The notes under the pieces: generated by a model
The model's input: only the letters and a program-made list of their open reading frames with translations
The model's database searches: none
What the model was told of the DNA's origin: nothing
Assembly: GCF_014836935.1 (NCBI RefSeq)
Contig: NZ_JACSPW010000015.1
Span: forward strand, 1 to 64,000
Origin: Solibacillus merdavium
GTDB taxonomy: Bacteria > Bacillota > Bacilli > Bacillales_A > Planococcaceae
Length of the DNA: 64,000 nt
Reading direction: 5' to 3'
Shown: positions 1 to 64,000 of the stretch, one piece after another
Layout of the letters: every line of letters begins with the position of its first letter
How positions within the stretch are numbered: the stretch's first letter is position 1
Program-made: the position numbers and the translations under genes

Positions 1-83
1 CATACCGAACACGGAAGTTAAGCTCTTTAGCGCCGATGGTAGTTGGGGGCTTCCCCCTGTGAGAGTAGGACGTCGCTTCGCAC
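1..83 (+). rRNA. rrf: 5S ribosomal RNA, 3' part
   Basis: The window opens inside a 5S rRNA. The conserved CCGAACACGGAAGTTAAG segment is followed by the GAGAGTAGGACGTCGC 3' segment. The 5' end, about 30 to 35 nt, lies outside the window. A terminator follows directly, so this is the end of an rRNA operon. The exact 3' end is uncertain by a few bases. Confidence 0.95.
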
Positions 84-87
84 ATGT

Positions 88-116
88 AAAACCACTGAGA
101 AATCAGTGGTTTTTTT
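88..116 (+). terminator. Intrinsic terminator of the rRNA operon
   Basis: ACCACTGA (91-98), a GAAA tetraloop and TCAGTGGT (103-110) form a perfect hairpin followed by six T. Flanking AAA and TTT extend the stem. The opposite strand has a shorter T run, so it may also stop the leftward LytTR gene. Confidence 0.9.
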
Positions 117-152
117 GTTGTCTAATTCTCTATTATCCTTATTTGAAGGATG

Positions 153-824
153 TCAAAATTCCAAAACCGCCCGTAAATTATTAATATAGGATTGACTTAC
201 TGGTAATTCAGTCCCCTCATTTAGCTGAACAATAAAGTTGGAAGTTAAATCTCGTGAGATTTTCTTTATATAATAAATATTAATAATACAGGACCGATGA
301 ATTCGGATAAAGTTGTTCGGCAACCGTGTTTGCAGTTCTTTCAGTGTGACTGCCGTTTTGTATTGCTCACCTTGAGAATAAAACCAAGTTCGTTTTTGAA
401 GGCTTTCAATATGCGAAATTTGATCAATAGGAATAGGCATCCAGTCCTCTACTTGTTTGCCCGTTAAAAATTTGTAAGTATCCGGTTTCTTTATTGTAAA
501 TAGGGGGGGAAGGACAACAATTAAAGCCCCTTGCTCTCCATTTACAAGGATGGGATAACCGATAGCATAATACGGTGTCTCAAAAAGTGTACTTTCCACA
601 ATTGCATCTGTTTTTTGTCCTGTTTGGAGAACTTGGAAAGCAATACTGTCTTCTGGAACAGTGGAGCCTATCTTTAATGTGAATTGGTGATGGCCCGTAC
701 TGAAATAAATATAAGTGTTGTTTACTGCTATAGCTATCGATGCTTCTGATGGAATCCAGTCTTCTAAAATAGTTTTGTACTGATTAAAAATATCTTTTTC
801 GACATCAATCTTTTGTAATGACAA
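153..824 (-). CDS. LytTR-domain DNA-binding regulator
   Basis: This is a 223-residue protein. Residues about 115-220 form a LytTR DNA-binding domain, with the typical core FIRIHRSCIINI (172-183) followed by VSQSY near the C-terminus. Residues 1-110 resemble a small PAS- or GAF-like sensor (YYAIGYPILVNGEQGALIVV), but the domain could not be named. There is no CheY-type receiver, so it is not a classical AgrA/LytR response regulator. It is divergent from isocitrate lyase across 214 bp that hold three copies of a CTGTTA motif, so it may control aceA and itself. That target is inferred from position only. Confidence 0.85.
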   Translation of the reverse strand: MSLQKIDVEKDIFNQYKTILEDWIPSEASIAIAVNNTYIYFSTGHHQFTLKIGSTVPEDSIAFQVLQTGQKTDAIVESTLFETPYYAIGYPILVNGEQGALIVVLPPLFTIKKPDTYKFLTGKQVEDWMPIPIDQISHIESLQKRTWFYSQGEQYKTAVTLKELQTRLPNNFIRIHRSCIINIYYIKKISRDLTSNFIVQLNEGTELPVSQSYINNLRAVLEF

Positions 825-932
825 TTTAAATCCACTCCTTCTGTATTATTGCCTAAATATAATTCATCCTCCAAATAAGATCATTCATCCTTAATTAAAC
901 CTAATTTATCAGAAAATAATGAAAAGTAAATC

Positions 933-1005
933 ATTCTGTTATACATTATATTACAGCAAGATTATCTGTTATGGAACAGGGGATTACAAACTTTCCTAAC
1001 AGAAT
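933..1005. promoter_or_regulatory. Candidate LytTR-type operator cluster between regulator and aceA
   Basis: ATTCTGTTA (933-941) and its exact inverted copy TAACAGAAT (997-1005) flank a third, direct copy ATCTGTTA (964-971). The centres are about 31 and 33 bp apart, or three helical turns each. The core resembles the GTT-containing 9-mers bound by LytTR proteins, but it is not a perfect match and the usual 12-13 bp spacing is absent. Confidence 0.4.
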
Positions 1006-1038
1006 TTTCATACACAATGGGGAAGGTGGAAATTTATC

Positions 1039-2322
1039 ATGTCAACACGTCAAGAACGAATTGAAGCTTTAAAAAAGGAATGGGCAGAAAGCAAACGCTG
1101 GGAGGGAATTGAGCGTGGCTATACAGCAGAAGAGGTTGTAAAGTTACAAGGTTCATTCATCCAGGAGCAAACGTTAGCAAAGCGTGGAGCTGCTCGTTTA
1201 TGGAACTCATTACATGAAGAGCCTTTTATCAATGCTTTAGGTGCTCTAACGGGGAATCAGGCAGTACAGCAAGTAAAGGCAGGTTTAAAAGCAATCTACT
1301 TATCGGGGTGGCAAGTAGCTGCTGATGCAAACCTTTCTGGACAAATGTATCCGGACCAATCTCTATATCCAGCAAACTCTGTACCAGCAGTAGTAAAGCG
1401 CATTAACCAAGCTTTACAACGCGCTGATCAAATTGATCATGCTGAAGGTCGTGAAGACGGCTTTGATTGGTTTGCACCAATCGTTGCTGATGCTGAAGCA
1501 GGCTTCGGTGGTCCATTAAACGTATTTGAGTTAGTTAAAGGAATGATTGAAGCAGGTGCAGCAGGTGTTCACTTAGAAGACCAATTGGCTTCAGAGAAAA
1601 AATGCGGACACTTAGGTGGTAAAGTATTATTACCAACTCAAAACGCTGTACGCAATTTAATTGCTGCACGTCTTGCTGCGGATGTTGCAGGTGTTGATAC
1701 AATCCTAATCGCTCGTACGGATGCAGATGCTGCTGACATGGTAACGTCTGATATTGACCCACGCGATGCAGAATTCTTAACAGGTGAACGTACTCCAGAA
1801 GGATTCTACCGTACAAAACCAGGTATTAAGCAAGCAATTGCTCGTGGCTTAGCTTATGCACCATATGCAGACTTAATTTGGTGTGAGACATCTCACCCAT
1901 CTTTAGATGAAGCTCGTGAGTTTGCTGCTGCAATTCACGCTGAATTCCCTGGGAAAATGTTAGCGTACAACTGCTCGCCATCATTTAACTGGAAAGCTAA
2001 ATTATCGGATGCGGAAATTGCAGAGTACCAACGTGAATTAGGGAAGCTTGGATACAAATTCCAATTCATTACACTAGCAGGTTTCCACAGCTTAAACTTC
2101 GGTATGTTCGAGCTTGCGCATGACTATAAAGACAATGGTATGGCTGCTTACTCTAAACTACAACAAGCTGAGTTTGCTGCAGAGTCTAAAGGTTACACGG
2201 CAACTCGTCACCAACGTGAAGTGGGTACTGGTTACTTTGATGAAGTATCACAAACAATTTCAGGTGGTACATCATCGACAACTGCTATGTCTGGTTCTAC
2301 TGAAACAGAGCAATTTGTATAA
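1039..2322 (+). CDS. aceA: Isocitrate lyase
   Basis: This 427-residue isocitrate lyase cleaves isocitrate to succinate and glyoxylate in the glyoxylate shunt. The catalytic KKCGH signature is at 187-191 (Cys189), and the metal-binding DAEAGFGG segment is at 151-158. The length is normal for the short bacterial form. The GGAAGGTGG ribosome site at 1021-1029 supports the start. A LytTR regulator is divergent upstream, and a glyoxylate-type aminotransferase lies about 440 bp downstream on the same strand. Malate synthase, the usual partner, is not in the window. Confidence 0.97.
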
Positions 2323-2450
2323 GATTTTTAAAAAGGGCAGGATTATGAAAATTATTCATAAACGGGGAACTGCACTATAAGCAATTATCTATCTTTTTTT
2401 ACCCGTCCTTCCTATTCAAAGTGTTATCGGGGATGTAGCACTTAGTAGAT

Positions 2451-2474
2451 AACCGCTATGCAAAGCGGGTTTTC
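2451..2474 (+). terminator. Possible weak terminator after aceA
   Basis: CCGCT (2453-2457) and AGCGG (2464-2468) can form a short hairpin followed by GTTTTC. It sits behind a GTTATC/GATAAC inverted pair (2423-2428 and 2447-2452). The stem and T run are both short. Confidence 0.3.
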
Positions 2475-2518
2475 GAAAGCAATACGAAGGTTGGGGAAAA
2501 GGGATAGGATTTTGGATT

Positions 2519-2554
2519 TTGAACTTGAACTTGAACTTGAACTTGAACTTGAAC
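2519..2554 (+). repeat. Hexanucleotide tandem repeat (TTGAAC)x6
   Basis: Six perfect TTGAAC units run end to end for 36 bp in the 438 bp gap between aceA and the aminotransferase. The repeat does not lie in a supported gene. The rest of the gap holds only the weak hairpin upstream and the ribosome site of the next gene. Confidence 0.95.
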
Positions 2555-2760
2555 ATCTTAACTACGATACGATCTAAATCGAATTGGACCGCGGTTTAGA
2601 ATGGGATTGCCTCCCAAAAATAGAAGCAAACTTAGGGGTTTTTTATAAATGGAAATATGTCTTTCTAGCTTAGATGGGGCTGGAAAGGCATTTTCCATTT
2701 TAGTAGGTAGGAGATTATTTGAAGAGTTTTTAATTACTAAATAATAGGGGAGCCGTTTAT

Positions 2761-3936
2761 ATGAAAAATAAAGAATTATTACTTGTACCTGGACCGACAC
2801 CTGTAATGGATGAAATTTATGATGCACTGGCAAGTGAAACGAGAGGACATACAGATCCTCGTTTTGTAGAAATATTTAAAAATGCCATTGAGAATACAAA
2901 AAAGCTTTTTAATACAGATGGAGAGGTGTATGTGGTAGCCGGCTCCGGTACATTAGCAATGGAAATGGCGATCGTGAACACAATTACTAAAGGTGAACGT
3001 CTTTTAGTAATTAGCCATGGGTATTTTGGTGATCGCTTTACACCACTTGCAAAGGCATTTGGTATTGAAGTTGACGTGCTGCAATCTACGTGGGGGGAGC
3101 GTGTAGATGCACAACTTGTTGAAGAAGCTGTAAAAGCAAAGTCATATAAGGCAGTCACGATCACACATGCAGATACATCAACAGGGGTTGCTTCCGATTT
3201 AGATACGCTTATTCCGATTATTAAAGCATCAGGGGCGCTTGTGATTGTGGATGGTGTCGTAGCGACGGCAGCTCTTCAAGAAGATATGAGCAAGGCTTAT
3301 GGAAAGGAAAACTACAAAATTGATATCGTTTTAACAGGGTCACAAAAAGCGATTGGTATTCCACCAGGTCTTGCAATTGTTGCCTTTAGTCAACTGGCAC
3401 TGGCTGCCCGCGAACAAATCGGGAATGTTCCTGCGTATTATGCGGATATACATAACTGGCGCAACATTATGGCAAACCCAGCTATGTATTTTGCAACACC
3501 CCCAGTAAATTTGATTTATGCGTATGATGTTGCATTGCAAATTGTATTGGGAGAAGGCATGGAAAAGCGTGAAGCCCGCCATGTTGCCTATGGAAAAGCG
3601 GTACGTACAGCGTTACGTTCATATGGCATGACACCACTTGCAAAAGAAGAAGTAGCGGCACCGACATTAAGCTGTATTTTATATCCTGAAGGGGTGGATG
3701 ACGGGAAGTTCCGTGCAAGCCTGGCAAGTCGAGGGGTTATTGTGGCAGGTTCTTTGGCGCATTTGGCAGGAAAAGCATTCCGAATGGGACATATGGGTAA
3801 TGCGACTTCAGAGATGCTAGAGCAGGCCATTATTGCAATTGGTGAAGCATTACAAGAACAGAATATAGAAGTAAGTATCGAAGAAGCGAAAAAAGTGTTC
3901 TTACAGCAGATTGAGCAGGCAAAAGTAAAAAGTTAA
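2761..3936 (+). CDS. Class V aminotransferase, alanine-glyoxylate/ureidoglycine type
   Basis: This 391-residue PLP enzyme belongs to the alanine-glyoxylate/serine-pyruvate aminotransferase family, which also holds PucG of purine breakdown. The N-terminal LLVPGPTPV and GSGTLAMEMA (61-70) form the cofactor-phosphate pocket. The PLP lysine is Lys196 in TGSQKAIG, and the C-terminal HLAGKAFRMGHMG segment is family-typical. GGGGAG at 2747-2752 sets the start. Its place after isocitrate lyase suggests it aminates glyoxylate to glycine, but the true amino donor cannot be told from sequence. Confidence 0.88.
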   Translation: MKNKELLLVPGPTPVMDEIYDALASETRGHTDPRFVEIFKNAIENTKKLFNTDGEVYVVAGSGTLAMEMAIVNTITKGERLLVISHGYFGDRFTPLAKAFGIEVDVLQSTWGERVDAQLVEEAVKAKSYKAVTITHADTSTGVASDLDTLIPIIKASGALVIVDGVVATAALQEDMSKAYGKENYKIDIVLTGSQKAIGIPPGLAIVAFSQLALAAREQIGNVPAYYADIHNWRNIMANPAMYFATPPVNLIYAYDVALQIVLGEGMEKREARHVAYGKAVRTALRSYGMTPLAKEEVAAPTLSCILYPEGVDDGKFRASLASRGVIVAGSLAHLAGKAFRMGHMGNATSEMLEQAIIAIGEALQEQNIEVSIEEAKKVFLQQIEQAKVKS

Positions 3937-3973
3937 ATGATGGCCTTAAATTTATAGAGAGATCATAGAAGAA

Positions 3974-4006
3974 GGGTGCTAAAAGTTACTATTTAGCACC
4001 CTTTTT
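3974..4006. terminator. Convergent (bidirectional) terminator
   Basis: GGGTGCTAAA (3974-3983) pairs perfectly with TTTAGCACCC (3992-4001), followed by five T. The opposite strand also ends in a T-rich run. It serves the aminotransferase and the convergent Sel1-repeat gene. Confidence 0.9.
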
Positions 4007-4013
4007 AAGATTA

Positions 4014-5939
4014 TCAGAATGATGGTTCACTTATACTTTGTTCCATGGACTGTTTTAACCAGCGTGTTGCTTCTGTATAGTCTTGTGTTACGCCAAGTCC
4101 CTTTTTATAGAACATCCCAAGTTGGAACTGGGCTTTAGTATGACCGTGCATAGCAGCGAGCCGATACCATTTAGCCGCTTCTTGATAATTTCTCGTTATT
4201 CCTTCGCCATTTGCATACATTTGCCCCAATTGAAATTGTGCTTTTGGATGTCCCTTTTGTGCAGCTTGTTCAATCCATTTAAACGCTTCGGAGTAATCCT
4301 GCTTTGTACCAAGTCCTTTATCGAACAAATTGCCGAGCTGATATTGTGCATGGAGATGTTCTTGTTCTGCTGCCAATCGGTAACAGCGGCGGGCTTCATC
4401 AAAATTAACAGAAGTACCGAGCCCTCTTTCGTACAGTAAGCCAAGCTGGTATTCAGCTTCCGCCTCATTACTACTTGCAGCTGCGTAAAACCATTTGAGT
4501 GCCTCTTGATAATTCGATAAATGATGTTCATCACCAAGAGAAAGAAGCCCAAGATGAAGCTGTGCTTTCGCATGGTTTTGAATGGCTGCACGTTTCAACC
4601 ATTTAACCGCTGTTTCTGTAGCACCGGTTTCTAAATAAAGCATACCCAAATCATAGTTTGCACTAATATGTTCGCTTGATGCAGCTTTTAGTAACCATTC
4701 CAGGGCATTTATTTGGGCAAGCGTTGTATTTTGTTGCTTATAGATAAGGCCGAGTGTATATTGTGCATTTGTATGGCCGTTATTTGCCGCGAGTGTCAGC
4801 CATTTAATCGCCTCTTCCTCACTTTGACCGATGCCTTGACCTGATTTATAAAGTAATGCAAGTTGGAATTGAGCATTCGTATGATTTTGAATAGCGGCTG
4901 ATAAATACCAACAAGCTGCATCGTTATAGGAAAGTTTGACACCATCGCCTTTTGTATATAAATAGCCTAGGTTATATTGCGCACTAGCATCTCCTGTTTT
5001 GGCTGCCTGTAAAAAGAGTTCTGCCGCCTTTACATAGTTTTGTTCTACGCCCTGCCCTTTATGATATAAGAAACCCAGATTGTTCATGGCGCTTGTGTTT
5101 CCTTGCTTGACCGCTTTTTTATACCATTGTGCAGCTACTTCATAATTTTGCCGAACACCATTCCCTTGGTTGTAAAGAGAACCAAGATTATACTGGGCAT
5201 CAGCATTTCCTGAATTTGCAGCTAGTTCATATAATTCAGCTGCCTTTTTTTCATCCTGTTCAACACCTTGCCCGAGCTGATACAAGATGCCAAGTGCATA
5301 CAGTGCATTACTATCCTTCTTTTCAGCAGCTAAAGAGTACCATTTTGCCGCTTCTTTTAAATTGCGTGGGACACCTTTGCCATGATTGTACAAAACGCCG
5401 AGATTGTATTGTGCAATTGTATTGCCTTTTTCTGCAGCAATTAAAAACCATTTAGCGGCAGCTTCATAATCATAGGCCGGCAAATCTAACTTCCCGAAAG
5501 AAGAAGGAGTGAGGCTTTCGATTTCGAATGGTACTGATAACTTTTCTTCAGTAAGCAACTGTTTTGTGTACCAGCTGGTTAAATCCATTAAATAATCCAG
5601 CACAATTTTTGCAGCCTTCGTATCGATTAAATCATTTGCCTGGGCTTCGGTCATTTTTAGAATTAAATTCATGAGCAAATACATGCGGCGCGGTTTTATT
5701 TTTTCGATAAAATGTTTATTGTTCAGGAGAGTACGGAGTTCACTTTTTGTTCCGTCATTCTGCATCTCCTTTGTATATAAATCCCGTACGATTATGCGGA
5801 GCGCGATATTTGATTTTTTTAAAGAGAGTATAGGGTTGGAAATGGTGTAGCGGGCAGACCCCTGCAGTGCTTCCGCTAAAGGGCGCTGTGTTTCGGGAAT
5901 TGAATTAATAACCTTTGTAAGTAAGTCACGATTTACCAT
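4014..5939 (-). CDS. Sel1-like repeat protein (about 13 repeats)
   Basis: This is a 641-residue protein. Residues 1-150 are a unique, mostly helical N-terminal part. From about 155 to 630 there are roughly 13 Sel1-type repeats of about 36 residues with the pattern AAKWY..AA..G...AQ..LG.LY..G.GV. Such repeats build a curved helical scaffold for protein binding. There is no signal peptide or membrane segment, so it is probably cytoplasmic. GGAAGGG lies just before the ATG at 5939. The partner and role are unknown. Two repeats in the middle (about 410-475) are degenerate and lack the G.GV turn. Confidence 0.9.
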   Translation of the reverse strand: MVNRDLLTKVINSIPETQRPLAEALQGSARYTISNPILSLKKSNIALRIIVRDLYTKEMQNDGTKSELRTLLNNKHFIEKIKPRRMYLLMNLILKMTEAQANDLIDTKAAKIVLDYLMDLTSWYTKQLLTEEKLSVPFEIESLTPSSFGKLDLPAYDYEAAAKWFLIAAEKGNTIAQYNLGVLYNHGKGVPRNLKEAAKWYSLAAEKKDSNALYALGILYQLGQGVEQDEKKAAELYELAANSGNADAQYNLGSLYNQGNGVRQNYEVAAQWYKKAVKQGNTSAMNNLGFLYHKGQGVEQNYVKAAELFLQAAKTGDASAQYNLGYLYTKGDGVKLSYNDAACWYLSAAIQNHTNAQFQLALLYKSGQGIGQSEEEAIKWLTLAANNGHTNAQYTLGLIYKQQNTTLAQINALEWLLKAASSEHISANYDLGMLYLETGATETAVKWLKRAAIQNHAKAQLHLGLLSLGDEHHLSNYQEALKWFYAAASSNEAEAEYQLGLLYERGLGTSVNFDEARRCYRLAAEQEHLHAQYQLGNLFDKGLGTKQDYSEAFKWIEQAAQKGHPKAQFQLGQMYANGEGITRNYQEAAKWYRLAAMHGHTKAQFQLGMFYKKGLGVTQDYTEATRWLKQSMEQSISEPSF

Positions 5940-6083
5940 AATTGTTCACGCCCTTCCATAACACTAAGTAATCTTTTTATCGGAGAGGCAGAATAAAAAT
6001 GAATAGGAAGCATTTTTTACACCAAGAATATAGAAAATATTGTATGATAATTGGAAATCGATAGGATAGGTGGTAGGTGCAGT

Positions 6084-7814
6084 ATGAAGCGGATTATAGA
6101 CAAATCGCAAAAAAGGGAAAAAGCGGATTTCATTATTCAACATGCACAAATAGCAGATGTATTTAACCTTCGCTGGAGACAAGGAGATGTCGTAGTGGCT
6201 GATGGGAAAATTATTGCCATCTCCGAACCAGGTGAATTCGAAGCAGATGAAATTATTGATGCAAGTGGAAAGTATATTGTACCGGGTTTTATTGATGCAC
6301 ATATACATATCGAGTCTTCAATGCTGGCGCCGAAGCAATTCAACCGGATTATACTTCCACATGGTGTGACAGCTGTTGTAACAGATCCGCATGAAATAGC
6401 CAATGTTGCCGGAAAAGCAGGCCTAGAGTTTATGTTACGAGATATAGAAGATGTTGAAATGGATATTTATTATATGCTGCCATCCAGTGTGCCGGGGACA
6501 TCCTTTGAAAACGCCGGGGCTGTATTAACAGCAAAAGATTTAGCGGAGTTTGTCCATCATGGGAGTGTGTTAGGGCTGGCAGAAGTAATGGACTTTCCTG
6601 CTGTGCTAAACGGTGAGGAAGGGATGCTTTCAAAGCTTAAGCTTGCGCAAGATGCTGGGATGATTATAGATGGGCATGGTGCAGGTTTAACTAGTGCACA
6701 AATTCGTGGATACCGTGCTGCAGGGATTGCTACTGATCATGAGTGTGTAACAGCAGAAGAGGCGCTAGATCGTGTGGAACAAGGGATGTATGTGTTGATT
6801 CGCGAAGGTTCTGCTGCTAAAAATTTAAAAGCGATATTACCTGCTGTGACAGTCGCTAATGCGCGGAGATTTGCATTTTGCACCGATGATAAACATTTGG
6901 ATGAGCTTATGGAACAAGGGAGCATAAACTATGCTGTTGCTCTTGCCATTGAAGAAGGTATGGATCCATTACTTGCAATTCAGCTGGCATCATTAAATGC
7001 TGCAGAATGTTACCGCTTAAATAATAAAGGTGCAGTTGCTACAGGTTATGATGCAGACTTTTTATTAGTAGATAACCTGCAGACGATGAAAGCTTTAGCT
7101 GTATGGAAGGACGGAAAGAAGGTTGCTGAACATGGCATAATGCTTACGCCGGCTCCAGAAAAATCAGTTATTGAAATGTCTATTTTATATTCGATGCATT
7201 TACCGAAGCTATCGAAGGATGATTTCAGCTTGCCGTTTAAAGGAAATCGGGCAAATGTGATGCAAATCGTACCCAACCAATTAATTACGAAGCAGATCGA
7301 GGCGAATGTCGATGTAGTGGATGGGGAATTTATGCCGTGCACAAAAAAGGATTTGCTGAAGCTTGCCGTTGTAGAGCGCCATCATCATTTAGGAACAAAG
7401 GCAGTGGCGATTGTACAGGGTATCGGTATACAGAGCGGAGCGGTTGCAACGACAATTGCCCATGATTCTCATAATGCAATTGTTGTTGGAACCAATGATG
7501 AAGATATGCTCGTAGCACTTAATGCACTCCAGGAAATGCAAGGTGGACTGGTTATAGTAAATGAAGGCGAGATCATTGCTTCGTTGATTTTACCTATTGG
7601 TGGGCTTATGACTGATTGTTCAGCAGAAGAAGCAAAAATGGAGCTTCAAAAATTACATGACGCCCTTCATATTATTCATCCTACACTGGATTATCATTTG
7701 TTTTTAACATTATCCTTTTTAGCACTGCCAGTCATACCAGATATTAAGCTAACTGATACAGGCTTGTTCGATGTGACAGCATTTAAGCATATTCCAGTGG
7801 AAATAACTGATTGA
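6084..7814 (+). CDS. adeC: Adenine deaminase
   Basis: This 576-residue amidohydrolase converts adenine to hypoxanthine and ammonia in purine salvage. The N-terminal KREKADFIIQHAQIADVFNL and the metal site PGFIDAHIHIE (His73 and His75) are diagnostic, as is the C-terminal GGLMTDCSAEE segment. The length matches the roughly 577-residue Bacillus enzyme. An in-frame TTG at 6051 would add 11 residues, but AGGTGG at 6069-6074 lies nine bases before the ATG at 6084, so that start is preferred. Confidence 0.95.
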   Translation: MKRIIDKSQKREKADFIIQHAQIADVFNLRWRQGDVVVADGKIIAISEPGEFEADEIIDASGKYIVPGFIDAHIHIESSMLAPKQFNRIILPHGVTAVVTDPHEIANVAGKAGLEFMLRDIEDVEMDIYYMLPSSVPGTSFENAGAVLTAKDLAEFVHHGSVLGLAEVMDFPAVLNGEEGMLSKLKLAQDAGMIIDGHGAGLTSAQIRGYRAAGIATDHECVTAEEALDRVEQGMYVLIREGSAAKNLKAILPAVTVANARRFAFCTDDKHLDELMEQGSINYAVALAIEEGMDPLLAIQLASLNAAECYRLNNKGAVATGYDADFLLVDNLQTMKALAVWKDGKKVAEHGIMLTPAPEKSVIEMSILYSMHLPKLSKDDFSLPFKGNRANVMQIVPNQLITKQIEANVDVVDGEFMPCTKKDLLKLAVVERHHHLGTKAVAIVQGIGIQSGAVATTIAHDSHNAIVVGTNDEDMLVALNALQEMQGGLVIVNEGEIIASLILPIGGLMTDCSAEEAKMELQKLHDALHIIHPTLDYHLFLTLSFLALPVIPDIKLTDTGLFDVTAFKHIPVEITD

Positions 7815-7893
7815 TGATGGGAAATTGCATTGAATTTTCCATCATTACCCTATAGAATTTAGGGAATATCTCTATTTCTAAGGAGCATGCAAA

Positions 7894-8631
7894 ATGGATC
7901 GAGTCATAGTTGTTATACCAGCGTTGAACCCGTTACCCGCAGTTGTAGACTTTGTTCGGAAATTACAGGCACTGCCACTTGCTGGCATTATTGTCATCAA
8001 TGATGGCAGTGACAAAAGATATAATAGTACATTTGAGCAATTAAAGCAGGAAAACTGCATTATTTTAACGCATGAAAAAAATTTAGGAAAAGGTCGTTCG
8101 CTGAAAACGGGGATGGAATACATACTAAAATCTACGGAACGGACAAAAGGTATTATTACAGTAGGTGCACATGGTCAGCATTCTGTGTTGGATGTAGAGC
8201 AAGTGGTTTCAAGTACGAAAATTTTCTCGGATGGTATTGTATTGGGGATTCGCGACTTTAAAGCTTCAGAATATCCTTTTCTAAGTAAACTTCAAAACCG
8301 TGCAAACTCCATATTGTTTGAGCTATTTATACATAAACGCCTACTCGATATTCAGACGGGTTTACGCTATATTCCGAGGGAGCATTTATCATGGCTATCG
8401 AAAGTAAAAGGGGAGTCTTTTAATTATGACACGAATATGCTCATTGAAGCGATTAAACGAAATGTCCCCCTATATGAGGTGCCCATCGGTTATGCAAAGC
8501 TTCGGAAAAACTCGATTATTTATTATGACGAAGTATTGAATCCGACGAAAATTTTGCAGCAGCTTTGGATAAACTTTCTCCGTAAAGACAAAATGCCAAA
8601 TGATTTATCTTCAAAGCGGAAACGTAAATGA
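7894..8631 (+). CDS. Glycosyltransferase family 2
   Basis: This 245-residue GT-A fold glycosyltransferase resembles dolichyl-phosphate-mannose synthase-like enzymes. VIVVIPALNP opens the Rossmann fold, VINDGSD (34-40) is the nucleotide-sugar motif, and NLGKGRSLKTGMEY (63-76) follows. The aspartate-rich DVEQVVSS region is atypical. There is no C-terminal membrane helix, so it is cytoplasmic or peripheral. AAGGAG before the ATG supports the start. The sugar and acceptor are unknown. Confidence 0.85.
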   Translation: MDRVIVVIPALNPLPAVVDFVRKLQALPLAGIIVINDGSDKRYNSTFEQLKQENCIILTHEKNLGKGRSLKTGMEYILKSTERTKGIITVGAHGQHSVLDVEQVVSSTKIFSDGIVLGIRDFKASEYPFLSKLQNRANSILFELFIHKRLLDIQTGLRYIPREHLSWLSKVKGESFNYDTNMLIEAIKRNVPLYEVPIGYAKLRKNSIIYYDEVLNPTKILQQLWINFLRKDKMPNDLSSKRKRK

Positions 8632-8688
8632 TTATAAACAGCGAAATTGAGGAAATATATAGGAAGCATGGAATGGAGGAGAGAAACT

Positions 8689-9060
8689 ATGGCTGAACAA
8701 TTTAATTTTGATAAAATGATCGATGGTCAGAAAGAACACTATTCAGATAACAAATTCCTTGATAAATTTAAAAAATTCGGTGGCGGTTTAGGCTATAAAG
8801 CGATGCATGCAGCGGCTACACTTTTTGTAGCATTACGAAGCCCGGACATGTCGAAAGCGAATAAACTGATTGTTCTAGGTGCACTCGGTTACTTCATTTT
8901 TCCAATTGATTTAATTGTCGACTTTTTACCGCTAGTCGGTTTGACAGATGATGCATTTATTATTTTAACTGCGCTTGGAAAAGTGTATTTATCTATTACA
9001 GATGACATGAAACTGGAAGCGAAGCAAATGATTGATTCGAAATTTGAAACTAGTAAATAA
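8689..9060 (+). CDS. YkvA-like DUF1232 membrane protein
   Basis: This 123-residue protein has a DUF1232 core, KLIVLGALGYFIFPIDLIVDFLPLVGLTDDA, with the family's FP.DL..D..P..G..DD pattern, and probably spans the membrane once or twice. The GGAGGAG at 8674-8682 precedes the ATG at 8689. A longer in-frame start at 8647 lacks a ribosome site and would place that GGAGG inside the gene. It follows the glycosyltransferase by 57 bp and may be co-transcribed. The function of the family is not established. Confidence 0.85.
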   Translation: MAEQFNFDKMIDGQKEHYSDNKFLDKFKKFGGGLGYKAMHAAATLFVALRSPDMSKANKLIVLGALGYFIFPIDLIVDFLPLVGLTDDAFIILTALGKVYLSITDDMKLEAKQMIDSKFETSK

Positions 9061-9064
9061 AAAA

Positions 9065-9099
9065 AGAGGTCAAGGCGATTCTCATCGCACTTGACCTCT
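9065..9099 (-). terminator. Terminator between YkvA-like gene and the convergent kinase
   Basis: AGAGGTCAAG (9065-9074) pairs with CTTGACCTCT (9090-9099), and inner GCGAT/ATCGC closes a TCTC loop. The minus-strand transcript ends in a run of seven T, and the plus side has only a weak T tail. The hairpin can serve both genes. Confidence 0.88.
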
Positions 9100-9105
9100 G
9101 TCTGT

Positions 9106-10053
9106 TTAATTTATATATAGGGTCCCGTTGAGTTCCCGCAAACCTCGATTGAAAATAGATTCTATTGGTTTTTCTTCACATAGTTTTACCGATAGATTTG
9201 GATGCGTTTTTTCAAGTTGTGTGATGATCCCATCCATAATGCTCGGGTTGTTTTTTAATACACCACCATTTAAGAACAGTGTATGCACTTCATTTGCATA
9301 GCCGGCATTTCTTAACGTTGTTGCGGCCAGCAATACAAGCTCATCCACAGCCTTATACATAATTTTCTGGGCGACTGCATCCTTCATGTCCACCGCCTGC
9401 TGTAAATAAGAACCAAAGCTTGCTAAACGTGCATTCGTATAATCTGGGGAATAGATTAAGTTAAACAGTTCATCCGTACTGTTCACTTGATGGCCTGCTA
9501 AAATAAGCTCTGTCAATGCAGTCGGCTTATTGCGTCCGTCTGCAGCGCGGAAGATTGCTTTTGCGATATGCTTACCTATCCAGTAGCCACTGCCTTCATC
9601 CCCAACTCGGTGTCCCCAACCACCTGCACGAATGATTCTGTTATTCATATAGCTAAAGCAAATAGCTCCAGTGCCTGAAATAAGTAAACTCACATCATGA
9701 TGGCCCAATCCTTTTAATGTCGCTTCCACATCATTTTCAATAATAACTTGGCCAAAAGTGAATGGACAGCGGGCGATACTTTCTTCAATAATTTCTTCGA
9801 TAATTTTTTTATCTTGAGCAGTATCAACTCCTGAAATGGCAAACACCGCTACATCGATAAATAGACTAGGCAAATGGGCTGCTGCACTTCGAAGCAATCC
9901 TGTAAACACATGCTGTACATGTTCAATTCCTGCCGCTTGATAATTTGAGCTAGTAGAGGTTGCGGAAAATAGCTCGCGCCCCTCTGAAGAACGAATTGTC
10001 ATAACCGTTTTTGTTGCACCACCGTCAACAGCTAAAATATATTGTTCATTCAT
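9106..10053 (-). CDS. BadF/BadG-family ATPase, N-acetylglucosamine/N-acetylmuramate kinase-like
   Basis: This 315-residue protein has the ASKHA sugar-kinase fold of the BadF/BadG/BcrA/BcrD family. DGGATKT (10-16) is the phosphate-1 loop, LISGTGAICFSY is the second phosphate loop, and GGWGHRVGDEGSGYWIG is typical of N-acetylglucosamine and MurNAc kinases. It probably phosphorylates an amino sugar from cell-wall recycling. The ATG overlaps the last 8 bp of the upstream lyase gene, so the two are translationally coupled. The exact sugar is not readable. Confidence 0.85.
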   Translation of the reverse strand: MNEQYILAVDGGATKTVMTIRSSEGRELFSATSTSSNYQAAGIEHVQHVFTGLLRSAAAHLPSLFIDVAVFAISGVDTAQDKKIIEEIIEESIARCPFTFGQVIIENDVEATLKGLGHHDVSLLISGTGAICFSYMNNRIIRAGGWGHRVGDEGSGYWIGKHIAKAIFRAADGRNKPTALTELILAGHQVNSTDELFNLIYSPDYTNARLASFGSYLQQAVDMKDAVAQKIMYKAVDELVLLAATTLRNAGYANEVHTLFLNGGVLKNNPSIMDGIITQLEKTHPNLSVKLCEEKPIESIFNRGLRELNGTLYIN

Positions 10054-11569
10054 AATCCGACCACTCCTTCACAAATTTCTCCAATTGCTCTTCTGCCTGT
10101 AAAATTGTTTCCGTTTTTTCCCGTAGCCAATTTTCAAGCTGTACAGAGTCATCCTGCGCTTGTTCAAGTGACTTTCGCATAGTCACAGGAGCCGGCCCCC
10201 CTTTTAATGTACGAATATTGACAAAGTATTCCGGTTGAATAGCCTGATAAAAGGCAATTTCATTTATTTGGAGAGGCTTTCCTGTAATTTCAAGGCATTT
10301 CTCATTTGCTAAGTCCCATGTTAGGCTTGCAAGCGATTCTTCGTTATTTGCCACAAGTTCTCGTACGCAAAGGCTTACAATTTTATGAGACTGGCGGAAT
10401 GAAATATTTTCTGAACGAACAAGAGAATCCGCAAGTTCCGTTACGTTGGCAAAACTGTTTTGTGCACGCTTTAGCAGATTGTCCTTGTTAACATCCATTG
10501 TCACGATTAAGCTTCCAAATAACTTATAAATTCCGACTAAACGGTCGATTGCACGCCATAAATAGGGCTGCATATCATCTTCTGTATCAACGATGTCTCC
10601 AAAAGGTGTATTATGGACCATTTGCAAAACGGTAGTTGCATCTCCTACAACAGCAGAAAGCAGGGAGCGTGTATGCTCAATGGAAACAGGATTACGTTTT
10701 TGAGGCATTATCGAGCTGACCTGAACATATGGGCTGGCAAGCTTAAATGCATTAAACTCCTGTGTTGCCCACAATAAAAAGTCCTGTGATGTACGTCCTA
10801 AGTTTAAAGCGGCAAGTTGTACGGTACTCGCTGCTTCGGCAATATAATCAGCTCCAGCAACGGCATCCCATGCATTTTCGATTAAATCATCGAACGCAAG
10901 AAGCTCCTGCATCCGTTCGCGGCTAATAGGGAAGCCTGTTGTGGTTAAAGCGGCAGCGCCCATACTACTGCGGTTAATGGTATTGTATGCAGCCTGCATC
11001 CGTTTATAGTCGCGTGTCAATTGGTCAATAACCGCTTTTAAATAGTGCGCAAACGTTGTCGGCTGTGCTTGCTGGGTATGTGTATAGCCAATCATTATTG
11101 TCTCCACATGCTCCTCGGCAAATAAAATTAAAGATTGGCGTAAATTTAAAAGTTCCTGCATAAGGGTAAGCATCTTTTTGCGTAATGTCATGCGATAAAT
11201 AGCAATTCCCATATCGTTCCGACTGCGGCCGATATGTAAATTACCTGAGATATCGCCACCGAGTTCGATTAATTTATTTTCGATACGGAAAAATAAATCT
11301 TCAAACTGTGGATTATAATCGCGTGTTTTATAATATTCTAAGTCTAATTTTTGAATGGCTTGCCCTATTCGACGTGCTTCATCTGCAGTTACTAACTCCT
11401 GCTCCTCTAACATTTTCAAGTGCGCAATATGAATTTGAAGCATTGCATCTAAAAAGTGCTTACGTGCTTCGTCATACGCAGGTTGTAAAACCATTTGACG
11501 ATAGCTATTAGAAGGAAATAAAATCCCTTCTTTCTCATTTACTTGATCGCGGAAATTTTGAAAAAACAT
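10046..11569 (-). CDS. Argininosuccinate lyase-family protein (paralogue)
   Basis: This 507-residue member of the fumarase/aspartase superfamily is closest to argininosuccinate lyase. RSRND is at 115-119, GYTHTQQAQPTT with a candidate catalytic His at 161-172, and the signature loop SSIMPQKRNP at 285-294. It is about 45 residues longer than ordinary ArgH, and no argG or other arginine gene is nearby. It overlaps an amino-sugar kinase gene instead. It may therefore be a C-N lyase acting on another succinyl-amine. GGAGG precedes the ATG at 11569, while the in-frame ATG at 11620 has no ribosome site. Confidence 0.8.
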   Translation of the reverse strand: MFFQNFRDQVNEKEGILFPSNSYRQMVLQPAYDEARKHFLDAMLQIHIAHLKMLEEQELVTADEARRIGQAIQKLDLEYYKTRDYNPQFEDLFFRIENKLIELGGDISGNLHIGRSRNDMGIAIYRMTLRKKMLTLMQELLNLRQSLILFAEEHVETIMIGYTHTQQAQPTTFAHYLKAVIDQLTRDYKRMQAAYNTINRSSMGAAALTTTGFPISRERMQELLAFDDLIENAWDAVAGADYIAEAASTVQLAALNLGRTSQDFLLWATQEFNAFKLASPYVQVSSIMPQKRNPVSIEHTRSLLSAVVGDATTVLQMVHNTPFGDIVDTEDDMQPYLWRAIDRLVGIYKLFGSLIVTMDVNKDNLLKRAQNSFANVTELADSLVRSENISFRQSHKIVSLCVRELVANNEESLASLTWDLANEKCLEITGKPLQINEIAFYQAIQPEYFVNIRTLKGGPAPVTMRKSLEQAQDDSVQLENWLREKTETILQAEEQLEKFVKEWSDYE

Positions 11570-11702
11570 GATGAATGGGCCTCCAATCAAATGATAGAAA
11601 CTACTAACTAATACTTTCATTCTACAATTGTTAGAAAATTATATCAATTACAAAAATTAACTGGATGTAGTCTCCCGCATTAGCTGCCTACATAATTACA
11701 AT

Positions 11703-11895
11703 TTCATTACTACGGGCGAAATCCTCTAATAAGTGGGTCAAATCTTCTAATATATTCAAAAAAATTCTAATAAAGAACTGGTTTTCTAATACCTATGTCA
11801 GTTGTTCTAATAAGAGTTGAGTATCTTCTAAAAAGAGGTACATACGTTCTAATATCATTCGAGAAGTTTCTAATATCTATACAGTTGTTCTAATA
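11703..11895 (+). repeat. Phased 21-bp repeat array with TTCTAATA core (10 units)
   Basis: The core TTCTAA, usually TTCTAATA, starts at 11745, 11765, 11784, 11805, 11826, 11847, 11868 and 11888. Degenerate copies start at 11703 (TTCATTA) and 11724 (CTCTAAT). Steps are 21, 21, 20, 19, 21, 21, 21, 21 and 20 bp, or about two helical turns. Spacer bases between cores are not conserved. The array fills the gap between the EamA-gene terminator and the start of the leftward lyase gene. Confidence 0.85.
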
Positions 11896-11926
11896 AAGTT
11901 AAATCCCTATACGATTTGCCCCAAAA

Positions 11927-11967
11927 AAAGCTGTTGCCTGTAATAATACAGACAACAGCTTTTATAA
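11927..11967 (-). terminator. Terminator of the GNAT-EamA operon
   Basis: AAAAGCTGTTG (11927-11937) and CAACAGCTTTT (11953-11963) pair perfectly, with an inner CTGT/ACAG extension. Read on the minus strand, the hairpin ends in seven T, directly behind the EamA transporter gene. Confidence 0.9.
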
Positions 11968-11984
11968 TATGGAGTTCGTTTTAT

Positions 11985-12899
11985 TCAGGTTAGCTTTTCC
12001 TTCTTATCTATAGTACGCATTTTCTTTGCAGCAAAATAGGAAGGCAATACCATGCCGAATAAAACGAGAATAATTCCACCAACCTGTATAATCGTTAAGC
12101 TTTCTTTTAATACAATAACGGATACGATAATTGCTACGGGCAGTTCCATCGCACTTAAAATTGAAACGAGTGCTCCGCCAACTTTTGGTGCAGCAATCGA
12201 GAATAGTAAAATCGGTAAAATAATCCCGAATAAACCAAGTGCCATCCCAAACTTCCATAGTCCGGTACCTAATTGCCCGTTCCATATAATTTCAGGTGTT
12301 AAAAAGATGGAAATAACAATGAGTGCAATAACGGACAGAATAAATGTTCTACCTATCATTGTCACACCTTCAACTCTGCGGGCATTAATCTGTAGAAATG
12401 CAGCAAAAGTAAAAGCAGCAGCCAAGCCCAGTGCCCATCCTTGCCATGCAATTTGTGACAAATCTACATCGATAATACCAGCGGCCAAAATCGTTCCAGC
12501 AAGTAAAAAGGCCAAAGAGAATAGCTCAATACGGCTTGGAAGACGTTTGTTCGCGAAGCAATTCATAAAGAGCCCAATCCAAGTAAATTGGAAAAGCATC
12601 ACGACAGCTAGTGATGCCGGCAAATAATTTAATGATTGTCCGTAAAAAATCCCCGTAACAGCAGTACAGATCCCTGCAATTAAAAGGGTCAATGCACCGG
12701 ACTTTGTAACTTTCGGTAAAGTTCGTTGTGTTAAGATAAATAATAAAAGCGCCAGTAAAAAGCCAAAGAAGTATTGGCTAGTCACGGCTTCTGCTGATGT
12801 ATAACCATGCTGCATGGCAACTTTTACAATAGTTGATAGTATGCCATAACTGCTTGCTGCAATGACGATCAGCAGTGAGTAAATCCAATTTTGTTTCAT
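11985..12899 (-). CDS. EamA/DMT-family transporter
   Basis: This 304-residue protein has about ten hydrophobic segments arranged as two EamA repeats of five helices, the layout of drug/metabolite transporters. Lysines and arginines at the C-terminus (AAKKMRTIDKKEKLT) fit a cytoplasmic tail. The gene follows the GNAT acetyltransferase by only 16 bp on the same strand, and a strong terminator lies behind it, so the pair is an operon. The substrate cannot be predicted. It may export a metabolite that the acetyltransferase modifies. Confidence 0.88.
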   Translation of the reverse strand: MKQNWIYSLLIVIAASSYGILSTIVKVAMQHGYTSAEAVTSQYFFGFLLALLLFILTQRTLPKVTKSGALTLLIAGICTAVTGIFYGQSLNYLPASLAVVMLFQFTWIGLFMNCFANKRLPSRIELFSLAFLLAGTILAAGIIDVDLSQIAWQGWALGLAAAFTFAAFLQINARRVEGVTMIGRTFILSVIALIVISIFLTPEIIWNGQLGTGLWKFGMALGLFGIILPILLFSIAAPKVGGALVSILSAMELPVAIIVSVIVLKESLTIIQVGGIILVLFGMVLPSYFAAKKMRTIDKKEKLT

Positions 12900-12915
12900 T
12901 GTGTTTCTTCCTATT

Positions 12916-13476
12916 CTATAGCGATTTCACCATATGATGAAATGGCTCGTTAATAATTGTCCAGTTTTCGGTTGTAGAGTAGCCCATCCGTTCATATAAG
13001 CGTCTAGCATCAATTTTCTCCAATTCCACATTTAAAGCAATTTTGCTGTAGCCTAATTGCTTACCCTTTTGTTCAGCAAACTGCAAAAGGCGCGTTCCAA
13101 TACCAAGACCGCGTGCTTCTTTGGAAACACAAATTGTATCAATATAATATTCATCCATATGAGCCTCTACATCTAACGTAATATGGATGCCTTTTCCAGC
13201 TAGTTGTTCTTCCAATTGACGATCAAGCTTGTGTCCAAGTAGTCCGTCATATAGCACGACAATCCCCAAGATTTCGCTATTTTTTTCAGCTACATATGTA
13301 TTTAAATAGCTATGTCGGTTAGTAGTTTCTGTAACTAACTGCTCTAAAGACGCTAATATTTTTGTGGGATCGTCTTGTCCAGTCAAATTATTTGCAATGT
13401 CGCCAATAGCGTCATAAATTAAAGGGGCAATAGCGGATGCATCTTTTATTTCCGCATTACGAATAATAATCGTCAT
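12916..13476 (-). CDS. GNAT-family N-acetyltransferase
   Basis: This 186-residue GNAT enzyme transfers an acetyl group from acetyl-CoA to an unknown amine. Motif A is clear in VSKEARGLGIGTRLLQFAEQ (the R/Q-x-x-G-x-G/A pyrophosphate loop), followed by ALNVELEKIDARRLYERMGY, the usual motif B end. A GAGAGGA ribosome site precedes the start. It is first in a two-gene operon with the EamA transporter and is divergent from the PfkB kinase gene. Confidence 0.88.
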   Translation of the reverse strand: MTIIIRNAEIKDASAIAPLIYDAIGDIANNLTGQDDPTKILASLEQLVTETTNRHSYLNTYVAEKNSEILGIVVLYDGLLGHKLDRQLEEQLAGKGIHITLDVEAHMDEYYIDTICVSKEARGLGIGTRLLQFAEQKGKQLGYSKIALNVELEKIDARRLYERMGYSTTENWTIINEPFHHMVKSL

Positions 13477-13626
13477 CTAAATCCTCTCCTTACCGAAACA
13501 CAGTATAACAGAAATAAATATAGTTCGCTAAAAAACGATTAGTTTCAGAATAGTACAAAGTTTTATAAATCGTTCTTTTCTATGGTAAATTAGTAAGAAC
13601 ATATTACGTCGGAGGTTAGACAATTA

Positions 13627-14574
13627 ATGAGTCAATTAGACAAAGAATTCATCTTAGTGTATGGAGATGCATTCGTTGATTATATTGCAAATGACAAAAC
13701 GAATACGTCATTCACGAAGTTTTTGGGAGGCGCTACAATCAATGTAGCCGCAGGTATTAGTCGAATTGGTGCTCCGTCAGCCCTTATTACGATAACAGGA
13801 GATGACGAAACATCGGAATTTTGTCGCCAGGAGATCGCAAAAGAAGGCGTCAATTTAGATTTTGCTGTATTTGATGAGAAGAAGCGTGTAAGTGGAGTAT
13901 ACGTTCATTTAACAGAAAACTGTGAGCGTGTATTTAAAGATTATGTCGATGAGACGCCGAATTTACAAGTAACACCTGAGCAATTGAACGAGGAAGCTTT
14001 CAAACGCGCTTCCATTTTAAATGTATGTTCGGGAACAATGTTTGAAGAAACAGCCTTAAAAACGACACGTACTGCAGTGGAGATGGCAAAGGATAAAGGA
14101 GCGATTATCGCCATCGATGCGAATATTCGTCCTTTACGTTGGGAATCCGAAGATATTTGCCGCGAAACGGTTGCGTCGTTTTTTGAAGATGCCGACATTT
14201 TAAAGCTGACAGATGAAGAGTTGTTTTTCTTAACAGAAACAACAACGATTGAAGAAGGCTTACAAAAGCTGGACGAGCTATTAGTACCGATTGTTTTAAT
14301 TACTGTAGGTGCTGATGGTGCATATGCCGTACTCAATGGTGAAGTGACACATGTCCCTGTTGATCGCGTTGTTCCAGTAGACACAACAGGTGCTGGTGAT
14401 GCATTTATGGCAGGCGTTCTGCGCTATGTTCATTTTAATGGACTGCCAACAGTGAAAGAGGATTTAGTAGACTGTGTGGCATTTGGTAATAAGCTAGGCG
14501 CAATGGCTGCAACAAAAGCGGGTGCATTAACAGCACTGCCAAACTATGAAGAAATAAAACATTTAATTAAATAG
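13627..14574 (+). CDS. PfkB-family sugar kinase (fructokinase-like)
   Basis: This 315-residue ribokinase-fold enzyme has the first signature in GGATINVAAGISRIG (34-48) and the second, with the catalytic base, in DTTGAGDAFMAG (252-263, Asp258). It probably phosphorylates fructose or a related sugar with ATP. GGAGG at 13611-13615 lies upstream of the ATG. The gene stands alone, with its own terminator and no transporter or hydrolase nearby, so its substrate is uncertain. Confidence 0.88.
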   Translation: MSQLDKEFILVYGDAFVDYIANDKTNTSFTKFLGGATINVAAGISRIGAPSALITITGDDETSEFCRQEIAKEGVNLDFAVFDEKKRVSGVYVHLTENCERVFKDYVDETPNLQVTPEQLNEEAFKRASILNVCSGTMFEETALKTTRTAVEMAKDKGAIIAIDANIRPLRWESEDICRETVASFFEDADILKLTDEELFFLTETTTIEEGLQKLDELLVPIVLITVGADGAYAVLNGEVTHVPVDRVVPVDTTGAGDAFMAGVLRYVHFNGLPTVKEDLVDCVAFGNKLGAMAATKAGALTALPNYEEIKHLIK

Positions 14575-14585
14575 TAGAAAATATG

Positions 14586-14617
14586 CAGGGTGTCTAGTTT
14601 TGGACAGCCTGTTTTTT
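14586..14617 (+). terminator. Terminator of the PfkB kinase gene
   Basis: CAGGGTGTC (14586-14594) and GACAGCCTG (14603-14611) form a hairpin with one internal G-G mismatch, followed by six T. Confidence 0.8.
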
Positions 14618-14719
14618 GGTTATTAAGAAACCATTAGTTGACAAAATCATTAAATTGAAACAATTAGTCGCTATAAAAACGTATCATTTCTTCTTATAAT
14701 TAGGTTAAGAGGTGACGGG

Positions 14720-15838
14720 ATGGATAACTTTCAATTTGCGACCATTTTTATGAATAATAGAAAAAAATTAAATGTAACGCAAGAGGATATTGCCCGTTTT
14801 ATGGGCGTTTCCAGAGCAGCTGTGTCGAAATGGGAGAAAGGGCAAAGTTATCCCGACATATCATTATTGCCAAAGCTTGCAACGTATTTTAATGTATCGA
14901 TTGATGAATTGTTAGGGTATAAACCACAATTGACGAATGAGCGGATTATGAATATGTATGCGGAGTTGGCTCGACGCTTTTCTAAAGAGCAATTTGAAGA
15001 GGTAGATAGGACTATCGAGTTACTGATTGAGGAATACTATTCCTGCTTTCCTTTTTTGCTGAAGATGGCGCAGCTTTATGTGAATTACTTTAACAAGGCA
15101 GGGGATACGGATAAGGTAACCAAAAAAATCCAGGCACTTTGCAAACGTGTAAAGGAATTTAGCGGGGATTATAAACTGACGAATGAAGCCAATTTACTGC
15201 AGGCACTTTCGTATATTTTAAAAGGGGAACCTGAGCAAGTAATTGAGCTTTTAGGAGAAGATGCGATTATTCAGCTTGGCAGTGAACAGTTAATCGCGAC
15301 TGCACAAATGATGCTCGGCAACACGGAGAAGGCGAAGGAAATTTTCCAGGTTAATATGTATCAGCAATTGCTGTGTGTTATTTCAAATGCGAGCGAGGCG
15401 TTACTGTTAGAAGTGGACAATGAGACATATTTTGAACAATCGGTCCGCCGTATTGAAACAATGATTGAAATCTTCAATATTGAACGGTTAAACGTTCATA
15501 CAGCACTGCTGTTTTATATAAGGGCATCGAGCGGATATGCGATGCAAAATAATATAGAGCAGGCTATTCGCTGTATTGAGCGCTATGTAAAAGTTTGTTT
15601 GCAAATGGTTTTCCCTCTTCGGCTTACAGGCGACGATTATTTCTATTTGCTGGACGGATGGATTGCTAGGGAAGTAATGCTCAGCTCGCAAACACCCCGT
15701 GATGAAGAAACTATAAGAAGCTCGATTTTAGAAGGCATTGCCAATAATCCGATGTTGGCGAATATCCAACAAGATGTACGTTATAAAAATTTAATCGTTA
15801 ATTTGAAGCATCATTTAAAATTTGAGGAGGAATTGTAA
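14720..15838 (+). CDS. XRE-family regulator with C-terminal helical (TPR-like) domain
   Basis: This is a 372-residue protein. Residues 5-65 are an HTH_3 domain (VTQEDIARFMGVSRAAVSKWEKGQSYPDISLLPKLATYFNVSIDELLG). The remaining 300 residues are helical with a TPR-like rhythm, the build of peptide- or ligand-sensing transcription factors. Only one base separates its stop from the next start, so it heads the operon with the yxlEFG-like genes and probably controls it. The start is preceded by AGAGGTGACGG. Confidence 0.88.
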   Translation: MDNFQFATIFMNNRKKLNVTQEDIARFMGVSRAAVSKWEKGQSYPDISLLPKLATYFNVSIDELLGYKPQLTNERIMNMYAELARRFSKEQFEEVDRTIELLIEEYYSCFPFLLKMAQLYVNYFNKAGDTDKVTKKIQALCKRVKEFSGDYKLTNEANLLQALSYILKGEPEQVIELLGEDAIIQLGSEQLIATAQMMLGNTEKAKEIFQVNMYQQLLCVISNASEALLLEVDNETYFEQSVRRIETMIEIFNIERLNVHTALLFYIRASSGYAMQNNIEQAIRCIERYVKVCLQMVFPLRLTGDDYFYLLDGWIAREVMLSSQTPRDEETIRSSILEGIANNPMLANIQQDVRYKNLIVNLKHHLKFEEEL

Positions 15839-15839
15839 A

Positions 15840-16040
15840 ATGGAAGCTTTATCAAATATTCCGTGGGGGTTGATTGCCCCGCTATTAGTATTACAGTTTG
15901 TGTTGGCGACAGTAGCGATTGTTGATATTGTTCGTATTCATGAAACACGCGGACCGAAATGGGTTTGGATTATCGTGTCACTATTTGTCAATACGCTTGG
16001 ACCGATTGCGTATTTTCTTTTTGGACGTAAAAATCAATGA
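15840..16040 (+). CDS. yxlE: YxlE-like small membrane protein (PLDc_N domain)
   Basis: This 66-residue protein has two transmembrane helices and the PLDc_N pattern W.LI.PLL.LQ...IVDI.R....RGPKW.WIIV.L.VNTLGPI.YFLFGRK. In Bacillus subtilis the matching YxlE lies in the sigY operon beside YxlF and YxlG, the same order as here. GAGGAGG (15823-15829) lies inside the end of the XRE gene, and the ATG at 15840 has correct spacing. The last codons overlap the ABC ATPase start (ATGA). Confidence 0.8.
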   Translation: MEALSNIPWGLIAPLLVLQFVLATVAIVDIVRIHETRGPKWVWIIVSLFVNTLGPIAYFLFGRKNQ

Positions 16041-16939
16041 TATGCATTGAAGTGAAAGAATTAACGAAACAGTTCGGCCCAAAAAAAGTAGTGGATGGTT
16101 TATCGTTTTCATTACCAATGCATACGTCAACAGCACTAATTGGTCCAAATGGTGCTGGGAAGACAACTGCGCTTTCTATGCTTGCCCATTTAATGGAGCC
16201 GACAAGTGGTCAGATTATCATGCCTAATGTAAAAGATATGCGTAGTGCAATTGGGTTTTTGCCGCAATATCCACAATTCTACTCGTGGCTGACAGCACTT
16301 GAGTATATGGAAATGGTGGCGAGTTTAAGTAATCTTGACAAACGTGCTTTAAAAAGCGAATGCAAAAAGATGCTTGCGTTTGTTGGGTTAGAGGATGCCA
16401 TGAATAAGAAAACCGTCACATTTTCAGGTGGAATGAAGCAACGATTGGGCATTGCACAGGCGCTCGTTCATAAGCCAAAACTTTTATTATTGGATGAGCC
16501 GGTATCAGCACTGGATCCTGTTGGGCGTCGTGAAGTAATGAATTTACTAAAGGAAGTGCAGGAGCAAACGACGATATTGTATTCAACACATATTTTAAAT
16601 GATGCAGAGGAAATGACGGATCAGCTATTGTTTTTACGTGACGGGCAATTAGTAGAACAAGGCTCATTGCAGCGAGTCAAGGAGAAGTTTCAGGAGCCAC
16701 GCTATAAAATCACGTTTTCTCACGAGAACGAAGCGCAGCAATTTACTGAGCAAACGGCACTTCAAACGCAATGGGCAAAAAATATCGTCTATATTGAGAT
16801 TTTGGAAGATCGACCGACTATGCAGCAGCTGTTGTACCAGCTTGCCATTTCACCATATGAAGTGCTGAAGGTGGAACGACAGACAGCAAGCTTGGAAGAA
16901 ATCTTTATGAAGGTGGCTGGCGAGAATGCAACAATTTAA
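16037..16939 (+). CDS. yxlF: ABC transporter ATP-binding protein, YxlF-like
   Basis: This 300-residue ATPase has Walker A GPNGAGKTT (36-44), the ABC signature FSGGMKQRLGIAQAL, Walker B LLLLDEPVSALDP and the H-loop YSTHIL. The last 80 residues are the accessory domain usual in drug- or peptide-export ABC-2 systems. The ATG overlaps the TGA of the YxlE-like gene, and the stop is 14 bp inside the permease gene. It therefore works with the permease as one transporter. Confidence 0.9.
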   Translation: MICIEVKELTKQFGPKKVVDGLSFSLPMHTSTALIGPNGAGKTTALSMLAHLMEPTSGQIIMPNVKDMRSAIGFLPQYPQFYSWLTALEYMEMVASLSNLDKRALKSECKKMLAFVGLEDAMNKKTVTFSGGMKQRLGIAQALVHKPKLLLLDEPVSALDPVGRREVMNLLKEVQEQTTILYSTHILNDAEEMTDQLLFLRDGQLVEQGSLQRVKEKFQEPRYKITFSHENEAQQFTEQTALQTQWAKNIVYIEILEDRPTMQQLLYQLAISPYEVLKVERQTASLEEIFMKVAGENATI

Positions 16940-17708
16940 AGCACTTTTTTTAAAGGAATGGCGTGAAAGTGTACGGAGCTTTAAACTATTATGGATTCCG
17001 CTCGTATTTATACTGCTTGGAATTAGTGACCCAATAATGAATTACTTTATGGAAGATATTTTAAAAGCTGTCGGCAATATGCCGGAGGGTTTTATGATGA
17101 CATTGCCTGAATTCCAGCCAGCCGACCTTTTGATGGCGTCGACCGGTCAGTTTCAGTCGATTGGTTTGCTCGTATTAATAGCGGCTTATATTGGTGTATT
17201 CAGCCGGGAACGCCAAAATGGGACAGCAACGCTCATCTATGTTCGACCTGTTTCTTTTACGGCAATGTATGCAAGTAAATGGATGGTAGCAAGCATCATC
17301 GCTATGATTAGTGCGATTGCCGGCTATGCGGGGAGTATGTATTATACTGCATTGTTGTATGGGACTGTAGACTGGATGAAGTTTTTTGCGATGTTGGGGA
17401 CGTATTGTCTATGGTTACTATTTGTCATGGCTGTAACCGTTGCAATGAGTGCGGCATTCAACACGTCAATTGCAGCAGCCGTTACGATTGTAATTATATC
17501 GTTAGGTTTGTTCATCGATTCGCTGTTTGGTGGTTTTTGGAGTGTAACACCATGGAAGCTTGCGAATTACGGAATAGCGCTTCTAACAGATAGTGTACTT
17601 TTGAAAACGTATTGGCTCACAGTACTTATGGTTGTGGGCCTGACGATTTTGTCCATTGTTCTTGGTATAGTAATGAGCCGGAAAAATATGCGCCAACTAA
17701 AGATTTAA
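16926..17708 (+). CDS. yxlG: ABC-2 type permease, YxlG-like
   Basis: This 260-residue membrane protein has six predicted helices. The N-terminal F.ALFLKEWRES motif and the FSRERQNGTATLIYVRPVS segment after the second helix are typical of ABC-2 permeases of the NosY/YxlG type. It overlaps the ATPase gene by 14 bp, is last in the operon, and is followed by a strong terminator. The substrate is unknown. Confidence 0.88.
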   Translation: MQQFKALFLKEWRESVRSFKLLWIPLVFILLGISDPIMNYFMEDILKAVGNMPEGFMMTLPEFQPADLLMASTGQFQSIGLLVLIAAYIGVFSRERQNGTATLIYVRPVSFTAMYASKWMVASIIAMISAIAGYAGSMYYTALLYGTVDWMKFFAMLGTYCLWLLFVMAVTVAMSAAFNTSIAAAVTIVIISLGLFIDSLFGGFWSVTPWKLANYGIALLTDSVLLKTYWLTVLMVVGLTILSIVLGIVMSRKNMRQLKI

Positions 17709-17717
17709 TTATTCAGT

Positions 17718-17750
17718 AGAGACCGATTTTTTTAACCGGTCTCTCTTTTT
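17718..17750 (+). terminator. Terminator of the XRE-yxlEFG operon
   Basis: AGAGACCG (17718-17725) pairs with CGGTCTCT (17737-17744), followed by a C and then a T run. Confidence 0.9.
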
Positions 17751-17765
17751 TATTTTAGGAAAATA

Positions 17766-18470
17766 TTATGAGGAAGGCGGACTGGCATTTTTGACGCTAA
17801 TATAAAGTGAACCGTTTTCTAAAATTTGTACATAATAAAGGTCTTCAACTGAATGATAGTTTTTCTTGGATAGTTTTTTAAGTAGCCATTCTTCCGTTAA
17901 TTGGAGCTCATTTAAATTTTCTTTAATAATTTTCCCGTCTGATATAAGCTCTGTAGGTAAATACTGTGGAGTAGGAGCTGAAACATTCACATCTTCTTTT
18001 GTTGCAGTACGGGCTAGTGGCTTTTTAAGTACACTTAGTTCGCCATTTGTTTCAAAAACAGCAAACTGTACCTCATCAAATGAGAAAATACTTTGCTCGC
18101 GCAGTAGCATGGCAAGTTCATCGGTATGAAGACGTGCTTTTTTTAAGTTGTCATTTAAAATAATACCATTTTGAATGACAATACTTGGCTTATCATCGAA
18201 TAAAACACGAGCTTTTTTCGATTTTAACGTAATGAAGCTAATAAAAAGAGTAAGGACCGCCCACCATATAAGTGAGACCAGCCCGTCTAGAAAGGGTGTC
18301 TCTACTTGTGCGGAGATTTCCGCTGCAATTGAACCGAATGTAATACCTGTTACATAGTGGAAAAAAGTAAGCTGGCTTAATTGTTTTTTGCCAATTATGC
18401 GTGCAAGTAGTAATATAGCAAAAAATGCACAGCTTGAACGCCAGAGCATTTCAAATAAGTTTAGTTCCAA
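17766..18470 (-). CDS. DUF421 (YetF/YdfS-family) membrane protein
   Basis: This 234-residue protein has three N-terminal helices (to about residue 85), including the family's LLLARIIGKKQLSQLTFFHYVTGITFGS segment. The cytoplasmic C-terminal YetF domain holds the IVIQNGIILNDNLKKARLHTDELAMLLREQ pattern. AAGGAG lies ten bases before a TTG at 18468-18470, so the start is set there. An ATG 36 bp further upstream has no ribosome site. Homologues in spore formers are linked to germination or stress, but the role of this copy is unknown. Confidence 0.85.
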   Translation of the reverse strand: MELNLFEMLWRSSCAFFAILLLARIIGKKQLSQLTFFHYVTGITFGSIAAEISAQVETPFLDGLVSLIWWAVLTLFISFITLKSKKARVLFDDKPSIVIQNGIILNDNLKKARLHTDELAMLLREQSIFSFDEVQFAVFETNGELSVLKKPLARTATKEDVNVSAPTPQYLPTELISDGKIIKENLNELQLTEEWLLKKLSKKNYHSVEDLYYVQILENGSLYISVKNASPPSS

Positions 18471-18556
18471 TTTATAATCACTCCTTATAGCGAATAGCAT
18501 GGGCAAACATAAAAGGAAATATGCGATTTTATCTAATAGAAAGAATGTGAAAACAG

Positions 18557-19762
18557 ATGTCGGCTACAATTGAAAAACAATCAAATCCTGTCTATCCCAT
18601 TATGGTAGCGATCGGGATATGTCACTTAATCAATGATACGATGCAGGCAGTTATACCGGCGATGTTTCCGCTACTGGAACGTGATTTAGGGTTAACGTTT
18701 ACCCAGCTTGGTATGATCTCGTTCGTCCTCAATATATTTGCAAGCCTACTACAACCAGCTGTCGGATTTATGACGGATAGAAAGCCGTTTCCCTATGCAT
18801 TGCCAATAGGGATGGTCAGTTCGTTTATTGGTCTATCATTGCTCATCTTATCAGGACAGTACTGGATGATTTTAGTGTCGGTCATCTTTTTAGGTATCGG
18901 CTCAGCGATTTTTCATCCTGAGGGCTCGCGTGTATCTTTCATGGCTGCAGGGAATAAACGTGGATTGGCACAGTCGATTTATCAAGTAGGGGGAAATAGT
19001 GGACAAGCATTGGCGCCATTATTAAGTGCCTTTTTAATATTACCGTTTGGTATGAATGGAGTCGCGTTTATCCTCATTTTTACATCCATTGGTATTTTTC
19101 TGTTAACGAAAATTTCGATTTGGTACAAACGTCAGCTTGATGCAGAAAAAAAGTCCAACATAAAGAAGATACTCGTTTCCTCATTGCCGCCCTTAACAAA
19201 AAAGCAAGTAACAATGGCACTTATTGTGCTACTGCTCCTCATTTTTGCACGTTCGTTTTACGTGACGAATATAACGAGCTTTTATGTATTTTACTTAATT
19301 GAGCAGTATGGAATGAGTGTAGAGCGCGGACAGCTATTTATCTTTACGTTTATGGCATTCGGGGTCGTGGGGACATTTTTCGGGGGTCCTTTATCAGATC
19401 GCTTTGGAAGGAAAAACATTATATTGCTATCGGTTATTGCACCTATCCCGTTTTGCCTGGCGCTGCCATTTGTCCCGGTGCAGGCTGTACTACTGTTTTT
19501 AATTATTATCGGGATTCTTATCATGATTAGCTTTACGGTAACCGTTGTGTACGCCCAGGAGCTTGTTCCTTCCAAAATTGGCACGATGGCTGGCTTAACA
19601 ATTGGCGTGGCATTTGGAATGGGGGCAATTGGATCTGTCGTTATCGGAATGGTGATAGACGGGCTGGGGCTAAAGTTTACGATGATCGCTGTATCTGTTT
19701 TAACATTATTATTGCTAGTCGCTCTTTTTCTGCCAAGGGACCGAGTTGGGCATGCAAAATAG
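18557..19762 (+). CDS. MFS transporter, fosmidomycin-resistance (Fsr) type
   Basis: This 401-residue major facilitator protein has twelve helices. GICHLINDTMQAVIPAMFPLL at the N-terminus, the loop FMTDRKP and the segment FHPEGSRVSFMAAGNKRGLAQSIYQVGGN match the Fsr family of efflux pumps. The second-half loop GGPLSDRFGRKN is canonical. Only a weak ribosome site is visible. It is divergent from the DUF421 gene. The drug or metabolite it carries cannot be told from sequence. Confidence 0.88.
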   Translation: MSATIEKQSNPVYPIMVAIGICHLINDTMQAVIPAMFPLLERDLGLTFTQLGMISFVLNIFASLLQPAVGFMTDRKPFPYALPIGMVSSFIGLSLLILSGQYWMILVSVIFLGIGSAIFHPEGSRVSFMAAGNKRGLAQSIYQVGGNSGQALAPLLSAFLILPFGMNGVAFILIFTSIGIFLLTKISIWYKRQLDAEKKSNIKKILVSSLPPLTKKQVTMALIVLLLLIFARSFYVTNITSFYVFYLIEQYGMSVERGQLFIFTFMAFGVVGTFFGGPLSDRFGRKNIILLSVIAPIPFCLALPFVPVQAVLLFLIIIGILIMISFTVTVVYAQELVPSKIGTMAGLTIGVAFGMGAIGSVVIGMVIDGLGLKFTMIAVSVLTLLLLVALFLPRDRVGHAK

Positions 19763-19781
19763 TATTTCTAAACAAATTAAC

Positions 19782-19815
19782 CCCCTCCCCATAATGGATT
19801 GGGGAAGGGGTATGG
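19782..19815. terminator. GC-rich hairpin between convergent genes
   Basis: CCCCTCCCC (19782-19790) can pair with GGGGAAGGGG (19801-19810), a strong stem with poor T tails. It lies between the MFS gene and the convergent stress-protein gene. Confidence 0.6.
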
Positions 19816-19816
19816 T

Positions 19817-20500
19817 TTATTCGTTTTCCAGGCGGCCAGCCAATGGGATACGATCAGGATCAGTTACAAGTGCTTCAGTAATATTTACTTCGTGCATTTT
19901 GTTGTCAAAATTAAATTTAAAGATACCATTATCAAAATCTGTGCCGATTTCCTTAAAGAAAATACCTTCGATAAAGGCAATCTTAGGACAAGTGAAGGCG
20001 ATTTTATAATGGCCGTTTTCTTTGATTAAATAAGCGCGTACGCCTTTTTCGAAAATATCGATCAGTTCATCATCTGATGGATGTTTAACCGAAACTATAT
20101 GGAAATCAACAAAGGGTACTTCCTTTAAAAGGACATTTAAAAACGAACCTTTCGTAATTTCCTCCCAGCGACTTTGCGCACTTTGACCTACAATGATTTG
20201 CGTAATATTATAGTTTGTCGCCACTTCTGTAATTACTTTATGAATTGGGCGTTTTTCGTTATCTTTAATGAAGAACTCTTCTACATCCAACTCATTAGTT
20301 AGTTCTTTCCACTGTTCAATGTAACCGGATTTCTCCGCATCAAAAGCGTCAAGCGGCTTTGAGTCAACTGTCAGTACATATAATGGGCAGTCGAGTAATG
20401 TCGCAAGTTTGTGTCCACGGCGAATTAATCGCTCACCATTTTGTCCATAATATACACAAACTAAAATACTTTCATCCAATCGGCCTTTAACATGTTTCAT
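19817..20500 (-). CDS. Universal-stress-type (KdpD-like UspA) protein with extra C-terminal domain
   Basis: This 227-residue protein has a UspA-like Rossmann domain in residues about 10-140, with VGQSAQSRWEEITKGSFLNVLL as the nucleotide-binding G-x-S-x(2)-RW loop known from KdpD. Residues 150-227 form a separate beta-rich tail that I do not recognise. GAGGTG nine bases before the ATG at 20500 sets the start; a GTG at 20512 overlaps that ribosome site. It is divergent from the Mrp antiporter operon, which hints at a link to ion stress. Confidence 0.75.
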   Translation of the reverse strand: MKHVKGRLDESILVCVYYGQNGERLIRRGHKLATLLDCPLYVLTVDSKPLDAFDAEKSGYIEQWKELTNELDVEEFFIKDNEKRPIHKVITEVATNYNITQIIVGQSAQSRWEEITKGSFLNVLLKEVPFVDFHIVSVKHPSDDELIDIFEKGVRAYLIKENGHYKIAFTCPKIAFIEGIFFKEIGTDFDNGIFKFNFDNKMHEVNITEALVTDPDRIPLAGRLENE

Positions 20501-20841
20501 TTTAGTTCGCACCTCTTTTTCTTATCCTATAATAATTTATTGAATCGAAATATGTTTTGAGAAATTAAGCATAATTGAGATAAAAGAAAGCTATTACAGT
20601 GCATTGCACACTTTATTATTGTATACTTATTTCTGTGATATTTATTTATATTCAGTAAATTTTACGTAATTTTTCTTACTTGCAGCATTTTATTTTAAAA
20701 AATAAATTTGATTAATTTTGAAATATAATCTCTATATGCCACATTATTATGAAGTGAGTTAAATAGATAGTCAAGTGTGATTAATTAAATTTAGTGTGAT
20801 ACATAGTTTTGTTGACTTTATTTTGTAGGAGGTTTTTGCTT

Positions 20842-23253
20842 TTGATTGTCACGCTATCAATTGTGCTGCCCTTTATTGCTGCAGCATTAATTCCGTTTAT
20901 ATACAGGTATTTTAAGAACATTCACTTAGGGTGGTTTGTATTAGTCGTACCTGTCGTTTTATTTTCGTTTTTAGCTACATATATCCCTCGAGTTGCAAAT
21001 GGCGAAGTATTCGTCAAGACGTTTGAGTGGATCCCCTCTTTCGGTATTAATATCACTACTTATCTGGATGGATTGAGCATGATTTTCAGTTTGCTCATTA
21101 CGGGAGTAGGTAGCTTAGTAATACTGTATTCAATTTTCTATTTATCAACGAAAGAATCATTGCATCATTTCTATTGTTACTTATTACTATTCATGGGCGC
21201 TATGCTAGGCGTCGTCCTTTCAGATAATTTAATGGTGCTCTATGTATTTTGGGAATTAACGAGTGTTTCCTCATTCCTTCTAATCGCATTTTGGCATCAT
21301 CGTAAAGCATCTCGTGCAGGTGCGCGCAAAGCAATGACCATCACAGTATCTGGCGGCGTTGCGATGTTAGCTGGTTTTTTAATGTTATATGTTGCGTCAG
21401 GCACGTTTAGTATACGGGAAATTGTCGCAAATTTAGAAGTTGTGCAATCCAGTGTATACTTTGTACCCGCGATGTGTTTAGTGCTTTTAGGTGCATTTAC
21501 GAAATCCGCTCAATTTCCTTTCCATATTTGGTTGCCGGATGCAATGGAGGCGCCGACACCGGTTTCCGCGTATTTGCACTCTGCCACAATGGTTAAAGCA
21601 GGCATTTACCTCGTTGCGCGTACAACGCCTATTTTCGGTGGTCACGAAGTATGGTTTTGGGCAGTGAGTGGGGTAGGTCTCCTTACTTTGTTCTGGGGAT
21701 CATTCAATGCCGTCAAACAGTTCGATTTAAAGGCATTACTGGCCTATTCAACAATTAGTCAGCTTGGATTAATAATGTGTTTATTTGGTCTTGGCTCTGC
21801 TGCACTACATTCTGGCTATTCTACGGAATCCGTCATTTATACACAGGCCACTTTTGCGGCTTTGTTCCATTTAATCAATCACTCAACATTCAAAGGCGCA
21901 CTCTTTATGATGGTAGGTATTGTCGACCATGAAGTAGGGACGCGTGATATTCGCCGTTTAGGTGGATTGATGTCACTTATGCCATTTACATTTACGATAG
22001 CTGTTATCGGTAGTGCCTCAATGGCAGGCTTACCACCATTCAATGGATTTTTGAGTAAGGAAATGTTCTTTACGGCAACGTTAAAAATTACTGAGCTGGA
22101 TCTTTTTTCGCTTAATAGCATTGGTGTTTTATTCCCCATTATCGCATGGGTAGCAAGTATATTCACCTTTATTTACTGTGTCATTATCGTTATGCGTACA
22201 TTCTTCGGCAAAATTCAGCCAGATCGTCTGGAAAAGCCACCGCATGAAGCGCCATTCGGTATGTTAATTTCACCTTATATTTTAGTTGCATTTGTTGTAG
22301 GAATTTTCATCTTCCCGAATGTGCTGGGACATTATATTTTAAGTCCTGCAATGGCAAGTATTTATCCAATGTTCCCGTCGGTAGAAGATATGACGCCTCA
22401 TATTGCTGCATGGCATGGGCATATAAATCCGGAGCTTATTATGACAGCAGGTGTCATCATAATTGGGGTTCTATTATATCGTGTATTAAAAAAATGGCGT
22501 CCAATCTATCAGCTGATTCCGCCAAGTTTCACACTAAATGCTTTGTATGAACGTGTGATTACTTCAGGCGAGGATGTATCAGGACGTGTAACGAATCGTT
22601 ATATGAATGGTAATCTAACCTATTACTTTGTATATATTTATGTGTTTTTTGTTGCCCTTTTAGCGGGTTATATGATTTATGCGGATGCGTTTAGCTGGGA
22701 TCCTTCAAAGGACTCCGTAATTGAGCCTTATGAGTTGGTTTTGGTGTTCGTTATGATTATGGCTGCCGTGGCAATTATTTTTGCCAAACAGCGTATTACT
22801 GTAGTGCTGTTAAACGGGGTACTCGGATATTCTGTGGCATTTTTCTTCGTTGTATTTAGAGCACCTGATTTAGCGCTCACACAGTTGGTCGTCGAGTCTG
22901 TGACAACAGCATTGTTCCTGCTTTCTTTTAAATATTTACCGAAGCTTAAAAACGAGTATTTACCGAAGAGTTGGAGATTTGCGAAAGTAACTATTTCCAT
23001 AGCAGTTGGTGCAACTGTTACACTTATTGGCTTAGCGGTAATGAATTACGATCGATTTGAGCCGATTTCGAAGTACTTTGAGGACTCGTATAATTTAGCA
23101 GGCGGGCAAAATATCGTCAACACGATTTTAGGGGATTTCCGTGCATTTGATACGATGCTGGAAGTAGTTGTACTCTTTATTGCGGGTCTAGGCATCTACA
23201 CACTTATTAAGCTAAAGGCGAAAAAGGGGGATGCAGACGTTGAAAGTAAATGA
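20842..23253 (+). CDS. mrpA: Na+/H+ antiporter subunit MrpA
   Basis: This 803-residue protein is the largest subunit of the Mrp multisubunit cation/proton antiporter and is homologous to complex I NuoL. There are about 20 helices. WELTSVSSFLLIAFW holds the key glutamate of TM5, FPFHIWLPDAMEAPTPVSAYLHSATMVKAG is the NuoL signature, and the C-terminal MrpA extension includes FRAPDLALTQLVVESV. TAGGAGG (20826-20832) lies nine bases before a TTG at 20842, so that start is chosen. The 340 bp upstream are AT-rich, and I saw no convincing promoter there. Confidence 0.95.
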   Translation: MIVTLSIVLPFIAAALIPFIYRYFKNIHLGWFVLVVPVVLFSFLATYIPRVANGEVFVKTFEWIPSFGINITTYLDGLSMIFSLLITGVGSLVILYSIFYLSTKESLHHFYCYLLLFMGAMLGVVLSDNLMVLYVFWELTSVSSFLLIAFWHHRKASRAGARKAMTITVSGGVAMLAGFLMLYVASGTFSIREIVANLEVVQSSVYFVPAMCLVLLGAFTKSAQFPFHIWLPDAMEAPTPVSAYLHSATMVKAGIYLVARTTPIFGGHEVWFWAVSGVGLLTLFWGSFNAVKQFDLKALLAYSTISQLGLIMCLFGLGSAALHSGYSTESVIYTQATFAALFHLINHSTFKGALFMMVGIVDHEVGTRDIRRLGGLMSLMPFTFTIAVIGSASMAGLPPFNGFLSKEMFFTATLKITELDLFSLNSIGVLFPIIAWVASIFTFIYCVIIVMRTFFGKIQPDRLEKPPHEAPFGMLISPYILVAFVVGIFIFPNVLGHYILSPAMASIYPMFPSVEDMTPHIAAWHGHINPELIMTAGVIIIGVLLYRVLKKWRPIYQLIPPSFTLNALYERVITSGEDVSGRVTNRYMNGNLTYYFVYIYVFFVALLAGYMIYADAFSWDPSKDSVIEPYELVLVFVMIMAAVAIIFAKQRITVVLLNGVLGYSVAFFFVVFRAPDLALTQLVVESVTTALFLLSFKYLPKLKNEYLPKSWRFAKVTISIAVGATVTLIGLAVMNYDRFEPISKYFEDSYNLAGGQNIVNTILGDFRAFDTMLEVVVLFIAGLGIYTLIKLKAKKGDADVESK

Positions 23254-23662
23254 TGTTATTTTAAAATCAGTTGTACGAGGCGTTGTGTTCATCGTCTTTA
23301 CGCTTGGTATGTACTTATTTTTTGCAGGACATAATGCCCCGGGCGGTGGATTCATCGGTGGATTAGTACTCGGTTCGGGGATTGTGCTGTTGTATTTGAC
23401 GTACGATATTGAAACGGTGCATAAAGGCATGCCGTTTGATTTTAAGAAGGTTGCTGCATTCGGTGTATTGCTAGCAACTGGTTCAGCTATTGCCTCCCTT
23501 TTCTTTAATGTACCTTTTTTAACACAGGCAGATGGCTATTATAATCTCCCATTATTGGGGGAAAAGCATTTGTCGACTGTTACGATTTTTGAAGCAGGTG
23601 TGGCATTGACGGTTGTCGGTACACTCGTAACGATTATTTTAAATATAAGTGAGGATGAATAG
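23240..23662 (+). CDS. mrpB: Na+/H+ antiporter subunit MrpB
   Basis: This 140-residue membrane subunit has NDVILKSVVRG followed by YLFFAGHNAPGGGFIGGLV, the conserved MrpB motif. An ATG at 23231 touches the GGGGG ribosome site, which is impossible spacing. The TTG at 23240, nine bases further, gives the family N-terminus (MKVNDVILK) and overlaps the end of mrpA by 14 bp. It works inside the Mrp complex in the membrane. Confidence 0.93.
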   Translation: MKVNDVILKSVVRGVVFIVFTLGMYLFFAGHNAPGGGFIGGLVLGSGIVLLYLTYDIETVHKGMPFDFKKVAAFGVLLATGSAIASLFFNVPFLTQADGYYNLPLLGEKHLSTVTIFEAGVALTVVGTLVTIILNISEDE

Positions 23663-23663
23663 T

Positions 23664-24002
23664 ATGGAATCTTTAATGATTGTACTTGTCGGCATTCTGG
23701 TAACAGTCGCTACTTATTTAATCCTCTCTCGTAGTGTAATACGTGTCATTGTCGGCACAGCCATTCTTTCGCATGCCGTTCATTTATTACTATTGACGGT
23801 TGGTGGTTTAAAGAAGGGGAGTGTTCCGCTTTTAGGCCAGGCGGCAGCTCCGTTTACTGATGCTTTGCCACAGGCTTTGATTTTAACAGCGATTGTTATT
23901 AGTTTTGCGGTTACGGCATTTTTACTAGTACTGGCTTACCGGATGTACTTAATGAATGGAACCGATGATCTAGAGGAGCTTGGAGGGTCATCAGATGAAT
24001 AA
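23664..24002 (+). CDS. mrpC: Na+/H+ antiporter subunit MrpC (NuoK-like)
   Basis: This 112-residue three-helix subunit resembles NuoK. The segments GTAILSHAVHLLLLTVGG and DALPQALILTAIVISFAVTAF are diagnostic. GAGG at 23651-23654 precedes the ATG at 23664, one base after the mrpB stop. A GTG at 23649 would overlap the ribosome site. The length agrees with the 113-residue Bacillus protein. Confidence 0.94.
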   Translation: MESLMIVLVGILVTVATYLILSRSVIRVIVGTAILSHAVHLLLLTVGGLKKGSVPLLGQAAAPFTDALPQALILTAIVISFAVTAFLLVLAYRMYLMNGTDDLEELGGSSDE

Positions 24003-25479
24003 TATAATTGTTTTACCTTTAATTGTGCCGATTATTACGGCAACGCTATTAGTATTTTTAAATAATAATATTAAGCTTCAACGAATTGTAAGTTTGATTA
24101 CGATGATTTTTGTAGCATGCATTTCTGTTGTATTGCTGCAGCTTATTCAAACTGAAGGAATACTTCGGTTAGACTTCAGTGGATGGATGCCGCCATTTGG
24201 TATTTTATTTGTAGCCGATTCGTTTTCGGTACTGCTCGTATTGACGGCAAGTATCGTAACGGCTGTTTGTTTAATTTATGCATTTTCGACAATAGGTGAG
24301 CGTCATGAGAAAATGTACTTCTACCCATTTGTATTGTTTTTAATTGCAGGGGTAAATGGTTCTTTTTTGACAGGCGATATTTTCAATCTATTTGTTTGTT
24401 TTGAAGTTATGCTGCTCGCTTCTTATGTCCTAATCGCTTTAGGTGGGGGAAAGATGCAGCTGCGAGAGTCTATCAAGTATGTATTAATTAATGTTGTGGC
24501 ATCTTGGATGTTCCTAGTGGCACTTGCTTACTTGTACGGAACATTAAAGACGCTTAATATGGCGCATATTGCACAGCGTGTGGCAGAGGCAGGGCAAGAT
24601 CCATTGCTGACGGTCGTGTCACTTACTTTCCTAGTAGTTTTCGGTTTAAAGGCCGGATTACTATTATTCTTCTGGTTACCTGGTTCATACAGTGTGCCAC
24701 CGACAGCTGTACAGGCATTATTTGCAGCGTTACTAACAAAGGTTGGTATGTATGCACTGTTCCGTACATTTATGTTGATGTTCCCATTACAGCCGGAAAT
24801 CACCCATACGATTATCGGCGTGATGGCAGGGGCAACGATTATTGCAGGATGCATGGGCGCGTTTGCCGGACGAGATGTACGGACGATTGCTACCTACAAT
24901 GTAATTATTAGTGTAGGCTTTATATTAGTGGCACTTGCAGTTGGTACAGAAGATGCGATGGCAGGGGCGGTCTATTACTTAGTACATGACATGCTTGGTA
25001 AGGCATTACTGTTTTTACTTATTGGTACGATGATACTTGTAACGGGTGAAGTTGTCGTGAAGAATATGAATGGATTAATCCGGATTTATCCCTTGTTCGG
25101 TTGGATTTTCTTTATTATGATGTGCGCGCTTGTTGGTATCCCGCCATTGAGCGGTTTCATCGGAAAAGTACTTATTGGTCAAGGTGCTATTGAAACGGAG
25201 TCCTATGTGTTACTAGCGTTGGCATTCGGCTCAAGTATTATCGTAATGTATTCTTTACTGCGTATTTTCCTGGCTTCGTTTTTTGGAGAAACATCCATTA
25301 ATGAAGAAGATAAAATGCCGATTCCACGGGGCGCAATGGCTTCATTTATAATATTGGCCATTTTCATTATTGGATTAGGCGTTGGCGCAGAAGGTTTGGC
25401 AGTTTATGTGAATGATGCAGCTTACACATTATCGAATCCTTCCGTGTACATCGATGCGATTTTAAATACGAATAAATAA
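23995..25479 (+). CDS. mrpD: Na+/H+ antiporter subunit MrpD
   Basis: This 494-residue membrane subunit is homologous to NuoM/NuoN, with about 14 helices. CFEVMLLASYVLIALGGGK carries the TM5 glutamate, and FFWLPGSYSVPPTAVQALFAALLTKVGMYA is the proton-channel signature with its lysine. GGAGGG at 23982-23987 precedes the ATG at 23995, which overlaps mrpC by 8 bp and indicates coupled translation. Confidence 0.95.
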   Translation: MNNIIVLPLIVPIITATLLVFLNNNIKLQRIVSLITMIFVACISVVLLQLIQTEGILRLDFSGWMPPFGILFVADSFSVLLVLTASIVTAVCLIYAFSTIGERHEKMYFYPFVLFLIAGVNGSFLTGDIFNLFVCFEVMLLASYVLIALGGGKMQLRESIKYVLINVVASWMFLVALAYLYGTLKTLNMAHIAQRVAEAGQDPLLTVVSLTFLVVFGLKAGLLLFFWLPGSYSVPPTAVQALFAALLTKVGMYALFRTFMLMFPLQPEITHTIIGVMAGATIIAGCMGAFAGRDVRTIATYNVIISVGFILVALAVGTEDAMAGAVYYLVHDMLGKALLFLLIGTMILVTGEVVVKNMNGLIRIYPLFGWIFFIMMCALVGIPPLSGFIGKVLIGQGAIETESYVLLALAFGSSIIVMYSLLRIFLASFFGETSINEEDKMPIPRGAMASFIILAIFIIGLGVGAEGLAVYVNDAAYTLSNPSVYIDAILNTNK

Positions 25480-25494
25480 AAGGAGGGTGAGCAC

Positions 25495-25977
25495 ATGTTA
25501 GGTCAGTTTATTATTAATTTATTTATAGCAACGCTTTGGTTTTTACTTAAAGATGATCCGATGGCAGATTTTACGACATTCATGTCAGGATTTTTAGTCG
25601 GAACATTGATTCTATATGCCATGCATCGGTTCTTTGGAACACAATTTTATTTGCGCCGTGTGTTAAAGATTATTAAGCTCATCCTTTTATTTATTCAGGA
25701 GCTGCTCTTATCAAGTATTTCTGTATTAAAACAAGTGTTGGACCCACAGTTGAAAATAACACCGGGTATTTTTATATATGAAACAAAACTAAGAGGCGAC
25801 TATCAAGTCACAGCATTAGCGCTGTTATTAACGTTAACACCGGGGTCTGTCGTGATGGAAGTATCAGAAGATAACAGTACGTTTTATATTCATGCGATGG
25901 ATATAGAGGAATCGAAAGAAACGGTAATCCGTTCAATCGGCAAGTTTGAACGTGCCATTTTGGAGGTGACACAATGA
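25495..25977 (+). CDS. mrpE: Na+/H+ antiporter subunit MrpE
   Basis: This 160-residue subunit has two or three N-terminal helices followed by a cytoplasmic domain with LLTLTPGSVVMEVSEDNSTFYIHAMD, the MrpE hallmark. AGGAGGG is eight bases before the ATG. It lies 15 bp after mrpD, and its stop overlaps the mrpF start. Confidence 0.94.
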   Translation: MLGQFIINLFIATLWFLLKDDPMADFTTFMSGFLVGTLILYAMHRFFGTQFYLRRVLKIIKLILLFIQELLLSSISVLKQVLDPQLKITPGIFIYETKLRGDYQVTALALLLTLTPGSVVMEVSEDNSTFYIHAMDIEESKETVIRSIGKFERAILEVTQ

Positions 25978-26258
25978 TCGATCTGATTTTAAAAGCGGCA
26001 CTTGTATTATTTATGCTGGCAATCGCGCTGTCCCTTTACCGTGTGATAAAAGGACCTTCACTACCTGATCGCGCAATTGCACTAGATACCATTGGTGTAA
26101 ATTTAATTTCCGCGATTGCCATTGTCTCTATCGTATTAAATACAAAGGCGTTTTTAGAGGCTATTCTAATTTTAGGTATTTTAGCGTTTATCGGAACAAT
26201 TGCATTCTCGAAATATATCGAAAGAGGTGTCATTGTTGAACGTAAATCAGCTGATTGA
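25974..26258 (+). CDS. mrpF: Na+/H+ antiporter subunit MrpF
   Basis: This 94-residue three-helix subunit carries the MrpF pattern LYRVIKGPSLPDRAIALDTIGVNLISAIAI. The ATGA overlap with mrpE shows coupling. TGGAGGTGACACA precedes the start. Confidence 0.94.
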   Translation: MIDLILKAALVLFMLAIALSLYRVIKGPSLPDRAIALDTIGVNLISAIAIVSIVLNTKAFLEAILILGILAFIGTIAFSKYIERGVIVERKSAD

Positions 26259-26643
26259 GTTAATGGCGGCACTGCTTATTTTAGTTGGTGCCATCGTGAG
26301 TGTGATTAGTGCATTCGGTATGATTCGATTGCCGGACGTGTACACACGCTCGCATGCTGCGACGAAAAGTGCGACACTTTCTGTATTACTTTGCCTATTC
26401 GGTGGGTTCGTGTATTTTTGGATTCATGATGGCTATGTAAGTATTCGATTAATTTTAGGGATTATTTTCGTATTTATCACAGCACCGGTATCCGGACACT
26501 TAGTATGTCGGGCAGCGTATCGGTCACGCGTACCGCTAGCAGAAGGTTCTGGAGACGATGCCTTAAATGAAATTTTATTTGGCGAGGAAAATATCCAAGT
26601 AAAAGAAGAAGTAGAGGCAACATTAAAAGAAATTAAAGAATAA
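26236..26643 (+). CDS. mrpG: Na+/H+ antiporter subunit MrpG
   Basis: This 135-residue subunit has three helices and the MrpG motif FGMIRLPDVYTRSHAATKSATLSV, plus a charged C-terminal tail ending in KEEVEATLKEIKE. AGAGGTG at 26223-26229 lies six bases before a TTG at 26236, which is preferred to an in-frame ATG at 26200 lying inside mrpF. It overlaps mrpF by 23 bp and closes the operon. Confidence 0.93.
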   Translation: MNVNQLIELMAALLILVGAIVSVISAFGMIRLPDVYTRSHAATKSATLSVLLCLFGGFVYFWIHDGYVSIRLILGIIFVFITAPVSGHLVCRAAYRSRVPLAEGSGDDALNEILFGEENIQVKEEVEATLKEIKE

Positions 26644-26652
26644 ATATATAAG

Positions 26653-26695
26653 GCATTTTAGAAGTGGGGAATAGACACTTCTAAAATGCTTTTTT
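26653..26695 (+). terminator. Terminator of the mrp operon
   Basis: A perfect 14-bp stem, GCATTTTAGAAGTG (26653-26666) with its complement at 26676-26689, is followed by six T. Confidence 0.95.
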
Positions 26696-26714
26696 GCTGC
26701 CTAAATTTTTTTAG

Positions 26715-26921
26715 TTATCCACAATCTATAATAAATGATATTTATTATAGTAAAAAATTATATAAAAATTGATTTTATATAAAGAAATAGTGGATAGTTT
26801 TTAATCTCTAATTAAAGTTTTGTGGATAACTTTTGGTCAACCTGTTGAAAAATCGTGATTAAATTGTGTATAACTCAATCGAAAGTGGATAACTTTGTGG
26901 ATAAATAGTATATGTGGATAA
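26715..26921. promoter_or_regulatory. DnaA-box cluster
   Basis: Seven copies of the DnaA-box motif occur in 207 bp between the mrp terminator and the GntR promoter. TTATCCACA is at 26715-26723. TGTGGATAA is at 26821-26829, 26896-26904 and 26913-26921. TGTGTATAA, which also fits TTATNCACA, is at 26865-26873. AGTGGATAA (26884-26892) has one mismatch and AGTGGATAG (26789-26797) has two. Six of the seven point the same way. The region is very AT-rich. No dnaA or dnaN gene is present, so this is more likely a DnaA-binding or titration cluster than oriC. Confidence 0.8.
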
Positions 26922-26935
26922 TATTTCTCGTTTTA

Positions 26936-26964
26936 TTGACAAAAAAGCTAAGTTTATATATAGT
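26936..26964 (+). promoter_or_regulatory. SigA-type promoter of the GntR-ABC operon
   Basis: TTGACA at 26936-26941 is followed after 17 bp by TATAGT at 26959-26964. It lies 15 bp after the last DnaA box and 47 bp before the gene start. Confidence 0.75.
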
Positions 26965-26985
26965 ACATTACAACACTAATGTACT
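26962..26985. promoter_or_regulatory. Palindromic operator for the GntR regulator
   Basis: AGTACATTA (26962-26970) and its perfect inverted copy TAATGTACT (26977-26985) are separated by six bases. The left arm overlaps the -10 box, and the site ends about 25 bp before the regulator's start codon. This position fits autorepression by a YtrA-type GntR protein. Confidence 0.75.
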
Positions 26986-27010
26986 GCATAATGCTGAAAG
27001 GAGGATTTCC

Positions 27011-27382
27011 TTGAATTTCAATGGTCAAAATACAGCACCTATTTATATTCAGATTGCAGAATGGATTGAAAATGAAATATTAGCTGACCGGTTGCTTCCT
27101 GATGGCAAAGTGTATTCCCAATATCAGCTTGCGGAAATTTTTAATATTAACCCGGCAACAGCAGGGAAAGGACTAACGATTTTAGTTGAAAAAGAGATTT
27201 TATACAAAAAAAGGGGTCTTGGGATGTTTGTTGTAACAGATGCGAAACATCGAATTTTAACGACGCGCCGAAGTGAAACATTGACGAAGATGGCCAAGGA
27301 AATTGTACAGGAATCAAAGCGGTTGGGCGTACTGGATGAGGATCTGATTAAACTGATTAAGCATATTCAAAAAGAGGGGTGA
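27011..27382 (+). CDS. GntR-family regulator, YtrA type
   Basis: This 123-residue protein has a winged-helix GntR domain in residues 5-75 (PIYIQIAEWIENEILADRLLPDGKVYSQYQLAEIFNINPATAGKGLTILV) and only a short helical tail for dimerisation, as in YtrA. AAAGGAGGA (26997-27005) is directly followed by a TTG at 27011. Longer in-frame readings run through the promoter and operator and are rejected. It heads a four-gene ABC transporter operon that it probably represses until a ligand or cell-envelope signal is sensed. Confidence 0.9.
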   Translation: MNFNGQNTAPIYIQIAEWIENEILADRLLPDGKVYSQYQLAEIFNINPATAGKGLTILVEKEILYKKRGLGMFVVTDAKHRILTTRRSETLTKMAKEIVQESKRLGVLDEDLIKLIKHIQKEG

Positions 27383-27386
27383 GGAT

Positions 27387-28283
27387 ATGATTACGTGTAA
27401 ACAGTTGCAAAAGCATTATGGGAAAAAGGAGATTTTGACCGATGTTTCTTTTCAGATTGATGAACCAAAAATTATCGGACTCATTGGGCGAAATGGTGTG
27501 GGGAAATCAACTTTATTGAAAATAATAGCCGGTCATGCAAAAGCTTCAAAAGGATACATAGAAGTGGTCGGTCAAAAGCCTTTTCAAAACTTAACTGTTG
27601 CGGCAAATGTAATTTTTATAGAGGATGCGATGACGTTTCCGGCAGTTTTGACGTTAAAGGAAATTCTTGAATCCGCCAAAAAGTTTTACGCGAAGTTTGC
27701 GACGGATTTGGCTTTTAAGCTATTGAAGTTTAGTAATATATCGGAGAAAAATTATCATACCCAATTATCGAAAGGTCAAAAGGCTACGTTCAATCTAATT
27801 TACGGAATTGCCAGTCGTAGTGCCATTACCTTGCTGGATGAGCCAATGAATGGGATGGACGAAGCGATTCGGAATGATATGTACAGAGTGATTTTAAAGG
27901 ATTTTATAGCCTATCCACGTGTCATAATAATTTCGAGCCATTACTTAAATGAGATGGAGCAGTTGATTGAAGATATTTTACTGCTTCATAAAGGGAAAGT
28001 GGCGTTGTTTGCACCGGTAGAGGAAGTGCAGGAGCTGGCGGTAAAGCTCGTTGGACAAAAGGGAAATGTGGAGCCCGCTTTAGATAAATATGAGGTGCTC
28101 GCTACATATGAAAATGGTCCGATTTTTGAAGCGATTGTGAGAAAGAATGATTTGCCATTACCGGAGAATGTGCGGATGCTAAGCTTATCCGCAAGTGATG
28201 TATGTCAAGTATTAACGGCAACGGAAGGAGGATCCATTGATGACATCTATCGTAAAAGTGAGTACGGCGCGGAATATTTATGA
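27387..28283 (+). CDS. ABC transporter ATP-binding protein
   Basis: This 298-residue ATPase has Walker A GLIGRNGVGKSTL and Walker B ITLLDEPMNGMD. Its signature motif, LSKGQKATFNL, is divergent and replaces the usual LSGGQ. The H-loop is SSHYL. The last 80 residues are an accessory domain. It starts 4 bp after the regulator stop with a GGGGTGAGG ribosome site and overlaps the permease by 44 bp. It resembles the ATPases of GntR-linked transporters such as YtrB. Confidence 0.9.
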   Translation: MITCKQLQKHYGKKEILTDVSFQIDEPKIIGLIGRNGVGKSTLLKIIAGHAKASKGYIEVVGQKPFQNLTVAANVIFIEDAMTFPAVLTLKEILESAKKFYAKFATDLAFKLLKFSNISEKNYHTQLSKGQKATFNLIYGIASRSAITLLDEPMNGMDEAIRNDMYRVILKDFIAYPRVIIISSHYLNEMEQLIEDILLLHKGKVALFAPVEEVQELAVKLVGQKGNVEPALDKYEVLATYENGPIFEAIVRKNDLPLPENVRMLSLSASDVCQVLTATEGGSIDDIYRKSEYGAEYL

Positions 28284-28953
28284 GCAGGTAAAGTGGAAGT
28301 GTAAGGCGTATAGCTCGATGTTTAGTACGGTGCTGATTTTATATATTTTACTGACACTACTTTCAGGTGGTGGAAGTGGCTCTTTAGGGATGGGACGCAG
28401 CTTCGTTAGCTATAGGGAACAATATTATACATTGGATTCCCTCTTTATATTTACTGTTTTGACGATGTTCATATTTGGTTGGTTGCTTGCATCAAAGTCC
28501 ATTTCACGAGATAACTTTTCGATTGTCACGACAAGCTATACAGAAGCTATTTCATCTGCATTGTTCCTAGTTGTGCTATGTATTTTTACATTGGTTGCTG
28601 CAATCAGTACATTATGGATTTCGATATTGGTCGACATTTTACGTACGGGTGATTTATTTATATTTCATAGCATGGAATACTCATTGCTAACATTTATTAG
28701 TTTTACAGTTTGCTCGTTACTGGCAGCGTCGATTGGCTACTTTATCCATGTTGTGTTTGATTTTTCGAAAATTGTGTTTGCGCTTTTATGTGTAGGGATG
28801 TTTCTCCTCATTCGCCAGTATACGATTGAACTTTGGGGAATTCTTTTTGGGGGGAGCGCGTTTCAAATTATTGGGCGTAGTACAATTTATATTATTTTAT
28901 TGTGGCTGCTCATTGTATTGATGCGCCAACGTAGAGAGGTGACGCGCACATGA
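28240..28953 (+). CDS. ABC transporter permease-like membrane protein
   Basis: This 237-residue protein has about six hydrophobic helices, the likely membrane partner of the preceding ATPase. GGAAGGAGG precedes the ATG at 28240, which lies inside the ATPase gene. A TTG one codon earlier is also possible. The sequence matches no named permease family that I recognise, apart from its general ABC-2-like layout. A glycine-rich loop, SGGGSGSLGMG, follows the first helix. Confidence 0.8.
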   Translation: MTSIVKVSTARNIYEQVKWKCKAYSSMFSTVLILYILLTLLSGGGSGSLGMGRSFVSYREQYYTLDSLFIFTVLTMFIFGWLLASKSISRDNFSIVTTSYTEAISSALFLVVLCIFTLVAAISTLWISILVDILRTGDLFIFHSMEYSLLTFISFTVCSLLAASIGYFIHVVFDFSKIVFALLCVGMFLLIRQYTIELWGILFGGSAFQIIGRSTIYIILLWLLIVLMRQRREVTRT

Positions 28954-29621
28954 GTATCGCTTTATTGTATTTCTTTTTAGTAATTATAGGGGTAACAATA
29001 ACAGGTTTTTTCATAACGAAAATCCGTATTTGGAAGCCGAAACGGACATTGGTGTTTGTCGCTGTCTATTTTAGTTGTGGTCTTCTAGCCTTTGTCTATT
29101 TAATGTTTCTATCAGGCGATATCGCTAAAGCGCCTTCCAAAGAATTTTTACAAGAGCAGCGTATTGCTAATGAACAACTTTCAAGCGATTTAAAGTTACG
29201 AAAATTTGAAGGTTTAAAAGAAGAGCATTTAAAGTTTACGAAGACATTTGAAGCAACAGCAGAGAATATTGAAGTTATTCGCAATGAAGCCGGTCAGTAC
29301 TTACCTATCCATATTTCATGGGCTGAGTCGGGTGAAAATAAGATAACTGTATCCTATTATGAAACGCCACTTTATTTAAATGGTGTATATATTACGCCAT
29401 TTGTTGAAGAGCCTCGAATCGAATGGAATGATAATAAGCTTTATATTATAGAGGCAGATACGATGGTAACAGTAAAATCAGTGCACTTTTCTTCGCAACT
29501 GTTAAACATTGGTTTTCCTTCCCGGAATGATGATCCACTTTATAATTTAATAGGTCAACGTATTTTACACTTGAATGTTCCGAAACAGTTCAATATTATT
29601 GATAAGGATGGGTGGTATTAA
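28950..29621 (+). CDS. Membrane-anchored protein of the GntR-ABC operon, unknown function
   Basis: This is a 223-residue protein. Two N-terminal helices (about 3-23 and 33-53) are followed by a soluble domain of about 165 residues, rich in beta structure from residue 110. It probably lies outside the membrane or is held at its surface. The gene starts in an ATGA overlap with the permease, so it is part of the transporter operon. I do not recognise the family. It could be an accessory or substrate-binding subunit. Confidence 0.75.
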   Translation: MSIALLYFFLVIIGVTITGFFITKIRIWKPKRTLVFVAVYFSCGLLAFVYLMFLSGDIAKAPSKEFLQEQRIANEQLSSDLKLRKFEGLKEEHLKFTKTFEATAENIEVIRNEAGQYLPIHISWAESGENKITVSYYETPLYLNGVYITPFVEEPRIEWNDNKLYIIEADTMVTVKSVHFSSQLLNIGFPSRNDDPLYNLIGQRILHLNVPKQFNIIDKDGWY

Positions 29622-29658
29622 TCACTACTTAAAACTCACAATGAATTGAGCGAATAAT

Positions 29659-30477
29659 GTGTTGAAAAAGTTATTAAAGTTAATCATTTTTATAGTAGTT
29701 GTTTATATATTTTTATATGTTAATAATAATTGGCTTGTAACGACGGAGTATGTCCATGAGTCCGACAAAATTCCAGCGAGCTTTGATGGTTTTAAGATTA
29801 CGCAGGTGACCGATTTGCATGATGCAAGTTTTGGGGAAAATCAGTCACGTTTAGTGGAAAAAGTTAGGGCTACTAATCCAGATGCGATTTTCATTACGGG
29901 TGATTTAGTTGATAGTAGACGCTATGACCTGGAAAATAGCTTGCAGGCTGTTCGCCAATTTGTCAAGATTGCAGATGTTTACTATGTAATTGGAAATCAT
30001 GAGGTTGCGCTGAATTTGACGGATGAGATTTATGCAGCATTGATAGAAATTGGCGTCCATGTATTGCCGAATGAAGCGTTGTTATTAGAGCGTAATGGGG
30101 AACAAATCGTCATTGCAGGTATTGAGGACCCGCTGATGGGGCAGGATGTAGAGCAATCAATTGATCAGGCCATGCAAAATATTAATAAGGATTTGTTTAC
30201 AATTTTGTTATCGCATCGTCCAGAACAGTTTGAAGCCTATGTGAAAAAGGATATTGATTTAGTGATGACAGGTCATGCCCATGGGGGACAAATTCGAGTG
30301 CCTTTTATTGGGGGACTTGTTGCACCTTCGCAAGGTATGATGCCGAAATATTCAGCGGGAATTTTTGAAGAACAACAAACGAAGATGGTTGTAAATAGAG
30401 GGTTAGGTAATAGTCTGTTTCCTTATCGAATCTTAAATCTACCTGAAATCTATGTCATCCAATTAAATAAAAAATAG
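29659..30477 (+). CDS. Membrane-anchored metallophosphoesterase (YkuE/YpbG-like)
   Basis: This 272-residue protein has an N-terminal helix (res 4-22) and a calcineurin-type phosphoesterase domain. The metal ligands are visible in TDLHD, ITGDLVDSRR, IGNHE, LLSHRP and GHAHGGQ. It hydrolyses a phosphate ester at the membrane, perhaps a lipid, as in the LpxH/YkuE-like group. The start is a GTG or the adjacent TTG, with only a weak ribosome site. Confidence 0.88.
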   Translation: MLKKLLKLIIFIVVVYIFLYVNNNWLVTTEYVHESDKIPASFDGFKITQVTDLHDASFGENQSRLVEKVRATNPDAIFITGDLVDSRRYDLENSLQAVRQFVKIADVYYVIGNHEVALNLTDEIYAALIEIGVHVLPNEALLLERNGEQIVIAGIEDPLMGQDVEQSIDQAMQNINKDLFTILLSHRPEQFEAYVKKDIDLVMTGHAHGGQIRVPFIGGLVAPSQGMMPKYSAGIFEEQQTKMVVNRGLGNSLFPYRILNLPEIYVIQLNKK

Positions 30478-30480
30478 TTT

Positions 30481-30509
30481 AAAACGTCACGAAAATGTGG
30501 CGTTTTTTT
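30481..30509 (+). terminator. Terminator of the phosphoesterase gene
   Basis: AAAACGTCAC (30481-30490) pairs with GTGGCGTTTT (30497-30506) with one G-T pair. A run of seven T follows the stem core. Confidence 0.85.
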
Positions 30510-30519
30510 GTTGGGGGTT

Positions 30520-30610
30520 TTCTAAAATCGGTTTCACATATTCGAAAATACGCTCCAAATCTTCAAAAAAAGTGATATATAGTTCTAATAACGAGTAAAA
30601 TCTTTCTAAT
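30520..30610 (+). repeat. Second phased 21-bp array with TTCTAA core (5 units)
   Basis: TTCTAA at 30520, TTCGAA at 30541, TTCAAA at 30562, TTCTAA at 30583 and TTCTAA at 30604 are spaced exactly 21 bp apart. Sequence between cores is not conserved. It is the same class as the array at 11703-11895 and again follows a terminator, here upstream of the rhodanese gene. Confidence 0.8.
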
Positions 30611-30713
30611 GAATCGTTAAAAAACCATTGCTCAGGCTTGAAAAACGCAAATTGTTCGTCAGCACAGCAACAGTATCGTAAAATAGAGAAAACAAGTTGT
30701 AGGAGTATGCAAA

Positions 30714-31070
30714 ATGGAAGGTATTATTACTTTACTGGCAATGGTGGGAATTGTCGTGATGGTTGTGCGTTTTATGCCGAAAAAAGGTGTGAAATATATT
30801 ACGACAAAAGATTTGCAACCATTATTGGAAGATAAGCAGTATGTATTTGTGGATGTTCGAACAGAGAAGGAATATAAAGAGTCACATATCCCTCAATTTA
30901 TAAATCGCCCTGTTGGCACGTATTTAGGTGATTTGCCGAAAGATCGGCCTATTGTCGTTATCTGTCAAAGTGGCGTACGAAGCAACAAGAGTTGTAAGGA
31001 ACTTGTAAAGTTAGGCTATACAGATGTAACGAATGTTCGCCGTGGGATGAATGGGTTGCGGGCTGGCTAA
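30714..31070 (+). CDS. Membrane-anchored rhodanese-like protein
   Basis: This 118-residue protein has one N-terminal helix (res 3-20) followed by a rhodanese domain. The active-site loop is CQSGVRSN with its catalytic cysteine, preceded by FVDVRTEKEYKESHIP. It may transfer sulfane sulfur or act in thiol chemistry at the membrane. AGGAG precedes the ATG at 30714. The gene is single, between the 21-bp repeat array and a strong terminator. Confidence 0.9.
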   Translation: MEGIITLLAMVGIVVMVVRFMPKKGVKYITTKDLQPLLEDKQYVFVDVRTEKEYKESHIPQFINRPVGTYLGDLPKDRPIVVICQSGVRSNKSCKELVKLGYTDVTNVRRGMNGLRAG

Positions 31071-31078
31071 ATAGAAAG

Positions 31079-31123
31079 GGGAGAAGAGATGAGGGTACCC
31101 TTCATCCGCTTCTCCCATTTTTT
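31079..31123. terminator. Convergent terminator between rhodanese and AlaX genes
   Basis: GGGAGAAG (31079-31086) pairs with CTTCTCCC (31109-31116), with inner GATGA/TTCATC pairing, followed by ATTTTTTATT on the plus strand. The minus side has a shorter T-rich tail. Confidence 0.85.
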
Positions 31124-32297
31124 ATTGAATTGTCTTTTTCATGGCATCGAGTAATGCTTGTGCGGAAATGGTTTTCTCACCGCCACCTTGAACAAGTGCA
31201 TCATTGCCCCCGCCTTTACCGTTCATAATTGGTAAAACAGCTGCGGAAATTTCTTTCATTGATTGGGTTTGTTGATTGCCGCGTGCTGCAACAAACTGAA
31301 GCTTGTCCTCATTGTTTGCAACGAGAATAGCAATTGCATCATCATTTTGCTGTGTAATGAAACGGGCTAATTTTTGTAAGCTTTGGATAGAGCGGTTTTC
31401 AAACATTGCTGCAGCGATTTTTTCTTTAGCTAAAGTCTGTGCTTCAAACTCAAGCAGTGCATCCTGTGCCTCTGCTAAGCTTTTTTCGGTGCTCTTTGCC
31501 GTTTTTACAAATTTCCTTAATGCTTCTGCTGCTTCTTCCTCCGGTGCGCTTAGTTGACGAGCGACATCACTTAATACACCTTTGCGCATTGCAAGCTGCT
31601 GTAATACACGGTTGCCACAAACGAAATGTATACGAATTTGCTGCTTCATTTTTTCAGTAGCTAAAATTTTCAGTAAGCCAACCTGACCGGTAGATGTAGG
31701 GTGGGTACCACCACACCCGTTGTAATCATAGTCCGGAATAATGACTAAACGTATATCCTCATCGACTTTCACGTCTTTTCGCAAGTTATACTGAGCCAAC
31801 TCATCCTTCGTTAACCATTTTGTTTCAATAGGCCGATTTTCCAAAATAATTTCATTTGCCCGCCTTTCCGCTGCTGCTAGCTGTTCTTCTGATATTTCAC
31901 TCATATTTAAGTCGATTGTGACAAGTTCTGTGCCTAAGTGGAAACTCACTGTAGCAAAATCAAATAATTCCACAAAAGCAGCTGTTAAAATATGCTGTCC
32001 CGCATGTTGTTGCATATGGTCGAATCGGCGCTCCCAATTTAATTTCCCTTTAATTTCCCCGGAAATATTCGACAAATTTCCCGCTATATAATGACGGATT
32101 TCATCATCCACTTTCTCGACATCGATAATTTCCATGTCATTAATCCAGCCCGTATCATGAGGTTGGCCGCCGCCAGTAGGATAAAATGCTGTATTGTCTA
32201 ATACAATAAAATTACGTGTTTCTTCACTGCCTGTTTTTACAATTTGTGCTGTAAATTCTTTCAACATTGCATCTTCATAATAAAATAACTCTTTCAA
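31122..32297 (-). CDS. alaX: Alanyl-tRNA editing protein AlaX (long form)
   Basis: This 391-residue free-standing editing enzyme removes serine or glycine mischarged on tRNA-Ala. The zinc site is HAGQH (His98, His102) and CGGTH (Cys195, His199), as in the AlaRS editing domain. The C-terminal part is a DHHA1 domain ending in the glycine-rich NGKGGGNDALVQGGG. AAGGAG lies about nine bases before the TTG start at 32297. Confidence 0.93.
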   Translation of the reverse strand: MKELFYYEDAMLKEFTAQIVKTGSEETRNFIVLDNTAFYPTGGGQPHDTGWINDMEIIDVEKVDDEIRHYIAGNLSNISGEIKGKLNWERRFDHMQQHAGQHILTAAFVELFDFATVSFHLGTELVTIDLNMSEISEEQLAAAERRANEIILENRPIETKWLTKDELAQYNLRKDVKVDEDIRLVIIPDYDYNGCGGTHPTSTGQVGLLKILATEKMKQQIRIHFVCGNRVLQQLAMRKGVLSDVARQLSAPEEEAAEALRKFVKTAKSTEKSLAEAQDALLEFEAQTLAKEKIAAAMFENRSIQSLQKLARFITQQNDDAIAILVANNEDKLQFVAARGNQQTQSMKEISAAVLPIMNGKGGGNDALVQGGGEKTISAQALLDAMKKTIQ

Positions 32298-32429
32298 AAT
32301 CCATCACTCCTTAAATTCTAGTTTGTCATATGAAAACGTTGCTGTCACGGTAAAATAATGGTTGTTATTTGACGCGCGGAAAATTTCGTTTATGATGAGA
32401 TAGAAGGATTTTCCGGGAGGAGTACAAAT

Positions 32430-32738
32430 ATGAATATTACACAGTTTTCAGTAGAAGAAATTTTAGATCCAACAAATATTATTGAAGGTAAGCGCTACGA
32501 GTTTTTGTTAGATGTGGAAGTAGATGAGGAAGACGAGCTATATTCTGCAGCAGGCTTAGAAATCCGTGTCATCGTTGGTGTCATTGAAGAAAATGTTCGC
32601 ATTGTGAACTACTTTATTATGGATAAAGCAAATAATGAGTTTTTGGATTTCGCATTGGAAGAAGATGAGGAAGCAGAAATTTTGGCCATTTGTAAAGAAG
32701 AATTATTCGCTGATTCAACAGAAATAGAAGAGCAATAA
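32430..32738 (+). CDS. Small acidic protein, DUF6509-like
   Basis: This 102-residue, strongly acidic protein (LDVEVDEEDELYSAAG and ALEEDEEAEI) has no membrane segment or signal. The opening MNITQFSVEEILDPTNIIEGKRYEFLL resembles the DUF6509 family of Bacillales, but that assignment is from memory. GGGAGGAG precedes the ATG. It stands alone between the AlaX and gamma-glutamyltransferase genes. Its function is unknown. Confidence 0.75.
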   Translation: MNITQFSVEEILDPTNIIEGKRYEFLLDVEVDEEDELYSAAGLEIRVIVGVIEENVRIVNYFIMDKANNEFLDFALEEDEEAEILAICKEELFADSTEIEEQ

Positions 32739-32746
32739 AAGTAAAA

Positions 32747-32816
32747 AAGCACCCCGTCATTGAACTTTACTCCACCAACTGTTGTGTTGGAGACGTTCAA
32801 AATGAGGTGCTTTTTT
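32747..32816. terminator. Long bidirectional terminator hairpin
   Basis: The outer arms AAAAGCACC and GGTGCTTTT are extended by TCATTGAAC with GTTCAAAATGA and by CTCCA with TGGAG, giving a roughly 70-nt imperfect hairpin. Both strands end in six T, serving the small acidic protein gene and the convergent gamma-glutamyltransferase gene. Confidence 0.88.
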
Positions 32817-32828
32817 GTTATTTACATT

Positions 32829-34430
32829 CTACCAAGCGGCAATTGATCCATCTGTACGCGGCTCTGTTCCACCGTACAGCACGCCTGTTTTCTGATTGCG
32901 CCAAATGATTTGTCCGCGTCCGAAAATACCGCCGTCAACTGCCACGTGAATATCGTGGCCTTTACGCTGTAATGCCTGAACTAAGTAGTTCGGGAAATTC
33001 GGTTCTACTTCAATGCGCTTTTCGCCCATCCATTGCCATCTTGGCATATCAAGTGCTGCCTGCGGATTGAGTGCAAAATCGACTGTGTTCGTCACAACCT
33101 GGAAATGTCCTTGAGGCTGCATATAGCCACCCATGACACCAAACGGACCAACAGCCTGATTATCCTTCGTTAAGAAGCCTGGAATAATTGTATGATATGT
33201 GCGTTTGCCAGGTTTCAGGAAGTTTGGATGATTTTCGTCAAGCGAGAAATCATAACCGCGATTTTGCAGTGATACGCCCGTTTCTGGAACGACAATACCG
33301 GATCCGAAGCCCATATAGTTACTTTGAATATAAGACACCATGTTGCCATCTGCATCGGCCGTTGCCAAATATACCGTTCCACCCTTTGGAATATCAAATG
33401 GCTTTGGATCAATGGCTGTATCAGTAATTTCCGCAAATCGGGATTCACCGTAATTTTTTGATAATAATGTTTCTGTATCGACCGGCATTTCATAGCTTTC
33501 TGTAACAAATGCTTTCCCATCTGTATAGGCAAGTTTCATTGCTTCGATTTGGTTATGTAAGGTATCGGCATCTTGCCATTTCGCATCGGCATGCTGATAG
33601 ATGTTCAATGCCATTTGTGCGACAATGCCTTGGCCGTTCGGTGGGATTTCCCAGACGTCATAGCCTTTATAATGCACTTTAATTGGATTGACCCACTCCG
33701 GCTCATAGCTTGCTAAGTCTTCCTTAGAAATAAAACCGTTATGTTTTTTCATAAAGGCATCAATTTTATCGGCGATTTCACCTTTATAAAATGCCTCGCC
33801 ATTTGTTTTTGCGATTTTACGCAACGTATCTCCATGTGCCGGAGAACTCCATACTTCACCGATTTCAGGCATGCGTCCATCAATTGAAAATGTATCAAAC
33901 CAGTGTTGGAATTCCTCGGTTGTAAGAGTTGCTTTATATTTTTTATAAGCAGACTGCCAGTTTTGACCGAGTGTTGCTGAAATAGGATAGCCTTCTTCTG
34001 CGTAGGAAATAGCGGGTGCCAATACTTCGCTTAACGGTAATTTTCCAAAACGCTTCGATAAGGAAGCCCATGCTGCTGGAGCACCAGGTACGGTAACTGG
34101 AATTACCCCATGCATCGGAATTTTATCTAAACCGCGTTCAGCTAATGCTTCTTTAGAAATAGACTTAGCAGAGGGTCCTGAAGCATTTAATCCGTATAGT
34201 TCATCCTTCATCCATACGAGTGCAAAGGCGTCACCACCAATACCATTTGATGTTGGTTCCACAACTGTTAAGGCTGCTGCTGTGGCAATAGCCGCATCCA
34301 CTGCATTTCCACCTTTTTTCAAAATATCTAGACCTGCCTGTGCTGCTAATGGCTGAGATGTAGCGACCATTCCTCGATTCGCGATAACAGTATTACGCTT
34401 ACTCGGAAATGGATAATGTAAAAAGTCCAT
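32829..34430 (-). CDS. ywrD: Gamma-glutamyltransferase family protein (YwrD-like)
   Basis: This 533-residue Ntn-hydrolase precursor has NGIGGDAFALVW (62-73) in the N-terminal part. The autocleavage nucleophile is probably Thr352 in KGGTVYLATADADGNMVS, followed by GFGSGIV. It would split glutathione-like gamma-glutamyl compounds. There is no signal peptide, unlike secreted Ggt, which matches YwrD of Bacillus. The start follows an AGGGGG-type ribosome site. Confidence 0.9.
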   Translation of the reverse strand: MDFLHYPFPSKRNTVIANRGMVATSQPLAAQAGLDILKKGGNAVDAAIATAAALTVVEPTSNGIGGDAFALVWMKDELYGLNASGPSAKSISKEALAERGLDKIPMHGVIPVTVPGAPAAWASLSKRFGKLPLSEVLAPAISYAEEGYPISATLGQNWQSAYKKYKATLTTEEFQHWFDTFSIDGRMPEIGEVWSSPAHGDTLRKIAKTNGEAFYKGEIADKIDAFMKKHNGFISKEDLASYEPEWVNPIKVHYKGYDVWEIPPNGQGIVAQMALNIYQHADAKWQDADTLHNQIEAMKLAYTDGKAFVTESYEMPVDTETLLSKNYGESRFAEITDTAIDPKPFDIPKGGTVYLATADADGNMVSYIQSNYMGFGSGIVVPETGVSLQNRGYDFSLDENHPNFLKPGKRTYHTIIPGFLTKDNQAVGPFGVMGGYMQPQGHFQVVTNTVDFALNPQAALDMPRWQWMGEKRIEVEPNFPNYLVQALQRKGHDIHVAVDGGIFGRGQIIWRNQKTGVLYGGTEPRTDGSIAAW

Positions 34431-34572
34431 AAAAATTCCCCCTTACCTAATAGTAATCAATAAAAAATGAATATTATGACTATTTTAGTATAGAAGGGGG
34501 TTATTTACAAATAAATATTTCAGATTTCGAAATAAATTAAGGGAATACAATATGCTAAACAGTAACGAAAAA

Positions 34573-35508
34573 TTACTTCAACAGTTCATCAATCCAGCGC
34601 TGTACTTTTAAGCCTTCCTCAAATGGGACGATGAATGCTTCCTCACCTAAAAGGATTTTTCGACAAGCATCCAACATGGATTCCGGTGCTACCTTAGCAG
34701 GTACTTCTACTTCCGGTTCATAAGCTTTACTCGTATAAACCTGTGACCAGTTTCGTAATGTAACTACTTTTTCTGTACCGAAAATTTTATAGTCAATGCG
34801 CTCTTCCTGACCGATGCCGGCAAGTCCGTTTATCACAACAGGTATGCCGCTTGTTGTTTTAGCTAAAGCAGATACACCTGTTTCACATAGCCCCGTGTTT
34901 TCCGGATAGGTTGTTTCATGTGCGAGGATGTTGAGATCCCCAAATAAATGGTGAGTCAGCTGTAAATAATGCGGGAAAATCTCACGGATAAAGCCGCCTT
35001 GCTCACGTGAGGCAATCCAAGGATTTTGTTGCCATTTACGCGGCCATTCCGGGAAGTATGTATGTAGTTCAATGCGTGTAATATCCCCCATACCAGTTGC
35101 AAGCTCTTTTTTAAGCTGATGTACGGCTGCCCCATACATTAATGGGAAGTGCATCGCTGTTTTTACATTCGCGTCATTGGCAACACGTACCATTGTTTCC
35201 CCATCTGAAGCATCATGAGCAAGTGGTTTTTCAGACAAAATATGCAGTCCCTGCTTCGCGATTTCTTCTGCAAGTGTCGCATGGCTGACAGGGGGCGTCC
35301 CGATATACACCCAGTCTGGCTTTAAATTTAGTAATGCTTGCAAATCATTTGTTGTCGGTACATCATATTTCTCTGCCAACTGCGCTGTACGCTCTTCATT
35401 CGTGTCAAAAATAGCAGCAATTTCGTAGTGTTCGTTTTGTAATGCCTGGTTAATAATGCGCTCACCGACAACACCTGTGCCGATAATACCAATTGTTGTT
35501 TTTGTCAT
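34573..35508 (-). CDS. Gfo/Idh/MocA-family oxidoreductase
   Basis: This 311-residue NAD(P)-dependent dehydrogenase has the N-terminal Rossmann motif IGIIGTGVVGERI, followed by WVYIGTPPVSHATLAEEIAKQGLHILSEKPLAHDASDGE, which holds the family's EKP motif. The C-terminal alpha/beta domain binds a sugar- or inositol-like substrate. No partner genes for sugar uptake or breakdown are close, so the substrate is open. No clear terminator was seen behind it. Confidence 0.88.
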   Translation of the reverse strand: MTKTTIGIIGTGVVGERIINQALQNEHYEIAAIFDTNEERTAQLAEKYDVPTTNDLQALLNLKPDWVYIGTPPVSHATLAEEIAKQGLHILSEKPLAHDASDGETMVRVANDANVKTAMHFPLMYGAAVHQLKKELATGMGDITRIELHTYFPEWPRKWQQNPWIASREQGGFIREIFPHYLQLTHHLFGDLNILAHETTYPENTGLCETGVSALAKTTSGIPVVINGLAGIGQEERIDYKIFGTEKVVTLRNWSQVYTSKAYEPEVEVPAKVAPESMLDACRKILLGEEAFIVPFEEGLKVQRWIDELLK

Positions 35509-35590
35509 TTAGTTTGTGCTCCTTTTAAAAGTTGAGAGTTTTCTGATAGTTAGTGTAGCATATTTTGAGATTACGATAATAAAAAGAAAA

Positions 35591-35621
35591 GCGCAAAAAC
35601 ATGTTCCGCATGCTTTTGCGC
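35591..35621 (-). terminator. Terminator of the sigma/anti-sigma operon
   Basis: GCGCAAAA (35591-35598) pairs with TTTTGCGC (35614-35621), with an inner CATG/CATG. The minus strand ends in TTTTCTTTTTATT, just behind the anti-sigma gene. Confidence 0.88.
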
Positions 35622-35627
35622 CCACAA

Positions 35628-36611
35628 TTAATATTTATCTATTACAACACCAAGTGAAGAAGCCTTTATGAAAGGTAAATTCTGCAATTGCTTTAAGCTC
35701 TCGGCAGTACCTGTTACAACGATGCCGTTAATGACTAGGTCATTTACGGAAAGCTTGTCATCCTCACCTGCAATGTTTTCTTTTAAATTTTGAAATTCCT
35801 GTTGCCAATAAGAATTGAATTTTGCACCTGAGTCAATGGCACTGATAAATCGTTCAGCAGGTTGATCTGCAAATGTCCCATCCGTATTTATAACTGAAAA
35901 ACCGTAAGCATCTTGTCCGTTTAAGGTAAGAGGCAACTTTCCTAGAGGGTTTTGATTTTCATCATAATTGATGGAATATAATTTTCCCCCTTGCTCAATA
36001 TGATTCACCCATAGCCATGTTTTTGTTATGTCTTTTGGGATAAGCGCCATCGCTTCACTAGATGTATATCCTTTATCAAAAGAAAGGGCCATTTCCACGA
36101 GTTTGTCATTTGCGATTTCATTAAGTAAAAGCAAATCATTATTTACCACATCGTAGTTTAACTGCGGGTAGAAAAATGTCATCATTCGTTGGCCAAGTTC
36201 ATTGTAAGAGGGCTTCTTATCCATTTGAACGGTGAACCCAGTAGATCTTGACCCGATCCGCCCTAAAACTTCATCGCGGAATAAGCCGTATCCGTATCCA
36301 CCTTCCCCTGAATAGATTATTCTATCTCCCACTTGTTTATATTTTTTATAGTAATTTTCTCCTCCCAAAATACCAGGATAAAATTCTTCTACGCCGATAA
36401 ATTCGTTAGCTCCCTTTACCTGATTGTATTGATAAAAGGCGTTTTGAACAGGTGATGCGAGTAAAGGGGTAATGAAGCCATTTGCTAAAATACTCGAAAA
36501 CAACACTACGACAATAACAATCATTGAAATTAATACTGTTTTCCATGTGCTTCTTCGCTTTGCCTTACTAATCGACTTCTTCATTTTTTCGATATTAAAA
36601 AGTTCACCCAT
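35628..36611 (-). CDS. Anti-sigma factor (Sigma_reg_N/Sigma_reg_C type, YhdL-like)
   Basis: This 327-residue membrane protein has a cytoplasmic N-terminus (about 30 residues), one helix (VLISMIVIVVVLFSSILANGFI) and a large outer domain of the sigma-factor-regulator type. It should hold the ECF sigma factor at the membrane. GGGAGG precedes the ATG at 36611, whose A is shared with the sigma factor's stop codon, so the two are coupled. A longer in-frame start at 36626 would overlap the ribosome site. Confidence 0.85.
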   Translation of the reverse strand: MGELFNIEKMKKSISKAKRRSTWKTVLISMIVIVVVLFSSILANGFITPLLASPVQNAFYQYNQVKGANEFIGVEEFYPGILGGENYYKKYKQVGDRIIYSGEGGYGYGLFRDEVLGRIGSRSTGFTVQMDKKPSYNELGQRMMTFFYPQLNYDVVNNDLLLLNEIANDKLVEMALSFDKGYTSSEAMALIPKDITKTWLWVNHIEQGGKLYSINYDENQNPLGKLPLTLNGQDAYGFSVINTDGTFADQPAERFISAIDSGAKFNSYWQQEFQNLKENIAGEDDKLSVNDLVINGIVVTGTAESLKQLQNLPFIKASSLGVVIDKY

Positions 36612-37099
36612 TATAGATCCTCCCATTTCTTTTTTAATGCTTGTCGTGCACGCTGTAAATACGTGCGAATATGATTTTCGGATACGTCTAAAATTGCGGC
36701 CATTTCCTTATAAGATAGATCCATAAAATATTTCATAATGAGTAACTGCTGATACGTTGACGAAAGTCCCTGCAATGCTTTGTGCAACGTTTGATTTTGC
36801 TCATCGATGAGAAGATGCTCCTCAATATTTAATGAAGATTGAAATTGTTGCATTTCGTCATTACTTAAAGAGACGGACCTTTTATTTTTGTTATATAACG
36901 TGTAATAACGATGTAATGCCACTTTAAAAAGCCATGCGCGCAGATTTTTTGCTTGAATTTGCGATAAGCATTCAATTGTTTTCATAATGGTTTCTTGTGT
37001 GACGTCTTCTGCATCTTCCTTTGTAGCCCCAATTTTTAATAAATATTTGAAAACAATTTGTGCTTCTTCAAGCAAATAGTTTTCCCATGACTTGTCCAT
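36611..37099 (-). CDS. ECF-type RNA polymerase sigma factor
   Basis: This 162-residue group 4 sigma factor has region 2 in KIGATKEDAEDVTQETIMKTIECL and RAWLFKVALHRYYTLY. Region 4 is in LSSTYQQLLIMKYFMDLSYKEMAAILDVSENHIRTYLQRARQALKK. Size and pairing resemble SigM-YhdL of Bacillus, although no YhdK is present. It probably responds to a cell-envelope signal through the downstream anti-sigma factor. I saw no convincing ECF promoter upstream. Confidence 0.9.
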   Translation of the reverse strand: MDKSWENYLLEEAQIVFKYLLKIGATKEDAEDVTQETIMKTIECLSQIQAKNLRAWLFKVALHRYYTLYNKNKRSVSLSNDEMQQFQSSLNIEEHLLIDEQNQTLHKALQGLSSTYQQLLIMKYFMDLSYKEMAAILDVSENHIRTYLQRARQALKKKWEDL

Positions 37100-37182
37100 A
37101 GTTCACCAACTTCCGGATATCCATATGTTGAAAATAAGAAGCCTTAATCGTGTGAAATAAAACGAAATATGCTTTACTTATT

Positions 37183-37196
37183 GTAAGTTAACTTAC
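37183..37196. promoter_or_regulatory. 14-bp perfect palindrome between divergent genes
   Basis: GTAAGTTAACTTAC is a perfect 14-bp palindrome in the 173-bp gap between the leftward ECF sigma gene and the rightward CoA-disulfide-reductase-like gene. It is a plausible operator for either. Confidence 0.45.
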
Positions 37197-37272
37197 TTAT
37201 ATAACTAATTAAATTCGTAAAAGTATACAAAATAAAAAAATATATTTTATAAACAAGCAAGGAGTGACGATG

Positions 37273-38604
37273 ATGAAAGTTGTAATTATCGGTGGGGATG
37301 CTGCGGGGATGAGTGCGGCGATGGAAATTGTCCGTAACGATAAATCCGCACAAATTGTTGTTTTAGAAAAGGGCGATATTTATTCGTATGGCCAATGTGG
37401 GTTGCCTTATGTGATAAACGGAAAAGTACCGAATACAGATGAGCTTATAGCGCGGGATGTCGAGGAATTCCGTTCAAAATACGATATTGATGCGCGAATT
37501 TTTCATGAAGTGACGGCGATTGATACAAAACTACAAACAGTGAGTGGGCATGATGTAAATAGTAAGGAGCCTTTTGAATTTGCATATGATAAATTGCTGA
37601 TTGCAACAGGTGCTGCGCCGAAAATGCCTCCATTGGAAAATGCTGATTTACAGGGCATTCATATGATTAAAACGATTCCTCAAATGAATGCACTGATGGA
37701 ACAATTACCGAATGTGAAGCATGTTACAGTCGTAGGTGGCGGCTATATAGGATTGGAAGTTGTTGAAACGGTTCGTGAGCGCGGTCTGGATGTTCGTCTG
37801 ATCCATCAAGGGAGTCAGTTAATGTCGATTTTAGATCCAGAGCTTTCAAAAATCATTTATGAAGAGGCGATTTCACATGGAGTGGAAGTATTACTGAATG
37901 AAGAGACAATTGGTTTTGAAGGGAAACAATGTGTCGAGGCAATCCGTACAAAAACAGGAACATACCCTACAGAACTTGTCATTGTTGCGACCGGTGTAAG
38001 TCCCAATACACAATTTGCAAAAGAGTTTGCAAAGCTTGGAAATGGGGCGCTCATCGTTAATGAAAAAATGGAAACATCTATTGCCAATGTATATGCAGCG
38101 GGAGATTGTGCGTCACATTTCAACCGGCTTAAGCAGCACGATGACTACTTGCCACTCGGTACTACAGCGAATAAGCAGGGACGAATCGCTGGTTTGAATA
38201 TTGCCGGTTTTAATTATAAATTTAGTGGAATTGTAGGCACATCCATACTGAAGTTTTTTGATTTACAAATAGGGATGACGGGATTATCCAATGCAGACGC
38301 GGATAAGCTACATGCGTTGGTTGAGGCATATGTAATGGAAGTGAACGATATTGCTAGCTATTATCCTCATGCAAGTAAGATGAAACTGCGCATGCTAGTC
38401 GAACAACAAAGCCGCAAGCTTGTAGGATTGCAAATTGTAGGAAAGCACGGGGTCGATAAACGAATTGATGTGTTCGCAACAGCGCTTTACAATGAAATGA
38501 CCTTTGAAGAATTATTGGACTTAGACTTAGCGTATGCCCCACCATTCAGCGGTGTTTGGGATGCGCTCATGCAGGCACCGAAGCGCTACGGAAAAAAGGG
38601 TTAA
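37273..38604 (+). CDS. CoA-disulfide reductase-like FAD/NAD(P) oxidoreductase
   Basis: This 443-residue flavoprotein has the FAD-binding VVIIGGDAAGMSAAMEI, NAD-binding VVGGGYIGLEVVE and YAAGDC motifs. The single redox cysteine is Cys42 in YSYGQCGLPY, in the position of Cys43 of CoA-disulfide reductases. NADH oxidases of this family have a different context. It may keep CoA or another low-molecular thiol reduced. GGAG at 37261-37264 supports the second of two adjacent ATG codons. Confidence 0.85.
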   Translation: MKVVIIGGDAAGMSAAMEIVRNDKSAQIVVLEKGDIYSYGQCGLPYVINGKVPNTDELIARDVEEFRSKYDIDARIFHEVTAIDTKLQTVSGHDVNSKEPFEFAYDKLLIATGAAPKMPPLENADLQGIHMIKTIPQMNALMEQLPNVKHVTVVGGGYIGLEVVETVRERGLDVRLIHQGSQLMSILDPELSKIIYEEAISHGVEVLLNEETIGFEGKQCVEAIRTKTGTYPTELVIVATGVSPNTQFAKEFAKLGNGALIVNEKMETSIANVYAAGDCASHFNRLKQHDDYLPLGTTANKQGRIAGLNIAGFNYKFSGIVGTSILKFFDLQIGMTGLSNADADKLHALVEAYVMEVNDIASYYPHASKMKLRMLVEQQSRKLVGLQIVGKHGVDKRIDVFATALYNEMTFEELLDLDLAYAPPFSGVWDALMQAPKRYGKKG

Positions 38605-38612
38605 AAACGTCG

Positions 38613-38653
38613 CAAGCTCCAGCTATTATTGGGAAATAGCTGGAGCTTGTTTT
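38613..38653 (+). terminator. Terminator of the CoA-disulfide reductase-like gene
   Basis: CAAGCTCCAGCTATT (38613-38627) and AATAGCTGGAGCTTG (38635-38649) form a perfect 15-bp stem followed by TTTTG. Confidence 0.92.
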
Positions 38654-39053
38654 GTGTTTAAAAGAGGTGTTAGTCAAATTTTGTTCAAATGAATTATCAA
38701 TAGATAAACGTTCGACCATGCTGGCAGCTATGTTTGATCTGCAAGGTGGAATCATGGAGAAGGCTATCTACTTTGCTTTGAACTTATACATACTATAGCG
38801 CAAGTTTATGGAGAAAATGTCATTTTAATAAAGTTGTAAAAAATATGTAAAGTAGCCAATTGCTTATGAAAACCCGTAGTAGCAAGCGTTTCTAAGGGTT
38901 TCTTTATATATTTTTATTATTTTATATTGTTTTTATAACAATAATGTGACATGTATGACGAATATATATACGAATTTATTTCGAAAAATCACTTTGCATA
39001 AAAAAATCAAAGAAAAACAAACTAACTTCAATTAGGAATAAGGAGGAATAAGC
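38654..39053. other. Intergenic region before tlp
   Basis: These 400 bp hold a 43-codon open frame (38667-38798, GTG start, no known family) and a loose AAACCC...GGGTTT inverted pair near 38875-38908. The rest is very AT-rich. No promoter for the spore gene was identified with confidence. Confidence 0.4.
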
Positions 39054-39296
39054 ATGAAAAATGATAGACATGAAGTATTTAATAAAAAATCCAAAAATGC
39101 GCTAAGTTTAGGGAAGATGATTGAAAATACGAAAGAAAATATTCAAGAGGCGGAAATTAGTAAAGAATTCGCATTTCCTGAAGAACTGGAAAATTTAGAG
39201 GAAAAAAATGCGCGACGTAAAACGGCCATTGCACAAATGGAAGAACAAATAAGAGAAGAAAAAGCCTTTCAAGCTAGAAAAAATTATTATAAATAA
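39054..39296 (+). CDS. tlp: Small acid-soluble spore protein Tlp
   Basis: This 80-residue, highly charged protein matches the Tlp family. SLGKMIENTKENIQEAEISKEFAFPEELENLEEKNARRKTAIAQMEEQIREE has the typical spacing of N-T-x-x-N-I-x-x-A-E and E-K-N-x-R-R-K. Tlp accumulates in the forespore and indicates an endospore former. AAGGAGG precedes the ATG. A terminator follows, so it is monocistronic. Confidence 0.88.
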   Translation: MKNDRHEVFNKKSKNALSLGKMIENTKENIQEAEISKEFAFPEELENLEEKNARRKTAIAQMEEQIREEKAFQARKNYYK

Positions 39297-39307
39297 TGCT
39301 TCAGTCA

Positions 39308-39340
39308 AAACGTTAATCTTAATGGGATTAACGTTTTTTT
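39308..39340 (+). terminator. Terminator of tlp
   Basis: AAACGTTAATC (39308-39318) pairs with GATTAACGTTT (39326-39336), inside a run of seven T. Confidence 0.92.
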
Positions 39341-39408
39341 ATTTAGTAAAAAGGCAGAATTTCAACTTTATGAATTTTTTATTGTGAGATATTCATTTTA
39401 ACAATAAA

Positions 39409-39435
39409 ACTCTCATACAGTGTTCTTGTGAGAGT
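39409..39435. promoter_or_regulatory. Inverted repeat upstream of the P-type ATPase
   Basis: ACTCTCA (39409-39415) and TGAGAGT (39429-39435) form a 7-bp inverted repeat with a 13-bp spacer, about 70 bp before the ATPase start. It may be an operator. There is no T run to make it a terminator. Confidence 0.35.
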
Positions 39436-39503
39436 GCTCATATTTTTCGTGCAATAGCAAAATAAAGTGGTTATCTATACTGAAAACTTGAAGGGAGGTT
39501 CTC

Positions 39504-42095
39504 ATGAATTTATCTGACTTTTACCGTAATTCCGTACAGGAAGTTATGAAGAAGCTGGACGTAACACCATATGGACTGACAGACTACGAAGTGCGTTCTC
39601 GACATAAAAAATATGGCTATAATGAACTGAAAGAAGGTAAACAAAAGAATATCTTTCAAGTTCTGCTAGAGCAGTTTCAGGATTTTTTGGTCATTATCTT
39701 AATTGCTGCTGCCATTATTTCTATGTTTCTTGGTGATGTAGATAGCTCCATTGTTATTCTAATCGTACTTGTTTTAAATGCCGTACTGGGGACTGTTCAG
39801 CATGTAAGAGCGGAAAAATCGCTAAACAGTCTAAAGGAAATGGCGGCACCCGTTTCTAAAGTCATCCGTGAAGGAGAAGTAATTGAAATACCGTCAAGAA
39901 ATGTTATTGTCGGTGACCTGCTCGTTTTGGAAGCTGGCGATTATATTAGTGCCGATGGTAGAGTAATTGAAAGCTATAGTTTGCAAATAAACGAAAGTTC
40001 GTTAACCGGTGAATCATTAGCCATTGATAAAATAGCGAACACAATCCATGAAAAAGAGCTTGCCATTGGCGATAAGAGGAACATGGTTTTCTCCGGGAGC
40101 TTTGTAACGAATGGTCGTGGAAAAGCTGTCGTTACTTCAATTGGAATGAATACAGAGATCGGTAAAATTGCCACTCTTTTGGACAATGCACAGGAGAAAA
40201 AAACACCATTGCAAGTGAGCTTGGATCGTTTTGGGAAGCGTCTTGCACTTGGCATTATTATTATTTGTTTAATTATATTCGGACTTGATCTAATTCGAGG
40301 GCGGGAGTTAATTGATTCCTTTATGTTCGCCGTTTCGTTGGCGGTTGCAGCGATTCCGGAAGCACTCAGCTCGATTGTGACGATCGTTCTGGCAGTGGGA
40401 ACCACAAATATGGCGAAGGAAAATGCCATTATTCGTAAGCTGCATGCAGTAGAAAGTTTGGGGAGTGTATCGATTATCTGTTCAGATAAGACAGGGACAC
40501 TTACGCAAAATAAAATGACGGTGCAAGAGGTCTATACAGGCGATCAAGTTCTGCCATTTAACGAGCTACAGCTAGTTAATCCAAATCATAAAAAACTACT
40601 CGAATTGGCCATGCTCTGCAATAATTCCGTTGTATTGAAGGATAAGGAAATCGGGGATCCAACGGAATTGGCCCTCGTGAAGTTAGGACGTGAATATGAC
40701 TTGAATGAACATATTGTACGTGGCCTTCATCAACGCGTTGGTGAATTACCTTTTGATTCGACTCGTAAGGTAATGAGTACAGTTCACCGCATGGGAAATC
40801 GTTCCGTCATGATTACAAAAGGTGCAGTTGATGTACTTCTGCCGCGTATTAGCCGCATTCATTCAAGTAATGGTGGGTCTAACATAACGACGCAGCAAGT
40901 AGAAAAAATCAATCACGTAAATGAAACCTTCTCAAATGCTGGGTTAAGAGTAATGGCGATTACGTATAAAGATTTATTTTCTCCTACCTTAACTGAAAAA
41001 GAGGAGCATAACTTAACTTTTGTTGGATTAATCGCGATGATGGATCCACCACGCGAAGAATCGGCACAAGCAGTGGCAGATTGTATTAAAGCGGGAATCA
41101 AGCCGGTCATGATTACAGGAGATCATAAAATTACTGCGATGGCGATTGCAAAGAAACTCGGCATTTTAAAAAATCCGAATGAAGCTATTGAAGGTAAAGA
41201 AATCGAAAAGCTTTCAGATAGGGAATTGAAGGCAAAGGTAGAAAAAATCTCAGTTTATGCACGTGTCTCACCGGAACATAAAATACGGATTGTGAAGGCA
41301 TGGCAAGACAAAGGACATGTAGTCGCCATGACGGGGGATGGTGTAAATGATGCCCCAGCGCTGAAACAGGCCGAAATTGGTGTAGCAATGGGCACAGGGA
41401 CAGAAGTTGCAAAGGATGCTTCCTCAATGATTTTAACCGATGATAACTTTTTGACGATCGTCAAATCGATTTCGAATGGTCGAAGCATTTACGCCAATAT
41501 TAGTAACGCTATTAAATTCTTATTATCTGGAAACGCGGGTGCAATTATTGTCGTTTTATATGCAACGCTTTTTGCATTGCCTGCACCGTTTCTACCGATT
41601 CATCTATTATTTATAAATTTATTAACGGATAGTTTGCCAGCAATTGCGATTGGGCTAGAGCCGCATAATAAAAAGCTTATGAAAGAAAAGCCCCGTAACA
41701 TAAATGAGCCGTTGTTAAATAAGAAGTTTGTTTCCCAAGTAGGGTTTGAGGGAGCGATTATTGCGGCAGTCACAATTATCGCCTTCCAAATTGGGTTATC
41801 GACAGGTGATACTGCAGTAGCTACAACGATGGCATTTGCGACGCTCTGTTTATCAAGACTGATACATGGCTTTAATTGCCGCTCCGAGGAATCAATTTTT
41901 AAACTGGGACTCTTCTCGAATTTAGCCGTGTGGATTGCATTTTTATTAGGATTTTCGATACTGAACTTTGTGCTAATTTCTGGATTATTTGAAGTAGCAC
42001 GATTGAACAACTTCCAATATTTAGTTATTTATAGTTTATCATTAGTTCCACTAATTATCATTCAGCTTCATAAACTATTTTTCAAAGCGAGTTAA
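39504..42095 (+). CDS. Calcium-type P-type ATPase
   Basis: This 863-residue P2A-type ATPase is the size and layout of bacterial Ca2+ pumps such as YloB. TGES is in the actuator domain, the phosphorylated aspartate is in CSDKTGTLTQNKMT, and MVFSG and MTGDGVNDAPALK are the other hallmarks. VAAIPEAL in helix 4 and NLLTDSLPAIAIG in helix 6 are SERCA-like cation-site segments. About ten helices are present. It exports cytosolic Ca2+ using ATP. GGGAGG precedes the ATG. The gene is monocistronic. Confidence 0.92.
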   Translation: MNLSDFYRNSVQEVMKKLDVTPYGLTDYEVRSRHKKYGYNELKEGKQKNIFQVLLEQFQDFLVIILIAAAIISMFLGDVDSSIVILIVLVLNAVLGTVQHVRAEKSLNSLKEMAAPVSKVIREGEVIEIPSRNVIVGDLLVLEAGDYISADGRVIESYSLQINESSLTGESLAIDKIANTIHEKELAIGDKRNMVFSGSFVTNGRGKAVVTSIGMNTEIGKIATLLDNAQEKKTPLQVSLDRFGKRLALGIIIICLIIFGLDLIRGRELIDSFMFAVSLAVAAIPEALSSIVTIVLAVGTTNMAKENAIIRKLHAVESLGSVSIICSDKTGTLTQNKMTVQEVYTGDQVLPFNELQLVNPNHKKLLELAMLCNNSVVLKDKEIGDPTELALVKLGREYDLNEHIVRGLHQRVGELPFDSTRKVMSTVHRMGNRSVMITKGAVDVLLPRISRIHSSNGGSNITTQQVEKINHVNETFSNAGLRVMAITYKDLFSPTLTEKEEHNLTFVGLIAMMDPPREESAQAVADCIKAGIKPVMITGDHKITAMAIAKKLGILKNPNEAIEGKEIEKLSDRELKAKVEKISVYARVSPEHKIRIVKAWQDKGHVVAMTGDGVNDAPALKQAEIGVAMGTGTEVAKDASSMILTDDNFLTIVKSISNGRSIYANISNAIKFLLSGNAGAIIVVLYATLFALPAPFLPIHLLFINLLTDSLPAIAIGLEPHNKKLMKEKPRNINEPLLNKKFVSQVGFEGAIIAAVTIIAFQIGLSTGDTAVATTMAFATLCLSRLIHGFNCRSEESIFKLGLFSNLAVWIAFLLGFSILNFVLISGLFEVARLNNFQYLVIYSLSLVPLIIIQLHKLFFKAS

Positions 42096-42113
42096 AGAGA
42101 GCTGCTTGAATAT

Positions 42114-42147
42114 AAAGCGCATGCATGAACTAAATTGCATGCGCTTT
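42114..42147 (+). terminator. Terminator of the P-type ATPase gene
   Basis: AAAGCGCATGCA (42114-42125) pairs with TGCATGCGCTTT (42136-42147), inside a short T run. Confidence 0.9.
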
Positions 42148-42231
42148 TCGATTAAATGCTACGCGAGATGGCAACTTTTTTAGGCTTTTAACATAACAAT
42201 AAAGTTAACAAGGTTATGGAAGGGTGACGTC

Positions 42232-43338
42232 ATAAGTACAACAGTTAAGCATTTCTTCGGTCAGGCAATGACAGGGCAGGGCATAAAAAATATATACAAG
42301 GATTTAATGAATGAGGCACAAGCGGTGTATTTACTAAAGGGTGCGCACGGCTTCAAAGTTTCCGAGCTGCTCAAGAACATCGGTGACTACTATGTTAAAA
42401 AGGGCGCTAATATCGAGTATTTCCATGATCCGTTATTTGAGGACACAGTTGAAGGCATTTTTATTCAAGCACCACATCGGAATTTAATTCTTCAGGCAAC
42501 CAATCCTTCTATAGAGCCTACTGTTCTTGGTGGACGGGATCATGTCATTTCCCTTTATGACTGTGTGGATGAAGAACAGCTTTCAGCGAGTGAGGCATTA
42601 TTCTCTTTAAATGAAAAAAAACAGACCTACTATAATCACTGCTTTGCTGCTCTTTCCAAGGCAATTCATATTCATGATGACTGGGAAGTTGAAACGAGGA
42701 AGTATATGAATTGGAGCGGATTGAATCAGCAATTTGCCTATTTGACGAATCAATTATTCGGTGAGACGAAATTGGATAAATCCAGTCAGCTGTCCCACCG
42801 GCTACTCGGAACGTTAACACCGGCAGGAGCACGTGATACCGTTCCAAGTATTACGCAAAACCTGGAAAAGAGACTATTCATCAAAGGGTATCCAGGGACA
42901 GGGAAATCCTCGATGATGAAGCGATTAGCAAAAGAAGCGCAGAGTCGTGGATATGATGTGCAGCTCGTATGGTGTGGGTTGGATTCTAATTCAATTGATA
43001 TGGTCATTTTGCCTGAATTAAAGTTCTGTATTTTTGATAGTACTGAGCCACATGTCTATTTCCCGGATGAGAATCGTCCTGGAGATGAAATTTTCGACAT
43101 TGCCAAGCACTGCCATCCAACAGAAGTAGAGATAAAGAACATTGATAGGCTTGTTGCACAATATAAAGCGACCATGCTGGAAGCGAAGCATTTTTCAAAG
43201 CTATATGCAGATGAAGAGCGGAAAGTCCGTGAAGCAGTGGATGTAGCTCTAAACGAGGATGAATTCAATAAACGGACAGTCCCGTTATTTGATCTCGTGG
43301 AAGAGTTTAAAGACCATATAAATGAACAACGCATATGA
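42232..43338 (+). CDS. PRK06851-like P-loop NTPase, apparent ATA start
   Basis: This protein is about 368 residues long and belongs to a Bacillales family of tandem P-loop proteins of unknown role. The second nucleotide site is intact (IKGYPGTGKSSMM). The first appears lost (LLKGAHGFKVSELL). No ATG, GTG or TTG occurs in frame between the stop at 42181 and the ATG at 42268, which has no ribosome site. An ATA at 42232 lies about six bases after GGAAGGGTG and restores the family-like N-terminus VKHFFGQAMTGQG. The ATA start is therefore inferred. Confidence 0.7.
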   Translation: MSTTVKHFFGQAMTGQGIKNIYKDLMNEAQAVYLLKGAHGFKVSELLKNIGDYYVKKGANIEYFHDPLFEDTVEGIFIQAPHRNLILQATNPSIEPTVLGGRDHVISLYDCVDEEQLSASEALFSLNEKKQTYYNHCFAALSKAIHIHDDWEVETRKYMNWSGLNQQFAYLTNQLFGETKLDKSSQLSHRLLGTLTPAGARDTVPSITQNLEKRLFIKGYPGTGKSSMMKRLAKEAQSRGYDVQLVWCGLDSNSIDMVILPELKFCIFDSTEPHVYFPDENRPGDEIFDIAKHCHPTEVEIKNIDRLVAQYKATMLEAKHFSKLYADEERKVREAVDVALNEDEFNKRTVPLFDLVEEFKDHINEQRI

Positions 43339-43368
43339 TAATAGATGAATTATGAAAGGAATGATCAA

Positions 43369-43935
43369 ATGTATTATCCTTATGGGTACCAATTTCAGCA
43401 ATACCATTATCCTACGCATATACCGGTCAACCCATATGGGGGTACGCCAGGCAACGTAAATTATCCAATGTGGGTAAATACTACAGCCCCATATTGGCAA
43501 GGCGACTCCTCAAGTCATCAGGGAGTGATTTTAAAGGACTATGGAAAAAATCCGTTTGTCATCAATATTGAGGAAGCGGCGAGACAGAACCAGACGTATC
43601 GTACCGCTCTTTGGACAGGAAATCATCTACAGCTTACTTTAATGAGCATAAATCCTGGTGAGGATGTTGGGCTAGAGGTGCATCCACATGTGGACCAGTT
43701 CATTCGAATTGAGCAGGGCCAGGGGATTACCCAAATGGGGAAAACAAAAGATAACCTGAATTTTAATAGAATGGTATTTGATGGTTCTGCTATTTTTGTG
43801 CCTGCCGGAACATGGCATAATGTTACGAATACAGGGCAGACACCATTAAAGCTTTATACAATTTATGCACCACCAAACCATCCATTTGGTACGGTTGAAC
43901 CTACTAAAGCGAGCCATGAAGAACATAGGAAATAG
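43369..43935 (+). CDS. Cupin-domain protein with Tyr-rich N-terminus
   Basis: This is a 188-residue protein. Residues 1-60 are rich in Tyr, Pro, Gln and Asn (MYYPYGYQFQQYHYP), a composition seen in spore-coat and surface proteins. Residues about 70-175 form a single cupin barrel with metal-binding candidates in GLEVHPHVDQFIRIEQG and VPAGTWHNVTNTG. GAAAGGA lies eight bases before the ATG at 43369. It follows the P-loop gene by 30 bp and may share its transcript. Confidence 0.82.
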   Translation: MYYPYGYQFQQYHYPTHIPVNPYGGTPGNVNYPMWVNTTAPYWQGDSSSHQGVILKDYGKNPFVINIEEAARQNQTYRTALWTGNHLQLTLMSINPGEDVGLEVHPHVDQFIRIEQGQGITQMGKTKDNLNFNRMVFDGSAIFVPAGTWHNVTNTGQTPLKLYTIYAPPNHPFGTVEPTKASHEEHRK

Positions 43936-43939
43936 AATT

Positions 43940-43978
43940 GAAAAGTAAAGAGCGACTGGATGACCGGTTACTTTTTTT
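43940..43978 (+). terminator. Terminator of the cupin gene
   Basis: AAAAGTAA (43940-43947) pairs with TTACTTTT (from 43968), running into seven T. The loop of about 20 nt has minor internal pairing. Confidence 0.75.
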
Positions 43979-44055
43979 GAAGAAAAAACAATTTTATGAC
44001 AAGTATTAATATATTTTTGGAGATTTATATTTTAAAATATCAAAACTCAACAATA

Positions 44056-44203
44056 TTGATACTCTCACTCACACCCTAGTAATAACAAGGTATTGGAAGG
44101 TGATTACTAGGTTCAAAAGTGGGAGGGTTTTCTTGTGATTTAGGGCTATGTGAGGGTGTCGATCGCTAAATCCTTTGGTAAAAAGGGGTTTAGCGATTTT
44201 TTA
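44056..44203 (+). ncRNA. Candidate structured RNA with own terminator
   Basis: CCTAGTAAT (44075-44083) and ATTACTAGG (44103-44111) form a perfect 9-bp inverted repeat around 19 nt. About 50 bp on, TCGCTAAATCCTTT (44163-44176) and AAGGGGTTTAGCGA (44183-44196) make a strong terminator with six T. No reading frame lies between. TTGATA (44056-44061) and TAATAA (44080-44085) are a possible promoter. No known RNA family was recognised. The rest of the 552-bp gap, to 44487, is AT-rich. Confidence 0.4.
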
Positions 44204-44487
44204 TTTCTCCTTCTGCACTTTTAAAGCTTCATTTCAGCCTGATACTTCTCACGATTTTCATCATATCAACCGATTAAGTACGAAAGCGAATTTAAATGGA
44301 TAATATAAGATATTTTTATAAAAATAATGATGGATTTAGAATAGGAAGTGTGTAAGGTTAAAGTGAATTAAACTATTATTTTAACTATAAATTGTGATTT
44401 TGGAGACCTTAATAAATAAAAATAAAGAAATAAAGAAGGATAAGGCATTAAAGTATAACTCAATCTTACAATTGAAAGGAGTTCGAC

Positions 44488-45363
44488 ATGGAAATTAGAG
44501 ATTTACATAATTTTATTCAAGTAGTAGATCATGATAGCTTTACCAAAGCGGCTGAGGAAATGTATGTTACGCAATCTTCTTTAAGTAAAAGTATTAAACG
44601 CTTAGAAAAACAATTGACTTCCGAACTGCTCGACAGAAAATCCAAAAAAGTAAAGTTAACAGATATAGGAATGTTAGTTTACCAACAAGGAAAAGAGATT
44701 CTTTATGCGATTGATGATTTACAGTTGCTTATCAAAAAGAGTAAAAATATAGAGGTGGGGCGTTTGAAATTAGGTATGCCCCCTTTAATTGGGACTTTAT
44801 TTTTTCCAGAAATAGCAGAAACGTTCAATGATAAGTTCCCAAACATAAAAATTGAATTATTCGAACGTGGAGCAAAAAAGCTCGAAGAAATAGTTTTAGA
44901 TGGAAAGGTAGAAATAGCATTAGTCGTCTCTCCATACTTTAAAAATAACATGTATGATATATACCCTTTTATTGAAGATGAGTTCTTTGTTTTTTTACAT
45001 AAAGATCATGTACTAGCATCTAAAGCAGAAATTTCAATTAACGAATTAAGAGATGAAAAATTTATTATTTTCACGGAAGAATTTACTTTACATGACTACG
45101 TTATTAATGCATGTAAAGAAGCAGGTTTTTCACCAGAAGTTGTATATAAAAGTTCTCAATGGGATTTAATTTTAGAGTTAACAGTCTCTAGTAATGGTGT
45201 TACATTACTTCCGAGGTCAATCTATAAAAAGAATCTTAATCCTAATATAAAGTTAATAAAAATTAAAGGCGAACCTTTGTTATGGAAGCTTTCCTTCATA
45301 ACGTTAAAAGATTCATACAAATCGTTTGTATTAGAAAAATTTATTAGTTTAATAAAAAAATAA
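44488..45363 (+). CDS. LysR-family transcriptional regulator
   Basis: This is a 291-residue LysR protein. The N-terminal winged helix is clear (MEIRDLHNFIQVVDHDSFTKAAEEMYVTQSSLSKSIKRLEKQL), and residues 90-290 are the periplasmic-binding-like effector domain. AAAGGAG precedes the ATG. It faces the same way as the following transport and CoA-transferase operon and is separated from it by a 106-bp region holding a T-N11-A box. It is probably the local activator, sensing the imported acid or its CoA ester. Confidence 0.92.
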   Translation: MEIRDLHNFIQVVDHDSFTKAAEEMYVTQSSLSKSIKRLEKQLTSELLDRKSKKVKLTDIGMLVYQQGKEILYAIDDLQLLIKKSKNIEVGRLKLGMPPLIGTLFFPEIAETFNDKFPNIKIELFERGAKKLEEIVLDGKVEIALVVSPYFKNNMYDIYPFIEDEFFVFLHKDHVLASKAEISINELRDEKFIIFTEEFTLHDYVINACKEAGFSPEVVYKSSQWDLILELTVSSNGVTLLPRSIYKKNLNPNIKLIKIKGEPLLWKLSFITLKDSYKSFVLEKFISLIKK

Positions 45364-45364
45364 T

Positions 45365-45397
45365 TTAATATTCCTGTTAGGAATGATTAATATTCCT
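45365..45397. promoter_or_regulatory. Putative LysR operator
   Basis: ATTCC-N5-GGAAT (45370-45384) is a perfect inverted repeat containing the T-N11-A LysR-box form. The 11-mer TTAATATTCCT occurs twice, at 45365-45375 and 45387-45397, 22 bp apart (two turns). It begins just after the LysR stop codon and about 75-105 bp before the operon's first start. Confidence 0.65.
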
Positions 45398-45469
45398 ATT
45401 ATTCCTTTTACTAACAATATCGTTTGTAATAGAATTTTCTGTATACAAAACAGAAAAAGGAGGGGTTTT

Positions 45470-46762
45470 ATGGCTTTGTTAGGATTTCTAACAATCGGTG
45501 TATTTTTAACATTAATATTTACAAGAAAAGTTTCGGTAATTGTCGCATTAGTAATGGTGCCAGTAATATTTGGTCTAATTGGGGGATTTGGTTTAGAGCT
45601 AGGCGAGATGATGTTAAGTGGATTATCAACGGTTGCTCCAACAGGTATTATGCTTGTGTTCGCTATCTTATATTTTAGTCTTATGTTAGATGTAGGATTA
45701 TTTGACCCAATGATTAAATTCATTTTAAAGGTTGTAAAAGGTGATCCTTTAAAAGTGGTAGTAGGTACAGCTATTTTAGCAATGGTAGTACATTTAGATG
45801 GTAATGGTTCAGCTACGTTTATCATTACAATCTCGGCTATGCTACCAATCTATAAAAAACTAGGAATTAATAGATTGGTTTTAGCTGGTGTTGTCGCTTT
45901 AGGTGCGGGTGTAATGAATATTATTCCATGGGGTGGTCCAACGGCACGTGCCATGACAACTTTAGGTGCTGAAGCTAAAGATATTTTTAATCCTGTCATT
46001 CCTGCAATGTTAGCCGGAATTGTCTGGGTTATTATTGCCTCGGCATTAATTGGATTAAAGGAAAGAAAACGTTTAGGTATTATTCAATTAGACGAGTCAG
46101 ATTTACAATTTTCAGTTAGTGAAGAAGAAAAGAAATTAAGAAAACCAAAACTATTTATTTATAATCTTTTATTAACTATCGCACTATTAGTTTCTTTAGT
46201 AGGCGCATGGTTACCGATGCCAATATTATTTGTATTAGCTTTTGTAGCAGCATTAATGGTTAACTATCCAAAACACGATGACCAACAGGCGCGTATTGCA
46301 GCGCATTCTAAGAGTGTGCTTTTAGTTGCTACAATGATATTCGCGGCAGGTATCTTTACAGGAATACTAAATGGTACAGGAATGATTGAAGATATGGCAC
46401 TTGCATTAGTAAATGTTATTCCTGATTCTATGGGGCGCTTTTTACCTGTAATTGTAGCAATTACTAGTATGCCTTTGAGTCTTGTTTTTACACCTGATGC
46501 ATATTATTTCGGGGTGTTACCTGTAATTGCTGAAACTGCTTCTTCATTGGGCATTAACCCACATGAAATTGGACGAGCAGCAATTTTAGGTCAAATGACA
46601 GTTGGATTCCCATTAAGTCCCTTAACTGCTTCAACATTTATTTTAATTGGATTAGCACAAGTAGATCTAGTAGATCATCAAAAATTCATTTTTAAGTGGG
46701 CGTTTATGACAACAATTGTTATGACAATAGTAGCTGTATTGATTGGGGCGATATCTATATGA
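45470..46762 (+). CDS. CitMHS-family organic acid transporter
   Basis: This 430-residue membrane protein has about twelve helices and belongs to the CitMHS (metal-citrate/proton symporter) family. HLDGNGSATFIITISAMLPIYKKLGI and IIPWGGPTARAMTTLGAEAKDIF are family segments, and the C-terminal half holds TPDAYYFGVLPVI and GFPLSPLTASTFILIGLAQVDLVDHQKF. AAAGGAGGGG precedes the ATG at 45470, and the longer reading has no ribosome site. It probably imports a carboxylic acid, possibly with Mg2+ or Ca2+, for the CoA-transferase downstream. Confidence 0.9.
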   Translation: MALLGFLTIGVFLTLIFTRKVSVIVALVMVPVIFGLIGGFGLELGEMMLSGLSTVAPTGIMLVFAILYFSLMLDVGLFDPMIKFILKVVKGDPLKVVVGTAILAMVVHLDGNGSATFIITISAMLPIYKKLGINRLVLAGVVALGAGVMNIIPWGGPTARAMTTLGAEAKDIFNPVIPAMLAGIVWVIIASALIGLKERKRLGIIQLDESDLQFSVSEEEKKLRKPKLFIYNLLLTIALLVSLVGAWLPMPILFVLAFVAALMVNYPKHDDQQARIAAHSKSVLLVATMIFAAGIFTGILNGTGMIEDMALALVNVIPDSMGRFLPVIVAITSMPLSLVFTPDAYYFGVLPVIAETASSLGINPHEIGRAAILGQMTVGFPLSPLTASTFILIGLAQVDLVDHQKFIFKWAFMTTIVMTIVAVLIGAISI

Positions 46763-48099
46763 AAAAAAACACAATTAGAATTGGTGTAGGTACTGGGTTT
46801 GCTGGTGATCGTATCGAGCCTGCTGAAATTTTATTAGAAAAAGCTAATTTAGATTATTTGGTTCTGGAATGTTTGGCAGAGCGAACGATAGCGTTAGCTC
46901 AAAAAAGAAAAAAAGCGAATTCTTCATTAGGATATGATGTTCTCTTAGAGAAGCGTATGCAAAGTTTACTGCCTAAATTAAAAAACAAAGCAACACGAAT
47001 TATCACGAATATGGGGGCTGCTAACCCACAAGCAGGTGCGGAAAAAATCTTGGAGATAGCAAACCAGCTAGGAATTTCGATTAAAGTCGCTGTGGTTACT
47101 GGAGACGATGTCCTTTCAAAAATTTCATTAGATGAAACGGTGTGGGAAACAGGCAAATCATTAAGTGACTATGGGGAAATTTTGTCTGCAAATGCTTATA
47201 TTGGCGCAAATGCATTATTGTCTGCCTTACAATCAGATGCTCAGATTATTATCACAGGGCGTGTTGCAGACCCATCTTTATTTCTAGCACCAATGATACA
47301 TGAATTTAAGTGGCCGCTTAACGAATTAGATTATTTAGCGCAAGGAACAGTGGTTGGCCATTTATTAGAGTGTGCAGGTCAACTTACAGGAGGGTATTTT
47401 GCAGATCCAGGTAAAAAAGATGTTACTGATTTAGCAAATCTTGGTTTCCCCTATGCAGATGTATCAAATGATGGAACAGCTATTTTTAGCAAGGTTGAAA
47501 ATACAGGTGGTCAAATTACTTTACAAACAATGAAAGAACAACTGCTTTATGAAGTTTTGAATCCTACTGCATATACAACACCTGATATCATTGCCGATTT
47601 CTCGAAAGTGGTTTTTGAAGAAATTAATCCTGGCACTATTAAAGTAAGTGGTGTTACTGCCGTAGGGAAACCTGAAAAATTAAAAGTAAGTATTGGCTAT
47701 AATGCTGGCTTTATTGGCGAAGGCGAAATCTCATATGCCGGAGAAAATGCATTAGCACGTGCTGAGTTAGCTGGGGAAATCATTTCTGAAAGAATTCGTC
47801 ATTTATACACAGATTTTAGGGTAGATTTGATTGGTGTAAATGCTACTCATAGAAAAGCATTTAGACAAATCGAACCTTATGAAGTTCGACTTAGAGTTGC
47901 TGGTAAGACACAGAGTTCAAGTTTAGCAGCATTAATTGGTGAGGAAGTTGAAGCGTTATATACAAATGGTCCAGCTGGTGGTGGTGGGGCACGTAAAAAT
48001 ATTGTGGATGTCGTAGGTATCGTTTCTACTTTTATTGAGGAGAACCAAATCGAAATTAGTACTGAAAAGAAGGAGGTTCATTTAAATGAAATTATATGA
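46759..48099 (+). CDS. AtuA/DUF1446 family protein
   Basis: This 446-residue protein belongs to DUF1446, the main domain of AtuA from acyclic terpene utilisation. GTGFAGDRIEPAEILLEKANLDYLVLECLAERT opens the fold. GAANPQAG, ITGRVADPSLFLAP and the C-terminal GEEVEALYTNGPAGGGGARK are conserved segments. The biochemical role of the domain is not settled. Its ATG overlaps the transporter's stop (ATGA), and GGGGCG supports the start. The separate C-terminal AtuA domain is encoded by the next gene. Confidence 0.85.
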   Translation: MKKNTIRIGVGTGFAGDRIEPAEILLEKANLDYLVLECLAERTIALAQKRKKANSSLGYDVLLEKRMQSLLPKLKNKATRIITNMGAANPQAGAEKILEIANQLGISIKVAVVTGDDVLSKISLDETVWETGKSLSDYGEILSANAYIGANALLSALQSDAQIIITGRVADPSLFLAPMIHEFKWPLNELDYLAQGTVVGHLLECAGQLTGGYFADPGKKDVTDLANLGFPYADVSNDGTAIFSKVENTGGQITLQTMKEQLLYEVLNPTAYTTPDIIADFSKVVFEEINPGTIKVSGVTAVGKPEKLKVSIGYNAGFIGEGEISYAGENALARAELAGEIISERIRHLYTDFRVDLIGVNATHRKAFRQIEPYEVRLRVAGKTQSSSLAALIGEEVEALYTNGPAGGGGARKNIVDVVGIVSTFIEENQIEISTEKKEVHLNEII

Positions 48100-48388
48100 G
48101 GTGGCACACTGTAGAACTGGTGATAAAGGTAATACTTTAACCATGTCAATTATTGCTTTTAAAAAAGAGAACTATCCATTGCTTTTAGAACAAGTAACAG
48201 TCGACAAAGTGAAAGATCACTTACAAGGCATCGTATTAGGAGATGTTGAGCGTTATGAACTTCCTTCTCTAGGAGCATTGCAATTTGTTTGTCACGAAGC
48301 TTTAGATACGGGAGTTACTACATCATTAGCAATGGACACGCATGGGAAAACCTTAAGTTACAGCATATTAGAATTAGAACTATCATAA
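48086..48388 (+). CDS. AtuA C-terminal-domain protein
   Basis: This 100-residue protein corresponds to the small ferredoxin-fold domain fused to the end of AtuA in pseudomonads. The opening is LYEVAHCRTGDKGNTLTMSIIAF, and LGALQFVCHEALDTGVTTSLAMDTHGKTLS follows. AAGGAGG precedes the ATG, which lies 14 bp inside the DUF1446 gene, so the two halves are made together. They probably form one functional unit. Confidence 0.85.
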   Translation: MKLYEVAHCRTGDKGNTLTMSIIAFKKENYPLLLEQVTVDKVKDHLQGIVLGDVERYELPSLGALQFVCHEALDTGVTTSLAMDTHGKTLSYSILELELS

Positions 48389-48441
48389 GCCTTAAAATTA
48401 AGTTCTAAAAAAATAAGAGTTATCTTTTCAGGGGGGTTGAA

Positions 48442-49140
48442 ATGGAGAAAGTATACGATTCATTTGAACATGCAGTAGAGGATATTACGAATGGTTCTAC
48501 TATTATTGCTGGTGGATTTGGTCTGTGTGGTATTCCTGAGAAATTAATTGCGGCGTTAGAAAAAAAGGATGTAACAGATTTAACCGTTGTGAGTAACAAC
48601 TGTGGAGTAGATGATTTTGGATTAGGTTTATTACTTAAAAATAAACAAATAAAAAAAATGATTGCATCCTATGTTGGTGAAAATAAAACTTTTGAGCAAC
48701 AATTTATATCAGGAGAGCTAGAAGTCGAATTAACACCACAAGGTACCTTAGCTGAGAAACTTCGAGCTGGAGGGGCGGGTATTCCCGGGTTTTACACTGC
48801 AACAGGCGTTGGAACACCTATTGCAGAAGGCAAAGAAGTGAAAGAATTCGATGGTAAAGCGTATTTATTAGAAACCGCAATTAAAGGGGATTTTGCTTTA
48901 GTTAAAGCATGGAAAGCAGATAAAAGTGGTAATTTAGTATTCCGGAAAACCTCTCGTAATTTTAATCCATTAGCTGCCATGGCTGCTAAAATAACTATAG
49001 TAGAGGTGGAGGAATTAGTAGAGGTTGGAGAAATAGATCCAGACTTTATTCACCTACCGGGTATTTACGTTCAGCGTATAGTAGTTGGTCAAAATTATGA
49101 AAAACGCATTGAACGTCTCGTTGTAAAGGAGAATGCATAG
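48442..49140 (+). CDS. scoA: 3-oxoacid CoA-transferase subunit A
   Basis: This 232-residue class I CoA-transferase alpha subunit has [21 protein letters not shown]-type glycine loops, [24 protein letters not shown], and [47 protein letters not shown]. With subunit B it moves CoA from succinyl-CoA or acetyl-CoA to a 3-oxo or related acid. GGGGGG precedes the ATG. It is 53 bp after the AtuA-like gene, in the same direction. The substrate may be other than acetoacetate in this setting. Confidence 0.9.
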
Positions 49141-49769
49141 TGTCTAGAGATGTGATTATAAAACGTGCTGTTCAAGAAATTTCAAATGGGATGTATGTAA
49201 ATTTAGGCATTGGAATGCCCACATTGATAGCGAATAATATACCTTCAGATTATGAAGTGTTTCTACAATCTGAGAATGGTTTGCTTGGCATTGGGGCTTA
49301 CCCTACGGAAGAGCAAGTAGATGCGGATTTAATAAATGCGGGTAAAGAAACTGTTACAGCTAGCAAAGGCGCTTCATATTTTGATAGTGCAGAAAGCTTT
49401 GCTATGATCCGAGGAGGACATATTGATGTAGCGATTTTAGGTGGAATGGAAGTCTCTCAATACGGTGATCTAGCTAACTGGATGATTCCAGGAAAACTAG
49501 TTAAAGGTATGGGAGGAGCAATGGACTTAGTAGTAGGTGCAAAAAAAGTTGTTGTGATTATGGAGCATACGAATAAACATGGTGAAACAAAAATTAAACA
49601 AACTTGCTCTCTTCCACTTACAGGTAAAGGTGTCGTTCATCGATTAATAACTGAATTAGCAGTTTTTGATTTCAAGGATGGAGAAATGATTCTCATCGAA
49701 TTACAACCAGAAGTCACATTAGAGGAAGTTAAAGAAAAGACAGAAGCTTCATTTGTTGTGAATTTATAA
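49140..49769 (+). CDS. scoB: 3-oxoacid CoA-transferase subunit B
   Basis: This 209-residue beta subunit carries the catalytic glutamate in the SENGLLGIG motif. [53 protein letters not shown] and GMGGAMDLV are further conserved segments. The GTG start shares one base with the stop of subunit A, so production is coupled. A strong terminator closes the operon. Confidence 0.92.
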
Positions 49770-49892
49770 AAGTGATTAATTGCTCTTTGAAGATAGGAAA
49801 TAGGTATAAAAAATGTAATATTAGCCCACTTCCCCATAAATGTAAAAAATAGAAGGTTGAAATTTCCACTTATACAATAAAATCAACAAAAT

Positions 49893-49935
49893 CCCCTCTC
49901 AATCCTTGTAAGCCAAGGGTTGAGAGGGGGTTTTT
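49893..49935 (+). terminator. Terminator of the CitMHS-AtuA-scoAB operon
   Basis: CCCCTCTCAA (49893-49902) with inner CCTTG pairs with CAAGG and TTGAGAGGGG (49920-49929), then G and five T. Confidence 0.95.
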
Positions 49936-49938
49936 CTG

Positions 49939-50291
49939 CGTTTCAACCATCATAAAAAATTCCATTCGCAAATGTGGAAGAGTGGAATTTTGCAATTTCT
50001 ATCTACACCGAGGCTACTTCTCAAAGTTTGAGGGAAACTCCCATTTTATATTTGGACTTCTTTTATACGTTTACTCTATGAGAACCACTTGTTCCATATT
50101 GTTAAATATTTTTCCGAATTATTAAGAGAACGAACGTTTCCTTATAACATCGCTCGCCTCTCCTGTTTTTCCATCATCGTACTATATTTAATATTTGGAA
50201 AACTAAATTCTCTTTTAAGGCTATAAAGTTCAGTTAAAAAGAAAATAATAAGTTGTGATAGAGAGCTTTTTATTATAAAGGAGGACAACTC
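49939..50291. other. Intergenic region before the SDR gene
   Basis: About 350 bp with no supported gene. I saw no promoter with good spacing, no structured RNA and no repeat. The SDR ribosome site (AAAGGAGGA) is at its right end. Confidence 0.5.
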
Positions 50292-51074
50292 ATGAATCGT
50301 TTTGAAGAAAAAGTCGTAATTGTAACGGGTGCAGGCTCGGGATTAGGACAGGCTGCAGCATTACAGCTGGCAAAAGAAGGCGCTAAGCTAGTGCTCGTTG
50401 ATATAAATCAGGCCGGGTTAGATGACACAAAGAAAAAGGTGCAGGAAGTTGCTTCAAATGCAGAGACGCTTCTAGTAACAGCAAATGTTGCAACGGAAAG
50501 TGAAGTAGAGAACTTTGTCAATCAAACGGTGGAACGATTCGGCAAGATTGATGCCTTCCTCAACAATGCTGGAGTAGAAGGGAAGCAAGATTTAACAGAA
50601 GACTATGGGGTCGATGAATTCCAAAAAGTTGTCTCGATCAATTTAAATGGTGTATTTTACGGTATGAAGTATGTTTTGAAGGTGATGAAGGAACAAGGCT
50701 ATGGATCGATTGTTAACACGGCGTCTGTCGGTGGAATCCGGGGGGTCGGAAATCAGTCAGGCTATGCTGCGAGTAAGCATGGCGTAGTTGGATTAACAAG
50801 AAACTCAGCGGTTGAATACGGTGAGTACGGGATTTCTGTAAAAGCAATTGCCCCTGGTGCGATTATGACACCAATGGTAGAAGGATCTTTGCGTCAAATA
50901 GGCGGCGATAACTGGGAAGAAGCAGGCAAACAATTTGTACAAGGTAATCCGATGAAACGCTTTGGTAAACCAGAAGAAATAGGTTACTTAGTGGCGTTTT
51001 TATTATCTACTCAAGCTGACTTCATTAATGGCGCTGTCATCCCAATCGACGGCGGGCAATCTTATAAATATTAA
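50292..51074 (+). CDS. Short-chain dehydrogenase/reductase (SDR)
   Basis: This 260-residue classical SDR has the cofactor loop TGAGSGLGQ (12-20), NNAG, the catalytic serine in NTASVGGIRG, and YAASK. ILVDI-type acid after beta-strand 2 (LVDINQAG) indicates NAD preference. It probably interconverts an alcohol and a ketone. AAAGGAGGA precedes the ATG. It lies alone, with its own terminator, 520 bp after the CoA-transferase operon, so a link to that pathway is possible but unproved. Confidence 0.9.
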   Translation: MNRFEEKVVIVTGAGSGLGQAAALQLAKEGAKLVLVDINQAGLDDTKKKVQEVASNAETLLVTANVATESEVENFVNQTVERFGKIDAFLNNAGVEGKQDLTEDYGVDEFQKVVSINLNGVFYGMKYVLKVMKEQGYGSIVNTASVGGIRGVGNQSGYAASKHGVVGLTRNSAVEYGEYGISVKAIAPGAIMTPMVEGSLRQIGGDNWEEAGKQFVQGNPMKRFGKPEEIGYLVAFLLSTQADFINGAVIPIDGGQSYKY

Positions 51075-51083
51075 TCAATGACT

Positions 51084-51123
51084 TATAAAAGCGAAGTAAA
51101 AAACGCTTTTATAGGTTTTTTAT
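51084..51123. terminator. Terminator between SDR and the convergent DUF1722 gene
   Basis: TATAAAAGCG (51084-51093) pairs with CGCTTTTATA (51104-51113), followed by GG and six T on the plus strand. Confidence 0.85.
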
Positions 51124-51149
51124 TTTTCAAATGGTCGGTTCTCAGTAAT

Positions 51150-51503
51150 TCAATCCTTCAAAATGCGGCTTTCGATTAAATATTTCACTTCATATTTCCG
51201 AGCCAATCCTTTTAGGAACTTTAATAGTCCGCTAAAATTCGCTTCTTCCAATAAACGTTCATACTGCATTTTTTCTTCGGCACTGGCACATTTTTTAAAG
51301 TATCCCCACATATGCTGGCATGCATTGCGCATACTGCCGTTTGTTGGTTTTTGGTTAAGTGCATCTGTTATGAGCTGAGCGACCTCGTCATACGATAAAT
51401 TATCCTTCATTGCTTGCCGGATGGCGTTATAGTGTTTCTGGCTATGAAACATTACATGATATTTTTCCTCCCGCCATAAATGCTCAGTATGCTTTTTGTT
51501 CAT
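51150..51503 (-). CDS. DUF1722 (YbgA-like) protein
   Basis: This 117-residue protein matches the DUF1722 domain. LWREEKYHVMFHSQKHYNAIRQ and NACQHMWGYFKKCASAEEKMQYERLLE are typical, and KYLIESRILKD closes the chain. In many bacteria the domain is fused to DUF523. Here it stands alone, as in YbgA-like proteins. AGGAGGTG precedes the ATG. The function is not established. Confidence 0.85.
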   Translation of the reverse strand: MNKKHTEHLWREEKYHVMFHSQKHYNAIRQAMKDNLSYDEVAQLITDALNQKPTNGSMRNACQHMWGYFKKCASAEEKMQYERLLEEANFSGLLKFLKGLARKYEVKYLIESRILKD

Positions 51504-51712
51504 GCAACGACACCTCCTGCTTTTTTGTCATCATTATATAAGATAAAGAAAAGTTTTACATTTGTTAAGAAATCGCCTCGATATTAGTATGTAAAAAATT
51601 GTATAATATATTAAGAGCATATTTTTATGGTTTTTTCATTATGATGGGATATAAAAGAAATACCTTTTAAATTAACTGAATATACTTAAAATTTATAGGA
51701 GGAGGATTTTTT

Positions 51713-53074
51713 ATGCTAAACGATCTTGCACCTAGCTTTGAACAACAAGAAGATTTATTGAATCCAGAGCAGCCAGCTGTTCAAGCTGCCGAAACATTAT
51801 TCGTTAATGAATTTACAGATGGGGTACTAAATCCAAACGCACCGATGTTGGGACCAGTTAAAGATGGTGGTACGATTATTGCCAATACAGCACCGGGGTG
51901 TTGGGGACCGATGATTACGCCGATAATACGCGGTGGACATGAAGTGACAAGACCTGTGTATGTGGAAGGCGCGGAAGTAGGGGACGCAATCGTTATACAA
52001 ATTAAGTCGGTCCAAGTGACATCGATTGCTACATCTTCGGGGACGGATGAAGCGCAGGTGGATCGATTTATCGGAGATCCATTTGTAAAAGTGAAGTGTC
52101 CGGGCTGTGGAAAGCTGCATCCGACGACCATCGTACAGGGCATTGGCCAGGAGTCGGTAAAATGTGTTACATGTGGCACAGATACTACACCGTTTAAAAT
52201 TTCGAATGGCTATACGATGGCGTTTAATCCTAAAGGTGATATCGGCTTGACTGTTGGCAGAGAAGCGGCGCGCCGAATTGCCCAGGATGCCAAGAACTTT
52301 ATGCGAACACCAGAAAAGTCTGTCCAAAACCCCATTACGGCATTTGGACCAAGTGATTTAATTGGTGTCATGGCAAGAATGCGGCCCTTTGTAGGGCAGC
52401 TAGGAACAACACCATCCAAGGCAATGCCGGATTCCCATAATGCCGGCGACTTTGGCTCATTTTTAATCGGAGCACCACACGAATTTACGATGACGGAAGA
52501 TGAGCTTGATATCCACCGCACAGATGGACATATGGATATAAACCGTGTCCGTGAAGGGGCTGTAGTCATCTGTCCTGTAAAAGTACCAGGTGGCGGTGTT
52601 TATGTGGGGGATATGCATGCGATGCAAGGTGATGGAGAAATTGCCGGCCATACGACAGATGTAGCGGGTATTGTGCAGCTACAGGTGAGTGTCCTAAAGA
52701 AAGTGAACTTGGAAGGGCCGATTATCCTCCCGAATGTAGAGGACTTACCGTATACAGCTAAGCCATTTTCTAAAGAAGAGAAGCGCATAGCACGTGAGCT
52801 GGCGGAAGAGTTTGGTGTGAAGCAGGTGGAAGATAGTTTCCCGTTATCGGTTGTCGGTACAGGGCAAAATTTAAACATAGCAACAGACAATGCACTTGAG
52901 CGTATAGCAAAACTGTTTGAACTAACGGTCGATGAGGTGAGAAACCGCGCGACTATAACGGGCTCGATTGAAATAGGTCGCCATCCCGGTGTCGTAACCG
53001 TTACTGTTCAAATTCCTAAATCATTTCTAAAAAAGGCTAGACTCTTTAAAACAATCAAACGCCAGTACGATTAA
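51713..53074 (+). CDS. Acetamidase/formamidase family protein with zinc-ribbon-like insert
   Basis: This 453-residue member of the FmdA/AmdA family hydrolyses short amides. GPMITPIIRGG, MGF-type turns, GDMHAMQGDGEIAGHTTD and the C-terminal extension fit the family. Residues 129-154 hold two CxxC pairs (Cys129/132 and Cys151/154), a zinc-ribbon-like insert that small amidases often lack. AGGAGGAGG precedes the ATG. The substrate may be formamide, acetamide or another amide. The gene is not in an evident operon. Confidence 0.85.
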   Translation: MLNDLAPSFEQQEDLLNPEQPAVQAAETLFVNEFTDGVLNPNAPMLGPVKDGGTIIANTAPGCWGPMITPIIRGGHEVTRPVYVEGAEVGDAIVIQIKSVQVTSIATSSGTDEAQVDRFIGDPFVKVKCPGCGKLHPTTIVQGIGQESVKCVTCGTDTTPFKISNGYTMAFNPKGDIGLTVGREAARRIAQDAKNFMRTPEKSVQNPITAFGPSDLIGVMARMRPFVGQLGTTPSKAMPDSHNAGDFGSFLIGAPHEFTMTEDELDIHRTDGHMDINRVREGAVVICPVKVPGGGVYVGDMHAMQGDGEIAGHTTDVAGIVQLQVSVLKKVNLEGPIILPNVEDLPYTAKPFSKEEKRIARELAEEFGVKQVEDSFPLSVVGTGQNLNIATDNALERIAKLFELTVDEVRNRATITGSIEIGRHPGVVTVTVQIPKSFLKKARLFKTIKRQYD

Positions 53075-53148
53075 CGAGTAATGAAGAGTTTTTATCAATT
53101 ATTTTTCGGGAAACAGAATTGTAATAGAAAAATAGAAGGGATGATGCT

Positions 53149-53667
53149 ATGCAACCATTAATCAGGAAAATAGAAGCAATTGTCATCTCCATTGGCGTTC
53201 AGTCGGGTATGGGCACTATAGAAGCCGTAAGTGAAAAGGACGAAAGTAAAAAAGCGATTTTTCAAATTACATCAAAAACGCCATTAATGACAAAGGACGG
53301 ATATCAAATCGGTATTTCGGCCATCCCTGTGAAGGCGAAAATTATTGTGTTCGTTGACTCCAAAAGTCCGTCGCCCATGGTTTCACCCCCACATATTACA
53401 CCACTGCTCGTTATTTTTGATCAGTATGACAAAAAAGGGGAAGTATGTGTAGGTGCATTTGATAAAATGCTCTATTGCGAACAGCTGAATCTGAAGCTCC
53501 ATATTAATGAATCAACGGAAATAGTGGATTTAACCGGGAAGCGAGTGGATCGGAGCGAATTGACTGAGAAAATGCTATTTGTCTTCTATGACCGGGCAAC
53601 ACGCAGCATGCCTGTACAAGCAAATCCATCAAAACTGATTGTTACATCTATTGAGCATACTAAATAG
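53149..53667 (+). CDS. Unknown protein, 172 residues
   Basis: I do not recognise this protein. It has no signal peptide or membrane helix and looks mostly beta-stranded, with a proline-rich turn KSPSPMVSPPHITPLLV in the middle. A second half (about 95-170) contains VCVGAFDKMLYCEQLNLKLHINESTEIVD. A GAAGGGATGATG-type ribosome site precedes the ATG. It follows the acetamidase gene by 74 bp on the same strand and could be co-transcribed with it. Confidence 0.7.
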   Translation: MQPLIRKIEAIVISIGVQSGMGTIEAVSEKDESKKAIFQITSKTPLMTKDGYQIGISAIPVKAKIIVFVDSKSPSPMVSPPHITPLLVIFDQYDKKGEVCVGAFDKMLYCEQLNLKLHINESTEIVDLTGKRVDRSELTEKMLFVFYDRATRSMPVQANPSKLIVTSIEHTK

Positions 53668-53839
53668 TGAAAGGGCATATCGATTGCTACTTGAGTTCGT
53701 ATGAGTACACCACCATTCTAATCCGGACTAGTAGAGCGGTATGCTTTTCTTATGGAAAAAATTAATTTTCTTTTCATGCACTTCTAAATTTTGTTATATT
53801 TTTTATAGAGAATAGGCGTAGGGAAGGAGGGTGATATTG

Positions 53840-55297
53840 TTGTTGCTTTCATTTGATGAGCAGCTCTTTCAACAAACGAATGGACAAATAGGGGAGAGGC
53901 TAGAGCAAGCTTTGGAAGAACGATCTCTGTTTGATAAACAACCCCCTATTTGGGGCGCCCCCATGTATAGTGACGACTTTTTGCTAAAGCAGGAGCGTGC
54001 GGAGAAATTTTGTTTTCAGCTATTGAAATACTATTGGGGTAAATTTAATTTGTTTTTTTACGATTCTTTTAGCAAGGCCAATATGAATGTCGATATGGCC
54101 AATGAAAAGATGGAACAATTTTTTGCAGAACCACAAAACAGTAAACAACTATTCACATTTTTACATACGCAAGGGGAAGTCGAATTTGATCAGCTTATAG
54201 AATTTATTTTTGCAAAGCCTATTAGAACACCGAGTTCACAAACAGGGCTTACTAAAATCTATGTATATAAAATCAACAATTGTTTTCTTGTACAGCCCAT
54301 CTATTGTGAGCACGAAAAGTTCTGGCAGGTAATTGGTGCCAAAAAAATATATTCGCTATTTCTACAGCTTCCTTTGAAGAAAATTTCACGCCCTGCGGAA
54401 TTAATGACAACCTTTAAAGCACTGCTTGTCGGGCAATTAACCGTTAATCGAGTGGCGACAATCGTTCATAAGCTGGTACAAAAAATCGATTTCGAAAATC
54501 CGAAATCTGATGAATTAAAGCAGCTCCATCTATTGAATGTCCGCACACATTTTACGAGTGGGCGCCGCCATATGTTAAAGCTCCGCAAATGCATCTATAC
54601 ACTGCAGCGGAATTGGTCGACCGGGCAGTTTGCGCTCAACAACAAAGAGTACACGCTGCTCGGATACATGCTATTCCAAGAGGCTGTTTTTAAAAAGGAT
54701 TACAAAAATATTTTGATGCAGGGTATGTACTTGATTGAAGAAGAGCGATTGAATAACCACGCCATTGAGCTTGTCGTAGAATATACGGATGTATTAAGCA
54801 GCATGAATCCACAGCCATACGCACTCGTTAAGCATTATCGAAAAAACTATTTAGAGCATGTTTTTTATGAACTCATTGATAGCATAGTAAAAGAGGAGAA
54901 ATTTGAGCAAGGGATCGAGTTATTGAAAAACTATGAGCTTGTAACTTGTACAGCAATTTTCGAGCTGTTGCAATCTGCTGACTATGAGGATATTCTACAT
55001 AAAATTGAGGCAACGGTTCAGCGCGATATCGCCATTTTAGTGGACGGCTCTATCCATAAAGTACGGGAATCGCTCGCGACCTGGCAAAGTGAATATTTGA
55101 ATGCGGGGAGTTCGTATCATGCGATTGCTATAATGTCATCTCAGCATGTTTGTAATCTCCTGAAAATCCTGTTTTATGCAGAGGAAGATAACTTAGTGGA
55201 AAAGTTATTGGCCGTATATAAGAAGTATTTACTCGTACCGGCTCATTTTCATAATTTGCGTCAATTTATTGAGCATCGCGTGATGGTAACCCGTTAA
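53840..55297 (+). CDS. Unknown protein, about 485 residues
   Basis: I do not recognise this protein. It has no signal peptide or clear membrane helix and is mostly helical, with many charged and aromatic residues. The C-terminal half, from about 290, has a TPR-like rhythm (LLGYMLFQEAVFKKDYKNILMQGMYLIEEERLNNHAIELVVEYTDVL). Three TTG codons in a row (53837, 53840, 53843) follow GGAGG at 53826-53830, and the middle one is used here. A strong terminator follows. Confidence 0.75.
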   Translation: MLLSFDEQLFQQTNGQIGERLEQALEERSLFDKQPPIWGAPMYSDDFLLKQERAEKFCFQLLKYYWGKFNLFFYDSFSKANMNVDMANEKMEQFFAEPQNSKQLFTFLHTQGEVEFDQLIEFIFAKPIRTPSSQTGLTKIYVYKINNCFLVQPIYCEHEKFWQVIGAKKIYSLFLQLPLKKISRPAELMTTFKALLVGQLTVNRVATIVHKLVQKIDFENPKSDELKQLHLLNVRTHFTSGRRHMLKLRKCIYTLQRNWSTGQFALNNKEYTLLGYMLFQEAVFKKDYKNILMQGMYLIEEERLNNHAIELVVEYTDVLSSMNPQPYALVKHYRKNYLEHVFYELIDSIVKEEKFEQGIELLKNYELVTCTAIFELLQSADYEDILHKIEATVQRDIAILVDGSIHKVRESLATWQSEYLNAGSSYHAIAIMSSQHVCNLLKILFYAEEDNLVEKLLAVYKKYLLVPAHFHNLRQFIEHRVMVTR

Positions 55298-55317
55298 CTA
55301 AAAAAGCATAGTTGAAG

Positions 55318-55358
55318 AAAGGTGAATCAATGATTCTTTGGAATCGGGATTCACCTTT
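55318..55358. terminator. Convergent bidirectional terminator
   Basis: AAAGGTGAATC (55318-55328) pairs with GATTCACCTTT (55348-55358), with inner GATTC/GAATC. Both strands end in T-rich tails. Confidence 0.9.
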
Positions 55359-55363
55359 TACTT

Positions 55364-56548
55364 TTAATTTAAGACGCCATCTTCTGTGAGTTTTTCGATA
55401 TCATCTTGACTATAGCCGTAAGATTTTAAAATTTCCGCCGTATGTGCGCCCATTTTTGCCCCGACATATTGATAGGTAGGTTCTACACCGCTAATTTTTA
55501 GTGCTGTGCCAATTTGGCGTTGTGTTGAGCCATCTGATTTTTTCACATCAACGAGCATATTGCGTGCCTGGATTTGTGGATGGTTGCACGCTTCATCGAA
55601 TGTTAGGACGGGTTCAACGCAGCCGTGAAAATCTTCATTGAAAATTTCAAGCCATTGGTCAAATGTTTTCGTGCAAAAGGCGTCCGTTACCGCTTCTTTA
55701 AACCGCTGCTGTGTATAGGATGAATCATTGAATGTGCTGTCGATTAGTTCCGGAATTTCAAGTGCTTCGCATAATAGCTTACGGAATTGTGGCTCTAGAC
55801 TGCCGACCGAAAAATACCGCCCGTCTTTTGTACGGTAATAATCATAAAATGTTCCGCCATTTAAAATTTCCTCTTCTGGTTGAGGAGGTCGCCCGCTTCC
55901 AAGGTATTGAGTACCGTATAGAGCATTCATCGCAAACATGGCATCAGTCATGGACACATCAATAAACTTTCCTTCTCCGGATTTTTCGCGATGCAGTGCC
56001 GCTGCCAAAATCCCGATGGCAGCATGCATAGTCCCCCCGGCTATATCTGCAATCTGAATTCCCATAGCAACAGGTTTTTTGTCCTTTAAACGCGAATGAT
56101 TCAACACACCGCCAATTGATAAATAGTTATTGTCATGACCCGGTCGTGTGGCAAATGGACCCGTTTGACCGTAACCTGTAATAGCACAGTAAATAAGGCG
56201 CGGGTTGATCTCGCGCAGTGTATCATAATCAATGCCAAGACGTTTCATGACACCTGGTCGGAAACCTTCGATAATAATGTCGTAATCCTTCACCAGCTTT
56301 TTAATGATATCAACGGCTTCTTGAGATTTCAGATTCAGTTGCAATGATTTTTTCGAGCGGTTTAAATGCTGATGAATGTAGGATTCTTTCTCATCATCAT
56401 AAGGCGGCATTATACGCATTAAATCCACTCGTCGATTTGATTCGATATGAATGACTTCTGCTCCTAAGTCTGCAAACATCATCGTTGCAAATGGTCCCGG
56501 TAATAGTGAACAAAAATCCAGTATTTTTAATCCATTTAAAATTGTCAT
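55364..56548 (-). CDS. CaiB/BaiF family CoA-transferase (class III)
   Basis: This 394-residue class III CoA-transferase has the N-terminal LKILDFCSLLPGPFATMMFADLGAEVIHIE and the conserved RSKKSLQLNLKS. The likely catalytic aspartate is in RPGHDNNYLSIGG. It transfers CoA between carboxylic acids. GGGGG lies six bases before the ATG at 56548. An upstream in-frame start at 56572 would contain the ribosome site. It is monocistronic on the minus strand, and no partner dehydratase or dehydrogenase is adjacent. Confidence 0.9.
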   Translation of the reverse strand: MTILNGLKILDFCSLLPGPFATMMFADLGAEVIHIESNRRVDLMRIMPPYDDEKESYIHQHLNRSKKSLQLNLKSQEAVDIIKKLVKDYDIIIEGFRPGVMKRLGIDYDTLREINPRLIYCAITGYGQTGPFATRPGHDNNYLSIGGVLNHSRLKDKKPVAMGIQIADIAGGTMHAAIGILAAALHREKSGEGKFIDVSMTDAMFAMNALYGTQYLGSGRPPQPEEEILNGGTFYDYYRTKDGRYFSVGSLEPQFRKLLCEALEIPELIDSTFNDSSYTQQRFKEAVTDAFCTKTFDQWLEIFNEDFHGCVEPVLTFDEACNHPQIQARNMLVDVKKSDGSTQRQIGTALKISGVEPTYQYVGAKMGAHTAEILKSYGYSQDDIEKLTEDGVLN

Positions 56549-56843
56549 GCCCATCCCCCTTATTAATTGCACATTGTATTAATACAGAAAATTATAAATT
56601 TAACAGTATTATAACAGCTTGCGATAAAAATTCCTATATTTATCCTTTTTATTATAAAAGATGTATGTTTTATTTTTGGCTGTACTAATTAGAAAACAGC
56701 AACCCCTTTTCAATAGTATTCTATTATTATATTTTAAATACTCTGAAAATTATAGTGCGAAAATAAGCAAATGTAACAAAAGTTGTAGAAAAAAGTGGGT
56801 GTTTTAGACAATCATTCACAAATGGGACAAGTAAAAAGTATTG
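56549..56843. other. AT-rich gap behind the CaiB-type gene start
   Basis: About 295 bp. A TATAAT occurs on the minus strand near 56612-56617 upstream of the CoA-transferase, but no matching -35 was found. Nothing else was seen. Confidence 0.4.
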
Positions 56844-56887
56844 AAAAAAAGGACCGTATTAAAAGTAATGATTACTCTAATACGACC
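56844..56887 (-). terminator. Terminator of the CAP-domain gene
   Basis: Read on the minus strand, CGTATTAGAGTAAT and ATTACTTTTAATACG form a long stem with a short loop. GGTCC and seven T follow. Confidence 0.85.
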
Positions 56888-56894
56888 CTGTGAA

Positions 56895-57746
56895 TTATAA
56901 GGAATAAAAATTGATAGTAAAGTAAGGCAAGTTTTGACTATTGAATTCTACACCAACAAAAGCGTGGGTAAATTCCTCACGCAAAATGTTCTCCCGGTGA
57001 GTCAAGGAATTCATTAACGCTTCATGTGCGTGAATGGCGCTATATTGGCCACATGCTAAGTTTTCTCCCCACCAATTAAATGTCATCCCACCATTTTTCA
57101 TGCGGGCACCCGCTCGTAACCCCTGCATATCCATATGAGCGAAATAGTTGTTAGTGGCCATGTTCATGCTATGGCTGCGGGCAATAACATTATATTCGGG
57201 TGTATATTGTAGCGGATGTAATCCTTCAAAAACGCGGGATTCATTCATTAAATCCATCATCAAATCTTCAAACCCGTCCCGTAAAGCTATTGATGGCACA
57301 GCAAAGAAGCCTACTTTGGACATCTCTGTCTCGGCATCAATCGCCATAATTGATCGAACTTGAAAATTTTTATGTACATCATAAAAGAATGTCACATATT
57401 GGCGATCGATTAAATAAGTACCACTTGTTTCAACATTGTATTTATCATCATAATACTGTCTGAAGCGTCGATTGTTTTTCGTAATATGTGTTATTGGTTC
57501 ACCGAATAGGGCTTTTACTGCCTGACGCGAGTCGCCGATGGAAATACCGCAGATCGCTTGCCCAATGCGAGTTTCATAGCCGGCTACCGCAATGCTATCT
57601 TTAATGCCAATTAAATGGAAATTTGTATAGTTTAACGAGGGGTTGTTCCATTCTAAATCATATTCTGATGCAAAAGTTTTGACCGTTGTTGTTTTTGTGA
57701 CTACCGTAGACTCAGTTATTAATGGAATAAGAACGTCTGGATTCAT
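56895..57746 (-). CDS. CAP/SCP-domain protein with CAP-associated N-terminal domain
   Basis: This is a 283-residue protein. Residues about 45-150 form the CAP-associated domain (IGQAICGISIGDSRQAVKALFGEP), and residues about 165-283 form a CAP (YkwD-like) domain with MNESRVFEGLHPL, HSMNMATNNYFAHMDMQGL and GENLACG. Most relatives are secreted. Here no signal peptide is evident: the N-terminus is MNPDVLIPLITESTVVTK. AAAGGGG precedes the ATG at 57746, while a GTG at 57782 lacks a ribosome site. Its function is unknown. Confidence 0.82.
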   Translation of the reverse strand: MNPDVLIPLITESTVVTKTTTVKTFASEYDLEWNNPSLNYTNFHLIGIKDSIAVAGYETRIGQAICGISIGDSRQAVKALFGEPITHITKNNRRFRQYYDDKYNVETSGTYLIDRQYVTFFYDVHKNFQVRSIMAIDAETEMSKVGFFAVPSIALRDGFEDLMMDLMNESRVFEGLHPLQYTPEYNVIARSHSMNMATNNYFAHMDMQGLRAGARMKNGGMTFNWWGENLACGQYSAIHAHEALMNSLTHRENILREEFTHAFVGVEFNSQNLPYFTINFYSL

Positions 57747-58189
57747 CTCTTTCCCCTTTTTCGATTTCAATGAATATCTCACATAATATTATATTTATAT
57801 TTTATATTTCTAATTCTATTACTCACGAATACTATATTAGCGTAATTCCTCATGAAATTTCATGGGAGATGATTGTATATGGGTGAAATAACTAGTAAAG
57901 TTAATATATATTAAGTGAAAAAACACCTATTTTAAAGTTAATTATTTCCTTGTTTTAACTATTTCATAATAGAAATATATAGAAATGATAATTAGAATTA
58001 AAGTTCATAAATTAAAAATAAAAATGTATTAAGGAGTAAAATATAACATTATAGTTTATTTTATTTCAATGGAATTTTGAAATTCACATTTTTGTCATTT
58101 CAAACTAGGTAATTAGAACTGTTTTTGAGTGACCTATGAAAAAGGTGAACAAATTAATAATAAAATCAATGAAAATAGACAATTATATA
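57747..58189. other. AT-rich intergenic segment
   Basis: About 440 bp of very AT-rich sequence between the CAP gene start and the orphan hairpin unit. No gene, repeat or convincing promoter was seen. Confidence 0.4.
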
Positions 58190-58336
58190 CGGCGTCTTGC
58201 AGTGGCTATCATTTGTGTATCGAAGGCTTGTGATTAGAACTATTTTGGCGGGGGTAAAGTATGAATGGTTGGCTATTTATTAATAGAACGGTTTTGCTTT
58301 TTGATTTTCAAATCGAAAAGCAAAACCGTTCCTTTT
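58190..58336 (+). ncRNA. Candidate leader or small RNA ending in an orphan terminator
   Basis: GAACGGTTTTGCTTTT (58286-58301) and its complement (58316-58331) make a perfect 16-bp stem followed by CTTTTT. No gene on this strand ends before it. The preceding 100 bp are richer in GC than their surroundings. A GGGGG site and ATG at 58261 open a 30-codon frame that runs through the hairpin to 58353 and is probably not real. It lies about 180 bp before the SLH-protein gene and could be its attenuator or a separate small RNA. Confidence 0.4.
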
Positions 58337-58514
58337 TGTTTAAAGAGAAGTAGAGGATACTTCTTTTAAGTAATATGTGAACGATTTTCCTTCTTTAAAA
58401 AGAAAAACTACATAAATTTGATACAGTTTTGGGCACTATCGGCCGATATAAAGAGTGTACGTGCTAAAAAGATGTACCATGATTCGACACTTCAAAAAAG
58501 GGGGGTTCTCTAAC

Positions 58515-61500
58515 ATGGATTCGAAAAAAGGGAAAAAGCTTTCGAAGGCTACAGTCGCAACAGTTTTAGCAGCGAGTGGTGTCATAGTGGCAATGCCGCA
58601 GCAGACAAATGCCTATTCATTTAGCGATTTAAATCCATTTGCAGATTATTATGAGCCCATTTTAGATTTAGCTAGCCGCAAAATTGCGACAGGCTACTCA
58701 GATGGCACATTTAAACCAAATCAAGCCATTACTCGGGAAGATGCCGCTAAAATGCTGGCACTAACGATTGATGTTAATATAACAAATCCAAAAAACCCAG
58801 GCTTCAAAGATGTACAGATGAGCAATCCAAATTACCGCTACATTGCAGCATTGGCAGAGGCAGGGGTTATTAACGGGTATTCCGATAAAACATTTAAGCC
58901 AAAAGAACCGATTACTCGCGGGCAAATGGCGAAAATTTTAACACTTGGTTTCAAATTTGGGGTTTCCTCAAAGCTTAACCATGGGTTTAAGGATGTTAAC
59001 GCAAAAAATGCGAATGCCTACTTCATCCAAACACTATATGATCTGAATGTGACGAAGGGTAAGACACCTGTTTCATTTGATCCATTTAATACAGTAACAC
59101 GCGCACAAATGGCAACATTTATTTGGCGTGCGGAAAAAGCAGATCGAGGCAATCCTGTATATGCGATTGGCGATATTACTGGCAATCAAATTTACATAAA
59201 CGGTGTTGCACATACGATTGCGCCACATTTACGAAGCATTTTAAATGCAGCGAATAAAAATGTATTGCAAGGTGCCTTTATTGAAGGGAATTTTTCAGGA
59301 AATACGGTTCAAAACATTTCGAAGCTGACGATTAATGCGAGCGGAAATTCTTCGCGATTATTGGCGCTTGATGGCGGCTATTCTTCTTTTGCAGGAGAGC
59401 TTATTGTACATGGTAGCTATGTGCGTTTTAAAAATATAAACTTTACCGGGCGTGTGGAAGTGGCGGAAGCACCGAGACGTTCGCTTGCTTCACTAAGTAA
59501 TATACGTATTGCAAGTGTTGGCAATGTTGCATCATTCATCGATTGGGAAAAACCGACTGTCCCAAAAAATGAAGAGTTCCTGAACCCAATTGATAAAGAA
59601 ACATTACAAGAGAAACCAGACCCAACAAAGCCACCTCATTTACAGAAGTATACGGACCGCATGTCGAACTTAAAGAAATATGTCGACTTTGAAAACTCGG
59701 ATATCCGTCATCTATATGTAACGTCAGATCGTACATTTGTAAAAGCCAATTACGAAATCGACCGTCTGACATTACAAGGAAATGTGGCAAATGTTGAGCT
59801 ATATGCAAGTCCGAATGCTATGTACATCGACACAGACTACAATGTATCGGTTTTTGGTGTGCATGATATCCAGTATGTATACAAAAACACATTAAAAAAT
59901 GTGTCGTTTAAAACAGATAGTACATACGACTATTATTACATTACTTCAAGCCATGGCTTTACCGATATTGGCTCACATGTTTATATTACGAACGCAATTA
60001 TTCCGCCAAACAAAACGGTGAATGATGTTTTTGATGATTATAAAACGGATGATCCGAACATTGGCTATATAAAAGATGAAAATGGGAAAGCAGTAGATCG
60101 TGATCCGGTAGAAAATACGATTATTCCGGATGTTACTGGACCAAAGATTACGCAGTTGGATGTGGCTGCTGGAGGATCGACAGCGGACGTAACATTAACG
60201 GCTGATGAAGATGGAACTTACTACTATGTTGTAAAACCGGCTAAGGAAAAAGCTCCAACGATTAACGAGATTAAAACAGGCGGCACTAAATACAATGGCA
60301 ACGGTCCACTCGTAATGGACGAGCCAGTTAAGTTTACAGTAAACGGCTTAGAAACAATGACAGATTATGTTATTTATGCCATTGTCATCGATAAAATGGA
60401 TAACGTATCGGAAAAAGAGGAGCAGGAGTTCTCGACGATTGATAACCGACCACCTACATTCCGCTTGGACAAAGGGGAAACAATGTACGGCGGGAAGCGT
60501 GTACAGTTTGTCATCAAAGGAATTACAGAGCCTGGCGAATATTACTATTATATCCGTGAGAAATCACCAGTTACATTACCTGATCCAACTGTTGATGAAA
60601 TTATGAAACGTTATACAGGTAAAGGTACGATTGCAAAGCCTGACGATGTTGTCATTACCGAAACAAAATACGGTGCAAGCCCAGCGATAGGCGACATTAA
60701 GCCAAATACAGAGTACGAAATTTATGCTGTAATGGTGGATAAATCAGGAAATAAAATGCGCAACCCCGCTCCGAAAATTACATTGAAGACGGAAGCGCCT
60801 GATACGACATATCCGTATGTACTGGATCCGCCAGAGCTTCAATTGGCAGATAAGGAAAAAGGCTATTTCTATATTAACGTAAGTGAAGAACTGGACAAGG
60901 CAACAGCTGAAAATCCGGATAACTATTTATTATCCGGTACAGGTATTGTGAATATTTCCGGACATAAGGAAATGAAACCAGTCGAGGTACAATACTCGAA
61001 CAAGCGAATTCGCTTAACGATTCCTGCAGTCAGCTCTCTAGTAAACGGCGATACGATTGTTGCGACGGTATTAAAAGGTGTAAAAGACTTAGCTGAAAAT
61101 GAATTTGAAAATAAAGAGACAGTAGCGGTAGGTGTAGAACCAAGAAACTACGCTCAGTACAATCACACGGATTCGGTGAAACCAGAATTAACAATTAAAA
61201 ATGTAATTACTGGTCCAAATAAATATGAAGTAGAGGTAGAGGCAAAGAAAGCCGGTACTTATTACTACATGATTTTACCAAATGATTTTGATTTTAAAGA
61301 TATTACGAGCCGTGATTTTGTAGATGAATTTTCAAATGACCCGAAAGTTATTACAGGGAAGTTTAAAAAAGCGCCACCGTTAGATAAAGAAAATCATTAT
61401 ATCGGAAACGGTCAAAACCCTGCGCCGTTAGGAACATTTAAATTTGATGTAACAAAACCGGGAACACCTCCACGGGACCCGTTTAAAAGCTACAAAATTT

Positions 61501-62894
61501 ACATGGTGTTAAAGGATCGTTCGGGACAGCTTTCGGAGATTATGAATAAAAATTTAATTGATGATGTAAAGCCACCGTTAGTAACAGGTGTCATGATTGA
61601 AAATGTGAAAGATAGCGATACACAGATTAAATTCACAGCCAATGTCGATGAGAAAGCAAACTTCTATGTATTACCTGTAAGAAAATATAAAAAAGAAACA
61701 GTAGATGGCAAAGAAGTATATGTATTAAATACTGATTACTTTGATGCATCGGGAATTTTAAAAGATATTACGGCTGTGTTAAGCACAACAGCCAATGCAC
61801 CAGATTTATTTAATAAGTTTAAATCTTTAGGGGCAAAGGATATAGGTGGTTCAACAGGTAAAGGTACATTTATTGATATTCCAAGGGAAAATCTTCTAAA
61901 CTTAACAGCTCACGAAGAATATGGCTTCTATATAGGGGCAGTTGATACAATTGGAAACTTTACAATTTTAGAGAAGAGTTCAGCCGTAGTAATTGAGGAA
62001 GACGAGCCAAAAGGTCCGCAGATGAAGAAGACGCTTTATATGGATGGCACAAACCCTCATATTAAAAATGATGGATTAGTTACTAGACAAAGTAATTCAT
62101 TTAACTCATCGTTTATGGAAACCACATTTACAATTACATTTAATGAAGCAATTATGCGTCAGGATGATTTAAGCGGATTATCAAATTATAATAAGACGGC
62201 AATACCGGCAAGTGGTACGTTTAATCTATCCTCAATTTTGGAATTTAACGGTGCAGATATTAACGATTATGAATTTGTAAGTTATTCAGTAGGTACAAGT
62301 ACTACAAGCGAATCTAAGTTAATTATTCGTCCGAAAAATGCACGAGCAGCTATGCAAACGTTCCGAGTGAAGATGAAAGAAGATACTACAGGAGCAACTG
62401 TTTACGATTATAAAGATCAAAATGGCTTTGATACGACGAAAATTGGAACTTATATTTATCCAGCGTCTATTATTAATCAAATGTCAATTGCACAATTAAG
62501 CACACCTTATGTGTTAGATACAATAGTAGAAACAAGTTCTAAAAAGCTAAATTTATCTGTAGATTTTGATGTAGATTTAGGTTTAGTACAACGTTATTAT
62601 TATGCAGTTGTTCTCGGAACAACGACGATTAAACCGACTGCTGAAGAAGTGATAAATGCAGTAAGAACTAATACTGTATCATCAAGTAGCCCAATTTATA
62701 TTTATGGATCTGATATGATTGACGGAAGCGCAGGTAAGAGTCAAGTGTTGCCATTAGAAACAGGTAAAATTAGAGCGTCAGATGTATTCAAAACAGGACA
62801 TAAAATTTATATGTTTACCGTTGATAAATACGGAAATATTGTATGGGCAAAACATAAAACAATGGCACAAGATTATATTGAAATCACAAAGTAA
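58515..62894 (+). CDS. SLH-domain surface (S-layer-type) protein
   Basis: This is a 1459-residue protein. A signal peptide (1-33, cleaved near TNA) is followed by three SLH domains at about 36-84, 98-146 and 157-207, with ITRED, ITRGQ and VTRAQ motifs that bind pyruvylated wall polymer. Residues 210-520 are a beta-rich region, and the rest has several Ig/FN3-like modules marked by GTYYY or GEYYY turns. No catalytic domain was seen. GGGGGG precedes the ATG at 58515, and the longer reading lacks a ribosome site. It is probably a structural or adhesive cell-surface protein. Confidence 0.93.
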   Translation: MDSKKGKKLSKATVATVLAASGVIVAMPQQTNAYSFSDLNPFADYYEPILDLASRKIATGYSDGTFKPNQAITREDAAKMLALTIDVNITNPKNPGFKDVQMSNPNYRYIAALAEAGVINGYSDKTFKPKEPITRGQMAKILTLGFKFGVSSKLNHGFKDVNAKNANAYFIQTLYDLNVTKGKTPVSFDPFNTVTRAQMATFIWRAEKADRGNPVYAIGDITGNQIYINGVAHTIAPHLRSILNAANKNVLQGAFIEGNFSGNTVQNISKLTINASGNSSRLLALDGGYSSFAGELIVHGSYVRFKNINFTGRVEVAEAPRRSLASLSNIRIASVGNVASFIDWEKPTVPKNEEFLNPIDKETLQEKPDPTKPPHLQKYTDRMSNLKKYVDFENSDIRHLYVTSDRTFVKANYEIDRLTLQGNVANVELYASPNAMYIDTDYNVSVFGVHDIQYVYKNTLKNVSFKTDSTYDYYYITSSHGFTDIGSHVYITNAIIPPNKTVNDVFDDYKTDDPNIGYIKDENGKAVDRDPVENTIIPDVTGPKITQLDVAAGGSTADVTLTADEDGTYYYVVKPAKEKAPTINEIKTGGTKYNGNGPLVMDEPVKFTVNGLETMTDYVIYAIVIDKMDNVSEKEEQEFSTIDNRPPTFRLDKGETMYGGKRVQFVIKGITEPGEYYYYIREKSPVTLPDPTVDEIMKRYTGKGTIAKPDDVVITETKYGASPAIGDIKPNTEYEIYAVMVDKSGNKMRNPAPKITLKTEAPDTTYPYVLDPPELQLADKEKGYFYINVSEELDKATAENPDNYLLSGTGIVNISGHKEMKPVEVQYSNKRIRLTIPAVSSLVNGDTIVATVLKGVKDLAENEFENKETVAVGVEPRNYAQYNHTDSVKPELTIKNVITGPNKYEVEVEAKKAGTYYYMILPNDFDFKDITSRDFVDEFSNDPKVITGKFKKAPPLDKENHYIGNGQNPAPLGTFKFDVTKPGTPPRDPFKSYKIYMVLKDRSGQLSEIMNKNLIDDVKPPLVTGVMIENVKDSDTQIKFTANVDEKANFYVLPVRKYKKETVDGKEVYVLNTDYFDASGILKDITAVLSTTANAPDLFNKFKSLGAKDIGGSTGKGTFIDIPRENLLNLTAHEEYGFYIGAVDTIGNFTILEKSSAVVIEEDEPKGPQMKKTLYMDGTNPHIKNDGLVTRQSNSFNSSFMETTFTITFNEAIMRQDDLSGLSNYNKTAIPASGTFNLSSILEFNGADINDYEFVSYSVGTSTTSESKLIIRPKNARAAMQTFRVKMKEDTTGATVYDYKDQNGFDTTKIGTYIYPASIINQMSIAQLSTPYVLDTIVETSSKKLNLSVDFDVDLGLVQRYYYAVVLGTTTIKPTAEEVINAVRTNTVSSSSPIYIYGSDMIDGSAGKSQVLPLETGKIRASDVFKTGHKIYMFTVDKYGNIVWAKHKTMAQDYIEITK

Positions 62895-62942
62895 TAAATA
62901 TTTTACACCTGGTGTGAAAACAGTACAAATAACAACAGATTC

Positions 62943-62989
62943 AAACCAATCTTACAGTGGCCAAAGCTACGTAGGATTGGTTTTTTTTT
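62943..62989 (+). terminator. Terminator of the SLH-protein gene
   Basis: AAACCAATCTTAC (62943-62955) pairs with GTAGGATTGGTTT (62971-62983) with one mismatch or G-T pair, inside a run of nine T. Confidence 0.92.
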
Positions 62990-63129
62990 GTTAAAGATCA
63001 TAATGGCTACCATTCTATCAATATCTAAACCCCTTTAATATTTGGTGAATTAAGGTAAGATTTAACGCTTCTTTATTATATACAAATCACGGACAGAGCT
63101 AACTTAAAAGAATATATCTTAATAAAAAT

Positions 63130-63162
63130 GACAGGTGTCATTAGTATTTACTGACGCCTGTC
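63130..63162. terminator. Hairpin upstream of the DUF418 gene
   Basis: GACAGGTGTCA (63130-63140) and TGACGCCTGTC (63152-63162) pair fully with one G-T pair. The minus strand has the better T tail, but no leftward gene ends here. It may be a leader structure or a leftover terminator. Confidence 0.5.
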
Positions 63163-63221
63163 GATATTTTCGTAAGTGACCTCCAATGTACGATAAAGGT
63201 ACGGAAATGGAGGGCATGAAG

Positions 63222-64000
63222 ATGAAACGTATTGCATTAATCGATATTTTAAGAGGTATCGCCATTTTAGGGACACTAGGAACGAATATTTGGATTTTTG
63301 CCCATTTAGGGGATCTCAAGTATATAACGACCACGGATTTTAGCAGTTGGTCGAATATGGATGATATTTTACGCATGCTTGTACTGTTTGTGTTTAACGG
63401 TAAGTTGCTTGGCATGTTAACGATTATGTTCGGAGTAGGGATGGCGATAAAATACGAGCAGTCCATCAGACGTAATAAACCTTGGATTGGGATGTATAAG
63501 TGGGTGATTGTATTTTTAATGGTGGAAGGCTTTCTGCACTACGTATTTGTAATGGAATATGATGTGCTTATGAGCTATGCCGTTACTGCCGCAATTATCG
63601 CTGTCATACTAAAGCGCGGGGAACGGGCGATGACACGGGCGTTATGGGTTGCTGGAGCTTTACATTTAGGAATGCTTGCTCTTATTTTTACTTCAATGCT
63701 GCTTGGTCCCGCATTTTCAATGGCGAGCTCTCCACAGTTAATTGCGATTTATGCAGAAGGATCGTGGCTGGAGCAGGTCCAAAATCGCCTTGCGAATTTT
63801 ATGTTTTTTAGAGCAGAGGCGATTTTCATACTTCCTTTAAATATATGCTTATTTATTGTTGGGATAAAACTTATGCGCAGCGGTGCTTTCTCCTTTACGG
63901 AGCGCGGCATTGCTATTCAGCGGAAGCTTCTTACTTGGGGGCTATGTCTAGGATTGCCCTTGAATGTATTAACTTTTGTACCAGGTGGTTTATTTGATTT
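63222..64000 (+). CDS. DUF418 (YeiB-like) membrane protein, 3' end outside the window
   Basis: The first 259 residues are present. RIALIDILRGIAILGTLGTNIWIF is the N-terminal DUF418/YeiB segment, FNGKLLGMLTIMFGVGMAI follows, and several hydrophobic helices run to the end. The family is an integral membrane group of unknown transport or modifying role. GGAGGG at 63209-63214 sets the ATG at 63222; another in-frame ATG at 63216 is too close. The reading frame stays open to the last base. Confidence 0.88.
   Translation, partial: MKRIALIDILRGIAILGTLGTNIWIFAHLGDLKYITTTDFSSWSNMDDILRMLVLFVFNGKLLGMLTIMFGVGMAIKYEQSIRRNKPWIGMYKWVIVFLMVEGFLHYVFVMEYDVLMSYAVTAAIIAVILKRGERAMTRALWVAGALHLGMLALIFTSMLLGPAFSMASSPQLIAIYAEGSWLEQVQNRLANFMFFRAEAIFILPLNICLFIVGIKLMRSGAFSFTERGIAIQRKLLTWGLCLGLPLNVLTFVPGGLFD

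Follow-up and report, generated by a model that had tools for sequence, protein, structure and literature searches.

Why does a stretch of AT-rich, non-coding DNA just behind an Na+/H+ antiporter operon of Solibacillus merdavium hold an array of DnaA boxes, and what would such an array do there? The question concerns positions 26715-26921 of the window (by which we mean the whole 64,000-nucleotide stretch of DNA that was analysed), and it touches on an unsettled issue, namely whether uptake by chromosomal DnaA boxes times the initiation of replication in Gram-positive bacteria. We consider it probable (roughly 0.73) that the array is a chromosomal DnaA-box cluster of the kind known from Bacillus subtilis, which would take up DnaA after initiation and limit early re-initiation.

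Density and composition of the array

Five exact matches to TTATNCACA and two near matches lie within the 207 bp (Table 1), six of the seven on the minus strand, so that the site listing bears out what the first-pass annotation of this DNA had claimed about their number and common orientation. For the 64-kb window as a whole the total is unremarkable (seven exact sites against 3.96 expected, a number reached in 9 of 100 shuffles); it is the clustering, rather than the window total, that is unusual. Genome-wide, 222 exact TTATNCACA sites are present in 3.78 Mb (56 contigs), compared with 197 for the reversed control pattern, which gives an expectation of 0.012 exact sites per 207 bp. The Poisson probability of at least five exact sites at a given place is then 2e-12, or about 8e-6 when summed over all genome positions, and the claim of a density above chance holds accordingly. 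Additionally, the pair pattern TTATNCACA-N0-30-TTATNCACA has five matches in the genome, two of them in 26715-26921, and none for the reversed control. Several boxes within a few hundred bp, beyond chance, are thus found here as in a B. subtilis-type cluster.

One conserved element was missing from the earlier box list although it is fully invariant in 15 genus genomes. This is the block TGTTGAAAA at 26843-26851, midway between boxes 2 and 3 at 22 bp from either, which from its sequence is possibly a weak DnaA site and is treated here as a candidate.

Table 1. Features in and around the box array, with the remaining clusters of the source genome (window positions unless a contig is given).
Feature	Position	Strand	Remarks
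mrpG/mnhG, last gene of Mrp Na+/H+ antiporter operon	26200-26643	+	Pfam PhaG_MnhG_YufB 5e-24; TTG-started ORF as listed
Inverted repeat, 17-nt arms, 94% complementary, with T run, just 3' of mrpG	26650-26692	+	
DnaA box 1, TTATCCACA	26715-26723	+	exact; present also in G003 and S. faecavium (L024, L039), other genus members without it
Weak DnaA-box-like site CTATCCACT, two mismatches	26789-26797	-	unconserved in 15-genome genus alignment
DnaA box 2, TTATCCACA	26821-26829	-	exact; 8/9 columns invariant (15 genus genomes)
Block TGTTGAAAA	26843-26851	-	minus strand TTTTCAACA, two mismatches to TTATNCACA; 9/9 columns invariant (15 genus genomes)
DnaA box 3, TTATACACA	26865-26873	-	exact; position kept, 6/9 columns invariant; some genus members with near matches, e.g., TTACCCACA
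Near-match box 4, TTATCCACT, one mismatch	26884-26892	-	7/9 columns invariant; six genus members with exact TTAT[AG]CACA
DnaA box 5, TTATCCACA	26896-26904	-	exact; 9/9 columns invariant (15 genus genomes)
DnaA box 6, TTATCCACA	26913-26921	-	exact; 7/9 columns invariant (15 genus genomes)
Probable sigma-A promoter of GntR-ABC operon, TTGACA-17-TATAGT	26936-26964	+	11/12 matches; largely conserved in genus alignment
Palindrome AGTACATTA-N6-TAATGTACT over -10/+1 region	26962-26985	.	largely conserved in genus alignment
Short GntR-type regulator, 123 aa from TTG 27011	27011-27382	+	Pfam GntR E 1e-4, 22.4 bits, below cut-off of 27
ABC ATPase and two more ORFs without Pfam match, 3' of GntR	27387-29621	+	
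Metallophosphoesterase	29659-30477	+	homologue is first recognised gene 3' of cluster in 11/41 cluster-bearing loci
Cluster	C56:115.2-115.6 kb		between RlmH and HtrA-like protease (HtrA score below NCBIfam cut-off)
Cluster	C14:41.6-41.8 kb		between ABC-F protein and TsaD
Cluster	C43:73.2-73.6 kb		junction of TIGR00057 (TsaC/YwlC-type) gene and SpoIIR-like gene; boxes inside both frames

Flanking genes and promoter

Eight of the 10 neighbouring products that were run against Pfam gave a match (Mrp subunits, GntR, ABC, phosphoesterase, rhodanese, tRNA-synthetase-like, Usp). The inverted repeat behind mrpG is, judging from its arms and T run, the probable terminator of the mrp operon; a consensus terminator scan found none. 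On the other side of the array, the last box ends 15 bp before the probable -35 element, so the description of the cluster as lying directly upstream of the GntR-ABC promoter is correct in the source genome; the sigma-A promoter scan gave two sites overall, compared with 3.1 in shuffles. The palindrome at 26962-26985 is the probable operator of the GntR protein, whose listed ORF begins at 26912. Identity of the ABC/GntR operon with the Pmt system was considered and rejected, as the NCBIfam scores fall far below their cut-offs (35 vs 200; 103 vs 350), and a structured RNA within the stretch was likewise discarded since no Rfam family matched at gathering thresholds.

Constraint within Solibacillus

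The array is found 3' of mrpG in all 16 Solibacillus genomes, with 2-6 exact boxes in each, the closest named loci being those of S. faecavium and S. palustris. Loss of the boxes in close relatives that keep the flanking genes, which had been named beforehand as evidence against the element, was therefore looked for in the genus and the boxes proved to be retained in 16/16. A GntR gene is next to the cluster in 15 of these genomes; in the remaining one (G011) the cluster and GntR are separated by an SDR gene, and this genome was left out of the alignment, which thus counts five boxes in 15 copies with GntR directly next. Invariant columns number 37 of 45 in the boxes and 22 of 114 elsewhere in 26771-26929 (Fisher p = 2e-13, a nominal value that ignores the kinship of the 15 genomes and the correlation between columns), and the boxes are therefore conserved under constraint. 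Nine of the 22 invariant non-box columns form one block, TGTTGAAAA, and within 26821-26921 the invariant between-box columns amount to 17/56. The upstream boxes vary in number and orientation among the genus members, and the distance between the last box and the -35 element does not vary in the 15 aligned genomes, bar one 1-nt insertion.

The mrpG locus in other genera

Outside the genus, 60 mrpG loci, mostly of the nearest genera, were sampled from at least 241 non-Solibacillus genomes with an mrpG match (g2, g4, g5, g12, g13 and g16 lie outside the sample), and a cluster was counted as present when 300 bp within the first 1000 bp held two or more exact boxes and, with up to one mismatch allowed, four or more boxes in all, a threshold set post hoc. 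By this count the cluster is present at 25 of the 60 loci: 25/35 in four genera (17/24 in g18, Ureibacillus; 5/5 in g11, Metasolibacillus; 2/3 in g3; 1/3 in g9) and 0/25 in eight others (0/13 in g8, 0/1 in g6 with one exact box and five in all, 0/11 in six further genera). Loci just below the threshold were L128 (one exact box, seven in all), L139 (one, five), L109 (one, four) and L104 (none, four), while the reversed-pattern control gave at least four sites at 0/60 loci and two exact sites at 1/60. The retention seen in the genus does not extend to all relatives, as the boxes are absent at 35 of the 60 sampled loci (including 13/13 in g8 and 7/24 in g18), so that the element is lineage-limited and dispensable on evolutionary time.

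Together with the 16 Solibacillus loci, 41 of 76 mrpG loci bear the cluster. The gene mrpG is always on its other side, the loci themselves having been found via mrpG, and the first recognised downstream gene is GntR at 21 (15 in Solibacillus and six elsewhere), metallophosphoesterase at 11, NERD at seven, SDR at one and an oxidoreductase at one; as next gene we counted whichever of five query families tblastn placed first within 1.5 kb, with the queries for NERD, SDR and oxidoreductase taken from the set's own loci. In none of the 25 cluster-bearing loci of other genera does the interval between mrpG and this next gene contain a complete open frame of at least 100 aa. Where NERD comes next in g11 (four loci), the NERD match includes the last box. 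The downstream neighbour is exchanged from locus to locus, whereas the array remains beside mrpG and is independent of the downstream gene. Box spacing varies between genera, which indicates that what is kept is an array and not a particular layout of boxes. Apart from the boxes, a repeat of about 113 bp, seen as repeated short ORFs, lies in the Ureibacillus acetophenoni locus (L041:9172-9894), with the NERD gene on one side and GntR on the other.

Distance from oriC

The first-pass annotation placed the cluster far from any dnaA gene. This is true of the source draft, in which dnaA is on another contig (C56:153.5 kb), but not of the genus, where mrpG lies 137-203 kb downstream of dnaA, i.e., near oriC, in 10 of the 11 genomes that have both on one contig. 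The two genes are on separate contigs in 5/16 genus genomes, the source draft included, and the distance for the source genome is inferred from its relatives. In G012, mrpG would be about 214 kb away on the other side of dnaA if contig C1 (3,996,048 bases) is treated as closed; the array of this genome, though present, is weaker, with two exact boxes. Of 18 genomes tested from other genera, 16 have dnaA and mrpG on a single contig, at 134-248 kb from each other, cluster or no cluster. The array in the relatives is thus outside oriC and close to it, which is also the position of a B. subtilis-type cluster.

Other clusters of the source genome

The genome's own oriC has five TTATCCACA boxes upstream of dnaA, which are the same word as the boxes of the array, and box arrays are present on both sides of dnaA, similar to the bipartite origin that PMC5295017 describes for B. 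subtilis. The DnaA of the source genome contains the C-terminal DNA-binding domain PF08299 (E 3.5e-29). Two other genomes (G010 and G014) each give 16 hits to the DnaA ATPase family, of which those other than dnaA score low, several with repeated scores; the additional ones are probably multi-copy transposition helper ATPases.

A genome-wide count of clusters, which had been suggested as a check, started from 67 TTATCCACA positions and five exact pairs and gave four clusters outside oriC, the array at mrpG included; as the list is based on TTATCCACA positions and exact pairs at most 30 bp apart, wider-spaced clusters of other variants could escape it. From gene order, we take the RlmH, ABC-F/TsaD and TsaC/YwlC-type loci of Table 1 to be the B. 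subtilis loci yydA, ydiF/gcp and ywlC, so that three of the four clusters would be at loci clustered in B. subtilis too; the SpoIIR-like gene at the C43 cluster scores below its NCBIfam cut-off. A back-to-back TTATCCACA pair at C56:149932-149949 lies between genes read as trmE and jag (putative) and resembles the trmE cluster of B. subtilis. Unlike B. subtilis, which has a cluster at yqeG, the source genome has no exact box in 3.5 kb around yqeG.

Since the gcp/ydiF cluster is mostly left of oriC while mrpG is on the right, a rule of one cluster per chromosome arm was considered. The gcp/ydiF cluster is on the left in 8 of 9 placed genomes (G006, G009, G015, G071, G237, G248, G250 and G255, with G248 and G250 matched on the ydiF side only) and on the right in G253; the rule was dropped because the ywlC cluster is also right of oriC in 3 of 4 placed genomes (G008, G033 and G250, with G253 on the left).

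Proposed function and alternatives

Because the array has the same boxes as the genome's own oriC and the genome's DnaA has a standard DNA-binding domain, DnaA very probably binds at the array. The best-supported effect, by analogy with B. subtilis, would be uptake of DnaA soon after initiation. DnaA would bind the non-coding array, which at about 140-200 kb from oriC would be duplicated soon after initiation; the duplicated array would take up free DnaA, and the lowered amount of free DnaA may help to keep replication from being initiated again too early. The likeness to the B. subtilis clusters, already drawn in the first-pass annotation, is well supported by the genome's cluster set, the three shared loci and the conservation in the genus and in four further genera.

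It could also be proposed that the cluster mainly lets DnaA repress or activate the GntR-ABC operon, which we regard as unlikely. Several findings speak for such a switch. The near-constant spacing between the last box, 15 bp 5' of the -35 element, and this promoter in the 15 genus genomes would be unneeded for titration, and for the most part the GntR palindrome is conserved in the genus too. Among the 25 cluster-bearing loci of other genera, six have GntR next (at L144 behind a weak NERD match), and in B. subtilis DnaA is reported to act on sda, ywlC, vpr and other promoters (PMC4447404). However, the first recognised gene is other than GntR at 20 of the 41 cluster-bearing loci, including Solibacillus G011, so boxes and a regulated gene are not conserved together as would be expected of a promoter of the sda type. 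Among 31 GntR homologues from other named genomes (L041-L071), a single one is preceded by an exact box, and by one only, in the 600 bp upstream, although at L041, L042 and L044 the cluster is present at a greater distance upstream, and the last exact box is about 116-174 bp from GntR in L124, L131, L133, L136, L144 and L145, compared with 98-121 bp in Solibacillus. As the downstream gene changes and mrpG stays, a titration-type element is favoured over a GntR-ABC switch, and regulation of this operon as the main conserved function is rejected for the same reason. The earlier suggestion that DnaA could affect the operon is consequently weakened as a general function (GntR next at 21/41) and survives in a narrower form, as a possible secondary effect of bound DnaA on the GntR-ABC promoter inside Solibacillus, where the spacing is constant.

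That the sites belong to another protein whose target resembles the DnaA box, or are a functionless repeat, appears improbable to us. Evidence from sequence leaves some room for it, as does the equal conservation of the block TGTTGAAAA, which is not an obvious box, but the word of the array is identical to the oriC boxes, the box columns are strongly constrained and Rfam gave no family in the region. We give hardly any weight to a remnant or secondary replication origin, or a duplicate of oriC: AT-rich DNA with several DnaA boxes would suit it, whereas DnaA and DnaN are absent among the 10 neighbouring products run in Pfam and the genome's own box arrays already flank dnaA on both sides, and it was set aside as the locus offers no supporting features.

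Relation to known DnaA-binding loci

The uptake of DnaA proposed above draws on B. subtilis. Removal of six clusters leads to early initiation (PMC5295017 and PMC13220808, with Okumura 2012 cited via these reviews). Against an uptake effect, removal acted strongly only when all six were taken out together (PMC5295017), clusters with significant roles are said in these reviews not to have been identified, and about 10-fold overproduction of DnaA caused no over-initiation (PMC13220808). According to PMC4447404, the eight strongest in vitro regions are two parts of oriC, ywcI/vpr, gcp/ydiF, trmE, ywlC, sda/yqeG and yydA, with an apparent Kd of DnaA (ATP form) of 0.16 µM for yydA, 0.15 µM for gcp/ydiF and 0.25 µM for ywlC.

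As in B. subtilis, the array consists of TTATNCACA-type boxes outside oriC, and three loci are common to both. Unlike these three, mrp is absent from the 20 strongest DnaA-binding regions tabled in PMC4447404, and its text nowhere mentions mrp; the mrp locus is thus not a reported cluster locus of B. subtilis, though the function would not require a shared locus. In the open-licence literature we found no paper on such clusters in this family. The cluster 3' of mrpG is a known kind of element at a locus not reported for B. subtilis.

The array is also comparable to datA of Escherichia coli, a non-coding DnaA-box locus away from oriC, whose known effect, lowered initiation, is the one proposed here. 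Unlike the array, which is known from its sequence, datA acts with IHF and promotes hydrolysis of DnaA-bound ATP (PMC5295017), and IHF, datA and DARS are stated in PMC13220808 to be absent from B. subtilis. With promoters of the sda type the array shares boxes just 5' of a promoter at near-constant spacing within the genus, but the downstream gene here varies across genera while the cluster is kept. Genomes with and without a given cluster are natural variants in which the proposed role can be tested.

A coding array in a sister genus

In the sister genus g8, where 0/13 mrpG loci have the cluster, an exact box pair is present at 183-274 kb from dnaA, again on this side of oriC, in 8/8 genomes searched (selected from the 32 of the genus as having few contigs; five of the eight are shared with the 13, and the distance in G069 was computed across a contig end). 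Each of the places L165-L167, L169, L170, L172, L195 and L196 holds four or five exact boxes in some 150 bp. These boxes are inside the coding sequence of a protein without a Pfam match (L166 scanned), which is 32-34% identical to the product of the window ORF 53831-55297; this homologue holds no exact box. At L166, third codon positions are invariant at 13/15 inside the boxes (five boxes, one of them exact in two genomes only) vs 123/476 elsewhere, and from these sequences there seems to be constraint at the DNA level on top of that on the protein. Constrained clusters, one at a new locus and one inside a coding gene of g8, are independent evidence that such arrays are selected.

The g8 array, together with the absence of the mrpG cluster, fits a sink relocated between loci, with no descent of either array from the other implied. 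To generalise, an early-replicated DnaA sink to the right of oriC might be kept by distance and not by gene, with clusters turning over between loci as a part of initiation control; this is a tentative idea, and we find it rather unlikely. In its support are the distances of mrpG (137-203 kb) in Solibacillus and several genera and of the g8 array (183-274 kb). Against it, a single B. subtilis cluster re-inserted at various locations gave partial relief (PMC5295017), mrpG is oriC-proximal also in cluster-free genomes, and G012 seems to be opposite-sided.

Two further groupings of boxes were seen among the genomes searched. About 350 kb left of oriC in g8, three exact boxes are grouped at L202 (G042) and L206 (G063), a locus that gave no match to nine query genes from known clusters. 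In G055 (C1:4878979-4879182), five exact TTATTCACA pairs follow one another at 39-bp steps, which is probably a coding repeat and not a DnaA array.
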